A program made the position numbers and the translations under genes. Of a DNA stretch of 64,000 nt, positions 1 to 64,000 are shown piece after piece; within the stretch, counting starts at the first letter, position 1; the number at the start of each line of letters is the position of its first letter. The notes under the pieces were generated by a model. It had not been told where the DNA came from. It ran no database searches and was given only the letters and a program-made list of their open reading frames with translations. Origin of the DNA: Rhodobacterales bacterium HKCCE4037 (GTDB lineage Bacteria > Pseudomonadota > Alphaproteobacteria > Rhodobacterales > Rhodobacteraceae); NCBI GenBank assembly GCA_015689645.1, contig WVSM01000006.1, forward strand, positions 1 to 64,000, given 5' to 3'.

Positions 1-1
1 C

Positions 2-199
2 ATGTTCAAGACCACGCTCACCGCCGCCGCCCTCCTGCTCAGCACCCTGGGCGCTCATGCCACCCCCGACCTCGCCCGCGATGCAGGCGCCCTTGGCATC
101 ACCGCCCCCGGCCAGGCCCAAGACCTCGGCTACTACTGCGAATGGGCCTACGTCTACGACGGCTGGGGCAACTACGTTTACGCATGGCAGTGCTACTGA
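2..199 (+). CDS. Secreted aromatic-rich micropeptide, array copy 1
   Basis: A 65-residue protein of unknown function. Residues 1-20 form a typical signal peptide (MFKTTLT, an Ala/Leu core, then GAHA before TPD), so a mature peptide of about 45 residues should be exported. The C-terminal half is extraordinarily aromatic: the last 23 residues hold seven Tyr, three Trp and two Cys and end in NYVYAWQCY. It is the first of three tandem near-identical genes in 311-bp units. The window begins one base before its ATG, so its ribosome site and any earlier copies lie outside. The two Cys could form a disulfide. I recognise no family. A structural peptide, antimicrobial peptide or modified-peptide precursor are all possible, and none is shown. 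Confidence 0.7.
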   Translation: MFKTTLTAAALLLSTLGAHATPDLARDAGALGITAPGQAQDLGYYCEWAYVYDGWGNYVYAWQCY

Positions 200-209
200 G
201 CCCTGCCGC

Positions 210-250
210 GGCGGCACCCTCCCTTCTCTCTCCCTCTCCGGGGTGCCGCC
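210..250 (+). terminator. Hairpin after micropeptide copy 1
   Basis: GGCGGCACCC at 210-219 pairs perfectly with GGGTGCCGCC at 241-250 around a pyrimidine-rich 21-nt loop. No T-run follows, so it may act as an attenuator or 3' stabiliser rather than a full intrinsic terminator. The same stem recurs after copy 2. Confidence 0.5.
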
Positions 251-312
251 CCCTTCTTCCCTTCAACCAGAACCCACATCCCAAACACATTTTGACCTAA
301 AGGAATAAACCC

Positions 313-510
313 ATGTTCAAGACCACGCTCACCGCCGCCGCCCTCCTGCTCAGCACCCTGGGCGCTCATGCCACCCCCGACCTCGCCCGCGATGCAGGCG
401 CCCTTGGCATTACCGCCCCCGGTCAGGCCGAAGACCTCGGCTACTACTGCGAATGGGCCTACGTCTACGACGGCTGGGGCAACTACGTTTACGCATGGCA
501 GTGCTACTGA
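313..510 (+). CDS. Secreted aromatic-rich micropeptide, array copy 2
   Basis: A 65-residue protein identical to copy 1 except for one Gln to Glu change just before the aromatic tail (GQAEDLGYY). It has the same signal peptide, the same two Cys and the same terminal NYVYAWQCY. A clear AAAGGA ribosome site lies about 8 nt upstream of the ATG. That the aromatic tail is unchanged while the linker varies suggests that the tail is the functional part. Function unknown. Confidence 0.75.
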   Translation: MFKTTLTAAALLLSTLGAHATPDLARDAGALGITAPGQAEDLGYYCEWAYVYDGWGNYVYAWQCY

Positions 511-520
511 GCCCTGCCGC

Positions 521-561
521 GGCGGCACCCTTCCTTCTCTCTCCGTCTCCGGGGTGCCGCC
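521..561 (+). terminator. Hairpin after micropeptide copy 2
   Basis: The same 10-bp stem as after copy 1 (GGCGGCACCC at 521-530 with GGGTGCCGCC at 552-561). The loop carries substitutions while both arms are unchanged, so the stem is preserved. No poly-T tract follows. Confidence 0.5.
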
Positions 562-623
562 CCATTCTTCCCTTCGAACCGAACCCACATCCCAAACACA
601 TTTTGACCTAAAGGAATAAACCC

Positions 624-815
624 ATGTTCAAGACCACCCTCACCGCCGCCGCCCTCCTGCTCAGCACCCTTGGTGCGCAAGCCACCCCCGACCTCGCCCG
701 CGACGCCCTTGGCATCACTGCCCCCGGCCAGGCCGAAGATCTCGGCTACTACTGCGAATGGGCCTACGTCTACGATGGCTGGGGCAACTACGTTTACGCA
801 TGGCAGTGCTACTGA
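624..815 (+). CDS. Secreted aromatic-rich micropeptide, array copy 3
   Basis: A 63-residue protein, the most diverged copy. GAHA becomes GAQA at the predicted signal-peptidase site, and two residues (Ala-Gly) are missing from the DAGALG segment. The tail from DLGYYCEW to the terminal Tyr is identical to the other copies. The ribosome site AAAGGA is retained. Function unknown; a role in the envelope or outside the cell is inferred from the signal peptide only. Confidence 0.75.
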   Translation: MFKTTLTAAALLLSTLGAQATPDLARDALGITAPGQAEDLGYYCEWAYVYDGWGNYVYAWQCY

Positions 816-843
816 GACCCCGCCCCATAGCCTTTTCCCACGA

Positions 844-871
844 GCGGTGCCCTCTCCCCCGGGGGCGCCGC
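844..871 (+). terminator. Hairpin after micropeptide copy 3
   Basis: GCGGTGCCC at 844-852 pairs with GGGCGCCGC at 863-871 (nine pairs, one of them G-T). It has a different sequence from the hairpins after copies 1 and 2 but occupies the same position, so the structure rather than the sequence seems to be kept. Confidence 0.4.
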
Positions 872-907
872 GTCCCATTACGACCCTGACCCGAAAGGCC
901 CGACCCC

Positions 908-1570
908 ATGAGCTACACCTACGAATTCCCGCGCCCGAGCGTGACGACGGACATCCTCGTCTTCTCGATCCGCGACGGCGTGCTACAGGTTCTGCTGATC
1001 GAACGGAAGCTCGACCCGTTCAAGGGCGCCTGGGCGATCCCCGGCGGCTTCGTGCAGATGGACGAGGATCTGGCCACCGGCGCCCTGCGCGAGCTGGAGG
1101 AGGAGACCGGGCTCTCCGGCATCCCGATCCGCCAGCTCGGCGCCTATGGCGCGCCGGACCGCGATCCGCGCGGGCGGGTCATCACCGTGGCCTTCCTGGC
1201 GCTGGTGCCCTCGGACGACCTGCAGGCCAGGGGCGGCAGCGATGCCGAGGACGCGCGATGGTTCCCGGTCGACGACTTGCCGCCGCTGGCCTTCGACCAC
1301 GCGCAGATCCTGGCCGACGGGCGGGCGGAACTGGCCCGCGACGTGACCGCCTCGATCCACGACAGCGCGCTGGTGGCCTTCGATTTCCTGCCCGAGACTT
1401 TCACCCTGTCGCAGGCGCAGCAGGTTTTCGAAACCCTGCGCGGCGAGGAGATGGACAAGCGCAATTTCCGCAAATGGCTGACCAATGAATGGGCGATCGA
1501 GGATACCGGCGAGAAATCCACCGGCGGTCGGCACCGCCCCGCAGCGCTGTTCCGGCTTGAGAGGGACTAA
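908..1570 (+). CDS. Nudix hydrolase with C-terminal winged-helix-like region
   Basis: A 220-residue protein. An intact Nudix box (G-x5-E-x7-REL-x-EE-x-GL) lies at about residues 42-64, so metal-dependent hydrolysis of a nucleoside diphosphate-linked substrate such as ADP-ribose is expected. Residues from about 145 on resemble the winged-helix tail found in NrtR-like and related Nudix proteins. Because the catalytic box is intact, an enzyme is more likely than a pure NrtR repressor, though both roles are possible. No NAD genes are adjacent. The ATG at 908 follows CCCGAAAGGCCCGACCCC, which gives a usable AAAGG ribosome site. It lies right after the micropeptide array, probably in a separate transcription unit. 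Confidence 0.85.
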   Translation: MSYTYEFPRPSVTTDILVFSIRDGVLQVLLIERKLDPFKGAWAIPGGFVQMDEDLATGALRELEEETGLSGIPIRQLGAYGAPDRDPRGRVITVAFLALVPSDDLQARGGSDAEDARWFPVDDLPPLAFDHAQILADGRAELARDVTASIHDSALVAFDFLPETFTLSQAQQVFETLRGEEMDKRNFRKWLTNEWAIEDTGEKSTGGRHRPAALFRLERD

Positions 1571-1761
1571 GGCGCCTTTGCGATCCGCTGGAGCGTTTGG
1601 GTCACAGGCTCGCGCGCCGGCCAGTCGCTGTCAGGCTCGCTTTGGCGGGGGAGATTGGGTGCATCGGTTCAGAATGATCCGGGTCACCGAGTGAGCCTGC
1701 AACAAACCCTGGCGGCTAAACGTCCGATTTTTCGCAGCTCGTGCCGGGCACCAGCGCTTCT

Positions 1762-2547
1762 TCACGCGACCCGGTGCGCCGTATGTGGCAGGAGGAAGGT
1801 CGCTCTGTCTCCCGGGGTCGTGTTGACCCGAAGGCTGCATCCGTAGGCCGTGCTCAGGGTTTCGTCCGTGAAGACCAAGGATGGCGGACCTGACGCGATG
1901 CAGCGGCCGTCGGCCAGCAGCACGACATGGTCGGCGAACATCGCGGTCAGGTTGAGATCATGCATGACGGCAATCACCCCACCACCTGCGCGGGCATGGG
2001 CCGTTGCGATTTCCATCACTTGCAGCTGGTGCCCGATATCGAGGCTCGAGACCGGCTCGTCCAGCAGAAGCCAGCGCGGTGCTCCGCCTGTCACGGGCTC
2101 CCACACCTGGCACAGGACACGGGCCAATTGCACCCGCTGTTGCTCGCCACCAGAGAGTTCCTGGTAGAATCGGCCTTCGAAGCCGGCCAGGCCGACCCGC
2201 GCCAAGGCCTTGGACGGCAGGCTGTCATCCGCGCCGGCAGCGCCCGTAAGCAGCCCGAGCCGCACGACCTCCAGAACGGTGAACGGAAAGGCCACGCGGG
2301 AGGCCTGGGGCAGCACGGCGCGGCGGGACGCAAGCTCCCACCCTTTCATTTCAGTGACGTCGCGGCCGTCCAGCAGAACGCGGCCGGAATAGCCGATGTC
2401 CTGCGTCAGGGCGCGCAACAGCGTGGTCTTGCCAGACCCATTGTGGCCAACGATGGCCGTCACGTGGCCCGCCTGCGCCTGCATGTCAACGCCGCGCAGG
2501 ATGTCACGACGATCAAGCCTCACCACGATGTTCTCGGCGGAAAACAT
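1762..2547 (-). CDS. hmuV: Haem ABC transporter ATP-binding protein HmuV
   Basis: A 261-residue ATPase of the haem/iron-siderophore importer type. It shows Walker A (GHNGSGKTT), the ABC signature (LSGGEQQRVQLARV), Walker B (WLLLDEP) and a switch His (VMHDLNL). It would power haem import from periplasm to cytoplasm with HmuU. The frame is open 15 codons further upstream, but the ATG at 2547 lies 5 bp after the hmuU stop and starts the conserved MFSAENIVVR, so it is preferred. Last gene of hmuSTUV. Confidence 0.93.
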   Translation of the reverse strand: MFSAENIVVRLDRRDILRGVDMQAQAGHVTAIVGHNGSGKTTLLRALTQDIGYSGRVLLDGRDVTEMKGWELASRRAVLPQASRVAFPFTVLEVVRLGLLTGAAGADDSLPSKALARVGLAGFEGRFYQELSGGEQQRVQLARVLCQVWEPVTGGAPRWLLLDEPVSSLDIGHQLQVMEIATAHARAGGGVIAVMHDLNLTAMFADHVVLLADGRCIASGPPSLVFTDETLSTAYGCSLRVNTTPGDRATFLLPHTAHRVA

Positions 2548-2552
2548 GGGTT

Positions 2553-3638
2553 TCACATATCCAGAAGCGATCGGTTGCGCAGCAGGATCCACAGGAAGAA
2601 CGGTCCGCCGATGGTGGCTGTCACGATGCCGATGGGAAGTTCGGCCGGGGCGATCACGATACGCGCGATCATGTCGGCGCAGATCAACAGCGCAGCCCCG
2701 AGAAGCGCCGCATTGGGCAGCAGGAATCGGTGATCCGGGCCGACGGCAAGGCGCAGCAAGTGCGGGACCACGATTCCGATGAACCCAATCCCGCCCGACA
2801 CGGCAACGGACGCGCCAACCGCGGCCGCAACGGTCAGGATGGCTATGGATTTCATGCGCTGAACCTCAATGCCGAGATGCGCGGCCGTCGCCTCTCCCAG
2901 TGTTAGCGCATTCAAGGCGCGCGCGAGGAACGGGGCCGCGCTCAGCGCCAGAAGGATCAACGGCGCGGCGATGGACAGCTTGAACCATGTCGCACCGGCA
3001 AGTGAGCCCAGGCCCCAGAACTGGATGTCACGCAACTGCGCGTCATCGGCGATGTAGACGAAGATGCCCGTCAGCGCGCCGGACAGGGCCGCGAGCGCGA
3101 TCCCGGCGAGCAGCATCACACCGACGGATGTTCGTCCGCCCCTCGTCGATACGACGTAGAGAAGCATGGTCGCGGCCCAACCGCCGATAAACGAGGCAAG
3201 CGGGACCATGTAGGTTCCGACGAAATCCCGAAAGGCCAGCGGCAGCAGGCCTCCCAGAACAATCGCAGCGGTCGCACCGAGGCCGGCGCCGGCACTCACG
3301 CCGACAAGGCCGGGATCGGCAAGCGGGTTGCGGAAAAGGCCCTGCATCACCGCGCCAGACACGGCGAGCGCTGCGCCGACCAGGATTCCCATTGCCAAGC
3401 GGGGCAAACGGATATCCAGCAGAACGGTGCGCGTCACCGTGTCGAGGCTTTCGCCCGAAGCCCAGGTCCGGGCCACATCTGCAAGCGAGATGCCCGAAGC
3501 GCCGGTTGTCAGGCTGAGAAGGCTGACGAACCCTAGCAGGACACTCAATCCCGCAAAACACGCACGCGCACGGTTTTCGCGGTCCCCGTCCACGGCATGC
3601 CGTAACCGAACATGGGCATCACTTGACAGGCTGACCAA
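2553..3638 (-). CDS. hmuU: Haem ABC transporter permease HmuU (FecCD family)
   Basis: An inner-membrane permease of the FecCD family with about nine or ten hydrophobic segments and the family landmarks LPRLAMGILVGAALAVSGA and GLFRNPLADPGLVGVSAGAG. It forms the haem channel with HmuV. I take the TTG at 3638 as start (361 residues): it follows a GGAGG located in the last codons of hmuT with 8-nt spacing and starts 4 nt after the hmuT stop. The frame stays open to an ATG at 3713, but the extra 25 residues are proline/arginine-rich and unlike the family. Confidence 0.88.
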   Translation of the reverse strand: MVSLSSDAHVRLRHAVDGDRENRARACFAGLSVLLGFVSLLSLTTGASGISLADVARTWASGESLDTVTRTVLLDIRLPRLAMGILVGAALAVSGAVMQGLFRNPLADPGLVGVSAGAGLGATAAIVLGGLLPLAFRDFVGTYMVPLASFIGGWAATMLLYVVSTRGGRTSVGVMLLAGIALAALSGALTGIFVYIADDAQLRDIQFWGLGSLAGATWFKLSIAAPLILLALSAAPFLARALNALTLGEATAAHLGIEVQRMKSIAILTVAAAVGASVAVSGGIGFIGIVVPHLLRLAVGPDHRFLLPNAALLGAALLICADMIARIVIAPAELPIGIVTATIGGPFFLWILLRNRSLLDM

Positions 3639-3642
3639 CGTT

Positions 3643-4527
3643 CTAACCTCCGGCGGTTCCGAGGGCGGTCGCAAGGCGTGCGACGGCCTCGGGGATGCGC
3701 GGGCCGAACCCAAGCAACAACAGGCCGTCGATCCGCACCACCGCGTCGTTCTCGGCCGCTGGCGTCAGACCAAGGGCCGGATGGCCGAAAAGCGCCTCAT
3801 TCGAAGCCGCGTGGTCTCCGCTGCGATCCATCATCAGGATGACATCGGGTGCGGCTTCCAGAAGGGCTTCGTCGGTCAGTTGCCGGTATCCTTCGAAGGC
3901 CGTGACCGCATTGGTGCCGCCCGCCATCTCGATCATGCCAGCGGCCGCCGTTCCGGTGCCCGACGCGGTGATCCGGCCACCTTGCGTGGACAAGATGAAC
4001 AGGACGCGGGGCGATGTGCCGCCAATCGCGGCCATGGCATCGGCCAGTTGTGCCTCGATCTGGTCGGCCAGTGCCCTGCCTTCCGCCTCGATGTCCAAGG
4101 CGGCCGCAACGGCGAGGATTTTCTCGCGAACGCCGTTTGCGTCGAACGTGTCGGGAACCTCGACGAATTCAATCTCTGCCCCCCGAAGAACCTCGATTGT
4201 CTCCGGCGGGCCTGAGCCTTCCTCGGCAATGATAAGATCGGGGCTGACGGACAGGACGCCTTCGGGGCTGAGGGCGCGCATGTAGCCCACATCCGGCAAG
4301 GCTTCGACCTCGGGCGGCCAACTTGACGTGGTGTCGCGCGCGACCAGCAGGTGCTCCATCCCCAACGCATAAATGATCTCGGTGATAGAGCCGCCAACCG
4401 CGACCACCCTTGGCGGATCGTCCTGCGCGCGGGCTGGTCCCGCAACGAAGGCGAGCAACAGGCCGGCCGTCATCAGCACGGCGAGGCGCGCGGGCGTCAG
4501 CCGCTTCGACAGGAAACTCCGGCTCAT
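3643..4527 (-). CDS. hmuT: Periplasmic haem-binding protein HmuT
   Basis: A 294-residue cluster A-II (BtuF-like) solute-binding protein. Residues 1-34 form a long signal peptide ending in GPARA before QDD. The start of the mature domain (VVAVGGSITEIIYALG) and the SPDLIIAEEG segment are typical of haem-binding HmuT/PhuT proteins, which hand haem from the TonB receptor to HmuUV. The ATG overlaps the hmuS stop (ATGA at 4524-4527), which points to translational coupling. Confidence 0.93.
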   Translation of the reverse strand: MSRSFLSKRLTPARLAVLMTAGLLLAFVAGPARAQDDPPRVVAVGGSITEIIYALGMEHLLVARDTTSSWPPEVEALPDVGYMRALSPEGVLSVSPDLIIAEEGSGPPETIEVLRGAEIEFVEVPDTFDANGVREKILAVAAALDIEAEGRALADQIEAQLADAMAAIGGTSPRVLFILSTQGGRITASGTGTAAAGMIEMAGGTNAVTAFEGYRQLTDEALLEAAPDVILMMDRSGDHAASNEALFGHPALGLTPAAENDAVVRIDGLLLLGFGPRIPEAVARLATALGTAGG

Positions 4528-5579
4528 GCCACTTCCTCCTCGGTGTTGAGGCGGGGAAGGTCTTCGGTCAGCGATCGGAATGCGTCGGATTGATCCTCGG
4601 CCCCTTCCTTACGCAAGCCGAAACACTGAAGGATCAGCATGCCGCGCGCATCGAATGCCTCGATCGACAGGGCGGGGCCGCGCTTGGTCGGCTTTTCGAC
4701 AAGCCAGACCTCGGAGACGTGATCGGCCCGCAGATGCAGGTTGAAGCCCGGGTCCATCACGTTCTGCCACGGCCCCATCGGCATCAGTTTGTGGATCGGG
4801 CCGGAGTGGATCTGGATGCAGCCCATGTTGCCCACGAACATCATGATCGGTGCGCCCGTTTCGGCCATGGCTTCGAGAGCATCGTTCAAAGCGGTGGGAG
4901 CGAGCGCGATGACGAAAGGCTCGCCCGCGATGCGATAAGCCCCGAGGCGGTTCATCTTCAGCTTCGACGTCAGCCGCATGAACTGGTGGGTGTCGGTCAT
5001 CTTCGCCCATTCCGCGCGCAGGATATCGGCCTTCTCCGGGTCGCCCTTTGCCACCTCCACCGGCGTGCGCTCGGAAAAGACTGGAGCAGCGCTGTCTGAT
5101 CGCAGGTCGCCGACAAGGGCATTCCAGCCATCCAGATGAGACGCGTCGCGCAGGATGACCTTGTGGACCGCATCGCCCGCCGCATCGAACACCTGAATCG
5201 ACCGGCGCATGTTGCCGTCGACCTCCTTTTCGACAGCGAAGGCGTGGACCCAGTGCCTCGGGAAGATACGCAGGTCGATATCCTTCGTCAGGACCATCGA
5301 GGCGTGATCGCCTGCATGGTAATTGTCGTAGACACCGATCTTTTCATGCACCGCACTTTCGTTGCGGGTCAGCGCCATGACTTCGCCAAGCGTACAGACC
5401 GCCGGCATCAACCTGTGAGGATTGGCGTCGATCGGGGTCGCGCCCTGTCCGACCTGCGCGGCGACAAGGGCGCCTTCGGAAATGCCGAGACTATCGGCAA
5501 GGTCGCGCGGCCGCATCTTCGGCTTGTCGAGAATCGCCGCTCGAATCGCTTCGTCTGACATGTGAGTATGTGGCGCCAT
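4524..5579 (-). CDS. hmuS: Haem-degrading/haem-trafficking protein HmuS
   Basis: A cytoplasmic HemS/ChuX-type protein (351 residues from the chosen start) with the duplicated HemS domain, about residues 40-180 and 200-340. It would bind imported haem and pass it on or degrade it to release iron. Start choice: the frame is open to 5687, but the ATG at 5579 (MAPHTHMSDEAI) is closest to the usual family start. ATGs at 5594 and 5561 are alternatives; the AAAGGA near 5600 lies too close to the 5594 ATG. First gene of the minus-strand hmuSTUV operon, divergent from hmuR. Confidence 0.9.
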   Translation of the reverse strand: MAPHTHMSDEAIRAAILDKPKMRPRDLADSLGISEGALVAAQVGQGATPIDANPHRLMPAVCTLGEVMALTRNESAVHEKIGVYDNYHAGDHASMVLTKDIDLRIFPRHWVHAFAVEKEVDGNMRRSIQVFDAAGDAVHKVILRDASHLDGWNALVGDLRSDSAAPVFSERTPVEVAKGDPEKADILRAEWAKMTDTHQFMRLTSKLKMNRLGAYRIAGEPFVIALAPTALNDALEAMAETGAPIMMFVGNMGCIQIHSGPIHKLMPMGPWQNVMDPGFNLHLRADHVSEVWLVEKPTKRGPALSIEAFDARGMLILQCFGLRKEGAEDQSDAFRSLTEDLPRLNTEEEVA

Positions 5580-5830
5580 CGTCCGTGCCCCCATTCCTTT
5601 TATCGATTGATAATTCAGAGGCTTGCACGTCTGCATGGCAGAATGGCTGGCACAGTGGAGAGGCAGATCAAAACCTGCGATCCCCATTCTTGACTGTTTT
5701 AGTAAGAGAATGTAGGACCTGCAAGAGGCGTGGTTGAATTCCGGCAGAATTGCCGATGAGCCACGTCACCCGACGCCAGCCCGATCGACCGGCCAGCCCA
5801 TCCAAGAAAACATGTAAAGCGCGAGGGAGT
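5580..5830. promoter_or_regulatory. Divergent promoter region between hmuS and hmuR
   Basis: This 251-bp region separates the two haem operons and must hold both promoters. A TTGACT at 5690-5695 inside an AT-rich imperfect inverted repeat (CTTGACTGTTTTAGTAAGAG) is the most operator-like feature. I found no clear match to a Fur, RirA (TGA-N9-TCA) or Irr box. Iron control is expected from the genes, but the regulator cannot be named from the sequence. Confidence 0.5.
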
Positions 5831-7894
5831 ATGATGGGGAATCATACACAACGCGCATGTTTCGGGACCACGACCGCAATGGCGCTCGTGCTGGCCGCTG
5901 TGGCCGTTCCCGTGCATGCGCAGGACACGACAACACCACTGGGGCGAATCGTATTCGGCTGGGGCACGGATCAGGTGGCGCTCGACACGCCGCTTGCCGT
6001 CACCGTCATCGACCAGGAAGAGATCGAGCAGGAGCAAGCCACGACGGTCGGAGAATTCTTCGACAGCGTCCCCGGCGTTCAGGGCATCGGGTCCGAGCGG
6101 GTCGGCGGTCAGACCCTCAACATCCGCGGCTGGGGCTCTGTTCCCAGTGATGGCGGGCATGTCGTCGTGCAGCAGGACGGTGCGACTCAGACCTATCAGC
6201 AATACCGGATGGGCACGATCTTCACGGACCCCAACCTGTTCTGCAACATCGAGGTGCTGCGTGGCCCCGCGTCGGCGACCCTCTACGGCTCAGCGGCAAT
6301 TGGCGGCGTGGTCCGTTTCGAAACCTGCGACGCGGACGATTACCTGACCGAAGGCCAGACCAGTCAGTTCCGTTTCTCCGCCGCCGGCGAGACCAATGGC
6401 GAAGGCGGAAACGTCGGCCTGCGCTACGCGTCGCGGCTGGATGAGGACCTCGATGTCTTCGCCAACCTCAACTACCGCGCCGCAGATGATTTCGTCGATG
6501 GTGACGGCACCGAGATCGGCGGATCGGCCTTCACCGCCCTTTCGGGCGTCGTCAGTGGCACGTATCGGTTCTCGTCCACCCGTCAGCTGCGGGTGATCTA
6601 CGAACGCTGGTACAGCGATATCGACGACACGGCCTACGAGCAGACCGGAACCAGCAATTTCGGGCCGATGACCAACGCCTTCGGCAATGTCGACCGCGAA
6701 ACCACCGATCAGACGCTGTCCTTCATCTACGAAAGCGCCGAAAGCTTCGGTGACCTGAACGTCACGCTGGCCTATGCCAGCACAGATGTCGCGCAGACGA
6801 ACGCGACGGATCCATATTCGCTTGGCGGTCAGCTTTTCGAAGACAGCGACTACGGCTACGGCACGCTATCGCTGGATGCCCGTGTGACCGAAGACTTCCT
6901 GCTGGGAAGCGTGGCCGGTGACCTCACCTACGGCGCCACGCTTTCGCGCCAGGAACGGACCGGTCGCCTTCGAAACGGTGACCTGATCGGCTTCCACCCG
7001 GAAGGCACACAAACCATTGCCGCGGCTTTCGTTCAGGCCGATTTCGATTTCGGCAATGGCTTGGTCCTAACGCCCGGTGTCCGGTTCGAATGGCACATGA
7101 GCCAGGGCGGTCCGGATGATCCGGCATTCGCGACAGATCTCGGGGAAGACGTCGAGATGGCCCTGATTTCGCCCAAGGTCGCGTTCACCTACGAGATATC
7201 GGAAGAATGGGGCCTGTTCGGGTCGCTCTCCCGCACGCAACGCGGGCCAACCCTCGACGAACTCTACACCTACACCAGCAGCCAGGGGGCGCCCCGGACA
7301 CAGGCCACCGGTCTCGACCCTGAGACGGCCGACAGTGTGGAGCTTGGGTTTACCTACACGACCGCTGGCCTGTTCAATCCGAACGATGCTTTCGACGCGA
7401 GGGTGACCGCGTTCTATACGCATGTAGAAGACCTGATCGTCACGGACACCACGGTGGCCTACCGCAACGTGGACGAGGCCGAACTCTACGGTCTTGAGAT
7501 CGAAGCGGCCTATGTCGGCGACACCTGGTTTGCCGACTTCGCGGCGTCGGTCATGAAGGGACGCAACCTGACAGACGACACGGTCTGGCCAGACCTCCCG
7601 CAGGACAACCTGCACCTGACGTTGGGCCGCAGCGATCCGACCACTGGCATCACCTACGGTTGGACGCTGAACGCCTTCGCCGACATCGACTACGGCGTCG
7701 GCAACAGCTTCGCCGGCTACGCGACGCACGATCTCTTCGCATCCTGGGAGCCGCAGTCCGGGTCGCTTCAGGGCCTCGAGTTCCGTGTCGGCGTCGACAA
7801 CGTCCTTGATCGCACCTACCGCAATGCGCTCGACGGCGAAAACGGGCGCGGCCTGACCGGCCGTTTCACCGTCGCCCGCGTCTGGGACTTTTGA
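5831..7894 (+). CDS. hmuR: TonB-dependent haem receptor HmuR
   Basis: An outer-membrane receptor of about 687 residues. The ATG at 5831 follows GAGGGAG and begins a signal peptide ending in VPVHAQD; a second ATG at 5834 is equally possible. A TonB-box-like LGRIVFGWG follows. The plug domain (about residues 40-160) contains LNIRGWGSVPSDGG and VLRGPASATLYGSAAIGG, and the 22-strand barrel ends in the expected terminal Phe (ARVWDF). FTDPNL in the plug is typical of haem receptors. It starts the plus-strand operon that supplies its own energy system (exbB, two exbD, tonB). Confidence 0.93.
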   Translation: MMGNHTQRACFGTTTAMALVLAAVAVPVHAQDTTTPLGRIVFGWGTDQVALDTPLAVTVIDQEEIEQEQATTVGEFFDSVPGVQGIGSERVGGQTLNIRGWGSVPSDGGHVVVQQDGATQTYQQYRMGTIFTDPNLFCNIEVLRGPASATLYGSAAIGGVVRFETCDADDYLTEGQTSQFRFSAAGETNGEGGNVGLRYASRLDEDLDVFANLNYRAADDFVDGDGTEIGGSAFTALSGVVSGTYRFSSTRQLRVIYERWYSDIDDTAYEQTGTSNFGPMTNAFGNVDRETTDQTLSFIYESAESFGDLNVTLAYASTDVAQTNATDPYSLGGQLFEDSDYGYGTLSLDARVTEDFLLGSVAGDLTYGATLSRQERTGRLRNGDLIGFHPEGTQTIAAAFVQADFDFGNGLVLTPGVRFEWHMSQGGPDDPAFATDLGEDVEMALISPKVAFTYEISEEWGLFGSLSRTQRGPTLDELYTYTSSQGAPRTQATGLDPETADSVELGFTYTTAGLFNPNDAFDARVTAFYTHVEDLIVTDTTVAYRNVDEAELYGLEIEAAYVGDTWFADFAASVMKGRNLTDDTVWPDLPQDNLHLTLGRSDPTTGITYGWTLNAFADIDYGVGNSFAGYATHDLFASWEPQSGSLQGLEFRVGVDNVLDRTYRNALDGENGRGLTGRFTVARVWDF

Positions 7895-7904
7895 GGAGCA
7901 CCAC

Positions 7905-8336
7905 ATGAAACGCCATCTATCGACAGCCATTCTCGCCCTTGCCCTGGCCCTCCCCACGGGGGCCACGGCACAAGACGAAGACGGCGGGACGTTGATCGTC
8001 GAGCTCAACCGCGTGGTTCCGCTCGACGGGGCCTGCCGCCTGACGTTCATGGCCCAGAACAACATGAATAGGGATATCGAGCAGATCGTCTTCGAGACGG
8101 TGCTTTTCACCACCGAGGGCGGCGTCGAACGCCTGACGCTGTTCGACCTCGGCGCATTGCCCACGGCGCGCCCGCGCGTCCGGGAATTCGACATGCAGGG
8201 CCTGGCTTGCGAGAACCTTGGCCGGGTCCTTCTGAATGGTGTGCACGCTTGCATTGGCGAGGGCGTCGACCCCGAAGCCTGCGCAGGCGCCCTCAACCCT
8301 GTCTCCCGCGTGGACGGGGTGGAGGTGATCGGATGA
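7905..8336 (+). CDS. Exported protein of unknown function in the hmuR operon
   Basis: A 143-residue protein. Residues 1-22 are a signal peptide (MKRHLSTAILALALALPTG, cleavage near ATAQD). The mature part is rich in beta-strand-like alternation (LIVELNRVVPLDGACRLTF; IEQIVFETVLFT) and has four Cys, at about residues 40, 102, 113 and 122. It starts 10 bp after hmuR and its TGA overlaps the exbB ATG, so it is translated with the haem-uptake energy system. I do not recognise its function; a periplasmic helper of HmuR or the TonB complex is an inference from position. Confidence 0.8.
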   Translation: MKRHLSTAILALALALPTGATAQDEDGGTLIVELNRVVPLDGACRLTFMAQNNMNRDIEQIVFETVLFTTEGGVERLTLFDLGALPTARPRVREFDMQGLACENLGRVLLNGVHACIGEGVDPEACAGALNPVSRVDGVEVIG

Positions 8337-9016
8337 TGCTGGAAGGTGCGCTGTCCAATCTCGGCAGGCTCGTCGATCTTGGCGGGCCCGTCGTTGCCAT
8401 TCTGCTTGCGATGTCGTTGATTTCGCTGGCCACAATCTTCTACAAGATGTTCCAGTTCGTGAACGCTGGGGTCGGTCGCCACGAACGCCTGCGCCGGGCG
8501 TCCGCCGCGCTGGATCGAGGCGACCGAGGTGAGGCGCGCAGGTTGCTTGGCGAAAGCCGCAGCCATCTTGCGCCGCTGGTGGAACAGATGCTCGACCGCA
8601 TGAATGTCGCCGATCCGGAAACGTACCAAGCCCGCGTCGAAGCGGAGGCCGCCGAAAGGCTGGACCGGCTCGAGGGCGGCTTCCGCCTGCTCGACAGCAT
8701 CGCGCAGATCGCCCCGCTTCTGGGCCTGTTCGGCACGGTCCTCGGCATGATCGACGCGTTCCAGGCGCTTCAGGAGGCCGGGGATTCCGTCGATCCGTCG
8801 ATTCTGGCGGGCGGTATCTGGGTGGCCCTGATGACGACCGCCGCAGGCCTCGCCGTCGCCATGCCCACCGCGCTTGTCCTGACATGGTTCGAGACCCGCA
8901 CCGAGGCCGAGCGCGCCCTTGCCGATGGACTGATCCGCCGGACGTTCTGTCCTATCGAAAGCTCGGTTTCGGTGTCGGCCCATGCGCCGGCAGTACTTGT
9001 TCCCGATGCCGGTTAG
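8333..9016 (+). CDS. exbB: ExbB-like proton channel subunit (MotA/TolQ/ExbB family)
   Basis: A 227-residue inner-membrane protein with an N-terminal membrane segment (PVVAILLAMSLISLATIFYK), a cytoplasmic middle and two C-terminal membrane helices (IAPLLGLFGTVLGMIDAF; GIWVALMTTAAGLAVAMPTA) characteristic of MotA/TolQ/ExbB proteins. With ExbD it uses the proton gradient to energise TonB. The ATG at 8333 overlaps the previous stop and has a near-perfect GGAGGTGATC ribosome site; an ATG three bases later is possible. The 42 open codons before it are not used. Confidence 0.92.
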   Translation: MMLEGALSNLGRLVDLGGPVVAILLAMSLISLATIFYKMFQFVNAGVGRHERLRRASAALDRGDRGEARRLLGESRSHLAPLVEQMLDRMNVADPETYQARVEAEAAERLDRLEGGFRLLDSIAQIAPLLGLFGTVLGMIDAFQALQEAGDSVDPSILAGGIWVALMTTAAGLAVAMPTALVLTWFETRTEAERALADGLIRRTFCPIESSVSVSAHAPAVLVPDAG

Positions 9017-9389
9017 GGCGGCCAGATCGCGCCGTCGGGCCTTGTCGCTCACGTCGCTGATCGACGTGATCTTCCTGCTGCTGCTGTTCTTCATGTTGAC
9101 CTCGACCTTCACGCGATTCTCCGAGATTCAACTGTCCGCCGCCGGGTCTGGCGCATCGGCGTCTTCAGCCGACACACCGCCTCTATTCCTGAGATTGGGG
9201 GAGGCACGCCTGACGCTAAACGGGTCTGAAACTGGACTTGATGCCCTGCGTGCCGAGATCGCGACCTTGATGAATGGGCCCACCCGCGTACTCGTCAGCG
9301 CCGAGGATGACGTCACCTCGCAGCGGCTGGTGGACCTTCTGGTGGCTCTCGGTCAGGACCCCGACCTGACCGTGATCGTGCTGGAATAA
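8982..9389 (+). CDS. exbD: ExbD-like biopolymer transport protein, first copy
   Basis: A 135-residue ExbD/TolR family protein: basic N-terminus, one membrane helix (LIDVIFLLLLFFML) with the proton-path Asp in LTSLIDVIF, then a periplasmic domain. It overlaps exbB. The ATG at 9006 (MPVRAARSRRR) is an alternative start that removes eight residues and reduces the overlap to 11 bp; neither has a strong ribosome site. Partner of ExbB in TonB energising. Confidence 0.88.
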   Translation: MRRQYLFPMPVRAARSRRRALSLTSLIDVIFLLLLFFMLTSTFTRFSEIQLSAAGSGASASSADTPPLFLRLGEARLTLNGSETGLDALRAEIATLMNGPTRVLVSAEDDVTSQRLVDLLVALGQDPDLTVIVLE

Positions 9390-9392
9390 CGC

Positions 9393-9767
9393 ATGTCGCT
9401 GCGCCGTATCAAAACCCGCCCGACCCGCGAACCGACCATCGCCCTGATCAATGTCGTGTTCCTGATGCTGGTCTTCTTCCTGATCGCCGGTGCCGTCGCC
9501 GCGCCGCTCGACCCCCGTGTCACTCTGGTGGAAACTGCCGAACTGGACGGCCGCGCCCCACCCGATGCCGCAGTCGTGCTTGCCGATGGGAGCCTTCTGC
9601 TCGACGGGCAGGTCACCACACCCGCTGAACTCGCCGCGAGCGGCCCTGTTCTGCGCCTCGTTCCGGATCGTGCGCTTCCGGCAAACGACCTCGTGATCCT
9701 GGCGCGCGCGTTGCGGGAGGCCGGCGTCGAAGAGGTTTGGATCGTGACCGAACGAGGGCTGGAATGA
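9393..9767 (+). CDS. exbD: ExbD-like biopolymer transport protein, second copy
   Basis: A 124-residue ExbD/TolR paralogue (MSLRRIKTRPTREPTIALINVVFLMLVFFLIAG). The position of the proton-conducting Asp in the membrane helix is Asn here (ALINVVF instead of the LIDVIF of the first copy), so this subunit may not carry protons itself. ExbB complexes contain two ExbD chains, so the two genes could supply a heterodimer. It starts 3 bp after the first exbD, and its TGA overlaps the tonB ATG. Confidence 0.85.
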   Translation: MSLRRIKTRPTREPTIALINVVFLMLVFFLIAGAVAAPLDPRVTLVETAELDGRAPPDAAVVLADGSLLLDGQVTTPAELAASGPVLRLVPDRALPANDLVILARALREAGVEEVWIVTERGLE

Positions 9768-10789
9768 CACCGCGACGCATCATCGGGGCTGCGGCGGCCA
9801 TCCTGTTGTCAGGCGGTGCGCATCTTGCCGGGAGCGGGTTGTTCACACCCGACCGGATCGAACTGGACGGCGGGGGGGAGCCGGTTCCCGCCCGCCTGGG
9901 CACCTCCTTTGCCGACATGGTGGCCGGTATGCCGGGATCGGTTCAGCCGGACGTCACCGAACCAGTCGAGCCCGAGGCCGTGCCAGACAGACCAGTCGAA
10001 GCGGAACTGGAGGTGCCCACGGAAATCGACGCGACCGAACGTGCGGAACCGGAAGACGTCGCCGAACCGGCTGAGATCGAAAGGGCTGACGCCCCAAGAC
10101 CTGGGGAAACAGCTGTTTTCGAACCGAGCGAAGCGCACCCAACGCAAGCGGACCCCGTCGCCCCAGCAACTTTAGAGGCTGTCGATGTGCCCGCACTTAC
10201 TGCGCGGCCCAGCACTGTGGCCGTTGTCCCCGCTACCCCGGTCGAGACGACACCGGTGGAACCGACCGCCGCCGACGCAATAGTAGAGACCGAAGCACAG
10301 GTCCTGACACCGCTTTCCAGCCCGCGACCATCGCGACGGCCCGAGGGCCTCGCCCCACCGCCGCAACCTCAAGTCGCCGCGTCACGTCCGCAGCCTCAGC
10401 AACCTGCGGCGACCGGCAATGGTCCGACCAACACGACACGCGGCGAAGCCACCGGAACCGAGACCGGAGAGGCGACCGCCAGTGCCCCCGGACCGCAGCA
10501 ACCCACCGCCGAACCGGGCAATGCTGCCGCCGTCGCGAATTATCCGGGACAGGTGATGCGGCAGATCTCACGTCAGGGCCGTCCGCGCCTGCGTCACACC
10601 GGGCCCGACGCCGTCATCGCCTTCCGCATCGCCGCAAACGGCGGTTTGGCGGGTCTCAGTGTCGCGCGGTCTTCCGGCAACCCGGAGCTGGATCAGGCCG
10701 GGCTGTCGATCGTCCAGCGCGCCGCGCCGTTTCCGCCACCGCCCGGCGGTGCACAGACCAGCTTTTCCGTCGCATTCGGCGGGCGCTAA
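9764..10789 (+). CDS. tonB: TonB energy-transducing protein
   Basis: A 341-residue protein with an N-terminal membrane anchor (RIIGAAAAILLSGGAHLAG), a long Pro/Glu/Thr/Ala-rich spacer crossing the periplasm (about residues 50-255), and a C-terminal TonB domain from about residue 262 (YPGQVMRQISRQGRPRLR to SFSVAFGGR). It would bind the TonB box of HmuR and transmit ExbBD energy. The ATG at 9764 overlaps the exbD stop (ATGA). Last gene of the operon. Confidence 0.9.
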   Translation: MTPRRIIGAAAAILLSGGAHLAGSGLFTPDRIELDGGGEPVPARLGTSFADMVAGMPGSVQPDVTEPVEPEAVPDRPVEAELEVPTEIDATERAEPEDVAEPAEIERADAPRPGETAVFEPSEAHPTQADPVAPATLEAVDVPALTARPSTVAVVPATPVETTPVEPTAADAIVETEAQVLTPLSSPRPSRRPEGLAPPPQPQVAASRPQPQQPAATGNGPTNTTRGEATGTETGEATASAPGPQQPTAEPGNAAAVANYPGQVMRQISRQGRPRLRHTGPDAVIAFRIAANGGLAGLSVARSSGNPELDQAGLSIVQRAAPFPPPPGGAQTSFSVAFGGR

Positions 10790-11147
10790 GAGAAGCATCC
10801 TTTCTCGGGGAACCGGAGGCTTGCCGCCGCTGCTGCGAAAGTCCGGATCACACCCACGGCCGCGGTCGGCTCGTTTGCGCGGCGAAACGTCAATTCACCG
10901 TCCGAAGCTGTCATTCAAAGGATGGTCGAAACCCTCCATTCCCCCAATACGCGACACCCGTCACGCTCACCCAAACCGCGAAATTCCCGGGTTAAAAATC
11001 GGCTAAAATAGATCCCTTTCTCCAGTACTGCCAATGCCTTAACCCCCGGTCTCACGCGTGCCACCGGACTGTGATCCCCCCTCGACACCGATACCGCCCA
11101 CCGGTAGGCATGGCCTCCCGATCCACCCGCCCGAGGCCCGCCCGCTC
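10790..11147. other. 358-bp gap between tonB and the lysE-like gene
   Basis: No convincing gene, RNA or strong intrinsic terminator is seen. An AT-rich patch (TTAAAAATCGGCTAAAATAGATCC near 10992-11014, given here only as a location cue) could hold the promoter for the exporter gene downstream. The rest is featureless GC-rich sequence. Confidence 0.5.
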
Positions 11148-11753
11148 ATGCTCCCCACCTTCACCGCAGGCTTCGCGCTGTCGTTCTCGCTGATCCTCGC
11201 TATCGGCGCGCAGAACGCCTTCGTGCTGCGGCAGGGCATCCGGCGGCTTCACGTTGCCCCCGTCGTGGCCGTCTGCTGCCTGTCGGAGGCCGTCCTGATC
11301 TTCTCCGGCGTCGCGGGCTTCGGCGTCGTGGCCGAGGCCGCGCCCTGGGCACTGGAGGCGATGCGCTGGGGCGGGGCGGCCTTCCTCGTGGTCTACGGTC
11401 TGCGCAGCCTGCATGCGGCATGGACGAGCCAGGATGCGCTCAAGGCAGAGGGCGCACCGGAGCAGAGTCTCGCCGCCGCGCTGACCACGACGCTTCTGCT
11501 GACCTGGGCCAACCCGCATGTCTACCTCGACACGGTCGGCCTGATCGGTGCGGTGGCCGCGACCTATGGCGACGGGCGCTGGATCTTCGGCACCGGAGCG
11601 CTCGCGGCCTCTTGCCTGTTCTTCCTGATCCTCGGCTACGGTGCCCGCGCATTGGCACCGGTCTTCGCGAAACCGAAAGCGTGGATGTGGCTGGACGTAA
11701 TCGTCGGCCTGACGATGCTGGCGCTGGCGGTGAAACTGGCGTTGAACCTCTGA
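11148..11753 (+). CDS. LysE/ArgO-family amino-acid exporter
   Basis: A 201-residue inner-membrane protein with six hydrophobic segments. The family landmarks are FSLILAIGAQNAFVLRQGI near the N-terminus and LLLTWANPHVYLDTVGLIG in the middle, which match the LysE/ArgO basic-amino-acid exporters. The ATG at 11148 is chosen because the first membrane helix starts four residues later; an upstream ATG at 11058 would add a proline-rich, family-unlike leader. No lysG-type regulator is adjacent. Substrate (Lys/Arg) is inferred from the family. Confidence 0.88.
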   Translation: MLPTFTAGFALSFSLILAIGAQNAFVLRQGIRRLHVAPVVAVCCLSEAVLIFSGVAGFGVVAEAAPWALEAMRWGGAAFLVVYGLRSLHAAWTSQDALKAEGAPEQSLAAALTTTLLLTWANPHVYLDTVGLIGAVAATYGDGRWIFGTGALAASCLFFLILGYGARALAPVFAKPKAWMWLDVIVGLTMLALAVKLALNL

Positions 11754-11777
11754 GCGAAGGGTGATCTGCTGCGCGCG

Positions 11778-12677
11778 ATGGACACGATCACGCCTCCCGC
11801 AGACATCCCCTCAGAACCGATCGCCCGCCCCGGCTGGGGCGTCTTCTGGATGTTCGTCACCGGAATCTGCTTCGTGCTGGTGACCGCACTGGTGAAGATG
11901 GTGGGCGATACTGTGCCGTCGACGCAGGCCGGGTTCCTGCGCTATGCGCTCGGCCTCCTTTTCATCTTGCCGATGATCCCTTCGGTCCGCCGCGCGGCGC
12001 TGACCCGGCGCACCGGCAGGATGGTTTTCGCGCGCGGGGCCTGCCACGCGGTTGCGGTGTCGCTGTGGTTCTTCGCGATGACCCGGATTCCCATCGCGGA
12101 TGTCACGGCGCTCAACTACCTCAACCCGGTCTACGTGATCCTGCTGGCGGTCGTTTTCCTGGGCGAACGCCTCGGCCCCTGGCGGATCGGGGCGATTGTC
12201 ACGGCCTTCCTCGGGACGCTGATCATCATCCGCCCGGGGTTCCGCGAGATCGACACCGGGCATATCGCGATGCTCTTCGCCGCGATCTTCATGGCTGGCA
12301 GCTACTTCCTTGCCAAGCTCCTGTCGCAGAGGATGAAGCCGGAGGTCGTGGTCTTCTACCTCTCGATCCTCGTTCCGATCCTGCTGGCCCCGGTGGCCTG
12401 GGCGATCTGGGTGCCGATCGGCTGGGTCGACCTCGGCTGGCTGTTTCTCTGCGCCATGTTCGCGACGGGCGGGCATTACACGATGACACTTGCGTTCCGT
12501 GCGGCGCCACTGACCGTCACCCAACCGGTGACGTTCCTCCAGTTGCTCTGGGCCACGATCGTCGGCGTCGTGGTCTTCGCCGAGCCTGTCGATGCCTTCG
12601 TCGTTCTGGGCGGTGCGATGATCATATCGTCGGTCACGTTCATCACCTGGCGCGAGGCCATGCTGCGGCGTCGTTAA
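11778..12677 (+). CDS. DMT-superfamily (EamA) transporter
   Basis: A 299-residue inner-membrane protein with ten predicted helices in two EamA repeats (about residues 20-150 and 165-295). VTALNYLNPVYVILLAVVFL and PLTVTQPVTFLQLLWATIVG are typical of the halves. It probably exports a small metabolite, but the substrate cannot be inferred. It starts 24 bp after the LysE-like gene and may be co-transcribed with it. Confidence 0.87.
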   Translation: MDTITPPADIPSEPIARPGWGVFWMFVTGICFVLVTALVKMVGDTVPSTQAGFLRYALGLLFILPMIPSVRRAALTRRTGRMVFARGACHAVAVSLWFFAMTRIPIADVTALNYLNPVYVILLAVVFLGERLGPWRIGAIVTAFLGTLIIIRPGFREIDTGHIAMLFAAIFMAGSYFLAKLLSQRMKPEVVVFYLSILVPILLAPVAWAIWVPIGWVDLGWLFLCAMFATGGHYTMTLAFRAAPLTVTQPVTFLQLLWATIVGVVVFAEPVDAFVVLGGAMIISSVTFITWREAMLRRR

Positions 12678-12824
12678 CTTTTTCGGGCCGCCCGTAAATT
12701 GGGCAGGACGCCGGTATTTCGGCCCGGGACGAACGAAATCGAATGCTGCGCCGCCGCAATCCGCGCCCTTTTGTTGTCCCCTCCACACCGCTTCATTTCG
12801 TGTCTGAGAACACGGGAGATGTGC

Positions 12825-13523
12825 ATGACATTGGAAGGCGTCATTTTTGCCGGAATGGGCACGATCGCGGATTGCGCCGAGATCGACCGTCGCGCCTGGA
12901 ACGCGGCCTTCCGGGCGCATGGCGTCAATTGGAACTGGTCCTGGGACACCTATGCGGAGCTCATGCGTGTCGGCGGCGACCGTCAGCTTGTCGAGAGCTT
13001 CGCAGCCTGGCGCGGAGAGGCCTGCCCGGTGGATGCGGAGACCCTCGACAACACACATCAGAAACGATTTGCCTCGGTCCTGACGGATCGCGTGCCGTTG
13101 CGCCCCGGCGTCGCGCGGACGATCAGCTGGCTGGCGCGCGCGGGCGTCAGCCTGGGTTTCGTGAGCCGGTCGGGCGATCAGCCGGTCCGAGCCCTCTTGT
13201 CGGCCACCGCGCGGGAACGCTCGGGCATCGGCTTCGACGTCGCAGTGCTGCGGTCGGACGTGACCCACCTTGCCCCGGACCCCGAAGGCGTAACCCGTGC
13301 GATCGAGGGACTTTCGCTTGGACGCGAACATATCGTGGCCATCGCGGATACGCCGGCCAGTGCGAAGGCCGCGCAGGACGCAGGCCTTGCCGTGCTGGCC
13401 TTTCCGGGCGCGTTGGCGTCCGACTCGCCCGAGGATTTCGGCACCCTGCCCATGGCGCGGGTGTTGAGCCCAGAAATCCTGACCGCCGCCTGGCGCGGGC
13501 CGATGAATGCCGCCGCCGAATGA
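12825..13523 (+). CDS. HAD-superfamily protein lacking catalytic aspartates
   Basis: A 232-residue protein with the CbbY/phosphoglucomutase-like HAD layout, starting MTLEGVIFAGMGTIADCAEI. In active members this segment reads F-D-x-D-G-T-L: here both Asp are replaced (F-A-G-M-G-T-I). The Ser of motif II (GFVSRSGD) is kept, but the motif III Lys is not visible before PDPEGV, and motif IV is reduced to AIADTPASAKAAQDAG. The fold should be intact but phosphotransfer is unlikely. A sensing, binding or scaffold role is an inference. The ATG at 12825 has GGGAG at suitable spacing. Confidence 0.8.
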   Translation: MTLEGVIFAGMGTIADCAEIDRRAWNAAFRAHGVNWNWSWDTYAELMRVGGDRQLVESFAAWRGEACPVDAETLDNTHQKRFASVLTDRVPLRPGVARTISWLARAGVSLGFVSRSGDQPVRALLSATARERSGIGFDVAVLRSDVTHLAPDPEGVTRAIEGLSLGREHIVAIADTPASAKAAQDAGLAVLAFPGALASDSPEDFGTLPMARVLSPEILTAAWRGPMNAAAE

Positions 13524-13615
13524 GACCCGGTCCGAGGGGGCTTGATTTAGCGCAAGGTGAAGGCCCGATTCCTGTGCCAGTTTCGGGGCAAATCGAACAG
13601 GAAGAGGATCCGAGA

Positions 13616-13855
13616 ATGTCGAACACTCCCCATGAACTGGCCGACGATTTTCCCGGCAGGGCCGACAAGATTCACGCGCTGAAACAGGAAGATGCGCATT
13701 TCGCAAAGCTGGCGGACGCCTATCACGAGATCAACCGCGCCGTGCACCGAGCCGAGACCGGGGTAGAGCCTGTCAGCGAGCAGGCCGAGCAGGAGATGCG
13801 GCGCAAGCGCATGGGCTTGAAGGACCAGATCGCGGGCATCCTGTCCAAGGCATGA
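13616..13855 (+). CDS. YdcH/DUF465-family small protein
   Basis: A 79-residue, highly charged, probably all-helical protein (LKQEDAHFAKLADAYHEIN, then RAVHRAETGVEP) matching the DUF465 (YdcH) family, which forms short helical hairpins of uncertain function. The ATG at 13616 follows AGGAAGAGGATCC. A second member of the family is at 38744-38944. Followed by an intrinsic terminator. Confidence 0.85.
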   Translation: MSNTPHELADDFPGRADKIHALKQEDAHFAKLADAYHEINRAVHRAETGVEPVSEQAEQEMRRKRMGLKDQIAGILSKA

Positions 13856-13878
13856 GCGGCCGGTCCTTGTAGAAGAAA

Positions 13879-13909
13879 CGCCGCGGACCATGGGGTTCGC
13901 GGCGCTTTT
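13879..13909 (+). terminator. Intrinsic terminator after the YdcH-like gene
   Basis: CGCCGCG (13879-13885) pairs with CGCGGCG (13898-13904) and is followed by CTTTTG. It probably ends the plus-strand transcript of the YdcH-like gene before the convergent CoxG-like gene. Confidence 0.7.
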
Positions 13910-13951
13910 GCGTATCACAGTCGAGCGGCACCCATCGGCGCCTGCATTGGC

Positions 13952-14410
13952 TCAGGCGGTCTCGGACGAGCCTTCGACCTGTTCCTGGAACCGCTCGAAA
14001 AACTGGTCGGCCATCTTGGTGGCGAAGCTGTCCACGAGTCGGGAGCCCAACTGCGCCAGCTTGCCGCCGACCTTGGCATCGACATCGTATGTCAGCTCGG
14101 TTCCGCCGTCCGGGTGATCGGCCAGATGCACCTTCGCCTCGCCCTTGGCGAAGCCCGCGACGCCGCCCTTGCCCTCGCCGGTGATCGTGTAGCTTTCCTC
14201 AGGCACGACATCGGACAGCGTGACCTCGCCTTTGAATGTCGCCTTCACCGGTCCGACCTTCTGCTTGACGACGGCCGAGAATCCTTCCTCGGGCGAGCCG
14301 GTCAGTTCCTCGCAACCCGGGATGCAGGCCTTGAGTGTCTCGGCATCGTTGAGACCCGCCCAGACCGTTGCGCGGTCTGCCTGGATGTGGCGGCTCGAAT
14401 GCATTTCCAT
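13952..14410 (-). CDS. CoxG/SRPBCC-family protein
   Basis: A 152-residue protein of the CoxG type (carbon-monoxide dehydrogenase subunit G family, SRPBCC fold). Typical segments are ATVWAGLNDAETLKACIPGCEEL at the start and GSRLVDSFATKMADQFFERF near the end. These proteins bind hydrophobic ligands or recruit molybdenum hydroxylases to the membrane. No cox genes are adjacent, so the partner is unknown. The ATG at 14410 has AAGGA 10 nt upstream; the open frame to 14494 is not used. Confidence 0.85.
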   Translation of the reverse strand: MEMHSSRHIQADRATVWAGLNDAETLKACIPGCEELTGSPEEGFSAVVKQKVGPVKATFKGEVTLSDVVPEESYTITGEGKGGVAGFAKGEAKVHLADHPDGGTELTYDVDAKVGGKLAQLGSRLVDSFATKMADQFFERFQEQVEGSSETA

Positions 14411-14462
14411 TTCGGGTGTGTCCTTCTTCCATCTGGCTGACCAAACGGTAGCGAGGGGCGCG

Positions 14463-15851
14463 TTACGGGGCAACCTCGTAGGGCAGGGTGCCACGATGGT
14501 TCGGGTCGACGGTCAGTTGTCGTTCCAGCGGCGGCACGGCGCGCTGGTGGCAGCCCTGCCGTTCACAAATCCGGCAGGAGATGCCGATGGGTTGCGGCGC
14601 GGCGGTAAGGTCCAGATCGTCGGCGTAGACGAGGTTCTGGGCATGGCGCACTTCGCATCCGAGAGAGATGGCATAGCGGCGGGTCGGGCGGCCCCATGCA
14701 CCGCCGGATTTCGAGACGTCCCGGGCGAGGATCACGTAGCGCGCGCCGTCCGGCGTCTCGGCCAGCTGGCGCAGGAAGCGGCCCGGTGTCTCGAACGCCT
14801 GGTGCACGTTCCACAGCGGACACGCCCCGCCGAAGCGGGCGAATTGCAGGCGCGTGGCGGAGTGGCGCTTGGTGACCGTGCCCGCCTGGTCCACGCGGGC
14901 GAAGAAGAACGGGATGCCCTTTGCACCGGGGCGCTGCAGGGTCGAGAGGCGGTGGGCGATCTGCTCGATCGAGGCGGCGAAGCTGATCGACATGCGTTCG
15001 AGGTCGTGGCGGGTGTCGGCGGCGGCCTCGGCAAAGCGGGTGTAGGGCATCAGGCAGGCCCCCGCGAAGTAGTTCGCCATGCCGATGCGGGCAATCTCCC
15101 GCGCCGTGTCGGTCTGGAAACGGGCAAGGTCGAGGGTGGCTTCGATCAGGTCGTGCTGACCGAGGAGCGCGTATTGGTGGAGCAGCTGGAAGCGCTGCGT
15201 CTCGGGCGCGGCCTGCGGGCTGAGGGTCAGGGTGCGGCTTGCCGGATCGTAGTGGCGCACGCCGTCACCGGCGGCCCGGCGGATCGTGATGCCCCGGTCT
15301 TCGAGAACGGCTGCGGTATGCGCGGCAAGGTCGCCGGTGGCGCGGGTGGCGAAACGTTCGGCGGCGCGATCCACGGCGTCGATGTAATTGTCGGTATAGT
15401 GGAAGAAATCGCGCACCTCTTCCCACGGCGAGGCGGTGGTGGAGGGGGCCTGCCCAAGCGCCTCGTCCAGGGAGGCAAGTCGTTCCTGCGTCTGGCGATA
15501 GGCACGGTGCAGGGCGAGGAAGGCATGTGCGAGGCCGGGCGCATTGGCCGCCGTCAGCCGCAGGTCGGCGAGGTTGGGCATCGCTTCGGCAAAGAGCGGG
15601 TCGGCCAACGCCTCGCGCATGTCGGAGACGAGCCGGTCGGTGTCGGAGGCGCTGAGCTCGGTGACGTCGACACCGAAATCCTGCGCCAGCCCCATCAGAA
15701 CGGCGGTGGAGAGCGGCCTGTTGTTGTTCTCCATTTGGTTGAGATAGGGCAGCGAGATGCCGAGCTTGGCCGCGAAGTCCTTTTGCGTGAGGCCAAGGCG
15801 TGTCCGCACGGAGCGGAGCTTGGCACCGACATATAGCTTCTGGGTGGGCAT
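14463..15851 (-). CDS. pccR: Short-chain fatty acyl-CoA regulator PccR (ScfR family)
   Basis: A 462-residue regulator. Residues about 5-65 are an XRE-type helix-turn-helix (VRTRLGLTQKDFAAKLG, then SLPYLNQMENNNRP). The middle resembles the IrrE/DUF955-like ligand region, and the C-terminus carries a Cys-rich motif (ISCRICERQGCHQRA). This is the architecture of ScfR proteins such as Rhodobacter sphaeroides PccR, which activates pccB in response to propionyl-CoA. The ATG at 15851 starts the conserved MPTQKLYVGAKLR. TTTGCAA-type sites upstream suggest autoregulation. It lies on the opposite strand to pccB, with the MFS gene between. Confidence 0.9.
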   Translation of the reverse strand: MPTQKLYVGAKLRSVRTRLGLTQKDFAAKLGISLPYLNQMENNNRPLSTAVLMGLAQDFGVDVTELSASDTDRLVSDMREALADPLFAEAMPNLADLRLTAANAPGLAHAFLALHRAYRQTQERLASLDEALGQAPSTTASPWEEVRDFFHYTDNYIDAVDRAAERFATRATGDLAAHTAAVLEDRGITIRRAAGDGVRHYDPASRTLTLSPQAAPETQRFQLLHQYALLGQHDLIEATLDLARFQTDTAREIARIGMANYFAGACLMPYTRFAEAAADTRHDLERMSISFAASIEQIAHRLSTLQRPGAKGIPFFFARVDQAGTVTKRHSATRLQFARFGGACPLWNVHQAFETPGRFLRQLAETPDGARYVILARDVSKSGGAWGRPTRRYAISLGCEVRHAQNLVYADDLDLTAAPQPIGISCRICERQGCHQRAVPPLERQLTVDPNHRGTLPYEVAP

Positions 15852-15867
15852 GGGCGCGGATCCTGGC

Positions 15868-15908
15868 TTTGCAGGATTAGGTTTGCGGCTTTGCAGGCGG
15901 CTTTGCAA
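15868..15908. promoter_or_regulatory. PccR-type operator upstream of pccR
   Basis: Four TTTGC repeats lie at 15868, 15882, 15890 and 15902. The segment TTTGCAGG-CGGC-TTTGCAA at 15890-15908 matches the known PccR motif TTTGCAAA-N4-TTTGCAA with two mismatches. It lies just upstream of the pccR start at 15851, as expected for autoregulation. Confidence 0.65.
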
Positions 15909-15966
15909 GAGCTGGTGGGAGACGCTCGGCTCGCGCCATCGCCCCTCCCGCCGTCCCGTGGGGCGC

Positions 15967-17184
15967 TTAGCTTTCGGTGACTTGGGCCACGCGGCGAATG
16001 GTGTAGAGGATCGCGAGCAGGCCGAGAACCGACGGCACCAGCATCATCACGATCAGCGGGATCGCGCTGTCGGCACCGGTCAGGACGATGCCTGCGAAGA
16101 CCGAGAGTGCCGCACCGCCCGCCAGCATGATCGCCCCGCCAAGGCCGCTGGCCGTGCCAGCAAGATGCGGGCGGACGGACAGCATGCCGGAAGTCGCGTT
16201 CGGCAGGACCATGCCGTTGCCAAGGCCCACGAAGGTGGAAAAGCCGAAGAAGACGAATGGCGTTCGGAGGCCGGAGAGGCTGAGCGCCAGTGCGATTGCG
16301 AGGCCGGCAATGGTGATGACAGCGCCGTAGAGGATCATGCGGTTGATCCCGACGCGGGCCGAGAAGCGCCCCGATATGCCGTTGCCGAAGAAGTAGCCGA
16401 GGGCAGGGGCGCCGAAGAACAGCCCGACCTGGGCAGCGGAGAGGCCGAAGACCTCGGACCCGACATAGGGCGCGCCGCCGAGGTAGGAGAAGAACGCACC
16501 CGAGGCCAGCGCCGCGCAGGCGCAATAGCCCCAGAACCGTACCGAGCGCAGAAGTTCCGGATATTCGCGGAATTGCTCGGCAAAGCTGGCGTTCATCGTA
16601 GCGGCGGTTTCTCCCATATCGCGCAGGACCAGAAGCAGAACGAGGATGCCGAGCGCAAAGAGCAGCACGAAGTTCGCCTGCCAGCCGAAGGCCTGTTCCA
16701 GAACGCCGCCGATGACCGGGCCGACCATCGGCACGATCGCCATGCCCATGGTCACGTAGGCCAGTTGCGAGGCGGCCTTTTCGGCCTCGTGGATGTCGCG
16801 CACCACGGCGCGCCCAAGCACCAGCCCCACGACGATGACCGCCTGGATCATGCGGAAAGCAAGGAACACCTCGATCGACGGGGCGAACAGGCAGCCGAGC
16901 GTCGCGATCAGGAAGATGATGAAACCGGCGATCAGCACCGGCCTGCGCCCGAACCGGTCGGAGATCGGGCCGATGACAACCTGCAGGATCGCGTTCATTC
17001 CGAGGTAGAGCGACACCGACAGCTGCATCACGCGGTATTCGGTCTCGAAGTATTCCGCCATCACCGGCAGGGACGGTAGGAAGATGTTCATCGACAGCGC
17101 GCCGAGGCCCGTGATGACGATCAGTGTAAAAATATGCGGAGGCGTGGTGCGGTCGAGAAACCGTACCGGAAGGACCGTGCTCAT
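15967..17184 (-). CDS. Bcr/CflA-family MFS drug-type efflux transporter
   Basis: A 405-residue major facilitator protein with 12 predicted helices. It shows the MFS loop motif (GPISDRFGRRPVLIAGF) after helix 2 and RAVVRDIHEAEKAAS, typical of the Bcr/CflA subfamily of multidrug or metabolite exporters. The ATG at 17184 (MSTVLPVRFLDR) is preferred over 17250. It is divergent from pccB and shares the intergenic region holding TTTGCAAA sites, so PccR might also affect it. Substrate unknown. Confidence 0.88.
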   Translation of the reverse strand: MSTVLPVRFLDRTTPPHIFTLIVITGLGALSMNIFLPSLPVMAEYFETEYRVMQLSVSLYLGMNAILQVVIGPISDRFGRRPVLIAGFIIFLIATLGCLFAPSIEVFLAFRMIQAVIVVGLVLGRAVVRDIHEAEKAASQLAYVTMGMAIVPMVGPVIGGVLEQAFGWQANFVLLFALGILVLLLVLRDMGETAATMNASFAEQFREYPELLRSVRFWGYCACAALASGAFFSYLGGAPYVGSEVFGLSAAQVGLFFGAPALGYFFGNGISGRFSARVGINRMILYGAVITIAGLAIALALSLSGLRTPFVFFGFSTFVGLGNGMVLPNATSGMLSVRPHLAGTASGLGGAIMLAGGAALSVFAGIVLTGADSAIPLIVMMLVPSVLGLLAILYTIRRVAQVTES

Positions 17185-17243
17185 TTCGCGATAGGTAGGC
17201 GACGGCGCAGGGGAGGTCCATAGCACACGGACCTGTATACCGG

Positions 17244-17298
17244 TTTGCAAATTTGCGATGATGCAAGATGCTCTGCGAATGTATTTGCAAATATGCAG
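17244..17298. promoter_or_regulatory. PccR-type sites upstream of pccB
   Basis: Two TTTGCAAA octamers lie at 17244-17251 and 17284-17291, 40 bp apart, each followed by a second TGC. Read on the minus strand, the second forms TTTGCAAA-TACA-TTCGCA, which matches the TTTGCAAA-N4-TTTGCAA motif with one mismatch over the aligned bases. It is positioned about 65-120 bp upstream of the pccB ATG, as expected for the PccR activator. Confidence 0.75.
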
Positions 17299-17362
17299 GA
17301 TGACTCTGGCCTGGATGCGCTTCGCGCCCTAGGGTCTCCGCGACCTGACGGGGGAGAGCGAC

Positions 17363-18895
17363 ATGAAAGATATCGTCGAACAACTTGAAGAGCGCCGCGC
17401 CCGTGCCCGGCTGGGAGGGGGCGAAAACCGCATCGAAGCGCAGCACGCCAAGGGCAAGCTGACGGCGCGCGAGCGCATCGAGCTGCTGCTGGACGAGGAC
17501 AGTTTCGAGGAATTCGACATGTTCGTCGCGCACCGCGCCACCGAATTCGGGATGCAGGCGAACCGCCCGCCCGGCGACGGCGTGGTGACCGGCTGGGGCA
17601 CGGTGAACGGGCGGCAGGTCTACGTTTTCAGCCAGGACTTCACGGTCCTTGGCGGCTCGGTCTCGGAAACGCACGGTCAGAAGATCTGCAAGATCATGGA
17701 TATGGCGATGCAGAACGGCGCACCCGTTGTCGGCATCAACGACTCGGGCGGGGCGCGGATCCAGGAGGGGGTCGACTCGTTGGCGGCCTATGGCGAGGTC
17801 TTCCAGCGAAACATCGAGGCCTCCGGTGTCGTTCCCCAGATCTCGATGATCATGGGGCCCTGCGCGGGCGGGGCGGTCTATTCGCCCGCGATGACCGACT
17901 TCATCTTCATGGTGAAGGACTCGTCCTACATGTTCGTGACCGGGCCGGACGTGGTGAAGACGGTGACGAACGAGGTCGTGACGGCGGAAGAGCTTGGCGG
18001 GGCGACGACGCATACCAAGAAGTCCTCGGTCGCCGACGGCGCGTTCGAGAACGACGTCGAAGCGCTGAGCGAGGTGCGGCGGCTGATCGACTTCCTGCCC
18101 TTGTCAAACCGAGAGAAGCCGCCGGTGCGGCCCTTCTTCGACAGCCCGGACCGGATCGAGGAAAGCCTCGACACGCTGATCCCGGCCAACCCGAACCAGC
18201 CTTATGACATGAAGGAGCTGATCACGAAGATCGCCGACGAGGGCGATTTCTACGAGATCCAGGCCGCCTTCGCGGGCAACATCATCACCGGGTTCATCCG
18301 GCTTGAGGGGCAGACCGTGGGCGTGGTGGCGAACCAGCCGATGGTTCTGGCCGGCGTTCTGGACATCGACAGCTCGCGCAAGGCGGCGCGGTTCGTGCGG
18401 TTCTGCGATTGCTTCGAGATCCCGATCCTGTCGCTGGTGGACGTGCCCGGCTTCCTGCCCGGGACGGCGCAGGAATATAATGGCGTCATCAAGCATGGCG
18501 CGAAGCTGCTGTTCGCATATGGCGAAGCGACGGTGCCGAAGGTCACGGTCATCACCCGAAAGGCGTATGGCGGAGCCTATGACGTGATGGCTTCGAAGCA
18601 CCTGAAATCGGACGTGAATTACGCCTGGCCGACGGCCGAAATCGCGGTGATGGGCGCTAAGGGCGCGGTGGAGATCATCCATCGCAAGGATTTGGGCGAC
18701 CCCGAGAAGATCGCGGCCCATACCAGGGAATACGAGGATCGCTTCGCCAATCCCTTCGTCGCTGCCGAACGGGGCTTCATCGACGAGGTGATCCAGCCGC
18801 ATTCGACGCGCCGCCGGGTCTGCCGCGCCTTTGCCGCACTGCGCCGCAAGGTTCAGCAGCGGCCTTGGAAGAAGCACGACAACATTCCGCTCTGA
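17363..18895 (+). CDS. pccB: Propionyl-CoA carboxylase beta chain
   Basis: A 510-residue carboxyltransferase subunit. It moves the carboxyl group from biotin on PccA to propionyl-CoA to give (S)-methylmalonyl-CoA. Landmarks are the N-terminal [23 protein letters not shown]-type start (ERIELLLDE), [18 protein letters not shown] in the acyl-CoA-binding half, and [20 protein letters not shown] and [16 protein letters not shown] in the C-terminal half. Length is normal. GGGGAGA precedes the ATG. It lies downstream of PccR-type sites, and pccA follows 1.8 kb away rather than directly. Confidence 0.96.
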
Positions 18896-18907
18896 GGTCT
18901 CGGGGTC

Positions 18908-19324
18908 ATGATCCGCGCACTCGTTTTCCTTGTTGGCGTCGTCCTGATCGGTGTGGCGGTCTACTGGTTCCTGACGGACAGTCCCGCCACAGAGTTCTGT
19001 CCGCTGGACGACAGCGGGACGGCTCCGTCCGGGCGGGTTCTGGAGCTGTGTGACGTGGTCTACGAGGTGCAGTCGAACAATGATGTCTGGGCGGTGGTCC
19101 GGGTGCTGGACGCCGGACTTGTGACCAATGCGAACCTGGCGGACCATGACTGGGCCTGCGAGACGTGGGGGATTGCCGCGCTCGACAAGGAACCGCGCCC
19201 CGTGCGGGTGGTCGTCCAGATCATGACCGCGCCCTTCATGCGGGGTGAGGCGGCGCCGGGGATAACCCAGGCCATCGAAGCCTATTCCGTTCCGGGCGAC
19301 ACTTGCCAATGGGAGCTTTTGTGA
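18908..19324 (+). CDS. Membrane-anchored protein of unknown function
   Basis: A 138-residue protein starting 12 bp after pccB. Residues 3-22 form one hydrophobic anchor (ALVFLVGVVLIGVAVYWFL) and the rest would be periplasmic. The outer part has Cys in TEFCPL, LELCDV, WACETW and DTCQWEL. No family is recognised. Its close spacing suggests co-transcription with pccB, but no function follows from this. Confidence 0.75.
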   Translation: MIRALVFLVGVVLIGVAVYWFLTDSPATEFCPLDDSGTAPSGRVLELCDVVYEVQSNNDVWAVVRVLDAGLVTNANLADHDWACETWGIAALDKEPRPVRVVVQIMTAPFMRGEAAPGITQAIEAYSVPGDTCQWELL

Positions 19325-19590
19325 TGCGGCGTCAGATATTTGCCTGTGTTTCTTCACTCGTCGGGACGAGTGATGCAACTGAGTCACTATCCGCAATCCT
19401 TTGTGGAAAGGTCTGTGGAGAAATTGTGAGCCGTTGTAACGTCATCCTTGGCTGCACAATCGCAGCTGTACCTCGGATCGTGGCTGGGTCGCTGGATAGC
19501 AGATCTTTCGGCCCGGTCACACCGCGAGGCAAAAAGAAGAAGAAAACGGCACGGGCGGAATTGCAGACGCCACCCATGCCGCGAAGGCAG

Positions 19591-19628
19591 GTCCTGAGGC
19601 ACTATCCCCCAGTGTGCCCGAGCAGGAC
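19591..19628 (+). ncRNA. Candidate structured RNA/attenuator hairpin
   Basis: GTCCTG (19591-19596) pairs with CAGGAC (19623-19628). Inside, GGCAC (19598-19602) pairs with GTGCC (19614-19618) around a loop containing ATCCCCC. The next hairpin, 10 bp on, is a terminator. No known RNA family is recognised, and transcription is not shown. The start of any transcript is unknown. Confidence 0.35.
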
Positions 19629-19637
19629 GTTCCCCCT

Positions 19638-19672
19638 AACCGGGCGAGGCGTCAGTCTTGCCCGGTTTTTCC
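19638..19672 (+). terminator. Intrinsic terminator upstream of the gene at 19689
   Basis: AACCGGGC (19638-19645) pairs perfectly with GCCCGGTT (19660-19667), with a T-run at 19666-19670. It could end the pccB transcript or, because it lies right before an ORF with its ribosome site, act as an attenuator. Confidence 0.8.
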
Positions 19673-19688
19673 GTGGGAGGCCCCTCCC

Positions 19689-20054
19689 ATGCTGAAGCAC
19701 CGCGGCTTTCCCGGGCGGCTTCCGGGCACCGATTTCCAGTTCACGATCCGGCGCGACAACAAGGGCGGTGCCACCAGGCTGATTGCGCGCGAGCGTTACG
19801 CCGACCGTCGGCCCGCCGACCGGCGCGCCGACGCGGGTTTCATGGAAGCGCTCTGGATGTATTTCGGCGATGAACCGTTCGAACGCGGCAACCTTGACGC
19901 GGGACGGCTCAGCTGGCTCTTCGGGCGCGAGGTGATCCCGGCGGAAGACCCGTTCGATCCGGAAAGCTACGACGCCCTGTTGCGCATTGACGAGGCCCGC
20001 GCCCGTGCTGCCTTCCCCGAAGCCTTCGACGGCACCGGCATCTGGGAGGGGTGA
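19689..20054 (+). CDS. Conserved-looking protein of unknown function
   Basis: A 121-residue soluble protein with a GGGAGG ribosome site. It is rich in Arg, Asp and aromatic residues (FMEALWMYFGDEPFERGNL) and has no signal peptide or membrane helix. The codon pattern is GC-rich in third positions like its neighbours, which supports it being real. I do not recognise the family. Confidence 0.7.
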   Translation: MLKHRGFPGRLPGTDFQFTIRRDNKGGATRLIARERYADRRPADRRADAGFMEALWMYFGDEPFERGNLDAGRLSWLFGREVIPAEDPFDPESYDALLRIDEARARAAFPEAFDGTGIWEG

Positions 20055-20364
20055 TCGGCATGTTTTCGCCAGCGGTTTCCCGATATGAGCGGCCCGTCGC
20101 GCACGGATCGACGCTGCTCTGCCGAACCCTTTCGCGGCGGGAAAATCCTGTCATGGTCATCCTGCCGACCACTGTCCCCAGTTGTTTTTACCCGGTCGGC
20201 ACCCACAAGACGTGTTACCCTTCCCCTTTACGGCGGTCGGCTGGCTTGCCCAACCGACCGCCTTTTTTTGCCTTGGTGCAGGCACGGGAAATCCGGACTT
20301 ATCCACAAGGCGTTTCTTGTGTAGAGTTGCGCGCACGAGGCAAATCGACAGGAGACGCATCACA
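20055..20364. other. 310-bp gap between two small genes
   Basis: It holds a very strong intrinsic terminator at 20232-20269 and then the promoter and leader of the small lipoprotein gene. A TTATCCACAAG sequence near 20299 resembles a DnaA box, but it stands alone. No gene or tRNA is seen. Confidence 0.5.
20232..20269 (+). terminator. Strong intrinsic terminator
   Basis: GGCGGTCGG (20232-20240) pairs perfectly with CCGACCGCC (20254-20262), followed by seven T (20263-20269). It lies 178 bp after the upstream ORF, a distance that leaves room for an unannotated short transcript ending here. Confidence 0.85.
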
Positions 20365-20565
20365 ATGCGCACCAAGCTTTCCATCACCGCCCTTCTTGCG
20401 GCCGTCCTGGCCGTCTCGGGCTGCGTATCGTCCGATCTTGAACGCGCCGGTGTCGGCGCCGTCGTCGGGGGCGTCGGAACCGCCGTTGTCGGCGGATCGG
20501 TTGCAACCGGCGTGGTTGTCGGCGCAGCCGCAGGCGCGCTCTGCGACGACGTCAACCTGTGCTGA
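20365..20565 (+). CDS. Small glycine-zipper lipoprotein
   Basis: A 66-residue protein. Residues 1-19 are a lipoprotein signal with lipobox VSGC, Cys about residue 20, so it should be lipidated and attached to a membrane. The mature part is a Gly/Val-rich zipper (GVGAVVGGVGTAVVGGSVAT) ending with two more Cys. Such glycine-zipper lipoproteins are common minor envelope proteins. AGGAGA precedes the ATG, and a terminator follows, so it is a single-gene unit. Confidence 0.8.
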   Translation: MRTKLSITALLAAVLAVSGCVSSDLERAGVGAVVGGVGTAVVGGSVATGVVVGAAAGALCDDVNLC

Positions 20566-20608
20566 CATAACACGCGGGGCCACGCGCCCCGTCACATCCG
20601 ATTTCAAA

Positions 20609-20647
20609 GGCCACCCGGGCGCCGACTGCGCCGGTGTGGCCTTTTTT
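20609..20647 (+). terminator. Intrinsic terminator after the lipoprotein gene
   Basis: GGCCAC (20609-20614) pairs with GTGGCC (20636-20641). An inner GGCGC/GCGCC stem extends it, and six T follow. It separates the lipoprotein gene from pccA. Confidence 0.85.
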
Positions 20648-20689
20648 GCATCCACGGGCGTGAAGACCCGAAAGGAAGGGACGTAATCC

Positions 20690-22732
20690 ATGTTCAATAA
20701 GCTGCTGATCGCAAACCGCGGTGAAATCGCCTGCCGTGTCATCAAGACCGCGAAGCGCATGGGTATTCCCACGGTCGCCGTCTATTCGGATGCCGACGCG
20801 CAGGCGCTGCACGTGAAAATGGCTGACGAGGCGGTTCACATCGGCCCGCCGCCTGCATCTGAATCCTACATCGTGATCGACAAGATCATGAAGGCGATCC
20901 GCGACACGGGCGCCGATGCAGTCCACCCCGGCTATGGCTTCCTGTCCGAGAACAAGGCGTTCGCCGAGGCGCTGGAGGCCGAGGGTGTCGCTTTCGTCGG
21001 GCCGCCGGCGTCGGCCATCGAAAGCATGGGCGACAAGATCACCTCCAAGAAGATCGCGGCCGAGGCCGGGGTTTCCACGGTGCCCGGCCACATGGGCTTG
21101 ATCGAAGATGCCGCCGAGGCGATCCGCATCTCGGGTGAAATCGGCTACCCGGTGATGCTCAAGGCCTCCGCCGGCGGCGGCGGCAAGGGCATGCGTATCG
21201 CGTGGTCCGAGGACGAGGTGGCCGAGGGGTTCCAGGCATCGAAGAACGAGGCGGCCTCCAGCTTTGGCGATGACCGCATGTTCATCGAGAAATTCGTCAC
21301 CCAGCCCCGCCACATCGAGATCCAGGTTCTGGCCGACAAGCATGGCAACGCGATTTACCTGGGCGAGCGCGAATGCTCGATCCAGCGGCGCAACCAGAAG
21401 GTCGTGGAAGAGGCGCCTTCACCGTTCCTTGACGAGGCGACCCGAAAGGCGATGGGCGAACAGGCCGTCAGTCTCGCCAAGGCCGTCGGCTACACGAGCG
21501 CGGGCACCGTTGAATTCATCGTCGACGGGGAACGGAACTTCTACTTCCTCGAGATGAACACGCGCCTCCAGGTCGAGCATCCGGTGACGGAACTCATCAC
21601 CGGTGTCGACCTCGTGGAGCAAATGATCCGCGTCGCCGCCGGTGAGAAGCTGCCGATGGCGCAGGAGGACGTGACGCTGACCGGGTGGGCGATCGAATCC
21701 CGCCTCTATGCCGAAGACCCCTACCGCAACTTCCTGCCCTCCATCGGGCGGCTGACCCGCTATCGCCCGCCGGTCGAGGTGGCCGCCGGTCCGATGCTGA
21801 CCAATGGCAAGTGGCTGGAAGAGGGCCCCGAAGGCGATACCGCCGTGCGCAACGATACCGGCGTCTTCGAAGGCGGCGAGATCAGCATGTATTACGACCC
21901 GATGATCGCGAAGCTCTGCACCTGGGGGCCGGATCGGGATGCTGCGGTCGAGGCGATGCGCGTCGCGCTCGACGGGTTCGAGGTGGAGGGGATCGGGCAT
22001 AACCTGCCGTTCCTCAGCGCCGTGATGGATCATCCGAAATTCGCCAGCGGCGACATGACCACGGCCTTCATCGCCGAGGAATATCCGGACGGGTTCGAAG
22101 GCGTGACCCTGCCTGACGATGCGCTTGAGCGTGTCGCGGCGGCTGCGGCGGCGATGCACCGGGTGGCCGAGATTCGGCGCACCCGCGTGTCGGGCCGGAT
22201 GGACAACCACGAGCGCCGCGTGGGAAGCGATTGGGTGGTCAGCGCGCAGGGACAGCGCTTCGACGTGCAGATCAAGGCCGACCACGATGGCTCGACCGTG
22301 ACGATCGGCGACCGGACGCTGCGCGTTGCGAGCGATTGGACACCCGGCGATCAGTTGGCCCGCGTGTCCGTCGACGGCGTGCCACTGGTGATGAAGGTCG
22401 GCAAGATCCCGGCGGGCTTCCGGCTGCGCACGCGCGGCGCGGACCTGAAAGTGACCGTTCGCACCCCGCGTCAGGCCGAACTGGCCGAAAAGATGCCCGA
22501 GAAGCAGCCGCCCGATACGTCGAAATTGCTGCTCTGCCCGATGCCAGGGCTGATCGTGAAGGTGAACGTCGAGGTCGGTGACGAGGTGCAGGAAGGTCAG
22601 GCGCTTTGCACCGTCGAGGCGATGAAGATGGAGAACATCCTGCGCGCCGAGAAGAAGGGCGTGGTCTCGAAGATCAACGCCGGTGCGGGCGACAGCCTCG
22701 CCGTCGATGACGTGATCATGGAATTCGAATAG
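20690..22732 (+). CDS. pccA: Propionyl-CoA carboxylase alpha chain (biotin carboxylase)
   Basis: A 680-residue protein with an N-terminal biotin carboxylase ATP-grasp domain (MFNKLLIANRGEIACRVI; glycine-rich ASAGGGGKGMRIAW; EMNTRLQVEHPVTE), a BT linker domain, and a C-terminal biotin carrier domain with the biotinylated Lys in VEAMKMEN. It carboxylates its own biotin with ATP and bicarbonate for PccB. Length is normal for alpha-proteobacterial PccA. It has its own upstream terminator, so it is probably transcribed from its own promoter; no TTTGCAAA site is visible directly upstream. Confidence 0.96.
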   Translation: MFNKLLIANRGEIACRVIKTAKRMGIPTVAVYSDADAQALHVKMADEAVHIGPPPASESYIVIDKIMKAIRDTGADAVHPGYGFLSENKAFAEALEAEGVAFVGPPASAIESMGDKITSKKIAAEAGVSTVPGHMGLIEDAAEAIRISGEIGYPVMLKASAGGGGKGMRIAWSEDEVAEGFQASKNEAASSFGDDRMFIEKFVTQPRHIEIQVLADKHGNAIYLGERECSIQRRNQKVVEEAPSPFLDEATRKAMGEQAVSLAKAVGYTSAGTVEFIVDGERNFYFLEMNTRLQVEHPVTELITGVDLVEQMIRVAAGEKLPMAQEDVTLTGWAIESRLYAEDPYRNFLPSIGRLTRYRPPVEVAAGPMLTNGKWLEEGPEGDTAVRNDTGVFEGGEISMYYDPMIAKLCTWGPDRDAAVEAMRVALDGFEVEGIGHNLPFLSAVMDHPKFASGDMTTAFIAEEYPDGFEGVTLPDDALERVAAAAAAMHRVAEIRRTRVSGRMDNHERRVGSDWVVSAQGQRFDVQIKADHDGSTVTIGDRTLRVASDWTPGDQLARVSVDGVPLVMKVGKIPAGFRLRTRGADLKVTVRTPRQAELAEKMPEKQPPDTSKLLLCPMPGLIVKVNVEVGDEVQEGQALCTVEAMKMENILRAEKKGVVSKINAGAGDSLAVDDVIMEFE

Positions 22733-22822
22733 GGCGCGCGTGGGCCGGACAGCCTCCATAGGTCCCGCAGCGGTGGCGGCATGGTCCTTCGGCCTAAGCC
22801 CGGTGTTGCCGGAACTTTCGGC

Positions 22823-23317
22823 CTATCCGCCGGCGCGGATTTCTTCTTGCCTCAGCTGGAAATTGTCGATGGCGCGAATGATCTCGCGCACGTCGCGCGG
22901 GGCCGGTCGGCGCAGGCCGACGCTGCCATCCTTGGCGACGATCACGATGGAGAACCCACGCGGGCGCAGCGCCGTGCGGATGTCGGACCGGGCGGAAGGA
23001 TCGGTATCGACGATGATGACCACGTCCCGCTCCAGCAGGGCCTCGGGACGTTGGGACAAAAGCTCCATCTGCTCGACGAAACGCGGGTCGGCAGGCGTGT
23101 CGGCGAACACGACGATGGGGCGCGCCACCCAGAGGAATTCGTCCAACGTCAGCCCTTGGGCGTCGCGCGGCGCAAGCGGGTCGACGGCCTCGACCTCCAC
23201 CTCGTCGGGCTCCGCGTCATCGGCCATTGCGATCGTCGCGTCGCCGGCATCCTGCGCGGCGGCCGCAGCGGGGGAGAGGGCCATCAAGGCCAGCAGGAAA
23301 AGGGTCGTAGGTCGCAT
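22823..23317 (-). CDS. DUF4174-family exported protein
   Basis: A 164-residue protein with a signal peptide (residues 1-22, ending AAAAAQD), an acidic linker, and a thioredoxin-like region (PIVVFADTPADPRFVEQMELL, then DVVIIVDTD) as in DUF4174 proteins. No CxxC pair is present, so redox activity is not expected. GGAGG precedes the ATG at 23317. It is convergent with pccA. Confidence 0.8.
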   Translation of the reverse strand: MRPTTLFLLALMALSPAAAAAQDAGDATIAMADDAEPDEVEVEAVDPLAPRDAQGLTLDEFLWVARPIVVFADTPADPRFVEQMELLSQRPEALLERDVVIIVDTDPSARSDIRTALRPRGFSIVIVAKDGSVGLRRPAPRDVREIIRAIDNFQLRQEEIRAGG

Positions 23318-23462
23318 GGGGCCTCCAGTTCCCTCAGATATAGGCAAGCCGAACACGATTTCGAATAGATTAACGCGTCGAAACCGTATGTTGACCGGAT
23401 ATTCATGGATTTGGCGGAAAACGGGAGCAAGCCCTCTGTTCGTTCCGCGAAAGGTCCATGCG

Positions 23463-24377
23463 ATGGACGTGATCCTGCATGTCGGCGCACACCGTACCGC
23501 GACCGCGACGTTTCAACATCATCTCGCTGCCCATCGCAAAACGCTGACCGCTGCGCGCACGGTCTACTGGGGCCCGAAGATCATTCGCGGCGGGTTGTTC
23601 CGGACCATGGCGGCGGGCACCGCGCCAATCCTGCCCTGGCAGGCCGATCACGCGGCGAAACGGGTGGCCCTGCGGGCCGAACAGCTGCGGCAGGACGGTG
23701 TACGCTCCGTGATCCTGAGCGATCCGAACATGCTCGGCAGCCTGCGGACAATGCTGGAAGACACCCGGATCTATCCCGACTGCGGGCGGCGTATCGGGGA
23801 ATTTGCGCGCGGGTTCCATCGGCACCGTGTGACGATCGGCATCGGACTGCGGTGCTATTCCTCGTGGTGGACCTCCGCGCTGGCATCGCGGCTGATGCAG
23901 GGCGGGCCCTTGCCCCGCACCCGCCTGAGGGAGTTCATGGTCACCCAGCCGCGCCGCTGGCGTCACGTGATCGAGGACGTGGCCCGTGCCGTCCCCGACG
24001 CCCGCGTGCTGGTCTGGACGCACGAGGCGATGGCATCGCGGCCGCAACATGTCCTGGCCGAACTTGCGGAGATCGCGACCGATCCGGTCAGCCTTCCCAT
24101 CCTGAACGCCGCCCCCCGCGCGACGGAATTGCAGCGCCTTCTGCGCGACTGTGATCTCGACCCCGACGAATTCACCTGGCGCGACGGACGCCTGAAACCG
24201 TTCGAGGCCCATGAGGCCGAGGCGCTGCGCGCCGAATACCACGACGATCTGACCTGGCTGGCCAACGGGGCCGGCGGGTTGGCCGATTACATCGACACGA
24301 GCCCGGCACAGACCGGACCGCAGACAGTTGAAGGAAGAGGATCCCCCGATGACGGAGAAAACCGATACCTGGCGTGA
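23463..24377 (+). CDS. Sulfotransferase-like protein
   Basis: A 304-residue protein beginning [20 protein letters not shown]. This is a variant of the 5'-phosphosulfate-binding loop of PAPS-dependent sulfotransferases (usually GxxKTGTT or GAHRTGTT). A second family-like site may be [10 protein letters not shown] at about residues 129-138. The last 29 bp overlap the methylmalonyl-CoA mutase start. Its substrate is unknown and its place in a propionate locus is unexplained. One of three such genes in the window. Confidence 0.7.
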
Positions 24378-26478
24378 GTTGGCCGAAAAGGAACTGCGCG
24401 GGCGTCCCCTCGACGACCTGACGTGGCACACCCTGGAAGGCATCGACGTGAAACCGCTTTACACGGAGGCGGATACCGAGGGCTTGCCCCATGTCGGCTC
24501 CCTGCCGGGCGAAGCACCGTTCACGCGCGGTGTGAAGGCGACGATGTACGCCGGCCGTCCGTGGACAATCCGGCAATATGCGGGCTTCTCGACGGCGGAG
24601 GAGAGCAACGCCTTCTACCGCCAAGGCCTCGCAGCCGGTCAGCAGGGCGTCTCGGTCGCGTTCGACCTCGCCACCCACCGCGGCTACGACAGTGACCACC
24701 CCCGCGTGGTGGGCGACGTGGGCAAGGCCGGTGTGGCCATCGACTCGGTCGAAGACATGAAAATCCTGTTCGACGGCATCCCGCTCGACCAGGTGTCGGT
24801 CTCGATGACGATGAACGGCGCCGTGATCCCGATCCTCGCCAATTTCATCGTCGCGGGGGAAGAGCAGGGACATGACAAGGCGGTCCTCAGCGGCACCATC
24901 CAGAACGACATCCTGAAAGAGTTCATGGTGCGGAACACCTACATCTATCCGCCCGAACCCTCGATGCGGATCATCTCGGACATCATCAGCTACACGTCAG
25001 ACAACATGCCGAGGTTCAACTCCATATCGATCTCCGGCTACCACATGCAGGAGGCCGGCGCGAACCTTGTGCAGGAGCTGGCCTATACCATCGCCGACGG
25101 CCGCGAATACGTGCGCGCGGCGATCGAGGCGGGGATGGACGTGGACAAGTTCGCTGGCCGGCTGAGCTTCTTCTTCGCCATCGGCATGAACTTCTTCATG
25201 GAAATCGCCAAGCTGCGCGCCGCGCGCACGCTCTGGTATCGCGTGATGAGTGATATCGGCGCGAAGTCCGAACGCTCCAAGATGCTGCGCACCCATTGCC
25301 AGACTTCCGGCGTCTCCCTGCAGGAGCAGGACCCCTACAACAACGTGGTCCGCACGGCATACGAGGCGATGAGCGCGGTTTTGGGCGGCACCCAGTCGCT
25401 GCACACGAACTCGTTTGACGAGGCGATTGCGCTGCCCACCGATTTCTCCTCCCGGATCGCGCGGAACACCCAGCTGATCCTGCAGGAGGAAACCGGCGTC
25501 ACCAATGTCGTCGATCCGCTGGCCGGCTCCTACTACATCGAAAGCCTCACCAACGAGCTGATCGAGAAGGCGACCGCGCTGATGGACGAGGTGGAGGAAA
25601 TGGGCGGCATGACCAAGGCCGTCGCCTCCGGCCTGCCGAAACTGCGGATCGAGGAAAGTGCGGCGCGTCGTCAGGCGATGATCGACAAGGGTGACGAGGT
25701 GATCGTCGGGGTCAACAAGTATCGCAAGGACAAGGAAGACCCGATCGACATCCGCGAGATCGACAATTCGGCCGTCCGTGACAGCCAGATCACGCGACTG
25801 GAGCGCATCCGGTCCGGGCGGGACGCGGGCGCTTGCGACGCGGCTCTGGCGGAACTGGAACGTGTGGCGAAGGAGGGCGGTAACCTTCTGGCCGCCGCGG
25901 TTGAAGCAGCGCGGGCACGCGCGAGCGTGGGGGAAATCAGCATGGCGATGGAGAAGGTGTTCGGACGACACCGCGCCGAGGTGAAGACGCTGGCCGGTGT
26001 CTACGGCTCGGCCTACGAGGGCGACGCGGATTTCGCGGCCATCCAGGGCGAGGTCGAAGCCTTCGCCGAGGCCGAGGGGCGGCGCCCCCGGATGCTGGTC
26101 GTCAAGATGGGGCAGGACGGCCACGACCGCGGGGCGAAGGTGATTGCCACGGCCTTTGCCGATATCGGCTTCGACGTCGACGTGGGCCCGCTGTTCCAGA
26201 CCCCGGAGGAGGCCGCGCAGGATGCCATCGACAACGACGTGCACGTCATCGGCATTTCGTCCCAGGCGGCCGGCCACAAGACGCTCGCCCCGAAGCTGAT
26301 CGAGGCGCTGAAGGCCGAAGGGGCAGGGGACATCATCGTGATCTGCGGCGGCGTCATCCCGCAGCAGGATTACGACTTCCTGAAGCAGGCCGGTGTCGCC
26401 GCGATCTTCGGGCCGGGGACGCATATTCCGTCGGCGGCGCGGGATATTTTGCGCCTGATCGGGGAAGCGCGGGGGTAA
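24349..26478 (+). CDS. scpA: Methylmalonyl-CoA mutase
   Basis: A 709-residue adenosylcobalamin enzyme that converts methylmalonyl-CoA to succinyl-CoA, the last step of propionate assimilation. Residues 1-550 form the substrate TIM barrel ([38 protein letters not shown]). The C-terminal B12-binding domain carries [11 protein letters not shown] with the cobalt-ligand His. A GGAAGAGG ribosome site precedes the ATG at 24349. Both regions are in one chain, as in the single-polypeptide mutases. Confidence 0.95.
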
Positions 26479-26546
26479 GCCGCTTGCAAGCGGCTTGTCA
26501 CGCGGTTTCGAAACCGCGTCGGGAAGGCGTTTCGAAACGCCTTCCC
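26477..26546. repeat. Three consecutive perfect palindromes
   Basis: A 20-nt palindrome with AAGCCGCTTG as its left half (26477-26496), a 20-nt palindrome with ACGCGGTTTC as its left half (26500-26519) and a 26-nt palindrome starting GGGAAGGCGTTTC (26521-26546) follow one another with at most 3 nt between them. They fill the space between the convergent scpA and ycgN-like genes and could act as bidirectional terminators, although no T-run is present. The last two share the core TTTCGAAA. Confidence 0.9.
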
Positions 26547-26556
26547 CCGCCAAGCC

Positions 26557-27003
26557 TCAGGTGCCCGGCTCCTCGATGATATACTCTTCCCACTCTTCCT
26601 CGGGGATTTCGAATTCCGGCACGGTTATCCCTCGGACGGAGACGCCCGCCTGATGAACCGTATCGGGATCGCCCGAGATCAGCGGGTGCCACCATTTCAG
26701 CGGTTTGCCCTCATGCAAAAGCCTGTAGGCGCAGGTCTCCGGCATGAAATAGGCCACGTCGCCCATGGTCTGCGGCGTCAGCTGGATGCATTCCGGCACC
26801 AGCGTCTTGCGGATCTCGTATTGCCCGCACAGGCAGGTCTGGTCGTCGAGCAGGCGGCAGGCCACGCGGGTCAGGGCAACCTCCTGCGTGTCCTCGTCCT
26901 CCAGCTTGTTGAGGCAACACTTGCCGCAGCCGTCGCAAAGCGCCTCCCATTCCTCGGCGGTCATCTTCGCCATTGGAACGCGGCTCCAGAATTCCTTCCT
27001 CAT
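26557..27003 (-). CDS. YcgN-family cysteine-cluster protein (UPF0260)
   Basis: A 148-residue protein with CDGCGKCC near residue 25 and further Cys in CLCGQ, PECIQL and ETCAYRL, as expected for the YcgN/YkgJ family of putative zinc- or iron-binding proteins. Function in bacteria is not known. Its start overlaps the ribF stop (ATGA at 27000-27003), so the two are translationally coupled. The C-terminus is strongly acidic (EEWEEYIIEEPGT). Confidence 0.9.
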   Translation of the reverse strand: MRKEFWSRVPMAKMTAEEWEALCDGCGKCCLNKLEDEDTQEVALTRVACRLLDDQTCLCGQYEIRKTLVPECIQLTPQTMGDVAYFMPETCAYRLLHEGKPLKWWHPLISGDPDTVHQAGVSVRGITVPEFEIPEEEWEEYIIEEPGT

Positions 27004-27923
27004 GCCCGCAACGCGGCGCGCGCCGCGGCCTGGTCGGCGTCCATCTGGGTGATGAGCGCGTCGAGCGTGTCGAATTTCGCTTCGTCCCGCAGGTAGGCCA
27101 CGAGGCCGACCGACAAATGCGTGCCGTAAAGATCGCCGGTGAAGTCGAACAGGTAGGTCTCCAGGTTTGGGTGCGACAGTTCGAACATCGGGCGGATGCC
27201 GAGGTTGGCGACCCCGCCATAGGTGCCAGCGTGGGGGCCGTCGCGGACCTCAACCGTCACGGCATAGACACCGGGTTTTGGAACATGAAGACCGTCGAGG
27301 TTCATGTTGGCGGTGGGATAGCCCAACTCGCGCCCCCGCTTTTCGCCGTGCAGCACCGGCCCCTCGATGCGGTGCCAATGGCCTAGCATGGCCGCCGCGC
27401 CGGCGGGGCGCCCGTCCGACAGTGCCTCGCGGATCGCCGTGGAGGAAACGGCGCCGGCATCGCCCTCCAGAAGCGTGGCGATCGTCACGTCGAACCCGAG
27501 CTGTTTGCCAAGCCTTTGCAACAGGTCGGTGTCTCCGTCGCGCCCCTTGCCGAACCGGAAATCGGCGCCGACGACGGCGTGGCTGATCCCCAGTGCGTCG
27601 ACCAGAACGCGCTGCACGAACTCCTCCGCTGTCAAACTGGACAGTCTGGAGTCGAACGGCAGTTCCACCAGCAGGTCGACCCCCATCTTCTCCAGCCGGT
27701 TGGCGCGGGCGGCGGCGTTCATCAGGCGGAAGGGCGGGGCGTCGGGGGCGAAGACCTCGCGCGGATGCGGCTCGAACGTGACGACTCCAAGGGGCGCGTC
27801 CAGCCGCTTTGCCAGACCCAGCACATGCTGGTGGCCGCGGTGCACACCGTCGAAATTGCCGATGGCGACCGAGGCGCCCCGGTCGCGGGCTTGGGCATAT
27901 TGGTAATCACGCAGGACTCGCAT
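27000..27923 (-). CDS. ribF: Bifunctional riboflavin kinase/FAD synthetase
   Basis: A 307-residue enzyme making FMN and then FAD from riboflavin. The N-terminal adenylyltransferase domain shows VAIGNFDGVHRGHQHV (nucleotidyltransferase HxGH-like motif) and GADFRFGKGRDGD. The C-terminal kinase domain shows RGRELGYPTANMNLD and ETYLFDFTGDLYG. Length is normal. Precedes the ycgN-like gene on the minus strand. Confidence 0.95.
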   Translation of the reverse strand: MRVLRDYQYAQARDRGASVAIGNFDGVHRGHQHVLGLAKRLDAPLGVVTFEPHPREVFAPDAPPFRLMNAAARANRLEKMGVDLLVELPFDSRLSSLTAEEFVQRVLVDALGISHAVVGADFRFGKGRDGDTDLLQRLGKQLGFDVTIATLLEGDAGAVSSTAIREALSDGRPAGAAAMLGHWHRIEGPVLHGEKRGRELGYPTANMNLDGLHVPKPGVYAVTVEVRDGPHAGTYGGVANLGIRPMFELSHPNLETYLFDFTGDLYGTHLSVGLVAYLRDEAKFDTLDALITQMDADQAAARAALRA

Positions 27924-27967
27924 GGGCCGCAGTTAGGCCACGCGGCGCGCCGAGTGCAAGGAGTCGG

Positions 27968-28411
27968 TCAGTCGAACTTGGCCGATGGCGCGAGGACCGT
28001 GGCCTCGCCCTTCAGAACGACGGTCTCGCCCACCCGCGCTTCGGTCCGCAGCTGCACGCGGCGGCGCGAATAGTCGATGGACAGCACCTCGACGATGGCC
28101 TCCACCGCGTCGCCGGGGCGCACGGGGGCCATGAACTTCAGCGTCTGGCCAAGATAGACCGTGCCATGGCCGGGAAGCTGCTCGCCGATCACCGCCGAGA
28201 TCAGGCCGGCGGTCAGCATGCCATGGGCGATGCGCCCCTCGAAGATCGTGTCCTGTGCGTAGGCATCGTCGAGATGCACCGGGTTCCGGTCGGTCGAGAC
28301 CTCGGCGAACATCTCGATATCCTGATCCGTGACGATCTTCATCAGCGAGCGCGTCATGCCCACTTCCAGATCTTCGATGACAATCGTGCCGGTTTGCATG
28401 TTGTCGAGCAT
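27968..28411 (-). CDS. phaJ: MaoC-family (R)-specific enoyl-CoA hydratase
   Basis: A 147-residue hot-dog-fold protein. The hydratase signature is visible as AEVSTDRNPVHLDDAYAQDTIFEGRIAHGML, with catalytic Asp and His in NPVHLD and IAHGM. PhaJ-type enzymes make (R)-3-hydroxyacyl-CoA for polyhydroxyalkanoate. The ATG at 28411 is chosen for its GGAGG with 8-nt spacing; ATGs at 28426 and 28456 are in frame. A PhaR-like operator lies just upstream, which supports a PHA role, but other MaoC functions are possible. Confidence 0.85.
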   Translation of the reverse strand: MLDNMQTGTIVIEDLEVGMTRSLMKIVTDQDIEMFAEVSTDRNPVHLDDAYAQDTIFEGRIAHGMLTAGLISAVIGEQLPGHGTVYLGQTLKFMAPVRPGDAVEAIVEVLSIDYSRRRVQLRTEARVGETVVLKGEATVLAPSAKFD

Positions 28412-28455
28412 CGCAAGGTCCTCCATTGCCTGCTTCTTAGGCTGATGTAGGGCCA

Positions 28456-28470
28456 TTCTGCAATGCAGAA
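28456..28470. promoter_or_regulatory. PhaR-like palindrome TTCTGC-N3-GCAGAA
   Basis: A 15-bp palindrome with arms TTCTGC and GCAGAA around AAT contains CTGC-N3-GCAG, the site reported for the PHA regulator PhaR in Rhodobacter and Paracoccus. It is 45 bp upstream of the MaoC gene start, in the expected promoter region. Confidence 0.65.
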
Positions 28471-28644
28471 AGTAACAAATGGTGAAAAATGCGCGCTTTG
28501 TCGCAATTTTGTTGCGCGACGGATCGCGCATCGTGTGAACACCCGGCCACCCCAGGCGCAAGTTCGCATCCGCTAGACGCTGAAGGACTGCCGCGCAGGC
28601 GATAGCGACATCGCGATGAAACGGAACGGGGGCGGAGAGGACGC

Positions 28645-29517
28645 CTAGCGCAGAAAGCCGATGGAATAGGTCGGCTCGAACTGCACTTGCGACAGGTAAT
28701 CCCGCAACCTCGCCGAGTCCGGCTGCGTGTCGGTGCCGGTCTCCTCGCGCGCGAGCCCACCGGTGATGAACAGAGTGTCGATGTTCTCACCGACGCCACC
28801 CCGGATGTCGGTATTGATCCCGTCACCGATGGCGAGAATCCGGTCATCCGGCGTGCTCTTGCCCATCTGGGTCAGGCGGCGACGGGCGAGATCGTAGATC
28901 GGCGGATGCGGCTTGCCGAAGTAGAGGCTCTCGCCGCCCATCTCGGTATAAAGCTCGGCCAGCGCGCCCGCGCACCATTCGCGGCTGTCGCCGCGGTCCA
29001 CGACGATATCGGGGTTCGCGCAGAGCAGTTTCAGCCCCTTCGTCTTGGCCAGCAGGAATTGCGGGCGCATCTCGGACGGGTCGGCATGGGGATCGAAGGG
29101 GCCGGTGCAGACGATGCCCTCGGCCTCGTCCAACTCCACCCGTTCGATCTCGACCGGGTTCTCGATCATCTCCATCGGCTCGAAGAACGGCGCGTCATGC
29201 GGCTCGCCGATATGCCAGACCTTGCGGCCCACGGCCCCGGTCAGCATCGCGGCACGCGCAGAATCGCCGGAAGTGGCGATCACGTCCCAGCAATCCTCGG
29301 GCACGCCGATCCGGCCAAGCTGCTTGGCGACCGACGCACGGGGACGCGGTGCATTGGTCAGCAGAAGCACGGTGCCGCCTTGTGCCTTGAAGGCGCGCAG
29401 GGCCTCGACGGCCTCAGCGAAAGGCTCCACCCCGTTGTGCACGCATCCCCACAGGTCGCAGAACAGCGCGTCGTACTGGCCTGAAATCTCGGAAAGGGAC
29501 TCGATGATGCGGGACAT
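28645..29517 (-). CDS. HAD-IIA family phosphatase-like protein
   Basis: A 290-residue HAD protein of the NagD/PLP-phosphatase-like class. Motif I reads LFCDLWGCVHNG (Asp present; second Asp is Trp/Gly shifted as in the CDxWG subgroup), then LLLTNAPRPRASV, GKPHPPIY with the motif III Lys, and ILAIGDGINTDIRGG. This is the TIGR01459-type subgroup common in alphaproteobacteria, of unknown substrate. Length is normal. Confidence 0.88.
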   Translation of the reverse strand: MSRIIESLSEISGQYDALFCDLWGCVHNGVEPFAEAVEALRAFKAQGGTVLLLTNAPRPRASVAKQLGRIGVPEDCWDVIATSGDSARAAMLTGAVGRKVWHIGEPHDAPFFEPMEMIENPVEIERVELDEAEGIVCTGPFDPHADPSEMRPQFLLAKTKGLKLLCANPDIVVDRGDSREWCAGALAELYTEMGGESLYFGKPHPPIYDLARRRLTQMGKSTPDDRILAIGDGINTDIRGGVGENIDTLFITGGLAREETGTDTQPDSARLRDYLSQVQFEPTYSIGFLR

Positions 29518-29566
29518 GGGCGCGCTCCGTTGATGGGTTGCGCGCAGGTGTAGGGGAATGTGCCGC

Positions 29567-30088
29567 CTAGCGGAAGATGCAGTTCAAGCCGGTCCAGACC
29601 GCCTCGATCCGTTCACCGTCCTCGGACAGCAGACCAAAGAGCCCCGCACTTTCGAATTCGGTGCCAAGACCGCTTTCGAAGAAGCTGGCTCCGCCAGCCG
29701 TGGTCAGGTTCTCCACGGGCGCACCATGCCAGAGCCCGGTGTCGGTGGTCAGCAGATCGCGTCGGCCAAGGAACCAGCCGCCGAACCGGTCGTCCTGGAA
29801 CAGCAGAGTAATCGCTTCGGGAATGCGGGCTGAAACCATGGGCCCCGCGCCGCATTCCTGCGGGAAGAAGATATCGACCTCGTGCCCGTAGATACCGATC
29901 AGCCGGTGCATGGTGTCCTGAAACCCGGTGCCGAAGGGAATCTCTGCCAGTGCCGTGCCGTCCTCCCTCGTGACCGAGAGGCCTGCGGCGGTCGGCGTCA
30001 CCACGTCCGTTTCGCTCGGCCAATGGGTGTCAGCCCCGGCCGGAAAGGCGAGACCGAGAATGACGGCAGACAGGACAGGAAAACGCAT
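29567..30088 (-). CDS. Exported protein of unknown function
   Basis: A 173-residue protein with a signal peptide (residues 1-19, ending PAGAD). The mature part is beta-rich with two Cys (PQECGAGPM and the terminal LNCIFR), which may be bridged. No family is recognised. Adjacent genes give no clue. Confidence 0.72.
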   Translation of the reverse strand: MRFPVLSAVILGLAFPAGADTHWPSETDVVTPTAAGLSVTREDGTALAEIPFGTGFQDTMHRLIGIYGHEVDIFFPQECGAGPMVSARIPEAITLLFQDDRFGGWFLGRRDLLTTDTGLWHGAPVENLTTAGGASFFESGLGTEFESAGLFGLLSEDGERIEAVWTGLNCIFR

Positions 30089-30146
30089 GGGGCAACCTCC
30101 GGGACGTCAGGCCATCAGCCTGCGCCCGGTAGGATCACCTTGCAAG

Positions 30147-30162
30147 GGCGGGTTTTCCCGCC
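30147..30162 (-). terminator. Hairpin downstream of the pyrophosphatase gene
   Basis: GGCGGG pairs with CCCGCC around TTTT, 7 bp after the pyrophosphatase stop on the minus strand. It has no T-run in the transcribed strand, so it is only a weak terminator candidate. Confidence 0.4.
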
Positions 30163-30168
30163 GCCCGC

Positions 30169-31092
30169 TCAGACCGCGAGGTTGGGGATGATCTGCTTCT
30201 TGCGGCTGACCACGCCCGGCAGAACGACATGATCGGCATCGCCCACGACGGTGGCGAAGCTTTTCTCGGCCACGGTCCGGGTCAACTCGTTCGGCACCAG
30301 CATCGTCGATTCCTCGTTGAGGATATCCACGACGAAAAGCAGCACCTGGTCCGCCCCGTCTTCCTCGGCCACCGTCGGCATGGTTGCGACGAGCGAGTCC
30401 TTGCGGGCCAGAACCGTGGCGGGTGTCGTTGTTTCCAGAACGCTCACGCGGAAGGTCTTGCCGCCCACCTCGTAGGTCTTGCTGTCCATCCGCAGGAGTT
30501 CCGCATCCGAAAAGGCGGAGACGTCGGATTTCGCCGCGAACATCTCGGCCGCGTAGGACGGGATGTCGATGTTGAGGTCCTTGGCAAGCGCCTCGGCAAT
30601 CGCGCGGTCTTCCTGCGTGGTCGTCGGCGACCGGAACTCCAGCGTGTCCGACAGGATGCAGCTCAGCATCGCGCCCTTGATGCCTTCCGGCGCCTGGCTC
30701 AGCCCGTTGCCGATCATCTTGTGCATGATGGTTGCGGTGCAGGCGAGCGGCTCGATGCGGATGTCGATGGGGCCCTTGGTCTCCAGCCCGCCGACCAGCT
30801 TGTGGTGGTCGATGATGGCCTGGATATCGGCGGCATTAATGTTCTCGGGCAATTCGCCCGGGTTGTTGGTGTCGACGATGACGACGGGCGTATCGGCGGC
30901 GACGGTGTCGATGATGCGCGGCTTGTCGAGCTTCCAGCGCTCCAGCACGAAGGCAGCTTCGGTGTTGGGCTCACCCAGCAGCACGGCCTCGGCCTCGGTG
31001 CCTTTGATCTGGTTGAGGTACCAGGCCCAGATGATTGGCGACCCGGTCGAGTCGGTGTCGGGAGATTTGTGGCCGAAAACAAGCGTGGTCAT
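30169..31092 (-). CDS. ppaC: Manganese-dependent inorganic pyrophosphatase (class II)
   Basis: A 307-residue DHH-family enzyme hydrolysing pyrophosphate. Visible motifs are FGHKSPDTDSTGSP (metal-binding His and Asp), VDTNNPGELP, IIDHHKLVGG (the DHH motif), and SRKKQIIP near the C-terminus (substrate-binding Arg/Lys). Class II enzymes are common in Firmicutes but also found in Rhodobacterales. The N-terminal MTTLVFGHKS matches the family start. Confidence 0.95.
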   Translation of the reverse strand: MTTLVFGHKSPDTDSTGSPIIWAWYLNQIKGTEAEAVLLGEPNTEAAFVLERWKLDKPRIIDTVAADTPVVIVDTNNPGELPENINAADIQAIIDHHKLVGGLETKGPIDIRIEPLACTATIMHKMIGNGLSQAPEGIKGAMLSCILSDTLEFRSPTTTQEDRAIAEALAKDLNIDIPSYAAEMFAAKSDVSAFSDAELLRMDSKTYEVGGKTFRVSVLETTTPATVLARKDSLVATMPTVAEEDGADQVLLFVVDILNEESTMLVPNELTRTVAEKSFATVVGDADHVVLPGVVSRKKQIIPNLAV

Positions 31093-31453
31093 GGGGCTCT
31101 CTTCGTCATGTTGCGCGATTTCGGCGCCCTTCTAGCCTTGGGTCGGTGGGATGTCACGGGCAACATTTCGACCGGGCTGGCAGCTTTGGTCGCTGCCCGC
31201 CGCCCGTCGCGCAGGCCGTCCGTCCCGGTTCAGGAGCCAAGGCACGGGCGCCGGCACCACGTTGAACGGACGGGTCCGGCGCTCCATGTTTCAGGGCGCG
31301 GGATCCGTAAAATTTTTTGCGACTTCGGCTCCTGCAAATCCCTTGACACGAAACAGGGCGTTCCTTACCTCACCGCCGTTGGCACTCTCCTAGGGTGAGT
31401 GACAACAGCAACAGTGAGACATTCCGATTTCGGAAAAAGAGGAGAGGCCGAAA
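31093..31453. promoter_or_regulatory. groESL upstream region
   Basis: The 361-bp gap holds the groES promoter. A CCTTGACA (TTGACA at 31343-31348) with TTACCT 16 nt downstream forms a plausible promoter; its CTTGA could also serve the heat-shock sigma factor. The CIRCE-like repeat follows at 31379-31405. The left 200 bp show nothing recognisable. Confidence 0.6.
31379..31405 (+). promoter_or_regulatory. Imperfect CIRCE operator upstream of groES
   Basis: TTGGCACTC at 31379-31387, a 9-bp spacer, and GAGTGACAA at 31397-31405 match the HrcA operator TTAGCACTC-N9-GAGTGCTAA. The two arms are inverted with one mismatch. It is placed right after the promoter, so repression of groESL by HrcA is expected. 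Confidence 0.8.
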
Positions 31454-31765
31454 ATGGCATTCAAACCGCTTCATGACCGCGTTCTGGTCCGCCGCGTTGA
31501 ATCGGACGAAAAGACCAAAGGCGGTCTGATCATCCCCGACAGCGCAAAAGAAAAGCCCTCTGAAGGCGAAGTCGTTGCCTGCGGCGAAGGCGCCCGCAAG
31601 GACAGCGGCGAGCTGATCGAAATGGCCGTGAAGGCCGGCGACCGCATCCTGTTCGGCAAGTGGTCCGGCACCGAAGTGACGATCGATGGTGAGGAGCTTC
31701 TGATCATGAAGGAATCCGACATCCTCGGCATCATGGAAGGCTCGAAAGCCGCGAAAGCAGCCTGA
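31454..31765 (+). CDS. groES: Co-chaperonin GroES
   Basis: A 103-residue protein, the lid of the GroEL folding chamber. [21 protein letters not shown] at the start, the mobile loop [16 protein letters not shown] and [19 protein letters not shown] are standard. An AGAGG ribosome site precedes the ATG. The operon with groEL, 43 bp downstream, is classical. Confidence 0.97.
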
Positions 31766-31781
31766 ACGCCAATTCTTCTGA

Positions 31782-33676
<1,895 letters not shown>

Positions 33677-33681
<5 letters not shown>

Positions 33682-33698
33682 GGCCCACAGGCCCCTTT
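33677..33698 (+). terminator. groEL terminator, copy 2 with a compensated stem
   Basis: AAAGGGGCC (33677-33685) pairs with GGCCCCTTT (33690-33698). It sits at the same place in the second repeat as the copy 1 terminator and is flanked by the same TTTGTCATG, but the GC part of the stem is different on both arms, so the pairing is preserved. Confidence 0.75.
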
Positions 33699-33706
33699 GT
33701 CATGTC

Positions 33707-33784
33707 CGAATTTTCGTATGAAAATTCGCACCTCCGTCTCATCTTCCAGAAGATGAGATCCAACCCGAGTTTTCTAGAAAACTC
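33707..33784. repeat. Three consecutive hairpin palindromes upstream of phnM
   Basis: CGAATTTTC-N4-GAAAATTCG (33707-33728), TCTCATCTTC-CA-GAAGATGAGA (33737-33758) and an 18-nt perfect palindrome starting GAGTTTTC (33767-33784) follow one another. All have a pyrimidine-rich TTTTC or CTTC arm against GAAAA or GAAG. The third ends one base before the first possible ATG of the phnM-like gene, so it would lie in the 5' leader of that mRNA. Confidence 0.9.
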
Positions 33785-33832
33785 ATGGCCTCTCTCTTCC
33801 CTTCTCCACGCCCCCCTGCCAAACCGCGTCCC

Positions 33833-34975
33833 ATGTCGACCCCGCTCTCCATTCGCTTCACCGGCGCACAGGTCCTCCGCCCCGACGGGCTGACCGGTGA
33901 CCCCATCGCCATGGCCGAGGGGACCATCTCCGAAACCGCCCCGCGCGACGTCGACGCCAGCGGCTACCTCATCCTGCCGGGGATCATCGACCTGCACGGC
34001 GACGGGTTCGAACATCACATGGCCCCGCGTCGGGGGGCGCAGACCGATCCGGACCTCGGGCTGCGCGCCGTGGAGGCGGAGCTTGCCGCGAACGGCATCA
34101 CCACCGCCATGCTCGCGCAATTCTGGTCCTGGGAAGGCGGCATGCGAGGCCCGGCCTTCGCCGAAAAGCTCGCCGCCGCCGTCAGCGCCCACGACGCCGC
34201 GCTCGACCTGCGCCTCCAGCTCCGGTTCGAGCTGTCGCTGCTCGACGATGTCGACCGCATCAAGGACCTGATCGCGCGCGAGAACATCACCTACCTCGTC
34301 CTGAACGATCACCTGCCGCACGCAGCACTTGCCGCCGGGAAACGCCCGCCGCGCCTCACCGGGCAGGCGCTGAAATCGGGCCGCTCGCCGGACGATCACC
34401 TCGCGCTGCTGACGCAGCTTCACGAGCAGACGCCTGCGGCACTGGACGCCCTGCCGGAGCTGACGCGCTGGCTGACCGCGCGCGGCGTCCGGATCGGCAG
34501 TCACGATGACGCCACGCCCGAGACCCGCGCCCGCTTCCGCGCGATGGGCGCGACCATCGCCGAATTCCCCGAAACCCGCGCCGCTGCCGAGGCCGCGAAA
34601 GCCGCGGGCGACCCCGTCATCATGGGCGCGCCCAACGTGGTGCGCGGCGGGTCCCACGACGGCAAGATCGCGGCGCGGGAGCTGATCGCGGATGGCCTCG
34701 TCGACGCGCTGGTCTCGGACTACCACTACCCGGCGCCACACCGCGCCGCGCTGAAACTATGGGACGTGGGCATGGCGCTGCAGGACGCCTGGGCGCTGAT
34801 CTCAAGCGGCCCGGCGCAAATCATGGGATGGGACGACCGGGGCGACCTGGGAGTGGGCAATCGCGCCGACCTCATCTTCATGCAAGCCGAGACCCGCCGC
34901 ATCGAAGGCGTGTTCTGCGCAGGCCGCGCGGCGTATCTCGCCGGCCCCTTTGCCGCCCGCCTGATCGGGGGCTGA
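33833..34975 (+). CDS. phnM: PhnM-like phosphonate metabolism amidohydrolase
   Basis: A 380-residue protein of the PhnM family (alpha-D-ribose 1-methylphosphonate 5-triphosphate diphosphatase), a metal-dependent amidohydrolase. The N-terminal metal motif GIIDLHGDGFEHHM is present, with further ligands in LNDHLPHA, GSHDDATP and SDYHYPAP. No other phn gene is in the window, so it is solitary here. The ATG at 33833 (MSTPLSIRF) gives a family-like start; the ATG at 33785 would add 16 residues. No clear ribosome site is seen for either. Confidence 0.87.
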   Translation: MSTPLSIRFTGAQVLRPDGLTGDPIAMAEGTISETAPRDVDASGYLILPGIIDLHGDGFEHHMAPRRGAQTDPDLGLRAVEAELAANGITTAMLAQFWSWEGGMRGPAFAEKLAAAVSAHDAALDLRLQLRFELSLLDDVDRIKDLIARENITYLVLNDHLPHAALAAGKRPPRLTGQALKSGRSPDDHLALLTQLHEQTPAALDALPELTRWLTARGVRIGSHDDATPETRARFRAMGATIAEFPETRAAAEAAKAAGDPVIMGAPNVVRGGSHDGKIAARELIADGLVDALVSDYHYPAPHRAALKLWDVGMALQDAWALISSGPAQIMGWDDRGDLGVGNRADLIFMQAETRRIEGVFCAGRAAYLAGPFAARLIGG

Positions 34976-34976
34976 C

Positions 34977-35846
34977 ATGCGGCTGGCACTTCTGACCACC
35001 ATCGTCCTGATCGCCTTCGCCCTGAACTCGATCCTGAACCGCATGGCCGTGGGCAATGGCGAGATCGACGCCATCGCCTTCGCCGTGATCCGGGCCCTGG
35101 CGGGCGCGATCATACTGGCGGTTCTCGTGCTGGCCCGGCGCTGCGCGCTGCCCATGTTCCGGTCGGCGCGCATCGTGGGCGCGGGCAGCCTGACCCTTTA
35201 CCTCGTCGGCTTTTCGATCGCCTATGTCCAGATCGACGCGGGCCTCGGGGCGCTGCTTCTGTTCGGGGGCGTGCAGGTGACGATGTTCGCGGGTTCTGTC
35301 ATCGGGGGGGAGCGCCCTCCGGCGCGGCGCTGGACCGGCGCTGCGCTCGCACTGGCTGGCTTGGCGTGGCTCAGCTGGCCGACCGGCTCTGCTGCCGTGC
35401 CCCTCGTGGCGGTCGTGGCCATGCTGCTCGCCGCCGTGGGTTGGGGCATCTACAGCCTTGCCGGGCGCGGTGCGACGGACCCGATGGCCGAGACCGGGGC
35501 GAATTTCGCGTGGTCCGTGCCGCCGCTGTTGCTTGTCTCCCTCCTGCGCCCGGCGCAGATCGACGGCATCACCGCAACCTCCACCGGCATCGCGCTGGCC
35601 GTGGTAGCCGGAGCGCTGACCTCCGGCCTCGGCTACGCGCTTTGGTACACGGTCCTGCCGAAACTGGGCGCGACCCGCTCCGCGCTTTTGCAACTGACGG
35701 TGCCGATCATCGCCATGGCGATGGGCGCGGTGCTGCTGGGGGAGGGCGTCACCGGCCGCATGATCGGCGCGGCGCTGCTGACACTTGGCGGGGTCGCCTA
35801 CGGGCTGGGGGCGTTTCAGCGCAGGACCGGCTCCAGCGGATCGTAG
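34977..35846 (+). CDS. DMT-superfamily (EamA) transporter
   Basis: A 289-residue inner-membrane protein with ten hydrophobic segments in two EamA halves. [19 protein letters not shown] and [25 protein letters not shown] are family-like. It starts one base after the phnM stop, so the two are probably translated together. Substrate unknown; a link to phosphonate is only positional. The 3' end overlaps the convergent Nudix gene by 31 bp. Confidence 0.87.
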
Positions 35847-36268
35847 AACACGCGGTCGCTCCAGGCGATGTCTGGAAGGCTGTCGGGCTTGTAGCGCAGG
35901 CCGGCCATCTCCTCGCGGGTCACGAGATGATGTTCGGTCACGACCCCCTCGGTATCGACCCAAGGCTGCAGTGGCTGACCCGAGACCAGCGAAACCCGGA
36001 AATACACGTCGACCTGGTGAAAATCGCGGTCCGGGTCATGGAACTCGTTCACGAGGCAGGGCGCGCCCACGGCAATGCCAAGGCCGGTTTCCTCGTAGAA
36101 TTCCCGCTTGAGGTTGTCTTCCAGCGAACTGTGCGGCTCGGCCCCACCGCCCGGCGGACACAGCAGGTCCGAGACCCCGCCCGGCCAGGCGTTGACCAGG
36201 AGAAGTCGGTTCTCGATCAGCAAAAGGCCGCGAACGGCAAGGCGGATGGGGCGGGGCATTTGTCGCAC
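35816..36268 (-). CDS. Nudix hydrolase with an altered first catalytic residue
   Basis: A 150-residue Nudix protein. The box reads [14 protein letters not shown] then REFYEETGL: the REU-x-EE-x-GU half is intact, but the first conserved Glu is Ser. The catalytic Glu pair in REFYEE is present, so activity is still possible. The substrate is unknown. It is convergent with the EamA gene and overlaps its end by 31 bp. Confidence 0.83.
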
Positions 36269-36337
36269 ACAGTTACGTTACGACCGGGCGCGCGCAAGAC
36301 CCCTCGGAAAACCCGCGCGATGGGTTATGTAGGATGC

Positions 36338-37063
36338 ATGTACCGTTCGCTCATCGCCACATTCCTTGCACTTGCCCCGATGCCGGCGATGGCCGATTGC
36401 GTCGTGCTGCTGCACGGGTTGGCGCGCAGCGAGACCTCCCTGTTCCTGCTGGAAGAAAGCCTCGGGGCCGAGGGATACACGGTGATCAACCATGGCTACC
36501 CCTCGACCCGCGCCACCATCGCGCAACTGGCCGAGGCGACGATTCCCCCGGCGTTGGCGCAATGCGGCGATGACACCATCCATTTCGTGACCCATTCCAT
36601 GGGCGGGATCCTCGTGCGCTACTGGCTGGGACGACACGAGGTCGCCCGGTTGGGCCGCGTGGTGATGCTGGCGCCGCCCAACGGGGGCTCGGAACTGGTC
36701 GATGTGCTGGGGCCGCTGGAGCCGTTCGAATGGCTGAACGGTCCCGCCGGTCAGCAGCTCGGCACGGATGAGGGCGAGTTCGTAAACCGGCTTGGCGACG
36801 TGACGTTTGAGCTTGGCGTGATTGCCGGCAATCGCAGCCTCAACCCGATCTATTCCGCCCTGATCCCCGGCCCTGATGACGGCAAGGTGGCCGTGGCGGC
36901 GACCGAAGTGGAGGGGATGGCCGACCACATCGTCCTGCCGGTCACCCATACGTTCATGATGAACAGTCCGTTGGTACTGGCGCAGGTCCGGGCCTTCTTG
37001 CAGAATGGCGCGTTCGATCACGATCTCGGCGTGATCGAGGCAATCGGCGAGCTGATCGAATAG
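36338..37063 (+). CDS. Exported alpha/beta hydrolase (lipase-like)
   Basis: A 241-residue protein with a signal peptide ([19 protein letters not shown]). The oxyanion-type [12 protein letters not shown] and the nucleophile elbow [12 protein letters not shown] (GxSxG-type with His at position 1) mark an alpha/beta hydrolase. A candidate acid/His pair is in the C-terminal half ([10 protein letters not shown]). Esterase or lipase activity in the periplasm is likely. The ATG at 36338 has only a close AGGA; an ATG at 36320 would add six residues. Confidence 0.82.
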
Positions 37064-37128
37064 GGGGCTCTGCCCCCCGCCCTTGCGGGCTCCCCCCGAG
37101 GTTTTTTCGGCAAGATGAAAATGCGGAT
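37063..37128. repeat. REP-like hairpin element
   Basis: GGGGGC-TCT-GCCCCC (37063-37077), a second GC hairpin with CTTGCGGGCTC, CCCCCCGAGG and TTTTTTCGGCAAGATGAAAA follow the hydrolase stop. This type of block, a GGGGGCTCTGCCCCC hairpin with an adjacent CCGAGG...AAGATGAAAA tail, is familiar as a repeated intergenic element in Rhodobacteraceae. It can also end transcripts from both sides. Confidence 0.65.
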
Positions 37129-38192
37129 CAGGCCGCGCCGGTCACCCGGTTGATGTGGCCCATCTTGCGCCCCGCGCGCGTTTCCGCCTTGCCGTAGAGA
37201 TGCACCTGCACGCCCGGCTCGGCCGCGAGGGACGGGGCAAGGTCCACGCCTTCCCCGATCAGGTTCTCCATCACCACGTTGGCATGCCGGCTGCCATCGC
37301 CAAGCGGCCAGCCGGTGATGGCGCGGATGTGCTGCTCGAACTGGTCGACGGCACAGCCCGCCTGTGTCCAGTGGCCCGAATTGTGCACACGCGGCGCGAT
37401 TTCGTTGACCACGAGACCGTTGGGCGTGACGAACAGCTCCACCCCCATCACACCCACGTAGTCGAGCGCGTTGAGGATTCTCGAGGCGATCAGCACCGCG
37501 TCCGTGCGTAGCGACGCGGGGATCTGCGCGGGCAGGGTGGTGGTCGACAAGATGCCGTCGACATGCACGTTTTCGCCCGGATCGTAGGCCGCGACCGACC
37601 CGTCCTTGCCACGCGCCGCGATCACGCTGATCTCGGCGGAGAAATTCACGAAGCCCTCGGCAATCGCCGGCGCGCCATTCAGGCTCGCCAGTGCCGCCTC
37701 GGCCTCGTCCATCTGCATCACGCGCGCCTGCCCCTTGCCGTCGTAACCGAAGCGACGGGTCTTCAGGATCGCCGGCACGCCGGATTGCTTCAGGTCCGCC
37801 CGGATGTCCGAGGTGACTGCGGAGAACGGGGCCGTCTCCAGCCCCAGGTCGCGCAGGAAGCTTTTCTCGATCATCCGGTCCTGGCTGACTTCCAGGGCGC
37901 GGCGGTCGGGATAAAGCGGCGTGGTGCCGGACAGCACGTCGAGCGCATCTGCGGGGATGTTCTCGAACTCGAAGGTGATGACGTCGCAGGCCTCGGCGAA
38001 GCCGCGCAACGCGTCGAGGTCGTCGTAGCCGGCCTGCGTCCAGGCATGGGCGACGTCGGCGGCGGGGGCGGCGCCGGGCTCGTAGACATGGGTCTTGTAG
38101 CCGAGACGCGCGGCGGCCATCGCCAGCATCCGGCCCAACTGGCCGCCGCCGAGAATGCCGATCGTGCTGCCTGACGGCAGGATGTCAGTCAT
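37128..38192 (-). CDS. purK: 5-(Carboxyamino)imidazole ribonucleotide synthase
   Basis: A 354-residue ATP-grasp enzyme of purine synthesis that makes N5-CAIR from AIR, bicarbonate and ATP. It shows [21 protein letters not shown] at the start, [26 protein letters not shown] and [14 protein letters not shown], as expected. The ATG at 38192 is preferred because it overlaps the end of purE by 8 bp. Pairs functionally with PurE. Confidence 0.95.
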
Positions 38193-38667
38193 CGCTGGGT
38201 TCCTCTGGGATCGACGCACTCAGATCGGCGCGCCACTGGTCAAGCCGTTTCGCCAGTGCGGGGTCTTCATTGGCGAGGATCGCGGCGGCCATCAGGCCCG
38301 CGTTCGCCGCCCCTGCCGCGCCGATGGCCATGGTGGCAACCGGGTAGCCGCGCGGCATCTGCAGGATCGAGTAGAGGCTGTCGACGCCCGAAAGCGCCTT
38401 GGTCTGGACCGGCACGCCGATCACCGGCACGCGAGTCTTGGAGGCCATCATCCCCGGCAAATGCGCCGCACCACCCGCGCCCGCGATGATTACCTTCAGG
38501 CCCCGCCCGGCCGCGGCCTTGCCGAAGTCCCACAGCCGGTCCGGCGTACGGTGGGCCGACACGATCTTGGTCTCGTAGGGTACCCCGAGCGCGTCCAGCA
38601 TCTCGGCGGCCTCGCGCATGGTGGGCCAGTCGGATTGCGAGCCCATGATGATGGCGACCTGAACCAT
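38185..38667 (-). CDS. purE: N5-CAIR mutase
   Basis: A 160-residue class I PurE that moves the carboxyl group of N5-CAIR to give CAIR. It shows [34 protein letters not shown] and [13 protein letters not shown], as usual. It is the first gene of the purEK pair. Confidence 0.95.
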
Positions 38668-38743
38668 GGCCCTGTCCCTTCTCAGCTAGAATACCGGGGT
38701 ATAGCGCAACGCTCGCGACACGCAATCGGGCAATGGCGCGCGG

Positions 38744-38944
38744 TCAGGCAATGATGTCGGGGGTAAGTTCGTCCTCGATCCGCGCGATCTTGTCCTTCAG
38801 GCGCAATTTCTGCATTTTCAGGCGCTTGAGGGTCAGTTGGTCGACGTTCACACGCTCGCCCAGGGCTCCGATGGCCTCGTCGAGGTCACGGTGTTCGCGG
38901 CGCAAAGCCTCCAGCTTCACGCGCAACACGTCCTCATGGTTCAT
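38744..38944 (-). CDS. YdcH/DUF465-family small protein
   Basis: A 66-residue helical, very charged protein (LEALRREHRDLDEAIGAL, then LKRLKMQKLRLKDKIARIED) of the DUF465 family, expected to form a helical hairpin or coiled coil. It is too short for confident function. The ATG at 38944 is in the frame of a longer upstream open region that is not used. Paralogue of the gene at 13616. Confidence 0.83.
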   Translation of the reverse strand: MNHEDVLRVKLEALRREHRDLDEAIGALGERVNVDQLTLKRLKMQKLRLKDKIARIEDELTPDIIA

Positions 38945-39139
38945 CTCGGATGGTGCAACCACGACCGTAACCCCTGTTTCCACGCCACAAGATAGGCATA
39001 TCCCGTGCAGCCGCCAAGCCTTCTTGGCCCTCTTGCGGTCTTGTCGCTGGCCATTTCCCTCCCCATATTCATGACACGGGCGTTGCCGAATGCGGGACGC
39101 CCGGACATTGCAGATCGCTTGACCAAGGATGTGCGCGAC

Positions 39140-39562
39140 ATGACCAAACTGACCCTTGCGTCCCACCCGTACCTGTTGGGGTTCGACCAACTCGAACGCC
39201 TCGTGGAACGCTCCGCCAAATCCGGCAACGAGGGCTATCCCCCGTTCAACATCGAACAGCGCGGCGAACATGCCTATCGCATCACGCTGGCCGTGGCCGG
39301 GTTTGCCGAAGATGACCTTTCCATCACCGTCGAGGATCGCCAATTGGTGATCCGGGGCAAACAGGCCCCGGCAGACGACGACCGTGTGTTCCTCCATCGG
39401 GGCATCGCCACGCGGCAATTCCAGCGCAGTTTCGTGCTCGCCGACGGCGTCGACGTGGCCGGAGCCAGCATGGAACACGGGCTTTTGCACGTCGATTTGA
39501 ACCGAGCGGTGCCTGAAAGCGTTATCCAGACAATCAAGATCGAAACCGGAGGTGCATCCTGA
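39140..39562 (+). CDS. Hsp20-family small heat shock protein
   Basis: A 140-residue IbpA-like chaperone. The alpha-crystallin domain spans about residues 35-130 (YPPFNIEQRGEHAYRITLAV, then ATRQFQRSFVLADGVDVAGA). It would bind unfolding proteins without ATP. The ATG at 39140 is used rather than an upstream one at 39005, which adds a leader with no similarity. It is coupled to the DUF1150 gene by one-base overlap. Confidence 0.92.
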   Translation: MTKLTLASHPYLLGFDQLERLVERSAKSGNEGYPPFNIEQRGEHAYRITLAVAGFAEDDLSITVEDRQLVIRGKQAPADDDRVFLHRGIATRQFQRSFVLADGVDVAGASMEHGLLHVDLNRAVPESVIQTIKIETGGAS

Positions 39563-39798
39563 TGACCGAAGACCAGATCAACCACGGCGAAGCGCCCCGG
39601 GGTGCACGGCCGATCGTCTACATCCGCAAGGTGGCCGTGGCCGACCTGCCCGACGAGGTGCAGGTTCAGGCGCAGGGGATGAAGAACCTCTACGCGATCG
39701 GCGGTGAAAACGGCGAGCAGATCGCGCTTGTGCGCGACCGGGACCTTGCCTTCATCGTCGCGCGGCAGAACGACCTCAACCCGGTCAGCGTGCACTGA
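39562..39798 (+). CDS. DUF1150-family protein
   Basis: A 78-residue protein of the alphaproteobacterial DUF1150 family (YIRKVAVADLPDEV; LYAIGGENGEQIALVRDR; AFIVARQNDLNPVSVH). Function unknown; the frequent partnership with hsp20 suggests a stress-related role. Its ATG overlaps the Hsp20 stop (TGATG). Confidence 0.9.
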   Translation: MTEDQINHGEAPRGARPIVYIRKVAVADLPDEVQVQAQGMKNLYAIGGENGEQIALVRDRDLAFIVARQNDLNPVSVH

Positions 39799-39825
39799 CA
39801 CGACTTGGTGCGCGGGCGTGCTCCT

Positions 39826-41742
39826 CTAGGCCGCGCCCGATCCGCCGGAGCGGATCTGGTTGATCCGCATCGCCAGCGCGGCTTGCCAGTCCCCCTGCAA
39901 TTCCAGGACGCGCGACACGTAGGCCTCGTTCTCGTGCGGGGCGACACCGGGCTGGTGCACCTCGGCAATCGCCAGCATCGCTTCCTGATCGTGTTCGTTG
40001 AACGCCGCGATCATGGCCTCCGCCGTATCGCGGCTCTCCCCCATCGCCTCGAAGGCCGAGCGGCCCATCCGCAACGAGCTGTCGTAGGTCTCCCGGATGA
40101 TGTCGCGACAGCCGGCGAACCACAAATCATAGACATGGTCGCGGTCCACCGCGCGCGCGATCACGTGCAGGTTGGGAAAGGTCGACGTCGCGTATTCCAC
40201 GATCTGGTTGATGCCGTCGCGGTCGTCGATGGCCACGATCAGGATATCGGCCTCGGCGATCCCGGCGGCGTTCAGCAGGTCGGGCCGCCGTGCATCGCCG
40301 AAATACGTCTTGATCGCGAACCGCTCCATGATCTGCAAGCGGCGGGAATTGTAGTCGATCATCGTGGTCGAATGGCCCGCCGCGCGCAGGATGCGGTCGA
40401 TCAGGCCACCCATGCGCCCCGCACCCGCGATGATGATCTTGCCGTCGCCCGGCATGTCGTCGGCCTCGCGCTCTTCACTGGCGACGAAGCGCGGCGCGAT
40501 CACCCGGTCGTAAAGGATGAACAGCCCCGGTGTCAGCAGCATCGACAGCGCGACCACCAGCAGAAGCATCTCCGACACCTCCGCCGGGATGATCCCGCCG
40601 GCCACGGTGAACGACAGCAGCACGAAGCCGAATTCGCCCGCCTGCGCCAGACCCAGCGCCATCAGGTACTTGTCCGCGCCGCGAATGCGGAAGATGAAGG
40701 CCAGCGCCATGAGGATCACTGCTTTCAGGACGATCAGGCCAAGCGTCATGGCGAGGACGATGACGATGTTCTCCCACAGCAGGCCGAAGTTGATCGACGC
40801 GCCGACGGTCATGAAGAACAACCCGAGCAGCAGACCCCGGAACGGGTCGATGTCCGACTCCAGCTCGTGCCGGTAGGGGGAGTTCGCAAGGACAACGCCC
40901 GCCAGGAAGGTGCCGAGCGCGGGGGACAGCCCCACGAGGCTCATCAGCAGCGCGATGCCGATCACCAGCATCAGCGCGGCGGCCGTGAAAAGCTCACGCA
41001 GGTTGGCGGCCGAGATGAAGCGGAACAGCGGCCCGGTCAGGAGCGAGCCGATCCCCAGGACGGCGGCGATTGCGGCAAGGTTCACGAGCGCCGTCTGCCA
41101 GCCGTTGAGGCCCGCGACGAGGCTCATCGAAGGCCCGTGATCGCCGCCCTCGCCGTGATCTCCCTCGGCGACGTGTCCGGCCACCTCCGCGCCATGTCCG
41201 GCCGCCTCTATCCCCGCATCCAGCAGTTCCGGCATCGCCAGAAGCGGCAGGAAGGCCAGCATCGGGATCACCGCGATATCCTGCATCAGCAGCACCGAGA
41301 AGCTGCCTTGCCCCCCGTCCGACCGCATCAGCCCCTTTTCGCCGAGAGTTTGCAGCACGATCGCGGTCGAGGACAGCGCCAGCACCATGCCAATCGCAAG
41401 GCTGATCTGCCACGGCTGGCCGAAGGCCATGGCAATCGCCATCACCGCCAGTGCCGTCAGCACGATCTGTCCGCCGCCAAGTCCCAGAAGCTGTCCGCGC
41501 ATCTCCCACAGGCTTTTCGGCTGCAACTCCAGCCCGACGAGGAACAGCATCATGACGACGCCGAATTCCGCGAAATGCTGCACCTCGATCACGTCGACGC
41601 CAAGCGCGCCCAGAACCGGCGAAATCGCGATCCCGGCGATCAGGTAGCCGAGGACCGAACCGAGCCCCAACCGGCTGGCGATCGGCACGGAGATCACGCC
41701 AGCGACGAGGAAGATCGTGGCGAGGAGGAGGAAGTCGGTCAT
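39826..41742 (-). CDS. Kef-type cation/proton antiporter with RCK domain
   Basis: A 638-residue protein with about 12-13 membrane helices of the CPA2 antiporter type (residues 1-420, including PIASRLGLGSVLGYLIAGI, ALSSTAIVLQTL and SLVGLSPALGTFLAGVVLA) and a cytoplasmic RCK_N nucleotide-binding domain (IIIAGAGRMGGLIDRILRA), as in KefB/KefC. It exchanges potassium (or sodium) for protons. A His/Glu/Gly-rich loop between helices at about residues 178-202 is unusual. No KefF/KefG partner is adjacent. Confidence 0.92.
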   Translation of the reverse strand: MTDFLLLATIFLVAGVISVPIASRLGLGSVLGYLIAGIAISPVLGALGVDVIEVQHFAEFGVVMMLFLVGLELQPKSLWEMRGQLLGLGGGQIVLTALAVMAIAMAFGQPWQISLAIGMVLALSSTAIVLQTLGEKGLMRSDGGQGSFSVLLMQDIAVIPMLAFLPLLAMPELLDAGIEAAGHGAEVAGHVAEGDHGEGGDHGPSMSLVAGLNGWQTALVNLAAIAAVLGIGSLLTGPLFRFISAANLRELFTAAALMLVIGIALLMSLVGLSPALGTFLAGVVLANSPYRHELESDIDPFRGLLLGLFFMTVGASINFGLLWENIVIVLAMTLGLIVLKAVILMALAFIFRIRGADKYLMALGLAQAGEFGFVLLSFTVAGGIIPAEVSEMLLLVVALSMLLTPGLFILYDRVIAPRFVASEEREADDMPGDGKIIIAGAGRMGGLIDRILRAAGHSTTMIDYNSRRLQIMERFAIKTYFGDARRPDLLNAAGIAEADILIVAIDDRDGINQIVEYATSTFPNLHVIARAVDRDHVYDLWFAGCRDIIRETYDSSLRMGRSAFEAMGESRDTAEAMIAAFNEHDQEAMLAIAEVHQPGVAPHENEAYVSRVLELQGDWQAALAMRINQIRSGGSGAA

Positions 41743-41859
41743 GGCACGCCCCTTTGATTGCCGATCACAAGACCTTGAACGCGCGTATGGGTCAATCCTC
41801 CTGCCTTGTCAGCCCGCGACGGCGACTTACCGTTCCCGCCACCAACAAGGAGACCTGAC

Positions 41860-42798
41860 ATGCCCCTGCACCTGCCCCGCCGTTCCGTCCTCGCCGCCAC
41901 CGCCGCGCTGCCGCTTCTGCCCGCCATGGCGGCGCGTCCCGCCCGCGCCGATGCCCACGCAGCCGCAGCCGCCATGCCGCGCGCGCGCAGCTTCTCCATC
42001 GGCTCCTTCACCGTGACGACGCTGCTCGACGGCTCGTCGCCGCGCGAGGACCCGCAAAGCATCTTCGGCATGAACGTCTCGCCCGAAGAATTCGCCGAGG
42101 TGTCGGAGGCCAACTTCATCCCCACCGACATGGCGCAGTTCTACTTCACCCCCGTGCTGGTCGAGGCCGGCGAGGACAAGATCCTCTTCGACACCGGTCT
42201 GGGGCAGGGCGGCATCCAGACCGCGCTCGGCGAGGTGGGCCTGACGCCCGAAGACATCACCCATGTCGTCATCACCCATATGCACGGCGACCACATCGGC
42301 GGGCTGGTGCAGGACGGGGCCGAGATCTTCACCAACGCCGCCTACGTCACCGGGCAGGTCGAATACGACCACTGGACCGGCGCCGCCGCCGATACCGATG
42401 GCGGGCAGCGCGTCGTGAACGAGGTCGCGCCGCTGGCCGAACGGATGAGCTTCGTCGCGGACGGCGACAGCCCGCGCTCGGGCATCACGGCGGTCGAGGC
42501 CTTCGGTCACACCCCCGGCCACATGGCCTACATGATCGAGGATGGCGGAGAGCAGATCCTCCTCGCTGCCGACCTTGCGAACCATTACGTCTGGTCGCTC
42601 GCCTATCCGGATTGGGAAGTGCTGTTCGACGCCGACAAGGAAGCCGCCGCCGTCACGCGACGCCGCATCCTCGGCATGCTGGCCTCGGACCGCATCCCGA
42701 TGATGGGCTACCACATGCCGTTCCCGGCAGCGGGCTTCGTCGACACGCGCGAAGACGGCTTCCGCTGGGTGCCGGTCAGCTACCAGTTGAACGGCTGA
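41860..42798 (+). CDS. Tat-exported metallo-beta-lactamase-fold hydrolase
   Basis: A 312-residue protein with a twin-arginine-like signal (LPRRSVLAATAALPLLPAM), so it is probably folded before export. The metal motif THMHGDHIGG, then a His in FGHTPGHM and an Asp in AADLANHY, and the C-terminal GYHMPFP form the usual metallo-beta-lactamase ligands. AAGGAGAC precedes the ATG. Quorum-quenching lactonase, sulfatase or other hydrolase roles cannot be separated from the sequence. Confidence 0.87.
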   Translation: MPLHLPRRSVLAATAALPLLPAMAARPARADAHAAAAAMPRARSFSIGSFTVTTLLDGSSPREDPQSIFGMNVSPEEFAEVSEANFIPTDMAQFYFTPVLVEAGEDKILFDTGLGQGGIQTALGEVGLTPEDITHVVITHMHGDHIGGLVQDGAEIFTNAAYVTGQVEYDHWTGAAADTDGGQRVVNEVAPLAERMSFVADGDSPRSGITAVEAFGHTPGHMAYMIEDGGEQILLAADLANHYVWSLAYPDWEVLFDADKEAAAVTRRRILGMLASDRIPMMGYHMPFPAAGFVDTREDGFRWVPVSYQLNG

Positions 42799-42810
42799 TC
42801 GCTCGGCAGA

Positions 42811-43533
42811 TCAGCAGACGGGAACCACCAGTTCCTCGAGCTCGACGGCAACACCGCGCGCCCTCAGCTGCGCGATCACCGCGTCATGGGCGTCGGTGTT
42901 GCCGACATAGGTGATCGAGACCTGCCGAAGGTTCGGCAGGTTCAGCAGCGGCGACAGGTCGCTCACCAATTCGCTGTCGAGATGCACCGCCCGCAGCCCC
43001 GGATGGCGTCCAAGCGAGGCAAGGTTCGTCTGCGGCCCGGTGCTCGACAGGTGCAGGCGCTGAAGTCCCGGCATCTGGGCCACAAAGGACAGATCGCTCA
43101 TGCCCTGGTAGCCCACGGCCAGTTCCCGCAGGCCCGAGACCCGCGTCAGCGGCGTCCAGTCGACCGGCTGAATGCCCTGCATGTGGATCAGCCGCAGGTT
43201 GCCGAAATTCACCAGTCCCGACAAGTCGCGCACATCGCTGTAGCCCATGTGCAATTCCTGCAATTGCCCCATAGCCGTGATATCCGAAAGCCGCGCGAAA
43301 TCGGTGTTCGCCACCATGAGCGAGGTCACGTGGCTCAGCGCGTTGAGCTGCGTGTAATCGGCCAGTGGCGCGTAATCGAGGGCCAGCGTCCGGCAAGCCT
43401 CGGCCATGCAGCTTTCGACAAGGCCCTGCCCGTAATCATATTGCGGGGTGACGGTTGTGCCCTGACACGCCGCAAGCGCGGTGACGGCGGCGGAGGCGAG
43501 AAGGGCGGGGCGGATCAGGCGGGCGAGGGGCAT
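42811..43533 (-). CDS. Leucine-rich-repeat lipoprotein
   Basis: A 240-residue protein with a lipoprotein signal (lipobox LAAC, Cys near residue 23), so it should be membrane-anchored. Residues about 60-225 hold seven or eight internalin-type leucine-rich repeats, for example VTSLMVANTDFARLSDI and LQELHMGYSDVRDLSGL, which form a curved binding surface. Two late Cys may cap it. Such lipoproteins often bind proteins, but no partner is known. The ATG at 43533 excludes a 51-codon leader that is the palindrome region in another guise. Confidence 0.8.
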   Translation of the reverse strand: MPLARLIRPALLASAAVTALAACQGTTVTPQYDYGQGLVESCMAEACRTLALDYAPLADYTQLNALSHVTSLMVANTDFARLSDITAMGQLQELHMGYSDVRDLSGLVNFGNLRLIHMQGIQPVDWTPLTRVSGLRELAVGYQGMSDLSFVAQMPGLQRLHLSSTGPQTNLASLGRHPGLRAVHLDSELVSDLSPLLNLPNLRQVSITYVGNTDAHDAVIAQLRARGVAVELEELVVPVC

Positions 43534-43594
43534 GGAACAGGCCTCTAGGGTGTGAGATTGGCCGGAGATTATCACGCTTCCCGACAGTTGAGAG

Positions 43595-43862
43595 GGCAGG
43601 AAAACCTGCCGTTTTCTGAAGTGTGGGCGTGGCGGATTTTTGAGAAAAATCCGTCCGGAAAACGCGCGTTTTGCGCCCCGCCCCACGGCGGGGCCCGGCT
43701 TTCTGCAGAAAACCGTTCAGGAAAACTGGGGTTTTCCTCTGTGACGGGTCAGCCCGTTTCGCGTGGCTCTCTTTGAAGGGCCATAGCTACTTCGCCTCCC
43801 GGGACTCCGCCCGTTCGCGCTTCAAACGCTCCACCGGGGCGTTTGCCGGGCCGTTGGCCCGG
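43595..43862. repeat. Array of at least eight hairpin palindromes
   Basis: In order: GGCAGG-AAAA-CCTGCC (43595), CGGATTTTT-N3-AAAAATCCG (43633), AAAACGCGCGTTTT (43659), CCCCGCC-N4-GGCGGGG (43676), TTTCTGCAGAAA (43700), AGGAAAAC-N4-GTTTTCCT (43719), ACGGG-N4-CCCGT (43744), CAAACGC-N9-GCGTTTG (43823) and CCGGGCC-N3-GGCCCGG (43846). They fill the 337-bp gap between the LRR lipoprotein and nadE genes (both minus strand). The stems are unrelated to each other in sequence. Confidence 0.9.
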
Positions 43863-43870
43863 ACCAGCGC

Positions 43871-45562
43871 TCACCCGCCATCCCGCCAGCGGTTCACGAT
43901 CGGGTAGCGCCGGTCCAGCCAGAACGCGCGCTCCGTCAGCCGCGCCCCCGGTGCGGACTGGAAGCGCTTGTATTCGCTGAGGTAAATCAGCCGCTCCACC
44001 TTGCGGACCCACTCCAGGTCATAGCCCTCGGCGACCACTTCAGCGACGGAGCGTTCCTGGTCGATCAGCATTTCCAGCATCACGTCCAGATCGCTGTAGG
44101 GCGGCAGCGAATCCTCGTCCTTCTGGTCCTCGCGCAATTCGGCGGTCGGCGGCTTGTCGATCACGCGTGGCGGGATCACCTCCCCCTCGGGGCCCTTCAT
44201 CCAGTCGCGGTGCGTGCGGTTGCGCCAGCGACAGGTCTCGAACACCCGCGTCTTGTAGAGGTCCTTGATCGGGTTGTAGCCGCCCGCCATGTCGCCGTAG
44301 ATCGTGGCATAGCCCACCGCGACCTCGGACTTGTTGCCGGTCGTCAGCAGCATGGAGCCGAACTTGTTCGACAGCGCCATCAGCATGACACCGCGCAGGC
44401 GGGATTGGATATTCTCCTCGGTCACATCCGGCTCCAGCCCTTCGAACAGAGGTGCCAACGAGGCCGTCACCGCCTCCCGCGCGGGCGTGATCGGGATCGT
44501 GTCGAGCCGGCATCCCAGCCGCCCCGCCACGTCGCGCGCATCGTCGAGAGAGGTCTCCGAGGTGTAGCGAGACGGCAGCATCACGCAATGCACGTTCTCC
44601 GGGCCGATCGCGTCGCTGGCGATCGTCGCGACAATCGCAGAGTCGATGCCTCCGGAAAGACCCAGCACCACCTTCTTGAACCCGGTCTTGCGCAGGTAAT
44701 CCCCCAGCGCCATGACCATGACCCGGTAATCGGCCTCGTATTCATCGGGCAGCTTCGCCTTGAGGCCCTCGACGGCGCGCCAGCCCTCGGCCCCACGCTC
44801 GAAATCCACGTAGTAGAGGTCTTCCTCGAACTGCGGCGCCTGCACCGCCAGCGACCCGCCGGGGTTCAAAACGAAGGAGCCACCGTCGAACACCTGATCG
44901 TCCTGCCCGCCAAGCAGGTTCACGTAGGCCATCGGCAGACCGGTTTCGACCACGCGGGAGACCATCACCTGATGCCGCACCGCCATCTTGCCGCGATGGT
45001 AGGGAGAGCCGTTGGGCGACACCAAAATCTCCGCCCCGGATTCCTCCAGCGTTTCGCAGACATCCTCGAACCACGCGTCCTCGCAGATCGGAAAGCCGAT
45101 GCGCAGCCCGGCGACCGAAACAGGCCCCTGCAGATCGCCCGGATGGTAATAGCGCACCTCGTCGAAGACCGCGTAGTTGGGCAATTCGTGCTTCAGCACC
45201 TTGGCCTTCACGCTGCCGCCTTCGCAGACGTAATAGGCATTATAGGGCGACCCCGCGCCCCACATCGGCCCGCCCCGCGCGTCGCCGTCGCCCCACCACG
45301 GGCCGCCGATCCCGAAGGCCGGGCCATCGGCGCAGCGCGCCGCGAGGTCCTTGATGACCTTCTCCACGTCCTGCGCGAAGGCCGGTTTCATCACGAGGTC
45401 GAGCAGCTGGTAGCCTGTGGCGAACATCTCCGGGAAGGCCACGAAATCCGCGCCCTCCGCCTTGGCCGCTTCCCACGCGCGGAATGCCTTTTCGGCATTG
45501 CCCGCAAGATCGCCCACGGTGGCATTGAGCTGCGCCATGCACAGACGGAACGTATCGGCCAT
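43871..45562 (-). CDS. nadE: Glutamine-dependent NAD+ synthetase
   Basis: A 563-residue two-domain enzyme that amidates nicotinate adenine dinucleotide to NAD+. The N-terminal nitrilase-like glutaminase domain shows LCMAQLNATVGDLAGN, EDAWFEDVCETL with the catalytic Cys region, and YVNLLGGQDDQVFDG. The C-terminal synthetase has the P-loop LGLSGGIDSA and TGNKSEVAVGYATIYGD. GGAGG precedes the ATG at 45562. It faces away from the MORN gene. Confidence 0.94.
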   Translation of the reverse strand: MADTFRLCMAQLNATVGDLAGNAEKAFRAWEAAKAEGADFVAFPEMFATGYQLLDLVMKPAFAQDVEKVIKDLAARCADGPAFGIGGPWWGDGDARGGPMWGAGSPYNAYYVCEGGSVKAKVLKHELPNYAVFDEVRYYHPGDLQGPVSVAGLRIGFPICEDAWFEDVCETLEESGAEILVSPNGSPYHRGKMAVRHQVMVSRVVETGLPMAYVNLLGGQDDQVFDGGSFVLNPGGSLAVQAPQFEEDLYYVDFERGAEGWRAVEGLKAKLPDEYEADYRVMVMALGDYLRKTGFKKVVLGLSGGIDSAIVATIASDAIGPENVHCVMLPSRYTSETSLDDARDVAGRLGCRLDTIPITPAREAVTASLAPLFEGLEPDVTEENIQSRLRGVMLMALSNKFGSMLLTTGNKSEVAVGYATIYGDMAGGYNPIKDLYKTRVFETCRWRNRTHRDWMKGPEGEVIPPRVIDKPPTAELREDQKDEDSLPPYSDLDVMLEMLIDQERSVAEVVAEGYDLEWVRKVERLIYLSEYKRFQSAPGARLTERAFWLDRRYPIVNRWRDGG

Positions 45563-45721
45563 AAGGTCCTCCAGAGCCTGCTGGACCCTGCATAGCAACT
45601 CTGCGCCCGAGGCCAAGCATCAACCCGCCGGTCGCGACGGTTTAAGACATTGCCGGAAAGCCGCGCCTCCGCTAGCTTTGCGGGCGAAAATGAACATCTC
45701 CGATCAAGGGAGGGTGCGGGA

Positions 45722-47215
45722 ATGAAACAGGCAATCTTCGCGGCGACACTTCTGGCACTGGCCTCCACGGCGCAGGCGCAGGACACCGGCGAGACCACGA
45801 CCGACATCCAGCAATACGACAACGGCGGCATCTACGAGGGTGAGTTCCGCAACGGCGTCCAGCACGGCACCGGCACCTACCGCCTGCCCAACGGCTACAC
45901 CTACACCGGCACCTGGGTCGATGGCGAGATCCGCGGCGAAGGCACCGCGACCTTCCCCGACCAATCCGTCTATGTCGGCGATTTCGTCGCCGGGCGTCCG
46001 CAGGGCGAGGGTACGATCACCTTCGCCGACGGCTCCACCTACGAGGGCGAGTGGAACGAGGGCCGGATCGAGGGCACCGGGACGGCGGTCTATTCCAACG
46101 GCGTCACCTACACCGGCCAGTTCCGCAACGCGCTCCACCACGGCACCGGCGTGATGACCGGCCCGAACGGCTACCGCTACGAGGGCGAGTGGCAGGACGG
46201 GCTGAAGCACGGCACCGGCTCCATCACCTATCCCGACGGTGCCACTTATACTGGCCAGTTCGCCGGCGGTGTGCGCTCGGGCACCGGGCGGCTCGAGATG
46301 GCCGATGGCGTCGTCTACGAGGGCCAGTGGGCCGAGGGCCAGATCAACGGCACCGGCACCCTCACCCAGCCCAACGGCGACGTCTATGTCGGCGCGCTGG
46401 TCAACGGCCAGCGGCAGGGGCAGGGGCGCGTGACCTACGCCAACGGCGACGTCTACGAAGGCGCCTTCGCGAACGACCAGCGCCACGGGCAGGGCACCTT
46501 CACCGGCGCCGACGGCTACGTCTACGTGGGTCCGTGGGTCGAGGGCTCGATCCAGGGCGAGGGCCGCGTGACCTATCCCGACGGCTCCGTCTACGAAGGC
46601 ACGTTCCGCAACGACCTCGCCCATGGCACCGGCACGATCACCTATCCAAACGGCTCCAGCTACACCGGCGGCTGGGTCGAGGGCGTGATCCAGGGCGCGG
46701 GCGTGGCGACCTATGCCAACGGGCTGGTCTACGACGGCAACTTCCTCAACGCGCGCCAGCACGGGCAGGGCACCATGACCCACCCCGACGGCTACCGCTA
46801 CCAGGGCCAGTGGGCCGAGGGCCTGCGCCACGGCGAGGGCGTGGCGACCTATGCCGACGGCACCGTCTACGAAGGCTCGTTCGAGGCCGGACAGCGCGAA
46901 GGGCAGGGCACCCTGACCATGCCCGACGGCTTCACCTACACCGGCGCCTGGGATGATGGCGAGATCAACGGCCAGGGCACCGCGACCTATTCCAACGGCG
47001 ATGTCTACACCGGCAACTTCGTCAACGGCCGTCGCCAGGGCGCGGGCACCATGACCTACGCCACCGGCGAGGTGCTGGAAGGCCAGTGGGAAAATGGCCT
47101 GCCGACCGACGGCACGGCCGGTGACGCCCCCGAACCCGCCGCCGAGCCCGACACCGGCGAAATCGCCCCCGGGGCCGGCGCCGCCGAGGAGGAGGCCCCG
47201 GCCGCCGACGAATGA
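45722..47215 (+). CDS. Exported MORN-repeat protein
   Basis: A 497-residue protein with a signal peptide (residues 1-20, ending TAQAQD). From about residue 38 to 465 it is almost entirely MORN repeats of exactly 23 residues: about 18 complete units plus a partial one (pattern YxGxF/W-x7-GxGxxxxxxG). Units alternate between an aromatic Phe and Trp form, giving a 46-residue superperiod. The tail is Ala/Pro/Glu-rich. The product would be a long beta-solenoid on the cell surface or in the periplasm. Function unknown; MORN proteins in eukaryotes bind membranes or proteins. Confidence 0.88.
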   Translation: MKQAIFAATLLALASTAQAQDTGETTTDIQQYDNGGIYEGEFRNGVQHGTGTYRLPNGYTYTGTWVDGEIRGEGTATFPDQSVYVGDFVAGRPQGEGTITFADGSTYEGEWNEGRIEGTGTAVYSNGVTYTGQFRNALHHGTGVMTGPNGYRYEGEWQDGLKHGTGSITYPDGATYTGQFAGGVRSGTGRLEMADGVVYEGQWAEGQINGTGTLTQPNGDVYVGALVNGQRQGQGRVTYANGDVYEGAFANDQRHGQGTFTGADGYVYVGPWVEGSIQGEGRVTYPDGSVYEGTFRNDLAHGTGTITYPNGSSYTGGWVEGVIQGAGVATYANGLVYDGNFLNARQHGQGTMTHPDGYRYQGQWAEGLRHGEGVATYADGTVYEGSFEAGQREGQGTLTMPDGFTYTGAWDDGEINGQGTATYSNGDVYTGNFVNGRRQGAGTMTYATGEVLEGQWENGLPTDGTAGDAPEPAAEPDTGEIAPGAGAAEEEAPAADE

Positions 47216-47727
47216 CCGCGCCGCGTCGCCTGTTCACCGCCCTCGCGGCGTCTCTTGTCCTGTCCGCCCCCGCCGCTGCGCAGGATAGCCAGCGTTACGC
47301 CACGCTGATCCTCGGCTCGGTGCATTTCGGCATCGACCTGAATGATTTCAATCCCGGCCTCCTGCTCGGCCACCGCTGGAGCCGGGAGGGCAGCGCCGTC
47401 GAATACCACGTTGAGGGCGGAGTCTTCTACAACAGCTACGAGGAAGTCTCGCCGATCGTCATGGCGGGCGTGTCCTACCCCGTCGCCACCCTCGGCCGCG
47501 TCGACCTGCGCGGCGGGGTCAGCGTCGGCACCGCCTATTATGGCGAACTCGCCCCCACGCTCGACGCGCTCTACGACATCCCGTCGGCCGGCGGCTTCAT
47601 TCCCCTCGTCGCGGCCAACCTCGCGCTTCGCGACACGCGGCACGAGAACGTCGAATACCGCTTCACCGCCCTGCCGGGCGACGGCGGGGTCGGCGTGCTG
47701 AACCTTTCCGTCGCCTTCGACTTCTAG
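47212..47727 (+). CDS. Exported beta-rich protein of unknown function
   Basis: A 171-residue protein with a signal peptide (residues 1-24, ending APAAAQD). The mature part has alternating hydrophobic strands and ends in the aromatic Phe typical of outer-membrane beta-barrels (LNLSVAFDF), so a small barrel is possible. It overlaps the MORN gene by four bases (ATGA), which suggests co-translation and a shared role at the envelope. Family not recognised. Confidence 0.75.
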   Translation: MTAPRRLFTALAASLVLSAPAAAQDSQRYATLILGSVHFGIDLNDFNPGLLLGHRWSREGSAVEYHVEGGVFYNSYEEVSPIVMAGVSYPVATLGRVDLRGGVSVGTAYYGELAPTLDALYDIPSAGGFIPLVAANLALRDTRHENVEYRFTALPGDGGVGVLNLSVAFDF

Positions 47728-47836
47728 GGCTCGCCCACTCCCCCTCAGTCCAAGAGAAAGGCGCGCCTGGTCCAAGACAGAACCCGCGCGCCTTCCTACT
47801 CTGATGCTGTCCAAAGCACATCACTGAGGATATTTC

Positions 47837-48136
47837 ATGAAGGCGTTTCAAGGACTTGCTGCAGCCCTATTGATCGGGCTGCCCTTACCCCTTGCCGCGC
47901 AGGAGCCTGGGAATTGCTGGCAATCGGCAACCTCGACCATCCTGCTCAACGACAATGACAACCATACCGAATACGCCACCTGCCGCGCCGCCTGCGAGGC
48001 TGACACCGCCTGCGCCGGGTGGAACTTCCGACCGCATTCCTTCGATGCCACCAGCCCCGGTCAGTGTCAGCTTCTGGGCGACATCTACCGCTCAGAGCCG
48101 TCCGACCGCGCCGTTTGCGGCCAGATCGACCTATAA
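47837..48136 (+). CDS. Secreted PAN/Apple-domain protein 1
   Basis: A 99-residue protein with a signal peptide (residues 1-21, ending LPLAAQE). The mature domain has six Cys spaced as in PAN/Apple domains (NCWQSA, YATCRAACEADTACAGWNF, GQCQLL, AVCGQ). Such domains bind proteins or carbohydrates. It is a paralogue of the next gene, and the two are spaced 40 bp apart. The partner and role are unknown. Confidence 0.82.
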   Translation: MKAFQGLAAALLIGLPLPLAAQEPGNCWQSATSTILLNDNDNHTEYATCRAACEADTACAGWNFRPHSFDATSPGQCQLLGDIYRSEPSDRAVCGQIDL

Positions 48137-48176
48137 ACACCACCCATTTCAACCTTTCCGACCAAGAGGACTTTCC

Positions 48177-48488
48177 ATGACACGTTTCCTGATCCCCGCC
48201 GCCCTTCTCGCCTGCCTCGCGCTGCCCGCCGCCGCGCAGGAGTTCGAGGAATGCCAGATCCTTCCGGGCGGCGGCGCATCGTCCAATGTCGATTACAACC
48301 AGATCGGCACCGCCGCCTGCGCCGAGTTCTGCGCCGCGACCGAAGGCTGTGCGGGCTGGACCTATACGCCGCACAATTTCAATCCCGATGGCGCGCCCGG
48401 TGAATGCCGCTGGGTGACCGAAGTGGGCTCCGTCGAACCGCCGGCCGAGACCGCTTCGGCCAATTTCTGTGGCCAGGTTTCCGGCTGA
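48177..48488 (+). CDS. Secreted PAN/Apple-domain protein 2
   Basis: A 103-residue paralogue of the preceding gene: signal peptide (residues 1-20, ending PAAAQE) and the same Cys pattern (EECQIL, TAACAEFCAATEGCAGWTY, GECRWV, NFCGQ). The AAGAGGA site upstream of the ATG at 48177 fits translation in series. The tandem pair likely arose by duplication. Confidence 0.82.
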   Translation: MTRFLIPAALLACLALPAAAQEFEECQILPGGGASSNVDYNQIGTAACAEFCAATEGCAGWTYTPHNFNPDGAPGECRWVTEVGSVEPPAETASANFCGQVSG

Positions 48489-48537
48489 CCGGAGTCCGGC
48501 GCGGATGTGCTAGGCTGAGGCCCGAGAGGATTCGCCC

Positions 48538-49530
48538 GTGTCCAAGCTCATGTCCGCGCCCATCTCCGCGCCCGTGCCGCCGCTACAGCGGTTCTCGACC
48601 GCCTTCCTGCCTGCACCCGACCGGCTGGCGATCTGGCGCGAGGTTTTCGGGCGCGAGGTGATCCGGCTCGACATGGCTCCGCTCGGCGATGCGCCGATGC
48701 ATTACGAGGCGCGCTTTCTTCCCGTGCATCGGACGACGATCGGGATCGGAAGCGCCTCTGCGATGTCCTGCGAGCGAACCCGACCTTTGTTGAGCGACGG
48801 CAATGACGATATCATCCTGCTGCTTCCGATCATGGGCAGCGTCAGCCTCGAACAGCGCGGGGCCGAGATCGTCGCGCGCTCGGGTGACATCCTCGTGCGC
48901 CGCTCCGACGATGCGGGAAAAACCCTGTCCAGTTCGGGGCAATTCCTGACCCTGACCCTGCCGGTCCGCGAACTGGAAAGCCGGGTGGCCGATATCGACC
49001 GGCTGACCATGGCCGTCCTGCCCCGCGACGGAGAGGGCGTGCGCCTCCTGACGCGCTATGCGCGGATGATCCTGTCCGATCCGGAAATCGGCCCGGCCGT
49101 TTCGAAGGTGATCCAGTCCCATCTGGCAGACCTGGTGGCCGTCGCCATTGGCGCCAACCGCGCGGCCTGGCACGAGGCGCAGCAACGCGGCTTCCGGGCC
49201 GCCCGCCTGCGCGCCATCCATGCCGCGATCCGCGAGGGCGCGGCGGAGGAGGGGCTTTCGATCAACGCGGTTGCGCGGACGATGGGCATCTCGCCGGGCT
49301 ACATCCGCAAGTTGCTGGCGGCGGAGGGCACGAATTTCTCGGCCCTTGTGCTGGAACGGCGCCTGCACCTTGCCCATGCCGCCCTGTCCGACCCGGCGCT
49401 CGCGCGCCGCCCGATCAGCGCCATCGCGCTCGATTGCGGCTTCGGCGACGTGTCGTATTTCAATCGTGCGTTCCGCAAGCGCTTCGATGCGACGCCAGGC
49501 GACGTGCGCGCGGCCGCGCGACACCCATGA
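48538..49530 (+). CDS. AraC-family transcriptional regulator
   Basis: A 330-residue regulator. The C-terminal AraC DNA-binding domain (about residues 230-325) has two helix-turn-helix motifs (LSINAVARTMGISPGYIRKLL; ISAIALDCGFGDVSYFNRAF) and the end GDVRAAARHP. The N-terminal half resembles the AraC-binding-like/ligand domain of this family. The start is GTG with GAGAGGA 7 nt upstream; an ATG at 48550 is an alternative. It lies downstream of the PAN pair and may regulate neighbours; not shown. Confidence 0.9.
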   Translation: MSKLMSAPISAPVPPLQRFSTAFLPAPDRLAIWREVFGREVIRLDMAPLGDAPMHYEARFLPVHRTTIGIGSASAMSCERTRPLLSDGNDDIILLLPIMGSVSLEQRGAEIVARSGDILVRRSDDAGKTLSSSGQFLTLTLPVRELESRVADIDRLTMAVLPRDGEGVRLLTRYARMILSDPEIGPAVSKVIQSHLADLVAVAIGANRAAWHEAQQRGFRAARLRAIHAAIREGAAEEGLSINAVARTMGISPGYIRKLLAAEGTNFSALVLERRLHLAHAALSDPALARRPISAIALDCGFGDVSYFNRAFRKRFDATPGDVRAAARHP

Positions 49531-49532
49531 AA

Positions 49533-49557
49533 AAGGCGCCCCCGCGAGGGAGCGCCT
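49533..49557 (+). terminator. Hairpin after the AraC-family gene
   Basis: AGGCGCCCCC pairs with AGGGAGCGCCT (one bulge or mismatch) around a short loop just after the stop, with a run of A before it and no T-run after it, so termination is likely for the minus strand too. Confidence 0.5.
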
Positions 49558-49579
49558 GATCGTGTCGCTTGATGCGGGA

Positions 49580-49879
49580 TCACTCCGTCAGAAGCACCGT
49601 CCAGCGGCCGGTCGAGGTACCGTTGTCGGTCACTTCCGTGGCCACTTCCCCGGTGAAGGTCAGGTTCGGATCCTCGTCATCGACAAGCACCAGGATCATG
49701 CCGATCTCGATCTCTTCCGGCGCGCCGTTCTCACCGGCAGTGATGAAGACCGACTGGCCGACCGAGGCATATTGCAGCGTGCCGTCGATCATGACCGTGC
49801 CCGCGGCATGGGCATCGGCAAGGGCGGGCAGGGGGGCAAGCAGCGCGAGGGTCAACGCGAAAGGGCGAAGTAGGGACAT
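49580..49879 (-). CDS. Exported protein of unknown function
   Basis: A 99-residue protein with a signal peptide (residues 1-22, ending ALPALADA). The mature part is acidic and beta-rich (VFITAGENGAPEEIEIGM; FTGEVATEVTDNGTSTG). CAGGAG precedes the ATG at 49879. No Cys. No family recognised. Confidence 0.75.
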   Translation of the reverse strand: MSLLRPFALTLALLAPLPALADAHAAGTVMIDGTLQYASVGQSVFITAGENGAPEEIEIGMILVLVDDEDPNLTFTGEVATEVTDNGTSTGRWTVLLTE

Positions 49880-50042
49880 TGAGGAAAACTCCTGTTTCGA
49901 AATAGCGGCCGCGTGACCCGGGAATCGCCCCGGGTCCGACGTGGCCATGCCCGGACGATACAAGGCCGCAGGCCTCCGGCAACGCGGGATTTCCGGCGTT
50001 GCCGAAAAAACAGGGGGCGCGCATGGCAGTGCCGGAAAGCAA

Positions 50043-50064
50043 GAAAGGCCCGCGGGGGCCTTTC
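50043..50064. terminator. Hairpin downstream of the sulfurylase gene
   Basis: GAAAGGCCC (50043-50051) pairs with GGGCCTTTC (50056-50064) around a GCGG loop. It lies about 100 bp after the stop of the MarR-sulfurylase gene and should help terminate its transcript. Confidence 0.6.
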
Positions 50065-50078
50065 CAAGAGTTCAAAGG

Positions 50079-50131
50079 GTTAAGAAAGGGTAAACGATTT
50101 TTCGAATCTCGTTTCCTTTCAAATTCTTAAC
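50079..50131. repeat. Extended imperfect inverted repeat
   Basis: GTTAAGAA (50079-50086) pairs with TTCTTAAC (50124-50131), and inside it AAACGA (50092-50097) pairs with TCGTTT (50109-50114). The AAGG/CCTT segments also face each other. This AT-rich 53-bp dyad sits 30 bp after the sulfurylase stop. Confidence 0.8.
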
Positions 50132-50136
50132 CTGGG

Positions 50137-50152
50137 TGTGCAAGCTTGCACA
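50137..50152. repeat. 16-bp perfect palindrome at the 3' end of the sulfurylase gene
   Basis: A perfect palindrome with left half TGTGCAAG, 9 bp beyond the sulfurylase stop. It may be part of the terminator or a protein-binding site. Confidence 0.8.
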
Positions 50153-50160
50153 GCCCGCCC

Positions 50161-52215
50161 TCACGCCGCGATCAGGCCCATGCTCTCCAGCTTCAGAAGG
50201 ACCTGCTGCGCGCAGTAATCCACGTCCACGCTCTCGGTGTCCACGACCAGCTCGGCGTTCGTCGGGGCCTCGTAGGGGTCCGAGATGCCGGTGAACTCCT
50301 TGATCTTGCCTTCCCGCGCGAGCTTGTAGAGCCCCTTGCGGTCGCGCCGCTCGCATTCCTCGATCGACGTCGCGACATGAACCTCGACGAAGGCGCCGAA
50401 CTGCTCGATCTCCTCCCGCACCGCGCGGCGCGTCGCCGTGTAGGGCGCGATCGGCGCGCAGATCGCGATGCCGCCGTTCTTGGTGATTTCCGAGGCGACG
50501 TAACCGATGCGCCGGATGTTGAGGTCGCGGTGCTCCTTCGAGAAGCCCAACTCGCTCGACAGGTTCTTGCGCACCACGTCGCCGTCAAGCAGCGTCACCG
50601 GACGCCCGCCTTGTTCCATCAGCTTGACCATGATCGCGTTTGCGATGGTCGACTTGCCCGAGCCCGAGAGGCCGGTGAAGAACACCGTGAAGCCCTGCTT
50701 CGAGCGCGGCGGCGAGGTGCGGCGCAGTTCCTTCACGACCTCGGGGAACGAGAACCATTCCGGGATCTCCAGCCCTTCCCGCAGACGGCGGCGCAGCTCG
50801 GTGCCCGAGATGTTCAGGATCGTCACGTTCTCCTTGTCCAGGATCTCGTCCGCCGGCTCGTATTGCGCGCGCTCCTGCACGTAGACCATGTGTTTGAAAT
50901 CGACCATCTCGATGCCGATCTCCTCCTGGTGCTCGCGGAACAGGTCCTGCGCGTCGTAGGGGCCGTAGAAATCCTCACCGGCGGAGTTCTTCCCGGGGCC
51001 TGCGTGGTCACGGCCGACGATCATGTGGGTGCAGCCGTGGTTTTTGCGGATCAGCCCGTGCCAGACGGCCTCGCGCGGGCCGGCCATCCGCATGGCGAGA
51101 TTCAGAAGGCTCATCGTAGTGGTGGCCGCCGGATACTTGTCGAGCACCGCCTCGTAGCAGCGCACGCGGGTGAAATGGTCCACGTCGCCCGGTTTCGTCA
51201 TGCCCACGACCGGATGGATCAGCAGGTTGGCCTGCGCTTCCTTGGCGGCGCGGAAGGTCAGTTCCTGGTGCGCCCGGTGCAGCGGGTTGCGGGTCTGGAA
51301 GGCGACGACGCGGCGCCAGCCAAGCTTGCGGAAATAGGCGCGCAGCTCGTTCGGCGTGTCGCGGCGCGCGCGGAAATCGTAGTGCACCGGCTGTTGGATG
51401 CCGGTGATCGCGCCGCCCAGGTAGACCGGGCCCGCGACGTTATGCAGGTAATTCACCGCCGGGTGGGCGATGTCATCGGCGCCGTAGACCTTCACGGCCT
51501 CGCGCGCCTTGTCCGGGCTCCATTTGTCGCTGATCGACAGGATGGCGAGGATCACGCCCTCGGCGTCGCGCAGGGCGATGTCCTGACCTTCCTCGATCGA
51601 GTCCGCAAAGGCCTCGGACACGTCCAGCGTGATCGGCATCGGCCAGAGCGTTCCGTCGGCCATCCGCATGTTCTCGACCACACCGTCGTAATCTTCCCGG
51701 CTCATGAAGCCCTTGAGCGGGTTGAAGCCGCCGTTCATCAGCAGTTCCAGATCGCAGACCTGGCGCTGGGTCAGGTCCCAACTGGGAAGCTCGGCGGCCT
51801 CCATCTTCAGTTTCTGGGCGCTGTCGTAGGAGACGTAGAGCTCAGGGATCGGAGCGTGAAGCGGCATGGCCATGGTTGCGGTCCTTTTGGCGGGAGAGAG
51901 TTTGGCGCTTTCACCGGTCAGTTCGGCGTGAAGCGCGTTGTATTCGGCGCGTTTGCGCGCGAGGAAAGCGTCGACGAGGCGGGATTTCTCCGCCGCGCCC
52001 TTCTGGGTGAGCGTATAGGCGACCTTCTGGCGGCGATCCCTGCTGTCACGCTCGACGATCCGGACCAGACCGGCCTGCGTGACGGCGCGCAACGCGGTGT
52101 TCAGGCCGCCGAGGCTGATTCCGAGGGCTTGCGCGGTCGCACGCTGAGAGGCCTGCGGCGCGGCATCGATCTGGCGCAGCAGGCGAAACAGCAGGTCTGT
52201 GTCGATCGTGGTCAC
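50161..52215 (-). CDS. MarR-type HTH fused to ATP sulfurylase/APS kinase
   Basis: A 684-residue single frame with three parts. Residues 1-100 are a winged helix of the EPS-associated MarR type (LGISLGGLNTALRAVTQAGLV, then YTLTQKGAAEKSRLVDAFLARK). Residues 115-490 are a homomeric ATP sulfurylase (QTRNPLHRAH near 305; GRDHAGPG near 400). Residues 500-684 are an APS kinase (GLSGSGKST near 512). It would make PAPS from sulfate and ATP. The start is GTG at 52215 with a weak ribosome site. An internal ATG at 51873 (residue 115) has AAGGA 8 nt upstream and matches the usual start of the enzyme, so both a fused and an enzyme-only product are possible. Two identical palindromes lie upstream. Confidence 0.85.
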   Translation of the reverse strand: MTTIDTDLLFRLLRQIDAAPQASQRATAQALGISLGGLNTALRAVTQAGLVRIVERDSRDRRQKVAYTLTQKGAAEKSRLVDAFLARKRAEYNALHAELTGESAKLSPAKRTATMAMPLHAPIPELYVSYDSAQKLKMEAAELPSWDLTQRQVCDLELLMNGGFNPLKGFMSREDYDGVVENMRMADGTLWPMPITLDVSEAFADSIEEGQDIALRDAEGVILAILSISDKWSPDKAREAVKVYGADDIAHPAVNYLHNVAGPVYLGGAITGIQQPVHYDFRARRDTPNELRAYFRKLGWRRVVAFQTRNPLHRAHQELTFRAAKEAQANLLIHPVVGMTKPGDVDHFTRVRCYEAVLDKYPAATTTMSLLNLAMRMAGPREAVWHGLIRKNHGCTHMIVGRDHAGPGKNSAGEDFYGPYDAQDLFREHQEEIGIEMVDFKHMVYVQERAQYEPADEILDKENVTILNISGTELRRRLREGLEIPEWFSFPEVVKELRRTSPPRSKQGFTVFFTGLSGSGKSTIANAIMVKLMEQGGRPVTLLDGDVVRKNLSSELGFSKEHRDLNIRRIGYVASEITKNGGIAICAPIAPYTATRRAVREEIEQFGAFVEVHVATSIEECERRDRKGLYKLAREGKIKEFTGISDPYEAPTNAELVVDTESVDVDYCAQQVLLKLESMGLIAA
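51873..51886 (-). promoter_or_regulatory. Internal ribosome site and start for the enzyme part
   Basis: On the minus strand AAGGA at 51882-51886 precedes the ATG at 51871-51873 by 8 nt. This ATG begins MAMPLHAPIPEL, the normal beginning of stand-alone bifunctional sulfurylase/kinase. It gives a means of making the enzyme without the DNA-binding domain. Confidence 0.6.
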
Positions 52216-52234
52216 GGATGTGGGTCCGGTCAGG

Positions 52235-52254
52235 TTTGTTCACGGCTGAACGCA
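52235..52254. promoter_or_regulatory. Palindromic operator copy 1
   Basis: TTTGTTCA (52235-52242), a 4-bp spacer and TGAACGCA (52247-52254). The left part is identical to the second copy, including the preceding AGG; the right arm has two changes. It overlaps the expected promoter of the minus-strand gene at 52215. Confidence 0.7.
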
Positions 52255-52283
52255 TATGACGGGCAGAGCCGTTTGGAAAGAGG

Positions 52284-52303
52284 TTTGTTCAGTCGTGAAC
52301 AAA
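52284..52303. promoter_or_regulatory. Palindromic operator copy 2
   Basis: A perfect TTTGTTCA-N4-TGAACAAA at 52284-52303. Its centre lies 49 bp from that of the first copy, roughly five helical turns, so both could be on the same DNA face. It is located in the divergent space between the MarR-sulfurylase gene and the sulfotransferase gene. Confidence 0.75.
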
Positions 52304-52405
52304 TTGTCGTCGCAACCGATACAGAAGCAGACGGTTGTGACGAATTTGCTGCACCGGTGCTGCCGCGAAGGATTTTGTTAACGATGATCTTCCATAGCTG
52401 TCGCC

Positions 52406-53461
52406 ATGATCGACGAGCTGATCCTCCATATCGGGATGCCGAAAACCGGCACGACCTCAATCCAGCGGGCGCTCCATGCAGCACGGCGAGGAGAGGATTG
52501 GACCTATCTCGACCTCAACCCGCCGCATTCGGCCAATCCGGTGATCCTGCGCGCCCATGGTGGCCTCGCGCCGGTGTCGCTGCATCCCGGCCCGCGCCGG
52601 GTCCGGTCCCCGGAAGCTGCGCATCGTCACATGACGCGCGCACTCGAAGCCGTGCGTACAGGGCGCGCGATCTTGTCGGCGGAGGCGATGGTGCGCCTGC
52701 CGCCTGCCGCGGTCGCAAGCCTGCTTTCGCATCTGTCACGCCACGCCCGCACAATTCGCGCCGTGGCCTACGTCCGCCCGCCCTATTCCTTCATCACGTC
52801 CTACGTGCAGCAATTCTACAAGACCGGCCATGCACCGCTAGAGAATGTCCTGCGCCGTGCTGCCCGTCCGATCACGGCGGATATCGCGATGTGGGAACAC
52901 GCATTGGGCGCGGATCGCGTGAGCCTGTTTCCCTTCGCGCGAGAAGCGTTCAGTGGCGCCTCCGTGGTTCGGCATTTCGCCGAGGCGCTGGCCCTCGGCA
53001 CGCTACCTGAACAGACGCTGGATGCAAACGTCAGCCTCGGCGACGAGGCGACGCGCCTGCTCTACCAGTTCCGGCGACGCTACCCGGTGCGGGCAAATGC
53101 CGACGGGCGCATCCTCTTCCGGCTCGCGAAACTGGAGGGGCAGGGCTTCCAGCTCCACCCTGACTGCTTCGGCGGTTTCACCCCGACGGTCGAGGCCACC
53201 CATGCATGGGCGCGGTCGAGGATGGGCTGGGACATGGATGACCCGGCACCGATGGCCACGCCGCGCGCCGTCGCGACGGACGCCGGCTTCGATGACATCC
53301 TACCCGAAACCCTTGATTGGCTGGCGAAAAACACTGCCCGGCCCATGTCTGCGCTGAACGGTGACCCGGACGCGATCGCAGATGCCGTCCGCAGCCTGCG
53401 CGACCGTCCGACCCTGCAAGGGATCGTGGGTCGCGTCGTGCGCCAGTTCAAGAGGGCCTGA
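52406..53461 (+). CDS. Sulfotransferase-like protein
   Basis: A 351-residue protein with MIDELILHIGMPKTGTTSIQ, whose GMPKTGTTSIQ is the PAPS 5'-phosphosulfate loop. A second family-like segment is AYVRPPYSFITSYVQQFY near residue 118. It would transfer sulfate from PAPS to an unknown acceptor, perhaps a glycan. It is divergent from the PAPS-making gene with two shared operator-like sites between, so co-regulation is likely. It ends 6 bp from trxB, on the opposite strand. Confidence 0.82.
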   Translation: MIDELILHIGMPKTGTTSIQRALHAARRGEDWTYLDLNPPHSANPVILRAHGGLAPVSLHPGPRRVRSPEAAHRHMTRALEAVRTGRAILSAEAMVRLPPAAVASLLSHLSRHARTIRAVAYVRPPYSFITSYVQQFYKTGHAPLENVLRRAARPITADIAMWEHALGADRVSLFPFAREAFSGASVVRHFAEALALGTLPEQTLDANVSLGDEATRLLYQFRRRYPVRANADGRILFRLAKLEGQGFQLHPDCFGGFTPTVEATHAWARSRMGWDMDDPAPMATPRAVATDAGFDDILPETLDWLAKNTARPMSALNGDPDAIADAVRSLRDRPTLQGIVGRVVRQFKRA

Positions 53462-53467
53462 GCAGCC

Positions 53468-54463
53468 TTACTCCGCCGCGTTCACCGGGGCGGCATACAC
53501 GCCGGCATCGGCCGTTTCCTCACCTTCCATCTCGGCGAGGTATTTCTCGGCGTCCAGCGCGGCCATGCAGCCCATGCCGGCGCTGGTGACGGCTTGCCGG
53601 TAAACGTGGTCGGTCAGATCGCCCGCCGCGAACACACCGGGGATCGACGTTTTCGTCGTGCCGGGCTGAACCTTGACGTAGCCGCCGTTGTGCATTTCCA
53701 GCTGATCCTTGACCAGTTCGGTCGCAGGCGCGTGGCCGATGGCGACGAAGAAGCCCTTGCAGGGGATCTCGGTGATCTCGCCGGTCTCGACATGTTTGGC
53801 GCGGACACCCTCGACACCGCGCGGCTCGTCGCCGCCGACGACTTCGGCGATCTCGTGATTCCACAGAACCTCGACCTTCGGGTTCTTGAACAGGCGGTCC
53901 TGCATGATCTTCTCGGCGCGCAGGCTGTCGCGGCGGTGGATCAGCGTGACCTTGGAGGCGAAGTTGGTCAGGAACAGCGCCTCTTCAACAGCGGTGTTGC
54001 CGCCGCCGACAACGACGATCTCCTGACCGCGATAGAAAAAGCCGTCACAAGTGGCGCAGGCGCTGACGCCGAAGCCTTTGAAATGTTCCTCCGACGGCAG
54101 GCCGAGCCACTTCGCCTGCGCGCCCGTGGCAAGGATGACCGCATCGGCGGTGTAGGTCGTGCCGCTGTCGCCCTGCGCCACGAACGGCCGCTGCCCGAGG
54201 TCGAGCGCATTGATATGATCGCTGATGATATCGGTGCCCATCTCGCGGGCATGGGATTCCATCCGCACCATCAAATCGGGGCCCATGACGGAATTGTCGC
54301 CCGGCCAGTTCTCGACATCGGTCGTGATCGTCAGCTGGCCGCCCGGCTGGATGCCCTGCACGAGCACCGGCTCCAGCATCGCGCGACTGGCGTAGACGCC
54401 GGCGGTATAGCCCGCAGGCCCCGAGCCGATGATGAGAAGGCGGGTGTGGCGAGTGTCGGTCAT
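53468..54463 (-). CDS. trxB: Thioredoxin reductase
   Basis: A 331-residue FAD enzyme reducing thioredoxin with NADPH. It shows [20 protein letters not shown] (FAD), [13 protein letters not shown] (redox CATC), [15 protein letters not shown] (NADPH) and [19 protein letters not shown]. The ATG at 54463 is used. Length is normal. Confidence 0.96.
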
Positions 54464-54746
54464 GGCAGTTTCCCCCAGTGCGCGCAGCGTCCGTTCGGGG
54501 GATATAAGCATGTGCCCGACGGGAGGAAAGGCCCCGCGGCCCCGCAGGACAGCCGTGTTGCGAGCAAGCAAGCGCGCAGCGGCAGCGATGGGGGACAAAC
54601 CCGAGCGCCCTTTGGCGGAGCATCGGATAAGACCGCCGATACAGGGGCGCAGGCTATTCCATTTCTTGCGCACGTGTGAAATAAAGTTGCGCAACAGACA
54701 GTGAAAGCGGTTCATCTGAAAATCGCACGCCGGGAGCACATCAAGA

Positions 54747-55247
54747 ATGCAAAGCGCGAAACTCGATCCGATCGACCGCAAGATCCTTGCCGAGTTGCAG
54801 GATGACGGACGGATGACCAACGTCGAACTGGCCAAGCGTGTCGGAATTTCCGCGCCGCCCTGCCTGCGCCGCGTGCGCACGCTGGAAGAGGCCGGGTTCA
54901 TCAGGGGCTACCACGCCGACGTGGATGCCCGCCAACTGGGGTTCGAGGTTCAGGTCTTCGCCATGGTCGGCCTCGCCTCGCAGGCCGAGGCCGATCTGGT
55001 TGCCTTCGAGGAGAGGTGCAAGGCCTGGCCGCTGGTGCGGGAGTGTCACATGCTCAACGGCGAGATCGACTTCATCCTGAAATGCGTGGCGCCCGACCTG
55101 TCGTCCTTCCAGTCGTTCCTGACCGGAGAGCTGACTTCTGCACCCAACGTGGCGTCAGTGCGCACGTCGCTGGTGATCCGCGGGGCAAAGGACGCGCCCG
55201 GCGTGCCCTTCGACGTGATGGAAGATCGGCTGGCGCAATCGGCCTGA
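54747..55247 (+). CDS. Lrp/AsnC-family transcriptional regulator
   Basis: A 166-residue regulator. The N-terminal winged helix ([47 protein letters not shown]) is followed by a RAM/AsnC ligand domain ([13 protein letters not shown]). It probably responds to an amino acid and regulates itself and its neighbours. No operator can be named. It is followed 5 bp later by the TPR-sulfotransferase gene. Confidence 0.93.
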
Positions 55248-55251
55248 TCCG

Positions 55252-57270
55252 ATGCCTCCGATTGATCTGACTGCGCTCTACCGCGAGGGGCTTGCCCATC
55301 AGCAGGCCGGCCGACTGGACGAGGCGCTGGCCCTCTACGACCGTATTCTGTCGCACAAGCCAGACATTCCCGAAGTGCTGTTCCAGAAGGCGCGCTGCCT
55401 GGGCGACAAGCCGGGTGAGGCCGAGCCGTTGTTCCGCAAAGCCCTCAAGCTGAAGCCGAAAGAGGCGGCGATCTGGCAGGGATTGCACTCCGTCCTGTCC
55501 GGGAAAGAGCGGGCCAAGCTGGAGGTTCAGGCGGCAAGGGCAGGCGTTGTCATAGGGTCCGAGAAAGACGTGGCGAAGGCGCAAAGGCTGCTGCGCGCAG
55601 GCGACCTTTCGGCGGCGGAGGTTGAGGCGATGCGACTTGCCAAGGCCGCTCCACAGGCGTTCTGGCCGGTTTACGTGCTGGGCCTGGCCCGGCAGGGCGC
55701 GGCGGCGATCCCGCCGCTCGAAGCCGCCCATGCGCGCGACCCGTCGCACATCGGCGCGCGGCTGGCATTGGCGCGGGCGACCCTTGCGGCCGGACAGATC
55801 GCGAGAACCGAAGAGTTGCTGTCGGTCGCCGGACTGCCCGACGCCGCCACCGTCCTCAAGGCGCGCCTGTTGCGGGACACCGCCCGGCCCGATGAGGCGG
55901 CGGATCTGCTCAGCGACGGACCTTTGCGCGACGCGACGTGGCAAAGGGAGCTGGCCCTGTCCGCCGCGGCGGCATTCCGTGGCGATCAGGCGAAAGATGC
56001 CCTTGCGCGCGCCATCGCGGCGGGGGCGGATCGTGTCGCCGCCACGCGGTCTGTCGCCATGGCCGCGGAAAGCGCAGGCGACGTCGCTACGGCCGAGGAG
56101 ATGATCGCCGCTGCAACCGAGGCCACGCCGACCGCCGATCTCTACCTGCATCGCGCGCAGTTCCGGCAATCGGCCGGTGATGCCGCTGCGGCCGAAGCCG
56201 ATCTCGACGCTGCCCTGGCCCTCGACCCCACGAGCGGCGAGGCTTTTCGCGCTTATGCCAACGGGCGAAAGGTCGCGGATGGCTCGCCGCTTCCCGGCCG
56301 CATCGCTTCCGCCCTTGCGCGCTCCGGGACGTCCGCGATGGACCGGGCAAGCCTGCATTTCGCCGCGGCGAAATGCGCCGTCGACCAGGGCCGCCATGGC
56401 GAGGTGATGGACCACCTGCACCGGGCCAACCGCCTTGTGGCGAAGGCGTTTCCTTACGGTTTCGAAAGTGACCTGGCGCAGGCGCGGGCGCTTGCCTCGG
56501 ATTGGAATGCGCTGGAGCCTTTGGCCCCGACAGGCCCTGGCGCGCCGGTGATCTTCGTCACCGGACTGCCGCGATCCGGGACCACGCTGGTCGAGACGAT
56601 CCTCGCCGCCCATCCGGATGCCGGCGTGGGCGGCGAGATGCCGTTTCTCGGGCGGGCGCTGGCGCCGACCCTCGATCTGCTGCGGCGCGATGGGCGCGCG
56701 GATGCGGGAATGCTGGCCGATGCGGGTTTGCGGTACCTCACACTGGCCAGCCGCTGTGCCGGCGCCCCGAAAGTCATCGTCGACAAGGCGATTTCGACGT
56801 TCTCGCGGATGGGCCACGCCCTGCGCGCCTTGCCAAACGCGCGGATCGTTCACGTCATCCGCGACCCGCGGGACGTGGGCCTGTCGCTCTACCGCAACAA
56901 GTTTCCCGACGGGCTGCATCGCTATGCCTATGATCTGACCGAGATGGGCCGCTACATCCGGCTGCACGACGCGATCGCCGGCTTCTGGAAAGCCGCTCTG
57001 CCGAACCGCGTCCACACCATTTCCTACGAGGATCTGACCGCCGAGCCCGAGGCGCAGATCCGCGCGTTGCTCGATGCCGTGGGACTGCCGTTCGATCCGG
57101 CCTGTCTTGCGCCGCAGGACAGTGGCCGCCGGATCCAGACACTGAGCTTCGCGCAGGCCCGTGCCCCGATCGGACGTGGTTCGGTCGCTGCGTGGGAGCG
57201 GTATCGCGCGGATCTGGAACCGCTCCTGCTGGCTCTGGAGCAACCGGTTGCCCTCGATCAGCCGGACTAG
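55252..57270 (+). CDS. TPR-sulfotransferase fusion protein
   Basis: A 672-residue protein. Residues about 1-420 are tetratricopeptide-like helical repeats rich in Ala/Leu. The C-terminal domain starts with VIFVTGLPRSGTTLVETIL near 433 (PAPS 5'-phosphosulfate loop), has VIRDPRDVGLSLYRN near 534 (3'-phosphate motif) and ends SVAAWERYRADLEPLLLAL, as in TPR-tyrosylprotein-type sulfotransferases. It might sulfate proteins or glycans. It is close to the lrp gene and may share its transcript. A third sulfotransferase-like gene in the window. Confidence 0.85.
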   Translation: MPPIDLTALYREGLAHQQAGRLDEALALYDRILSHKPDIPEVLFQKARCLGDKPGEAEPLFRKALKLKPKEAAIWQGLHSVLSGKERAKLEVQAARAGVVIGSEKDVAKAQRLLRAGDLSAAEVEAMRLAKAAPQAFWPVYVLGLARQGAAAIPPLEAAHARDPSHIGARLALARATLAAGQIARTEELLSVAGLPDAATVLKARLLRDTARPDEAADLLSDGPLRDATWQRELALSAAAAFRGDQAKDALARAIAAGADRVAATRSVAMAAESAGDVATAEEMIAAATEATPTADLYLHRAQFRQSAGDAAAAEADLDAALALDPTSGEAFRAYANGRKVADGSPLPGRIASALARSGTSAMDRASLHFAAAKCAVDQGRHGEVMDHLHRANRLVAKAFPYGFESDLAQARALASDWNALEPLAPTGPGAPVIFVTGLPRSGTTLVETILAAHPDAGVGGEMPFLGRALAPTLDLLRRDGRADAGMLADAGLRYLTLASRCAGAPKVIVDKAISTFSRMGHALRALPNARIVHVIRDPRDVGLSLYRNKFPDGLHRYAYDLTEMGRYIRLHDAIAGFWKAALPNRVHTISYEDLTAEPEAQIRALLDAVGLPFDPACLAPQDSGRRIQTLSFAQARAPIGRGSVAAWERYRADLEPLLLALEQPVALDQPD

Positions 57271-57293
57271 GATGGCCCTTCAAGGTGCAAACA

Positions 57294-57319
57294 GAAAAAA
57301 GGCGGCCGTTCTGGCCGCC
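57294..57319 (-). terminator. Terminator of the 43-residue gene
   Basis: GGCGGCC and GGCCGCC (57301-57319) form a strong stem. On the minus strand it is followed by a T-run (A-run at 57294-57300 on the plus strand). It supports transcription of the small minus-strand gene. Confidence 0.8.
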
Positions 57320-57372
57320 CTTGCAAGCGTTTGGTCTGGGGTCCTCGGGGTCTTTGTCCGGGGTCGTCCGCC

Positions 57373-57504
57373 TTATTCGGCGGCCACAAGCTGACGCGGC
57401 TTCTCCGCGCGCCGGGCAGCGCGTTGCTTGCGCGTCCACGGCATTTCGATCTGCTCTTTCTGGGCTTCGTTCACGATCGTTTTCATCCAGCGTTGCGTTT
57501 TCAT
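57373..57504 (-). CDS. 43-residue basic protein
   Basis: A 43-residue protein too short for many gene finders: MKTQRWMKTIVNEAQKEQIE, then MPWTRKQRAARRAEKPRQ and the end LVAAE. Nearly a third is Lys/Arg. It has a GAGG ribosome site (GAGGACGAGG) just upstream and its own intrinsic terminator. Similar small proteins with a WMK...MPW-R pattern are familiar from Rhodobacteraceae genomes. No function known. Confidence 0.7.
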   Translation of the reverse strand: MKTQRWMKTIVNEAQKEQIEMPWTRKQRAARRAEKPRQLVAAE

Positions 57505-57764
57505 GGGCCTCGTCCTCTGTGCCGTGCCCGATGGTTGCGGGCGTCTTGTTCGATTGACACCAAGATGACGGGGCTTTCGGGCAGTCTTGCGGCAAATTCG
57601 CTAAGGCGCGGTAAATCATCTGGGCAATTTTGGGGCGGGACGCCGGGCGAAAAAGGCTTGATTCACAGGCATTCTCGGCAACATCGAGTCAAATTGTGCA
57701 GAAGGCGGGGCGAACCCTGCCCCGTTTGTGTCCGATTCTGTCCGCGTCGATGTGTGGCGCAGTG

Positions 57765-58544
57765 TCAGAGGCGAATCGCCGAGATGAGTCGCCCGTAATC
57801 CGCCTCGCCCCGATGCGTCGCCCGCCGGTAGGAGTAGAAGCGGATCGGGTCCGAATAGGTGCAATGGCCCGTCCATTCCGCATCGCCGACGCCCGCGGCG
57901 CGCAGGCGCGACAGGCCGAATCCCACTAGGTCGAACTGGTATTTGCCATCCTCGCCATTCACGAAGAAGCGGCTGTTTCCCGGGTCCTCGTCCATGAACC
58001 GTTCGAGAAATTCCTGCCCGACCTCGTAGGCATTCTGGCTGATCGACGGGCCGATCACCGCGTGAATGCGCTCCGCCCGTGCGCCGAGGCGTTCCATCGC
58101 CTCGACCGTCGCTTCCAGCACACCGTCGAGCGCCCCGCGCCACCCGGCATGGGCTGCGCCAACGACCCCGGCCTCGCGGTCCGCGAACAGCACCGGCTGG
58201 CAATCGGCCGTCAGAACCGCAAGGGCCACGCCCGGCGTGGCGGTGACGATTGCATCGGCCTTCGGGCGCGCCTCGGTCGGGCCGTCGACGACGACCACGT
58301 CGGGGGAATGAACCTGGTGCACGCCGACCAGCGCCCCTGGTGCCACGCCCATTTCGGCGGCCACGCGGGCACGGTTCATCGCCACGACCTCGGCCTGATC
58401 GCTCGATCCGCCGCCGCAATTGAGGCCCGCGAAGATACCGGTCGACGCCCCTCCGGCCCGCGTGAAGAAGCCGTGCTTCACCCCGTCGAGCAGGGGCGAG
58501 GTGACAGGATCCAGTCGCGTCGCGGTCAGGGTCACGGGGGTCAC
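57765..58544 (-). CDS. pgeF: Laccase-domain purine nucleoside phosphorylase-like protein
   Basis: A 259-residue YfiH-family protein, involved in peptidoglycan editing and purine nucleoside cleavage in relatives. Metal-ligand sites are HQVHSPDVVVVD, TADCQPVLFAD and AHAGWRGALDG, and FYSYRRATHRGEADYG is at the end. Its start overlaps the midA stop (ATGA). Confidence 0.92.
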   Translation of the reverse strand: MTPVTLTATRLDPVTSPLLDGVKHGFFTRAGGASTGIFAGLNCGGGSSDQAEVVAMNRARVAAEMGVAPGALVGVHQVHSPDVVVVDGPTEARPKADAIVTATPGVALAVLTADCQPVLFADREAGVVGAAHAGWRGALDGVLEATVEAMERLGARAERIHAVIGPSISQNAYEVGQEFLERFMDEDPGNSRFFVNGEDGKYQFDLVGFGLSRLRAAGVGDAEWTGHCTYSDPIRFYSYRRATHRGEADYGRLISAIRL

Positions 58545-59581
58545 TCCAGGGCAGGGGGCACCGGCGCCCCCTCCGGGGTCAGCGCCATCACCTTGAACAG
58601 CGTCCCCATTTCATCGGGGTGCGTCAACCGTCTGTGTGCGGCGATGTGATCCTCCAGCGCCGCGCCGCTGAGGCCGCGTGCCAGCGCCTGCGCCCGCGCC
58701 GTGATGCCAAGCCGTTCGAGGAACAGGCCTTGCCCCACAGGCCCATGGGCGCGGGCCGGGGCAGCGGCGCGGGCCAGCGGTCCGAAAGCGACATGGGCGG
58801 TCAGGTCGGCCTCGCCGGGCGTCTCCAGCGGATCGGAAAAGGCGTGGCCCTTCAGCGCCTGGAACGTGTCGCCCGCACTTTCGACATCCCCGTAATCCAC
58901 GATCAGTGCCGCGCCGCCGTGCTCGGACACCCGCCGCCCGATCTCCTGCGCGATGGCCTCACCGGGCACACAGGTCTCCACGATCATGCCGGGTGCGTAT
59001 TCGTCGCTCACCGAAAGCGGCGCGGGCGGGGCGAGGCCCCAGATCAGCCGCTCACCGTCCGACCCGATCTGCCGCTCCTGCCAGTCGCCCGCGTCACTCA
59101 TCTGGAACTGCCGGATCGGTAGGGCGTCGAAGAACTCGTTTGCGATCAGGAACAGCGGCGCTTCGGGCAGGTCGGCGATGCTGTCATGAAACACCGCACC
59201 CGGCACCGCCCCCGCCTGCACCGCGCGCAGGACCGGCGAGGCCTCGACAAGATGCACCTCTATCGCGTCATGGAACCCCGGCACGCCCCGCGTCGCGCGC
59301 AGAACGTCCGACATCAACGTGCCGCGCCCCGGCCCAAGTTCGGCCAGCACGGCCTCGGGGCTGCCCTGGTCCATCCAGACCTGCGCCATCCACAGGCCCA
59401 GAAGCTCGCCGAACATCTGACTCACCTCCGGCGCGGTGATGAAATCGCCTTGCCGTCCCAGCGGGTCGCGCGTGGCGTAATATCCGAACTCCGGGTCGTG
59501 CAGGCACTCGGCCATGTAATCGGCCAGCGGCATCGGCCCCAGACGGTCGATGCGGGAGAGAAGGCGCGCCTTAAGCGACAC
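58541..59581 (-). CDS. MidA/NDUFAF7-type methyltransferase
   Basis: A 346-residue SAM-dependent methyltransferase-like protein of the MidA (NDUFAF7) family, which in mitochondria methylates a complex I subunit. It shows ADYMAECLHDPEFGYYATRD, LAELGPGRGTLMSDVLRA (SAM) and ALIVDYGDVES. It sits between lgt and pgeF, overlapping both. Confidence 0.92.
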   Translation of the reverse strand: MSLKARLLSRIDRLGPMPLADYMAECLHDPEFGYYATRDPLGRQGDFITAPEVSQMFGELLGLWMAQVWMDQGSPEAVLAELGPGRGTLMSDVLRATRGVPGFHDAIEVHLVEASPVLRAVQAGAVPGAVFHDSIADLPEAPLFLIANEFFDALPIRQFQMSDAGDWQERQIGSDGERLIWGLAPPAPLSVSDEYAPGMIVETCVPGEAIAQEIGRRVSEHGGAALIVDYGDVESAGDTFQALKGHAFSDPLETPGEADLTAHVAFGPLARAAAPARAHGPVGQGLFLERLGITARAQALARGLSGAALEDHIAAHRRLTHPDEMGTLFKVMALTPEGAPVPPALE

Positions 59582-60482
59582 GCCGCCGCGCCCGGAGAAG
59601 GAAGAACAGGCCCAACAGCAGCATCGGGATCGTGAGGATCTGGCCCATGGTCAGCCCCACCTCCGGCGACAGCGCCACGGCAAAGCCGATGGGATTGTCC
59701 GGCCCGGTGAATTGCGCGTCCGGCTGGCGGAAGAATTCCACGAGGAACCGCGACGCGCCGTAGAGCACGAAGAACAGGCCGGTCAGCGCGCCGGGGCGCT
59801 TCAGCCAGCCGCGCCGCCACGCCAGCCACAGCAGCAGGCTGCCCATCAGCAGCCCTTCCAGTAGCGCCTCGTAAAGCTGCGAGGGATGGCGTGCGCAGAC
59901 CGTGGCGCCGAGGTATTCGGTGATGCCCACCGGCCCCTCGCAATCCTGCGCCGCCAGCCCGGGAAAGATCACCGCCCACGGCGCGTCCGAGGGGCGTCCC
60001 CACAGTTCCGCATTCACGAAATTCGCCAGCCGTCCCAGCAGAAGGCCGATGCCGATCACCATCGACATCGCGTCGGCGATCTGCAACGGCGGCGCGCCCG
60101 TCCGGCGGCAGAAGATGTAGCCGGCGATCGCCACGCCCGCGAGGCCACCGTGGAAGGACATGCCGCCTTCCCAGATGCGCAGGGCGGCCAGCGGGTCGCC
60201 CGCGTAGACATCCGGCTGGTAGAAGAAGACGTAGCCGAGCCGCCCGCCGAGGATCACGCCGAGCACCACGGCGGTCAACAAACCCTCCACCTGTTCGGGG
60301 CGCAGCGGGGCCGTGTCGGCGGGCCAGAGGGCGGGCCGCGCCATCGCCTTCCAGATCAGCCACCAGCCCGCGGCGAGGCCGACGAGATAGGCCAGTGCGT
60401 ACCAGCGCAGGGCGAAACTGAAACTGCCGATCTCGATCGAGAACAGCTCGGGCGAGAGCGGCGGGAACGGAATGGCGAACAA
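59571..60482 (-). CDS. lgt: Prolipoprotein diacylglyceryl transferase
   Basis: A 303-residue inner-membrane enzyme with seven membrane helices that attaches diacylglycerol to the lipobox Cys of prolipoproteins. It shows GGRLGYVFFY, EGGMSFHGGLAGVAIAG (catalytic His region) and LGRLANFVNAELWGRPS. It overlaps midA by 11 bp. Confidence 0.96.
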   Translation of the reverse strand: MFAIPFPPLSPELFSIEIGSFSFALRWYALAYLVGLAAGWWLIWKAMARPALWPADTAPLRPEQVEGLLTAVVLGVILGGRLGYVFFYQPDVYAGDPLAALRIWEGGMSFHGGLAGVAIAGYIFCRRTGAPPLQIADAMSMVIGIGLLLGRLANFVNAELWGRPSDAPWAVIFPGLAAQDCEGPVGITEYLGATVCARHPSQLYEALLEGLLMGSLLLWLAWRRGWLKRPGALTGLFFVLYGASRFLVEFFRQPDAQFTGPDNPIGFAVALSPEVGLTMGQILTIPMLLLGLFFLLRARRRVA

Positions 60483-60603
60483 CGGACAAGCCTCGCAGCG
60501 CAGGAATTTCCCCGTGGTTGCGGCGCAGGTGCGGCGAAGTCAACCTTGATCCGGGCCCCCGCGCCGCCCATATCCGATGCATCAGACACGAGGAGCGTGA
60601 CCC

Positions 60604-60852
60604 ATGCAGACCCGCAACAAGATCATGGACGATCTCAGCCAGTTGATGACCAATGCCATGGGTGTCGCCCAGGGTGCCAAGGACGAGGCCGAAACGGCCA
60701 TGAACTCGATGATGGATCGCTGGCTCGCGAACCGGAACCTCGTCACGCGCGAGGAATTCGACGCCGTCCGCGCCATGGCCCAGAAGGCCCGTGAAGAGAA
60801 CGAGGCGCTGAAGGCGCGCATCGCGGCGCTTGAGGGGAAATCCGGCGACTGA
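60604..60852 (+). CDS. ubiK: UbiK-like accessory factor (BMFP family)
   Basis: An 82-residue protein with an amphipathic N-terminus (MDDLSQLMTNAMGVAQGAK) and a C-terminal coiled coil (REEFDAVRAMAQKAREENEALKARIAALEGK), as in the YqiC/UbiK family, an accessory factor of ubiquinone synthesis. The name rests on family similarity only. Confidence 0.85.
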   Translation: MQTRNKIMDDLSQLMTNAMGVAQGAKDEAETAMNSMMDRWLANRNLVTREEFDAVRAMAQKAREENEALKARIAALEGKSGD

Positions 60853-61155
60853 ACTGCGCAAACAATCGTTTCGAGGGGCCGTCAAATCTTTTTGGCGGCC
60901 TTTTCTGTGAGTAACCGACTCTCCCTTGTGGGGCGGTTGGGGCAAACCGCAATATCTTGTGGGCAACTCATGCAAATGCGGGTCCGCACCATTTTCACCC
61001 CAAAAATAATCCTTTACAGCGACTCCCCAACGCCGCACCATATCTCGTAGGAACTGAGGCCGAGCAGCCCATTCCTATGAAAGACACCCAGCTTTTGTGG
61101 GCGTCTTGGGATTGAACCACCAAGGCCCCGCTGGCTGCCAACCAGGACTGGGACC
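60853..61155. other. 303-bp gap upstream of the ybjN-like gene
   Basis: It starts with the ubiK terminator, then has GCGGTT/AACCGC (60933-60950) and a hairpin AAGACACCCA/TGGGCGTCTT (61081-61107) 49 bp before the next ATG, which has an A-C mismatch in its stem. The second may act as an attenuator. No gene is seen. Confidence 0.5.
60877..60904 (+). terminator. Intrinsic terminator after ubiK
   Basis: GGCCGTCAAA (60877-60886) pairs with TTTGGCGGCC (60891-60900), with one G-T pair, and TTTT follows. Confidence 0.8.
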
Positions 61156-61659
61156 ATGTCGCATACAGAAGAATACTTCGACATCGAAGAACTCCACCCG
61201 ATCGACATCGTGGAAACGCTTGCCGCGCATCACGAATGGGATTTCGACCGGATCGCCGATGACCAGATCGCCATGGCGATCGAGGGCCAGTGGCGCACCT
61301 ACTCGATCACCCTGGCATGGTCCTCCTACGACGAAACGCTGCGGATGATCTGCACCTTCGAGATGGAGCCGCCCGAAGAGACGATGGGCAAGCTCTACGA
61401 GGCGTTGAACCTGGTGAACGACCGGTGTTGGGCCGGGGCTTTCACCTACTGGGCGGCGCAGAAACTGATGGTCTACCGCTACGGTCTGGTGCTGGCCGGA
61501 GAGCAATTGGCCAGCCCCGACCAGATCGCCTGCATGGTGGAAACCGCCGTGCTGGCCGCCGAACGATACTACCCGGCCTTCCAATTGGCCCTTTGGTCCG
61601 ACAGGTCGCCCGAAGAGGCGATGAACGTGGCCATTTCCGAGGGTTACGGACGGGCCTGA
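61156..61659 (+). CDS. YbjN-domain protein
   Basis: A 167-residue protein of the YbjN type (IDIVETLAAHHEWDFDRIADDQI; DRSPEEAMNVAISEGYG), with a secretion-chaperone-like fold and no signal peptide. YbjN influences motility and stress in enterics; the role here is unknown. It is followed by a strong terminator, so it is a single-gene unit. Confidence 0.85.
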   Translation: MSHTEEYFDIEELHPIDIVETLAAHHEWDFDRIADDQIAMAIEGQWRTYSITLAWSSYDETLRMICTFEMEPPEETMGKLYEALNLVNDRCWAGAFTYWAAQKLMVYRYGLVLAGEQLASPDQIACMVETAVLAAERYYPAFQLALWSDRSPEEAMNVAISEGYGRA

Positions 61660-61684
61660 CGACGACGCAGGTGATACAGGCAAC

Positions 61685-61712
61685 AAGGGTCGCGCCCGGC
61701 GCGACCCTTTCG
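61685..61712 (+). terminator. Strong intrinsic terminator after the ybjN-like gene
   Basis: AAGGGTCGCGC (61685-61695) pairs perfectly with GCGCGACCCTT (61699-61709), a loop of three bases and a short T-run. Confidence 0.8.
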
Positions 61713-61858
61713 CGTTTCCGCAGTCGACCGATCACCCGTCCTACGTCAAAAAGTGTTGCATCCGTGTCAGCCACGCGCGCTGTGGCGGTCGCGCGGGCTG
61801 GTATTTTTTTCGGCTGAATGGTTCTGTGCGCGTCGCGAAAGTTGTCGGGGGACGCTTC

Positions 61859-62668
61859 ATGGACTTGTCGGAGATCAATCGGCGCGGGCTGGTGATGCTC
61901 GGCTGTGGAAAAATGGGCTCGGCCATGCTGGAAGGCTGGCTGAAGAACGGCCTCGACGCCGGAATGGTCCACGTGATCGACCCCAATCCCTCGGACTGGC
62001 TGCAGGGCACCGGCGTCCAGATCAACGGCGATCTGCCCGAAAATCCCGGTGTCTTGATGATCGCCGTGAAGCCGCAGATGATGGAAGAAGCCCTGCCGCG
62101 TGTCGCGTCCTTCGGGGGCGGTGATACGCTGATCCTGTCCGTCGCGGCGGGCACCCCCATCCGCGTCTACGAGCAGGCGTTCGGACCGGGCACGAAGGTC
62201 ATTCGCTCCATGCCGAACACGCCCGCCGCCGTGGGCAAGGGGATCACCGCGATCGTCGGAAATTCCCAGACCGGCCCCGAAGACCTCGATCTTGCGGAAA
62301 CGCTCCTGTCGGCCATCGGCCAGGTCGTGCGCCTGAACACCGAGAACCAGATCGACGCGGTCACCGGCGTCTCCGGCTCGGGCCCCGCCTACATCTTCTA
62401 CATGATCGACACGCTCGCCGCCGCAGGCCGGGCCGAGGGGTTGCCGGCGGACCTCGCCATGAAGCTTGCCAAGGCGACCGTCGCGGGGGCCGGCGTGCTT
62501 GCCGAGAATTCCGACGAAACGCCCGAGCAGTTGCGCCTCAACGTGACCTCGCCCAACGGCACGACGCAGGCGGGGCTGGAGGTTCTGATGGGCGAAAACG
62601 GCCTCGCGCCGCTGATCCGGCGCACCGTGGCCGCCGCCTCCGCGCGCAGCCGGGAACTGCGGAAATGA
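61859..62668 (+). CDS. proC: Pyrroline-5-carboxylate reductase
   Basis: A 269-residue enzyme making proline from pyrroline-5-carboxylate with NAD(P)H. It shows GLVMLGCGKMGSAMLEGWL (nucleotide-binding) and VTGVSGSGPAYIFYMIDTLA, then TSPNGTTQAGLEVL near the C-terminus. The ATG at 61859 has GGGGGA upstream; 61826 would be an alternative. It overlaps the csaA-like start by 4 bp. Confidence 0.95.
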   Translation: MDLSEINRRGLVMLGCGKMGSAMLEGWLKNGLDAGMVHVIDPNPSDWLQGTGVQINGDLPENPGVLMIAVKPQMMEEALPRVASFGGGDTLILSVAAGTPIRVYEQAFGPGTKVIRSMPNTPAAVGKGITAIVGNSQTGPEDLDLAETLLSAIGQVVRLNTENQIDAVTGVSGSGPAYIFYMIDTLAAAGRAEGLPADLAMKLAKATVAGAGVLAENSDETPEQLRLNVTSPNGTTQAGLEVLMGENGLAPLIRRTVAAASARSRELRK

Positions 62669-63006
62669 CCGACGAGATCACCTTCGACCAATTCATGGCC
62701 GTCGACATCCGCGTCGGTACCATCACCCGTGCCGAGGATTTTCCCGAGGCCCGCAAACCGGCCTACAAACTCTGGGTCGATTTCGGGGACGAGATCGGCG
62801 AGCGAAAATCGTCGGCCCAGATCACCCTGCATTACACGCCCGAAGACCTCGTCGGGAAACAGGTGCTCGGCGTGGTGAACTTCCCGCCCCGCCAGATCGG
62901 CCCGGTGATGTCCGAGGTCCTGGTGCTCGGCCTCTATGACGGCGACGGCGCCGTCGTGCTTCTGACCCCAGACAAACCCGTCCCGAACGGAGAACGGATG
63001 TGCTGA
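62665..63006 (+). CDS. csaA: tRNA-binding (CsaA-like) protein
   Basis: A 113-residue protein with one OB-fold tRNA-binding domain (FDQFMAVDIRVGTITRAEDFPEARKPAYKLWVDFG; VVNFPPRQIGPVMSEVLVLG), like CsaA, a possible chaperone or tRNA-binding protein. It overlaps proC by ATGA and the next gene by 7 bp. Confidence 0.9.
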   Translation: MTDEITFDQFMAVDIRVGTITRAEDFPEARKPAYKLWVDFGDEIGERKSSAQITLHYTPEDLVGKQVLGVVNFPPRQIGPVMSEVLVLGLYDGDGAVVLLTPDKPVPNGERMC

Positions 63007-63950
63007 AACTGCTCGTTTCACGCCGCTTGCCCGAAAGCGTGATGGAAGCCGCCGAGGCGCGTTTCGACGTCACCTGCCGCGGCACCACGCAGCCAATGGA
63101 CCACGCGGAATGCGTGGCGGCCCTGCGCGACCATGACCTGATCCTGCCGACGCTCGGCGACGCCTTCCAGGCCCCTGCCTTCGAGGAGGCCGGGGACATC
63201 CGCGCAAAGCTGCTGGCGAATTTCGGGGTGGGCTACAACCATATCGACGTCGCCGCCGCCCGTGCCGCAGGCGTCGAGGTTTCCAACACCCCAGGCGCCG
63301 TGACCGATGCCACCGCCGATACCGCCATGACGCTGATCCTGATGACCGCCCGCCGCGCGGGCGAAGGCGAGCGGCTGGTCCGCTCCGGCCAATGGACCGG
63401 CTGGCACCCGACCCAGATGCTGGGGATGCACCTGTCGGGCAAGACAATCTGCGTGATCGGAATGGGCCGGATCGGTCAGGCCATCGCGCGACGCTGTCAC
63501 TTCGGCTTCGGCTGCCGCATCGTCTATGTGAACCGCTCCGCCAAGAAGGTCGATTTCCCCGCCGAACAATTGCCGATGGAAACGGCGCTGGCCGGGGCCG
63601 ATGTCGTCGTGCTGGCCACGCCCGGCGGCGCGGACACGCACCACCTGATCGGCACCGACGAATTCGCCCAGATGCAGTCCCATGCGATCTTCGTGAACAT
63701 CTCCCGCGGCGACGTGGTGGACGAGGCGGCGCTGGTCGCGGCCCTCTCGGTCGGGCGGATCGCCGGTGCCGGCCTCGATGTCTACGAATTCGAACCTGCC
63801 GTTCCGGACGAATTGCGCGTGATGGAAAACGTCACGCTCCTGCCGCATCTGGGGACAGCTGCGCTCGAGGTGCGCGAAGATATGGGGCGCATGGCGCTCG
63901 ACAATCTCATCGCCTTTGCCGAGGGCAAACCCGCGCCGAACGCCGTCTGA
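63000..63950 (+). CDS. D-2-hydroxyacid dehydrogenase (glyoxylate/hydroxypyruvate reductase type)
   Basis: A 316-residue NAD(P)-dependent dehydrogenase starting with GTG at 63000. The nucleotide motif is GMGRIGQAIARRCHFGFG, and the catalytic triad is in NFGVGYNHID/ISRGDVVDEAAL (Arg), AGAGLDVYEFEP (Glu) and LLPHLGTA (His). It would reduce glyoxylate or hydroxypyruvate or oxidise D-glycerate. It is coupled to csaA, overlapping its stop by 7 bp. Confidence 0.93.
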   Translation: MLKLLVSRRLPESVMEAAEARFDVTCRGTTQPMDHAECVAALRDHDLILPTLGDAFQAPAFEEAGDIRAKLLANFGVGYNHIDVAAARAAGVEVSNTPGAVTDATADTAMTLILMTARRAGEGERLVRSGQWTGWHPTQMLGMHLSGKTICVIGMGRIGQAIARRCHFGFGCRIVYVNRSAKKVDFPAEQLPMETALAGADVVVLATPGGADTHHLIGTDEFAQMQSHAIFVNISRGDVVDEAALVAALSVGRIAGAGLDVYEFEPAVPDELRVMENVTLLPHLGTAALEVREDMGRMALDNLIAFAEGKPAPNAV

Positions 63951-63957
63951 ACGCGGA

Positions 63958-64000
63958 CTAACCGGGAACCGCGTCGCCCATTTCTTCGCGGAAATGCCGG
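63958..64000 (-). CDS. Possible C-terminus of a minus-strand gene (partial)
   Basis: A minus-strand frame of 13 codons ends at a TAG (63958-63960) and reads RHFREEMGDAVPG, compositionally like a real C-terminus. The gene would lie mostly beyond the window, converging on the dehydrogenase. The call is tentative because only 43 bases are visible. Confidence 0.3.
   Translation of the reverse strand, partial: RHFREEMGDAVPG

Follow-up and report, generated by a model that had tools for sequence, protein, structure and literature searches.

Can an enzyme that activates sulfate also act as the repressor of its own gene? The question is raised by a gene on the minus strand of the window (the whole stretch of DNA analysed, 64,000 nucleotides long), in which a putative DNA-binding domain precedes an ATP sulfurylase/APS kinase. 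The parts of this gene are as follows.

50161–52215, minus strand: fused gene for winged helix, ATP sulfurylase and APS kinase, 684 aa with a GTG start (open frame, profiles).
51916–52200, minus strand: MarR/PadR-like winged-helix domain, residues 6–100 (TIGR04176, HTH_24, structural model, fold searches, dN/dS).
51874–51912, minus strand: linker of 13 residues (102–114), 12–14 residues long in relatives (scored by script).

The first-pass annotation had described one uninterrupted frame leading from a winged helix into a complete ATP sulfurylase/APS kinase, and the frame is indeed open for 684 aa. It lies on the minus strand, begins with a GTG at 52215–52213, is preceded by an in-frame stop 8 codons before the GTG, and ends with a stop codon at 50163–50161. 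The enzyme part gives profile matches to PUA_2 (residues 122–274), ATP-sulfurylase (285–499) and APS_kinase (507–659). PRK05537, the bifunctional Sat/APS kinase, scores 1050 bits over residues 115–683 against a curated cut-off of 669, which makes the enzyme part an ordinary member of that family. The motifs of Sat/APS kinase chosen for comparison, QTRNPxHRAH and the kinase P-loop GxSGSGKST, are intact in all 63 fused and all 54 unfused proteins. In the genome of the window, APS_kinase has a single match, the fused gene itself; CysD was not found by profile search, and the PAPS reductase family has one match. Judged by these profiles, the fused gene encodes the only sulfate-activating enzyme found in this genome.

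The N-terminal domain had been called an EPS-associated MarR winged helix. TIGR04176 MarR_EPS (a model of 105 positions) is the best-matching family, on residues 6–100, and that part of the assignment stands. The scores of 78.7 bits for the whole protein, 83.6 for residues 1–115 and 83.0 in the genome search lie below the curated cut-off of 88, and the domain is a relative of the MarR_EPS regulators, not a certified member. Because the score falls under the family cut-off and the conserved neighbours are trxB and lrp, the EPS label is only approximate; the fused gene differs from these regulators further in being joined to an enzyme. HTH_24 passes its gathering score of 21.9 on residues 8–52 (25.8 bits in the full protein, 30.0 for residues 1–115); Pfam MarR_2 (19.8 and 23.7 bits, respectively) and Pfam MarR (13.6 and 17.2 bits) stay below their gathering scores of 27 and 24.6. 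At the fold level, residues 6–100 form a winged helix-turn-helix. The predicted structure of the domain has a pLDDT of 90, with helix 35–47 in the place of the recognition helix and a long C-terminal helix at residues 71–100, and fold searches that used this model alone as the query found resemblance to MarR, PadR and Sso10a proteins. The full-length model, built on an alignment of 56 rows whose non-query members are 80–93% identical to the query, is weak in the enzyme core (pTM 0.47) and has a pLDDT below 50 at residues 108–120, in the linker region; such a low-confidence linker could reflect a loose coupling of the domains. The dN/dS of the winged helix is ~0.02–0.18 in 14 of 15 genus pairs, dS being undefined in one, and by this estimate the domain is under purifying selection. 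Compared with free copies in the same bacterial family, the fused winged helix is 35–46% identical.

That the fusion is an artefact of a sequencing error or a wrong frame has a practically negligible probability. The same fusion is open in all 13 searched genomes of the window's genus and in 50 further genera, and conservation of this breadth rules out a frameshift. We searched 248 Rhodobacteraceae genomes, about one per genus. The full protein found a match in 234 of them, with at least 51 rows spanning both domains, and the winged helix alone matched in 78 genomes at an E value of 1e-12 or better. Winged-helix matches with at least 53% identity number 52, of which 51 lie in frames of at least 690 aa; the 52nd (G068) is a 267-aa frame at position 471 of its contig, near the end, and is probably cut. 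The remaining 38 rows, at most 46% identical and in frames of 119–217 aa, are free regulators. Close homologues thus keep the fusion in 51 of 248 genomes (about a fifth of the sampled Rhodobacteraceae genera), with G068 probably a further case. A split form, in which winged helix and enzyme are two genes, was not seen by the winged-helix search of the 248 genomes; the homologues are not the two separate genes that the first-pass annotation had allowed for.

A winged-helix search in 61 genomes of relatives gave some match in 34, and the 17 strongest rows, with open frames of 690 to 788 aa, come from the 13 genus genomes and four other genera. Besides the window gene, 62 other loci were classed as fused and carry the same fusion; in G273 the frame is open for 695 aa, the TAG in the match being its terminal stop. 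From 382 relatives in a scan of named records, 80 were kept, among them Roseicyclus, Phaeobacter, Leisingera, Shimia and Roseovarius. All 80 frames run on into the enzyme over the length that each record covers; 79 were scored by script, and L161, missed by the script's motif search, was judged from its 689-aa frame. The named records and the 248-genome set share strains and are not independent samples. The fusion is real and old. Three of the records are titled Nocardioides marinus, Maritalea mobilis and a Hyphomicrobiales MAG (L168, L222 and L156) and hold Rhodobacteraceae-type sequence; they are probably mislabelled or mixed.

The fusion is not fixed within the family. In a tree built from the enzyme part by a quick method, the fused genes are interspersed among the unfused ones, with 24 state changes against 38.8 in shuffles, and well-supported branches force at least six changes between the fused and unfused states. 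The tree indicates many losses or transfers of the fusion, so that any control exerted by it is dispensable. Fused and unfused genes often share the same locus, behind a trxB that lies upstream on the same strand (44 of 63 fused stretches, 32 of 54 unfused stretches), which suggests repeated joint loss of winged helix and operator, at an unchanged locus, as the most likely course; transfer may be the alternative. Among the named fused loci longer than 11 kb, 60 of 61 have trxB upstream and lrp divergent. The family offers dozens of natural relatives 'with' and 'without' the winged helix, many at the same locus. Sat/APS kinase genes of 84–87% identity were also seen on plasmids of Roseobacter, Sulfitobacter and other Rhodobacteraceae; among the matches listed (15 rows, of 24 records), these cover the enzyme part only.

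What the winged helix might bind is suggested by the DNA upstream of the gene, where the following features are placed.

52238–52251, no strand: proximal operator-like palindrome GTTCA-N4-TGAAC, abutting the -10-like ATATG.
52287–52300, no strand: distal palindrome GTTCA-N4-TGAAC, 49 bp from the proximal one.
52253–52280, minus strand: inferred core promoter, with CTTT at 52280–52277 and ATATG at 52257–52253.

Both palindromes, which the first-pass annotation did not contain, are perfect. They are the only two exact copies of GTTCA-N4-TGAAC in the 64-kb window. With one mismatch the window holds three, a number reached by 5 of 100 shuffles; the signal from the window alone is weak, and it is the comparison with relatives that carries the case. 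For this comparison, 300 bases upstream of 117 loci were scanned, 63 fused and 54 unfused. Of the unfused loci, 14 were picked because of unusual ends or internal stops; the other 40 came from further rows, and 8 of these have long open frames. Together they are part of the unfused rows listed, not every unfused genome. Within the 300 bases the palindrome is exact upstream of 61 of 62 fused genes and has one mismatch in the 62nd (G226, whose contig ends, was left out), whereas none of the 54 unfused genes has it, even with one mismatch. This distribution agrees with the earlier proposal of an enzyme that binds its own promoter, here as a prediction. Among the named loci with upstream DNA, whose strains partly overlap the genome set, the palindrome is exact in 77 of 79, and in all six independent pairs on the tree it goes with the fusion (sign test, p 0.03).

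A second exact palindrome stands 48–49 bp upstream in 12 of 13 genus members and also in G271, G195 and G190; in G023 the second copy has a mismatch and is 47 bp away. A variant second site, GTTCT-N4-TGAAC, lies 32–34 bp from the proximal palindrome in G108, G117, G118, G159, G181, G266 and G276, and the same variant was seen in several named loci. When 128 distinct upstream regions were aligned on the proximal palindrome, the consensus contained CTTT at -29 to -26 and a conserved TG..AT[G] ending at the palindrome; a consensus scan of the locus for a sigma-70 promoter and a terminator gave no match. On this alignment, the proximal palindrome appears to cover the -10 end and the likely transcription start, the classic place for a repressor. 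The exact GTTCA-N4-TGAACAAA was found only at the fused gene's own promoter in the nine Roseicyclus genomes searched, of 13. Allowing one mismatch, TGTTCA-N4-TGAACA has 3–11 places per genome among the matches listed for 17 genomes, against 0–4 for a reversed control; since these places outnumber the control, weaker further targets of the winged helix are possible. Sequence comparison can hardly establish the fusion, its conservation or its association with the palindrome more firmly than it does here. One separate site, GTTTAACGTTGAACAAA, is one mismatch from the operator pattern and is kept letter for letter in all nine Roseicyclus genomes searched. In G000 (L261 offset 1723; G000:C1:135223) it lies just upstream of a frame that we read as dihydrolipoyl-dehydrogenase-like, and it was not counted as a regulon target.

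Because the palindrome is tied to the winged helix, sits at the -10 region and start, and has no other exact copy in nine genus members, we propose autorepression by the fused protein, which is very likely on this evidence. A fuller scheme, an autorepressing 'trigger enzyme' accompanied by free enzyme from an internal start, we consider probable. The long product (684 aa) would be a winged-helix repressor joined to ATP sulfurylase/APS kinase, and its winged-helix dimers would bind the GTTCA-N4-TGAAC that overlaps the gene's own -10 region and likely transcription start, with the second copy 48–49 bp upstream in the 12 genus members that carry it. Once enough long product was present, transcription would be shut off, and the enzyme part, with PAPS or APS bound, would most likely reinforce this repression by a signal of its own. 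A second start in the same frame, usually with the better ribosome site, would yield free enzyme. One mRNA would then give both repressor-enzyme and plain enzyme, and mixed oligomers of the long and short products could form. DNA binding, repression rather than activation, the production of both proteins and any ligand are what we infer from these comparisons. The winged helix might instead activate transcription of its own gene, using as an activator site the distal palindrome found 48–49 bp upstream in most of the window's genus. This is very unlikely: what the fused genes conserve is the proximal site, which coincides with the -10 region and start, and lineages lacking the winged helix retain the enzyme.

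The second product of the preferred scheme, autorepression combined with free enzyme, would depend on two features inside the frame.

51882–51888, minus strand: internal ribosome site AAAAGGA, its AGGA kept in 62 of 63 fused genes.
50164–51873, minus strand: internal ATG and predicted short product, residues 115–684, a complete ATP sulfurylase/APS kinase (profiles, motifs).

The linker TGESAKLSPAKRTAT and the AAAAGGACCGCAACC-ATG, read earlier as a short linker followed by an enzyme start with its own AAGGA site, are both present. The internal ATG (51873–51871, residue 115) is separated by an 8-base gap from the last A of AAAAGGA and stands approximately at the start position of the unfused relatives. 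The internal start codon is ATG in 61 of 62 fused genes and GTG in one, and G226 also has GTG. AGGA is kept although the rest of the linker is variable. It is carried by an Arg codon, and 62 of the 67 linker Arg codons read AGG, against 31 of 3364 Arg codons elsewhere in the same frames, which argues that selection acts on the internal ribosome site and not just on the protein. The internal start pairs more strongly with the anti-SD than does the long start, which was chosen by rule, in 54 of 62 genes; the two are equal in 2, and the long start pairs better in 6 (medians of -4.0 for the internal and -2.2 for the long start). Given this conserved internal ribosome site, two products from one frame are likely. 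With no stop between the domains, ribosomes making the winged helix would continue into the enzyme, so that the long protein is also expected, barring cleavage. The first-pass annotation had posed alternatives, either an enzyme bound to its own promoter or two products of a single frame. The evidence points to their occurring together: each half survives as a prediction, and the either/or does not. The regulator would be missed by any annotation that places the start of the gene at the internal ATG.

A different reading of the same two starts is that the gene encodes two functional proteins and no functional fusion, the long product being cut in the linker or made as a rare by-product and the short enzyme alone being of consequence. 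The strong, conserved internal start and the variable, low-confidence linker would fit such an arrangement, but we regard it as improbable: no stop has arisen between the domains in 51 intact cases, though one substitution would suffice, and the winged helix, by its dN/dS, is under purifying selection.

Returning to the fused protein as an autorepressor, sensing of PAPS or APS by the enzyme part is plausible. A stronger version, in which the sulfate-activating enzyme is itself the switch through PAPS/APS-dependent DNA binding and the internal start sets the ratio of sensor-enzyme to plain enzyme, is tentative, its chances falling just short of even. The nearest solved relatives of the enzyme part are 1i2d and 1m8p, with 2gks also among the solved relatives. 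1i2d and 1m8p are ATP sulfurylases of fungi, in which the kinase-like domain acts as a PAPS sensor through allosteric binding, and on that account PAPS is the first candidate ligand. The P-loop is changed in 1i2d (GYMNSGKD) and intact in the fused protein (GLSGSGKS). No solved chain joining Sat/APS kinase to such a winged helix was seen in the structure searches.

A ligand is not needed if the winged helix simply counts the long product, as a homeostat would, with the enzyme as passive cargo. We regard this ligand-free autorepressor as possible, with rather more doubt than belief. It fits the finding that the enzyme parts of fused and unfused relatives are indistinguishable: no alignment column clearly separates the two groups, the best value being 0.394 against a mean of 0.291 and a largest value of 0.399 among the maxima of 200 shuffles, so the enzyme sequence holds no pointer to a special ligand-to-DNA signal. 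The low-confidence linker and the frequent loss of the winged helix fit it as well. However, such counting would be done equally well by a separate regulator gene within the operon, yet no split form was seen in the 248 genomes, which suggests that the joining to the enzyme matters. The nearest structures, fungal proteins with a PAPS-binding kinase-like domain, also speak for a sensor rather than for cargo.

The half-site of the operator is shared beyond the fused genes. A TIGR04176 profile search matched 30 of 142 genomes of the class, and most of these matches, except two fused genes, lie in frames of 192–339 aa with a different C-terminal part. Within 250 bases upstream of 32 winged-helix relatives (27 longer and 5 short free genes), GTTCA-N5-TGAAC is present at 19, with 35 exact sites in total; shuffled upstream sequences gave 0.00 for the 5-base spacer. 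All 19 genes are of the longer kind (19 of 27), and 8 of the 27 longer genes are without the site. None of the five short free relatives has the 5-base-spacer site; L020 has GTTCA-N4-TGAAC, and the other four have neither. Since GTTCA-N5-TGAAC stands upstream of 19 of the 32 relatives, the half-site GTTCA appears to belong to the wider winged-helix group, of which the fused branch uses a 4-base spacer. Alphaproteobacterial proteins composed of a winged helix and a Rossmann-like part resemble the fused gene in their related winged helix and in the GTTCA half-site upstream; they differ in the spacer, five bases against four, and in a C-terminal part unlike ATP sulfurylase/APS kinase. In the L234–L257 group, whose translations show a winged helix followed by a Rossmann-like C-terminal part, 19 of 27 genes have one to three exact GTTCA-N5-TGAAC palindromes upstream, and the group is possibly an undescribed autoregulated family.

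Two known systems are closest in plan. PutA of E. coli combines a metabolic enzyme and a DNA-binding repressor in one polypeptide and binds only the intergenic region beside its own gene (putA/putP); the same source names five such enzymes for E. coli (PMC8249747). The likeness lies in the presence of an enzyme and a DNA-binding domain in one protein, here by sequence and fold, and in the operator-like palindrome at the gene's own promoter, which in the sequence test accompanied every fused gene with at most one mismatch. The DNA-binding domain of PutA is a ribbon-helix-helix, in contrast to the winged helix here, and both the enzyme and the pathway are different; the fused gene probably also yields enzyme without the DNA-binding part, through its internal start. 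BzdR is described as a DNA-binding domain fused by a linker to a shikimate-kinase-like domain that has lost enzyme activity and serves as a sensor (PMC3602430). The order of DNA-binding domain, linker and P-loop-kinase-derived domain is that of the fused protein, whereas the kinase-like domain described for BzdR is inactive and the catalytic motifs of the fused protein are intact.

The first-pass annotation knew of no described example, and the literature search bears this out within its reach: by titles and abstract starts, no paper describing ATP sulfurylase in fusion with a MarR domain or winged helix was recognised, most subscription papers and bioRxiv lying outside the search. Few enzyme-repressors are known, and the fused gene adds to them an exact predicted operator and a predicted second product. 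If the PAPS/APS-switch reading is true, it would represent a trigger enzyme of a new design, one that also divides its own dose between two products. Whether the enzyme that makes APS and PAPS also senses either of them directly becomes testable with this gene. At issue is how Phaeobacter, Leisingera, Shimia, Roseovarius and related bacteria activate sulfate.

Several neighbouring frames of the window were noted in passing. A divergent ORF at 52406–53461 (plus strand) begins with HIGMPKTGTTS, presumably a sulfotransferase-like motif, and has no Pfam match at 1e-5. It shares with the fused gene the 190-bp gap that holds both palindromes and, on account of this common gap, might be co-regulated with it; relatives of this ORF lie nearby in 2 of 61 and 5 of 63 loci. 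A TPR protein with a Sulfotransfer_3 domain is encoded at 55252–57270 (plus strand), a likely PAPS user near the PAPS-forming gene. On the other side, 45650–47215 (plus strand) is a 521-aa ORF composed largely of MORN repeats, and 47837–48136 (plus strand) encodes a small PAN-domain-like protein (PF14295, 26.5 bits against a cut-off of 27). Behind the latter, an overlapping ORF at 47892–48488 (plus strand) is, by eye, an apparent second similar copy.
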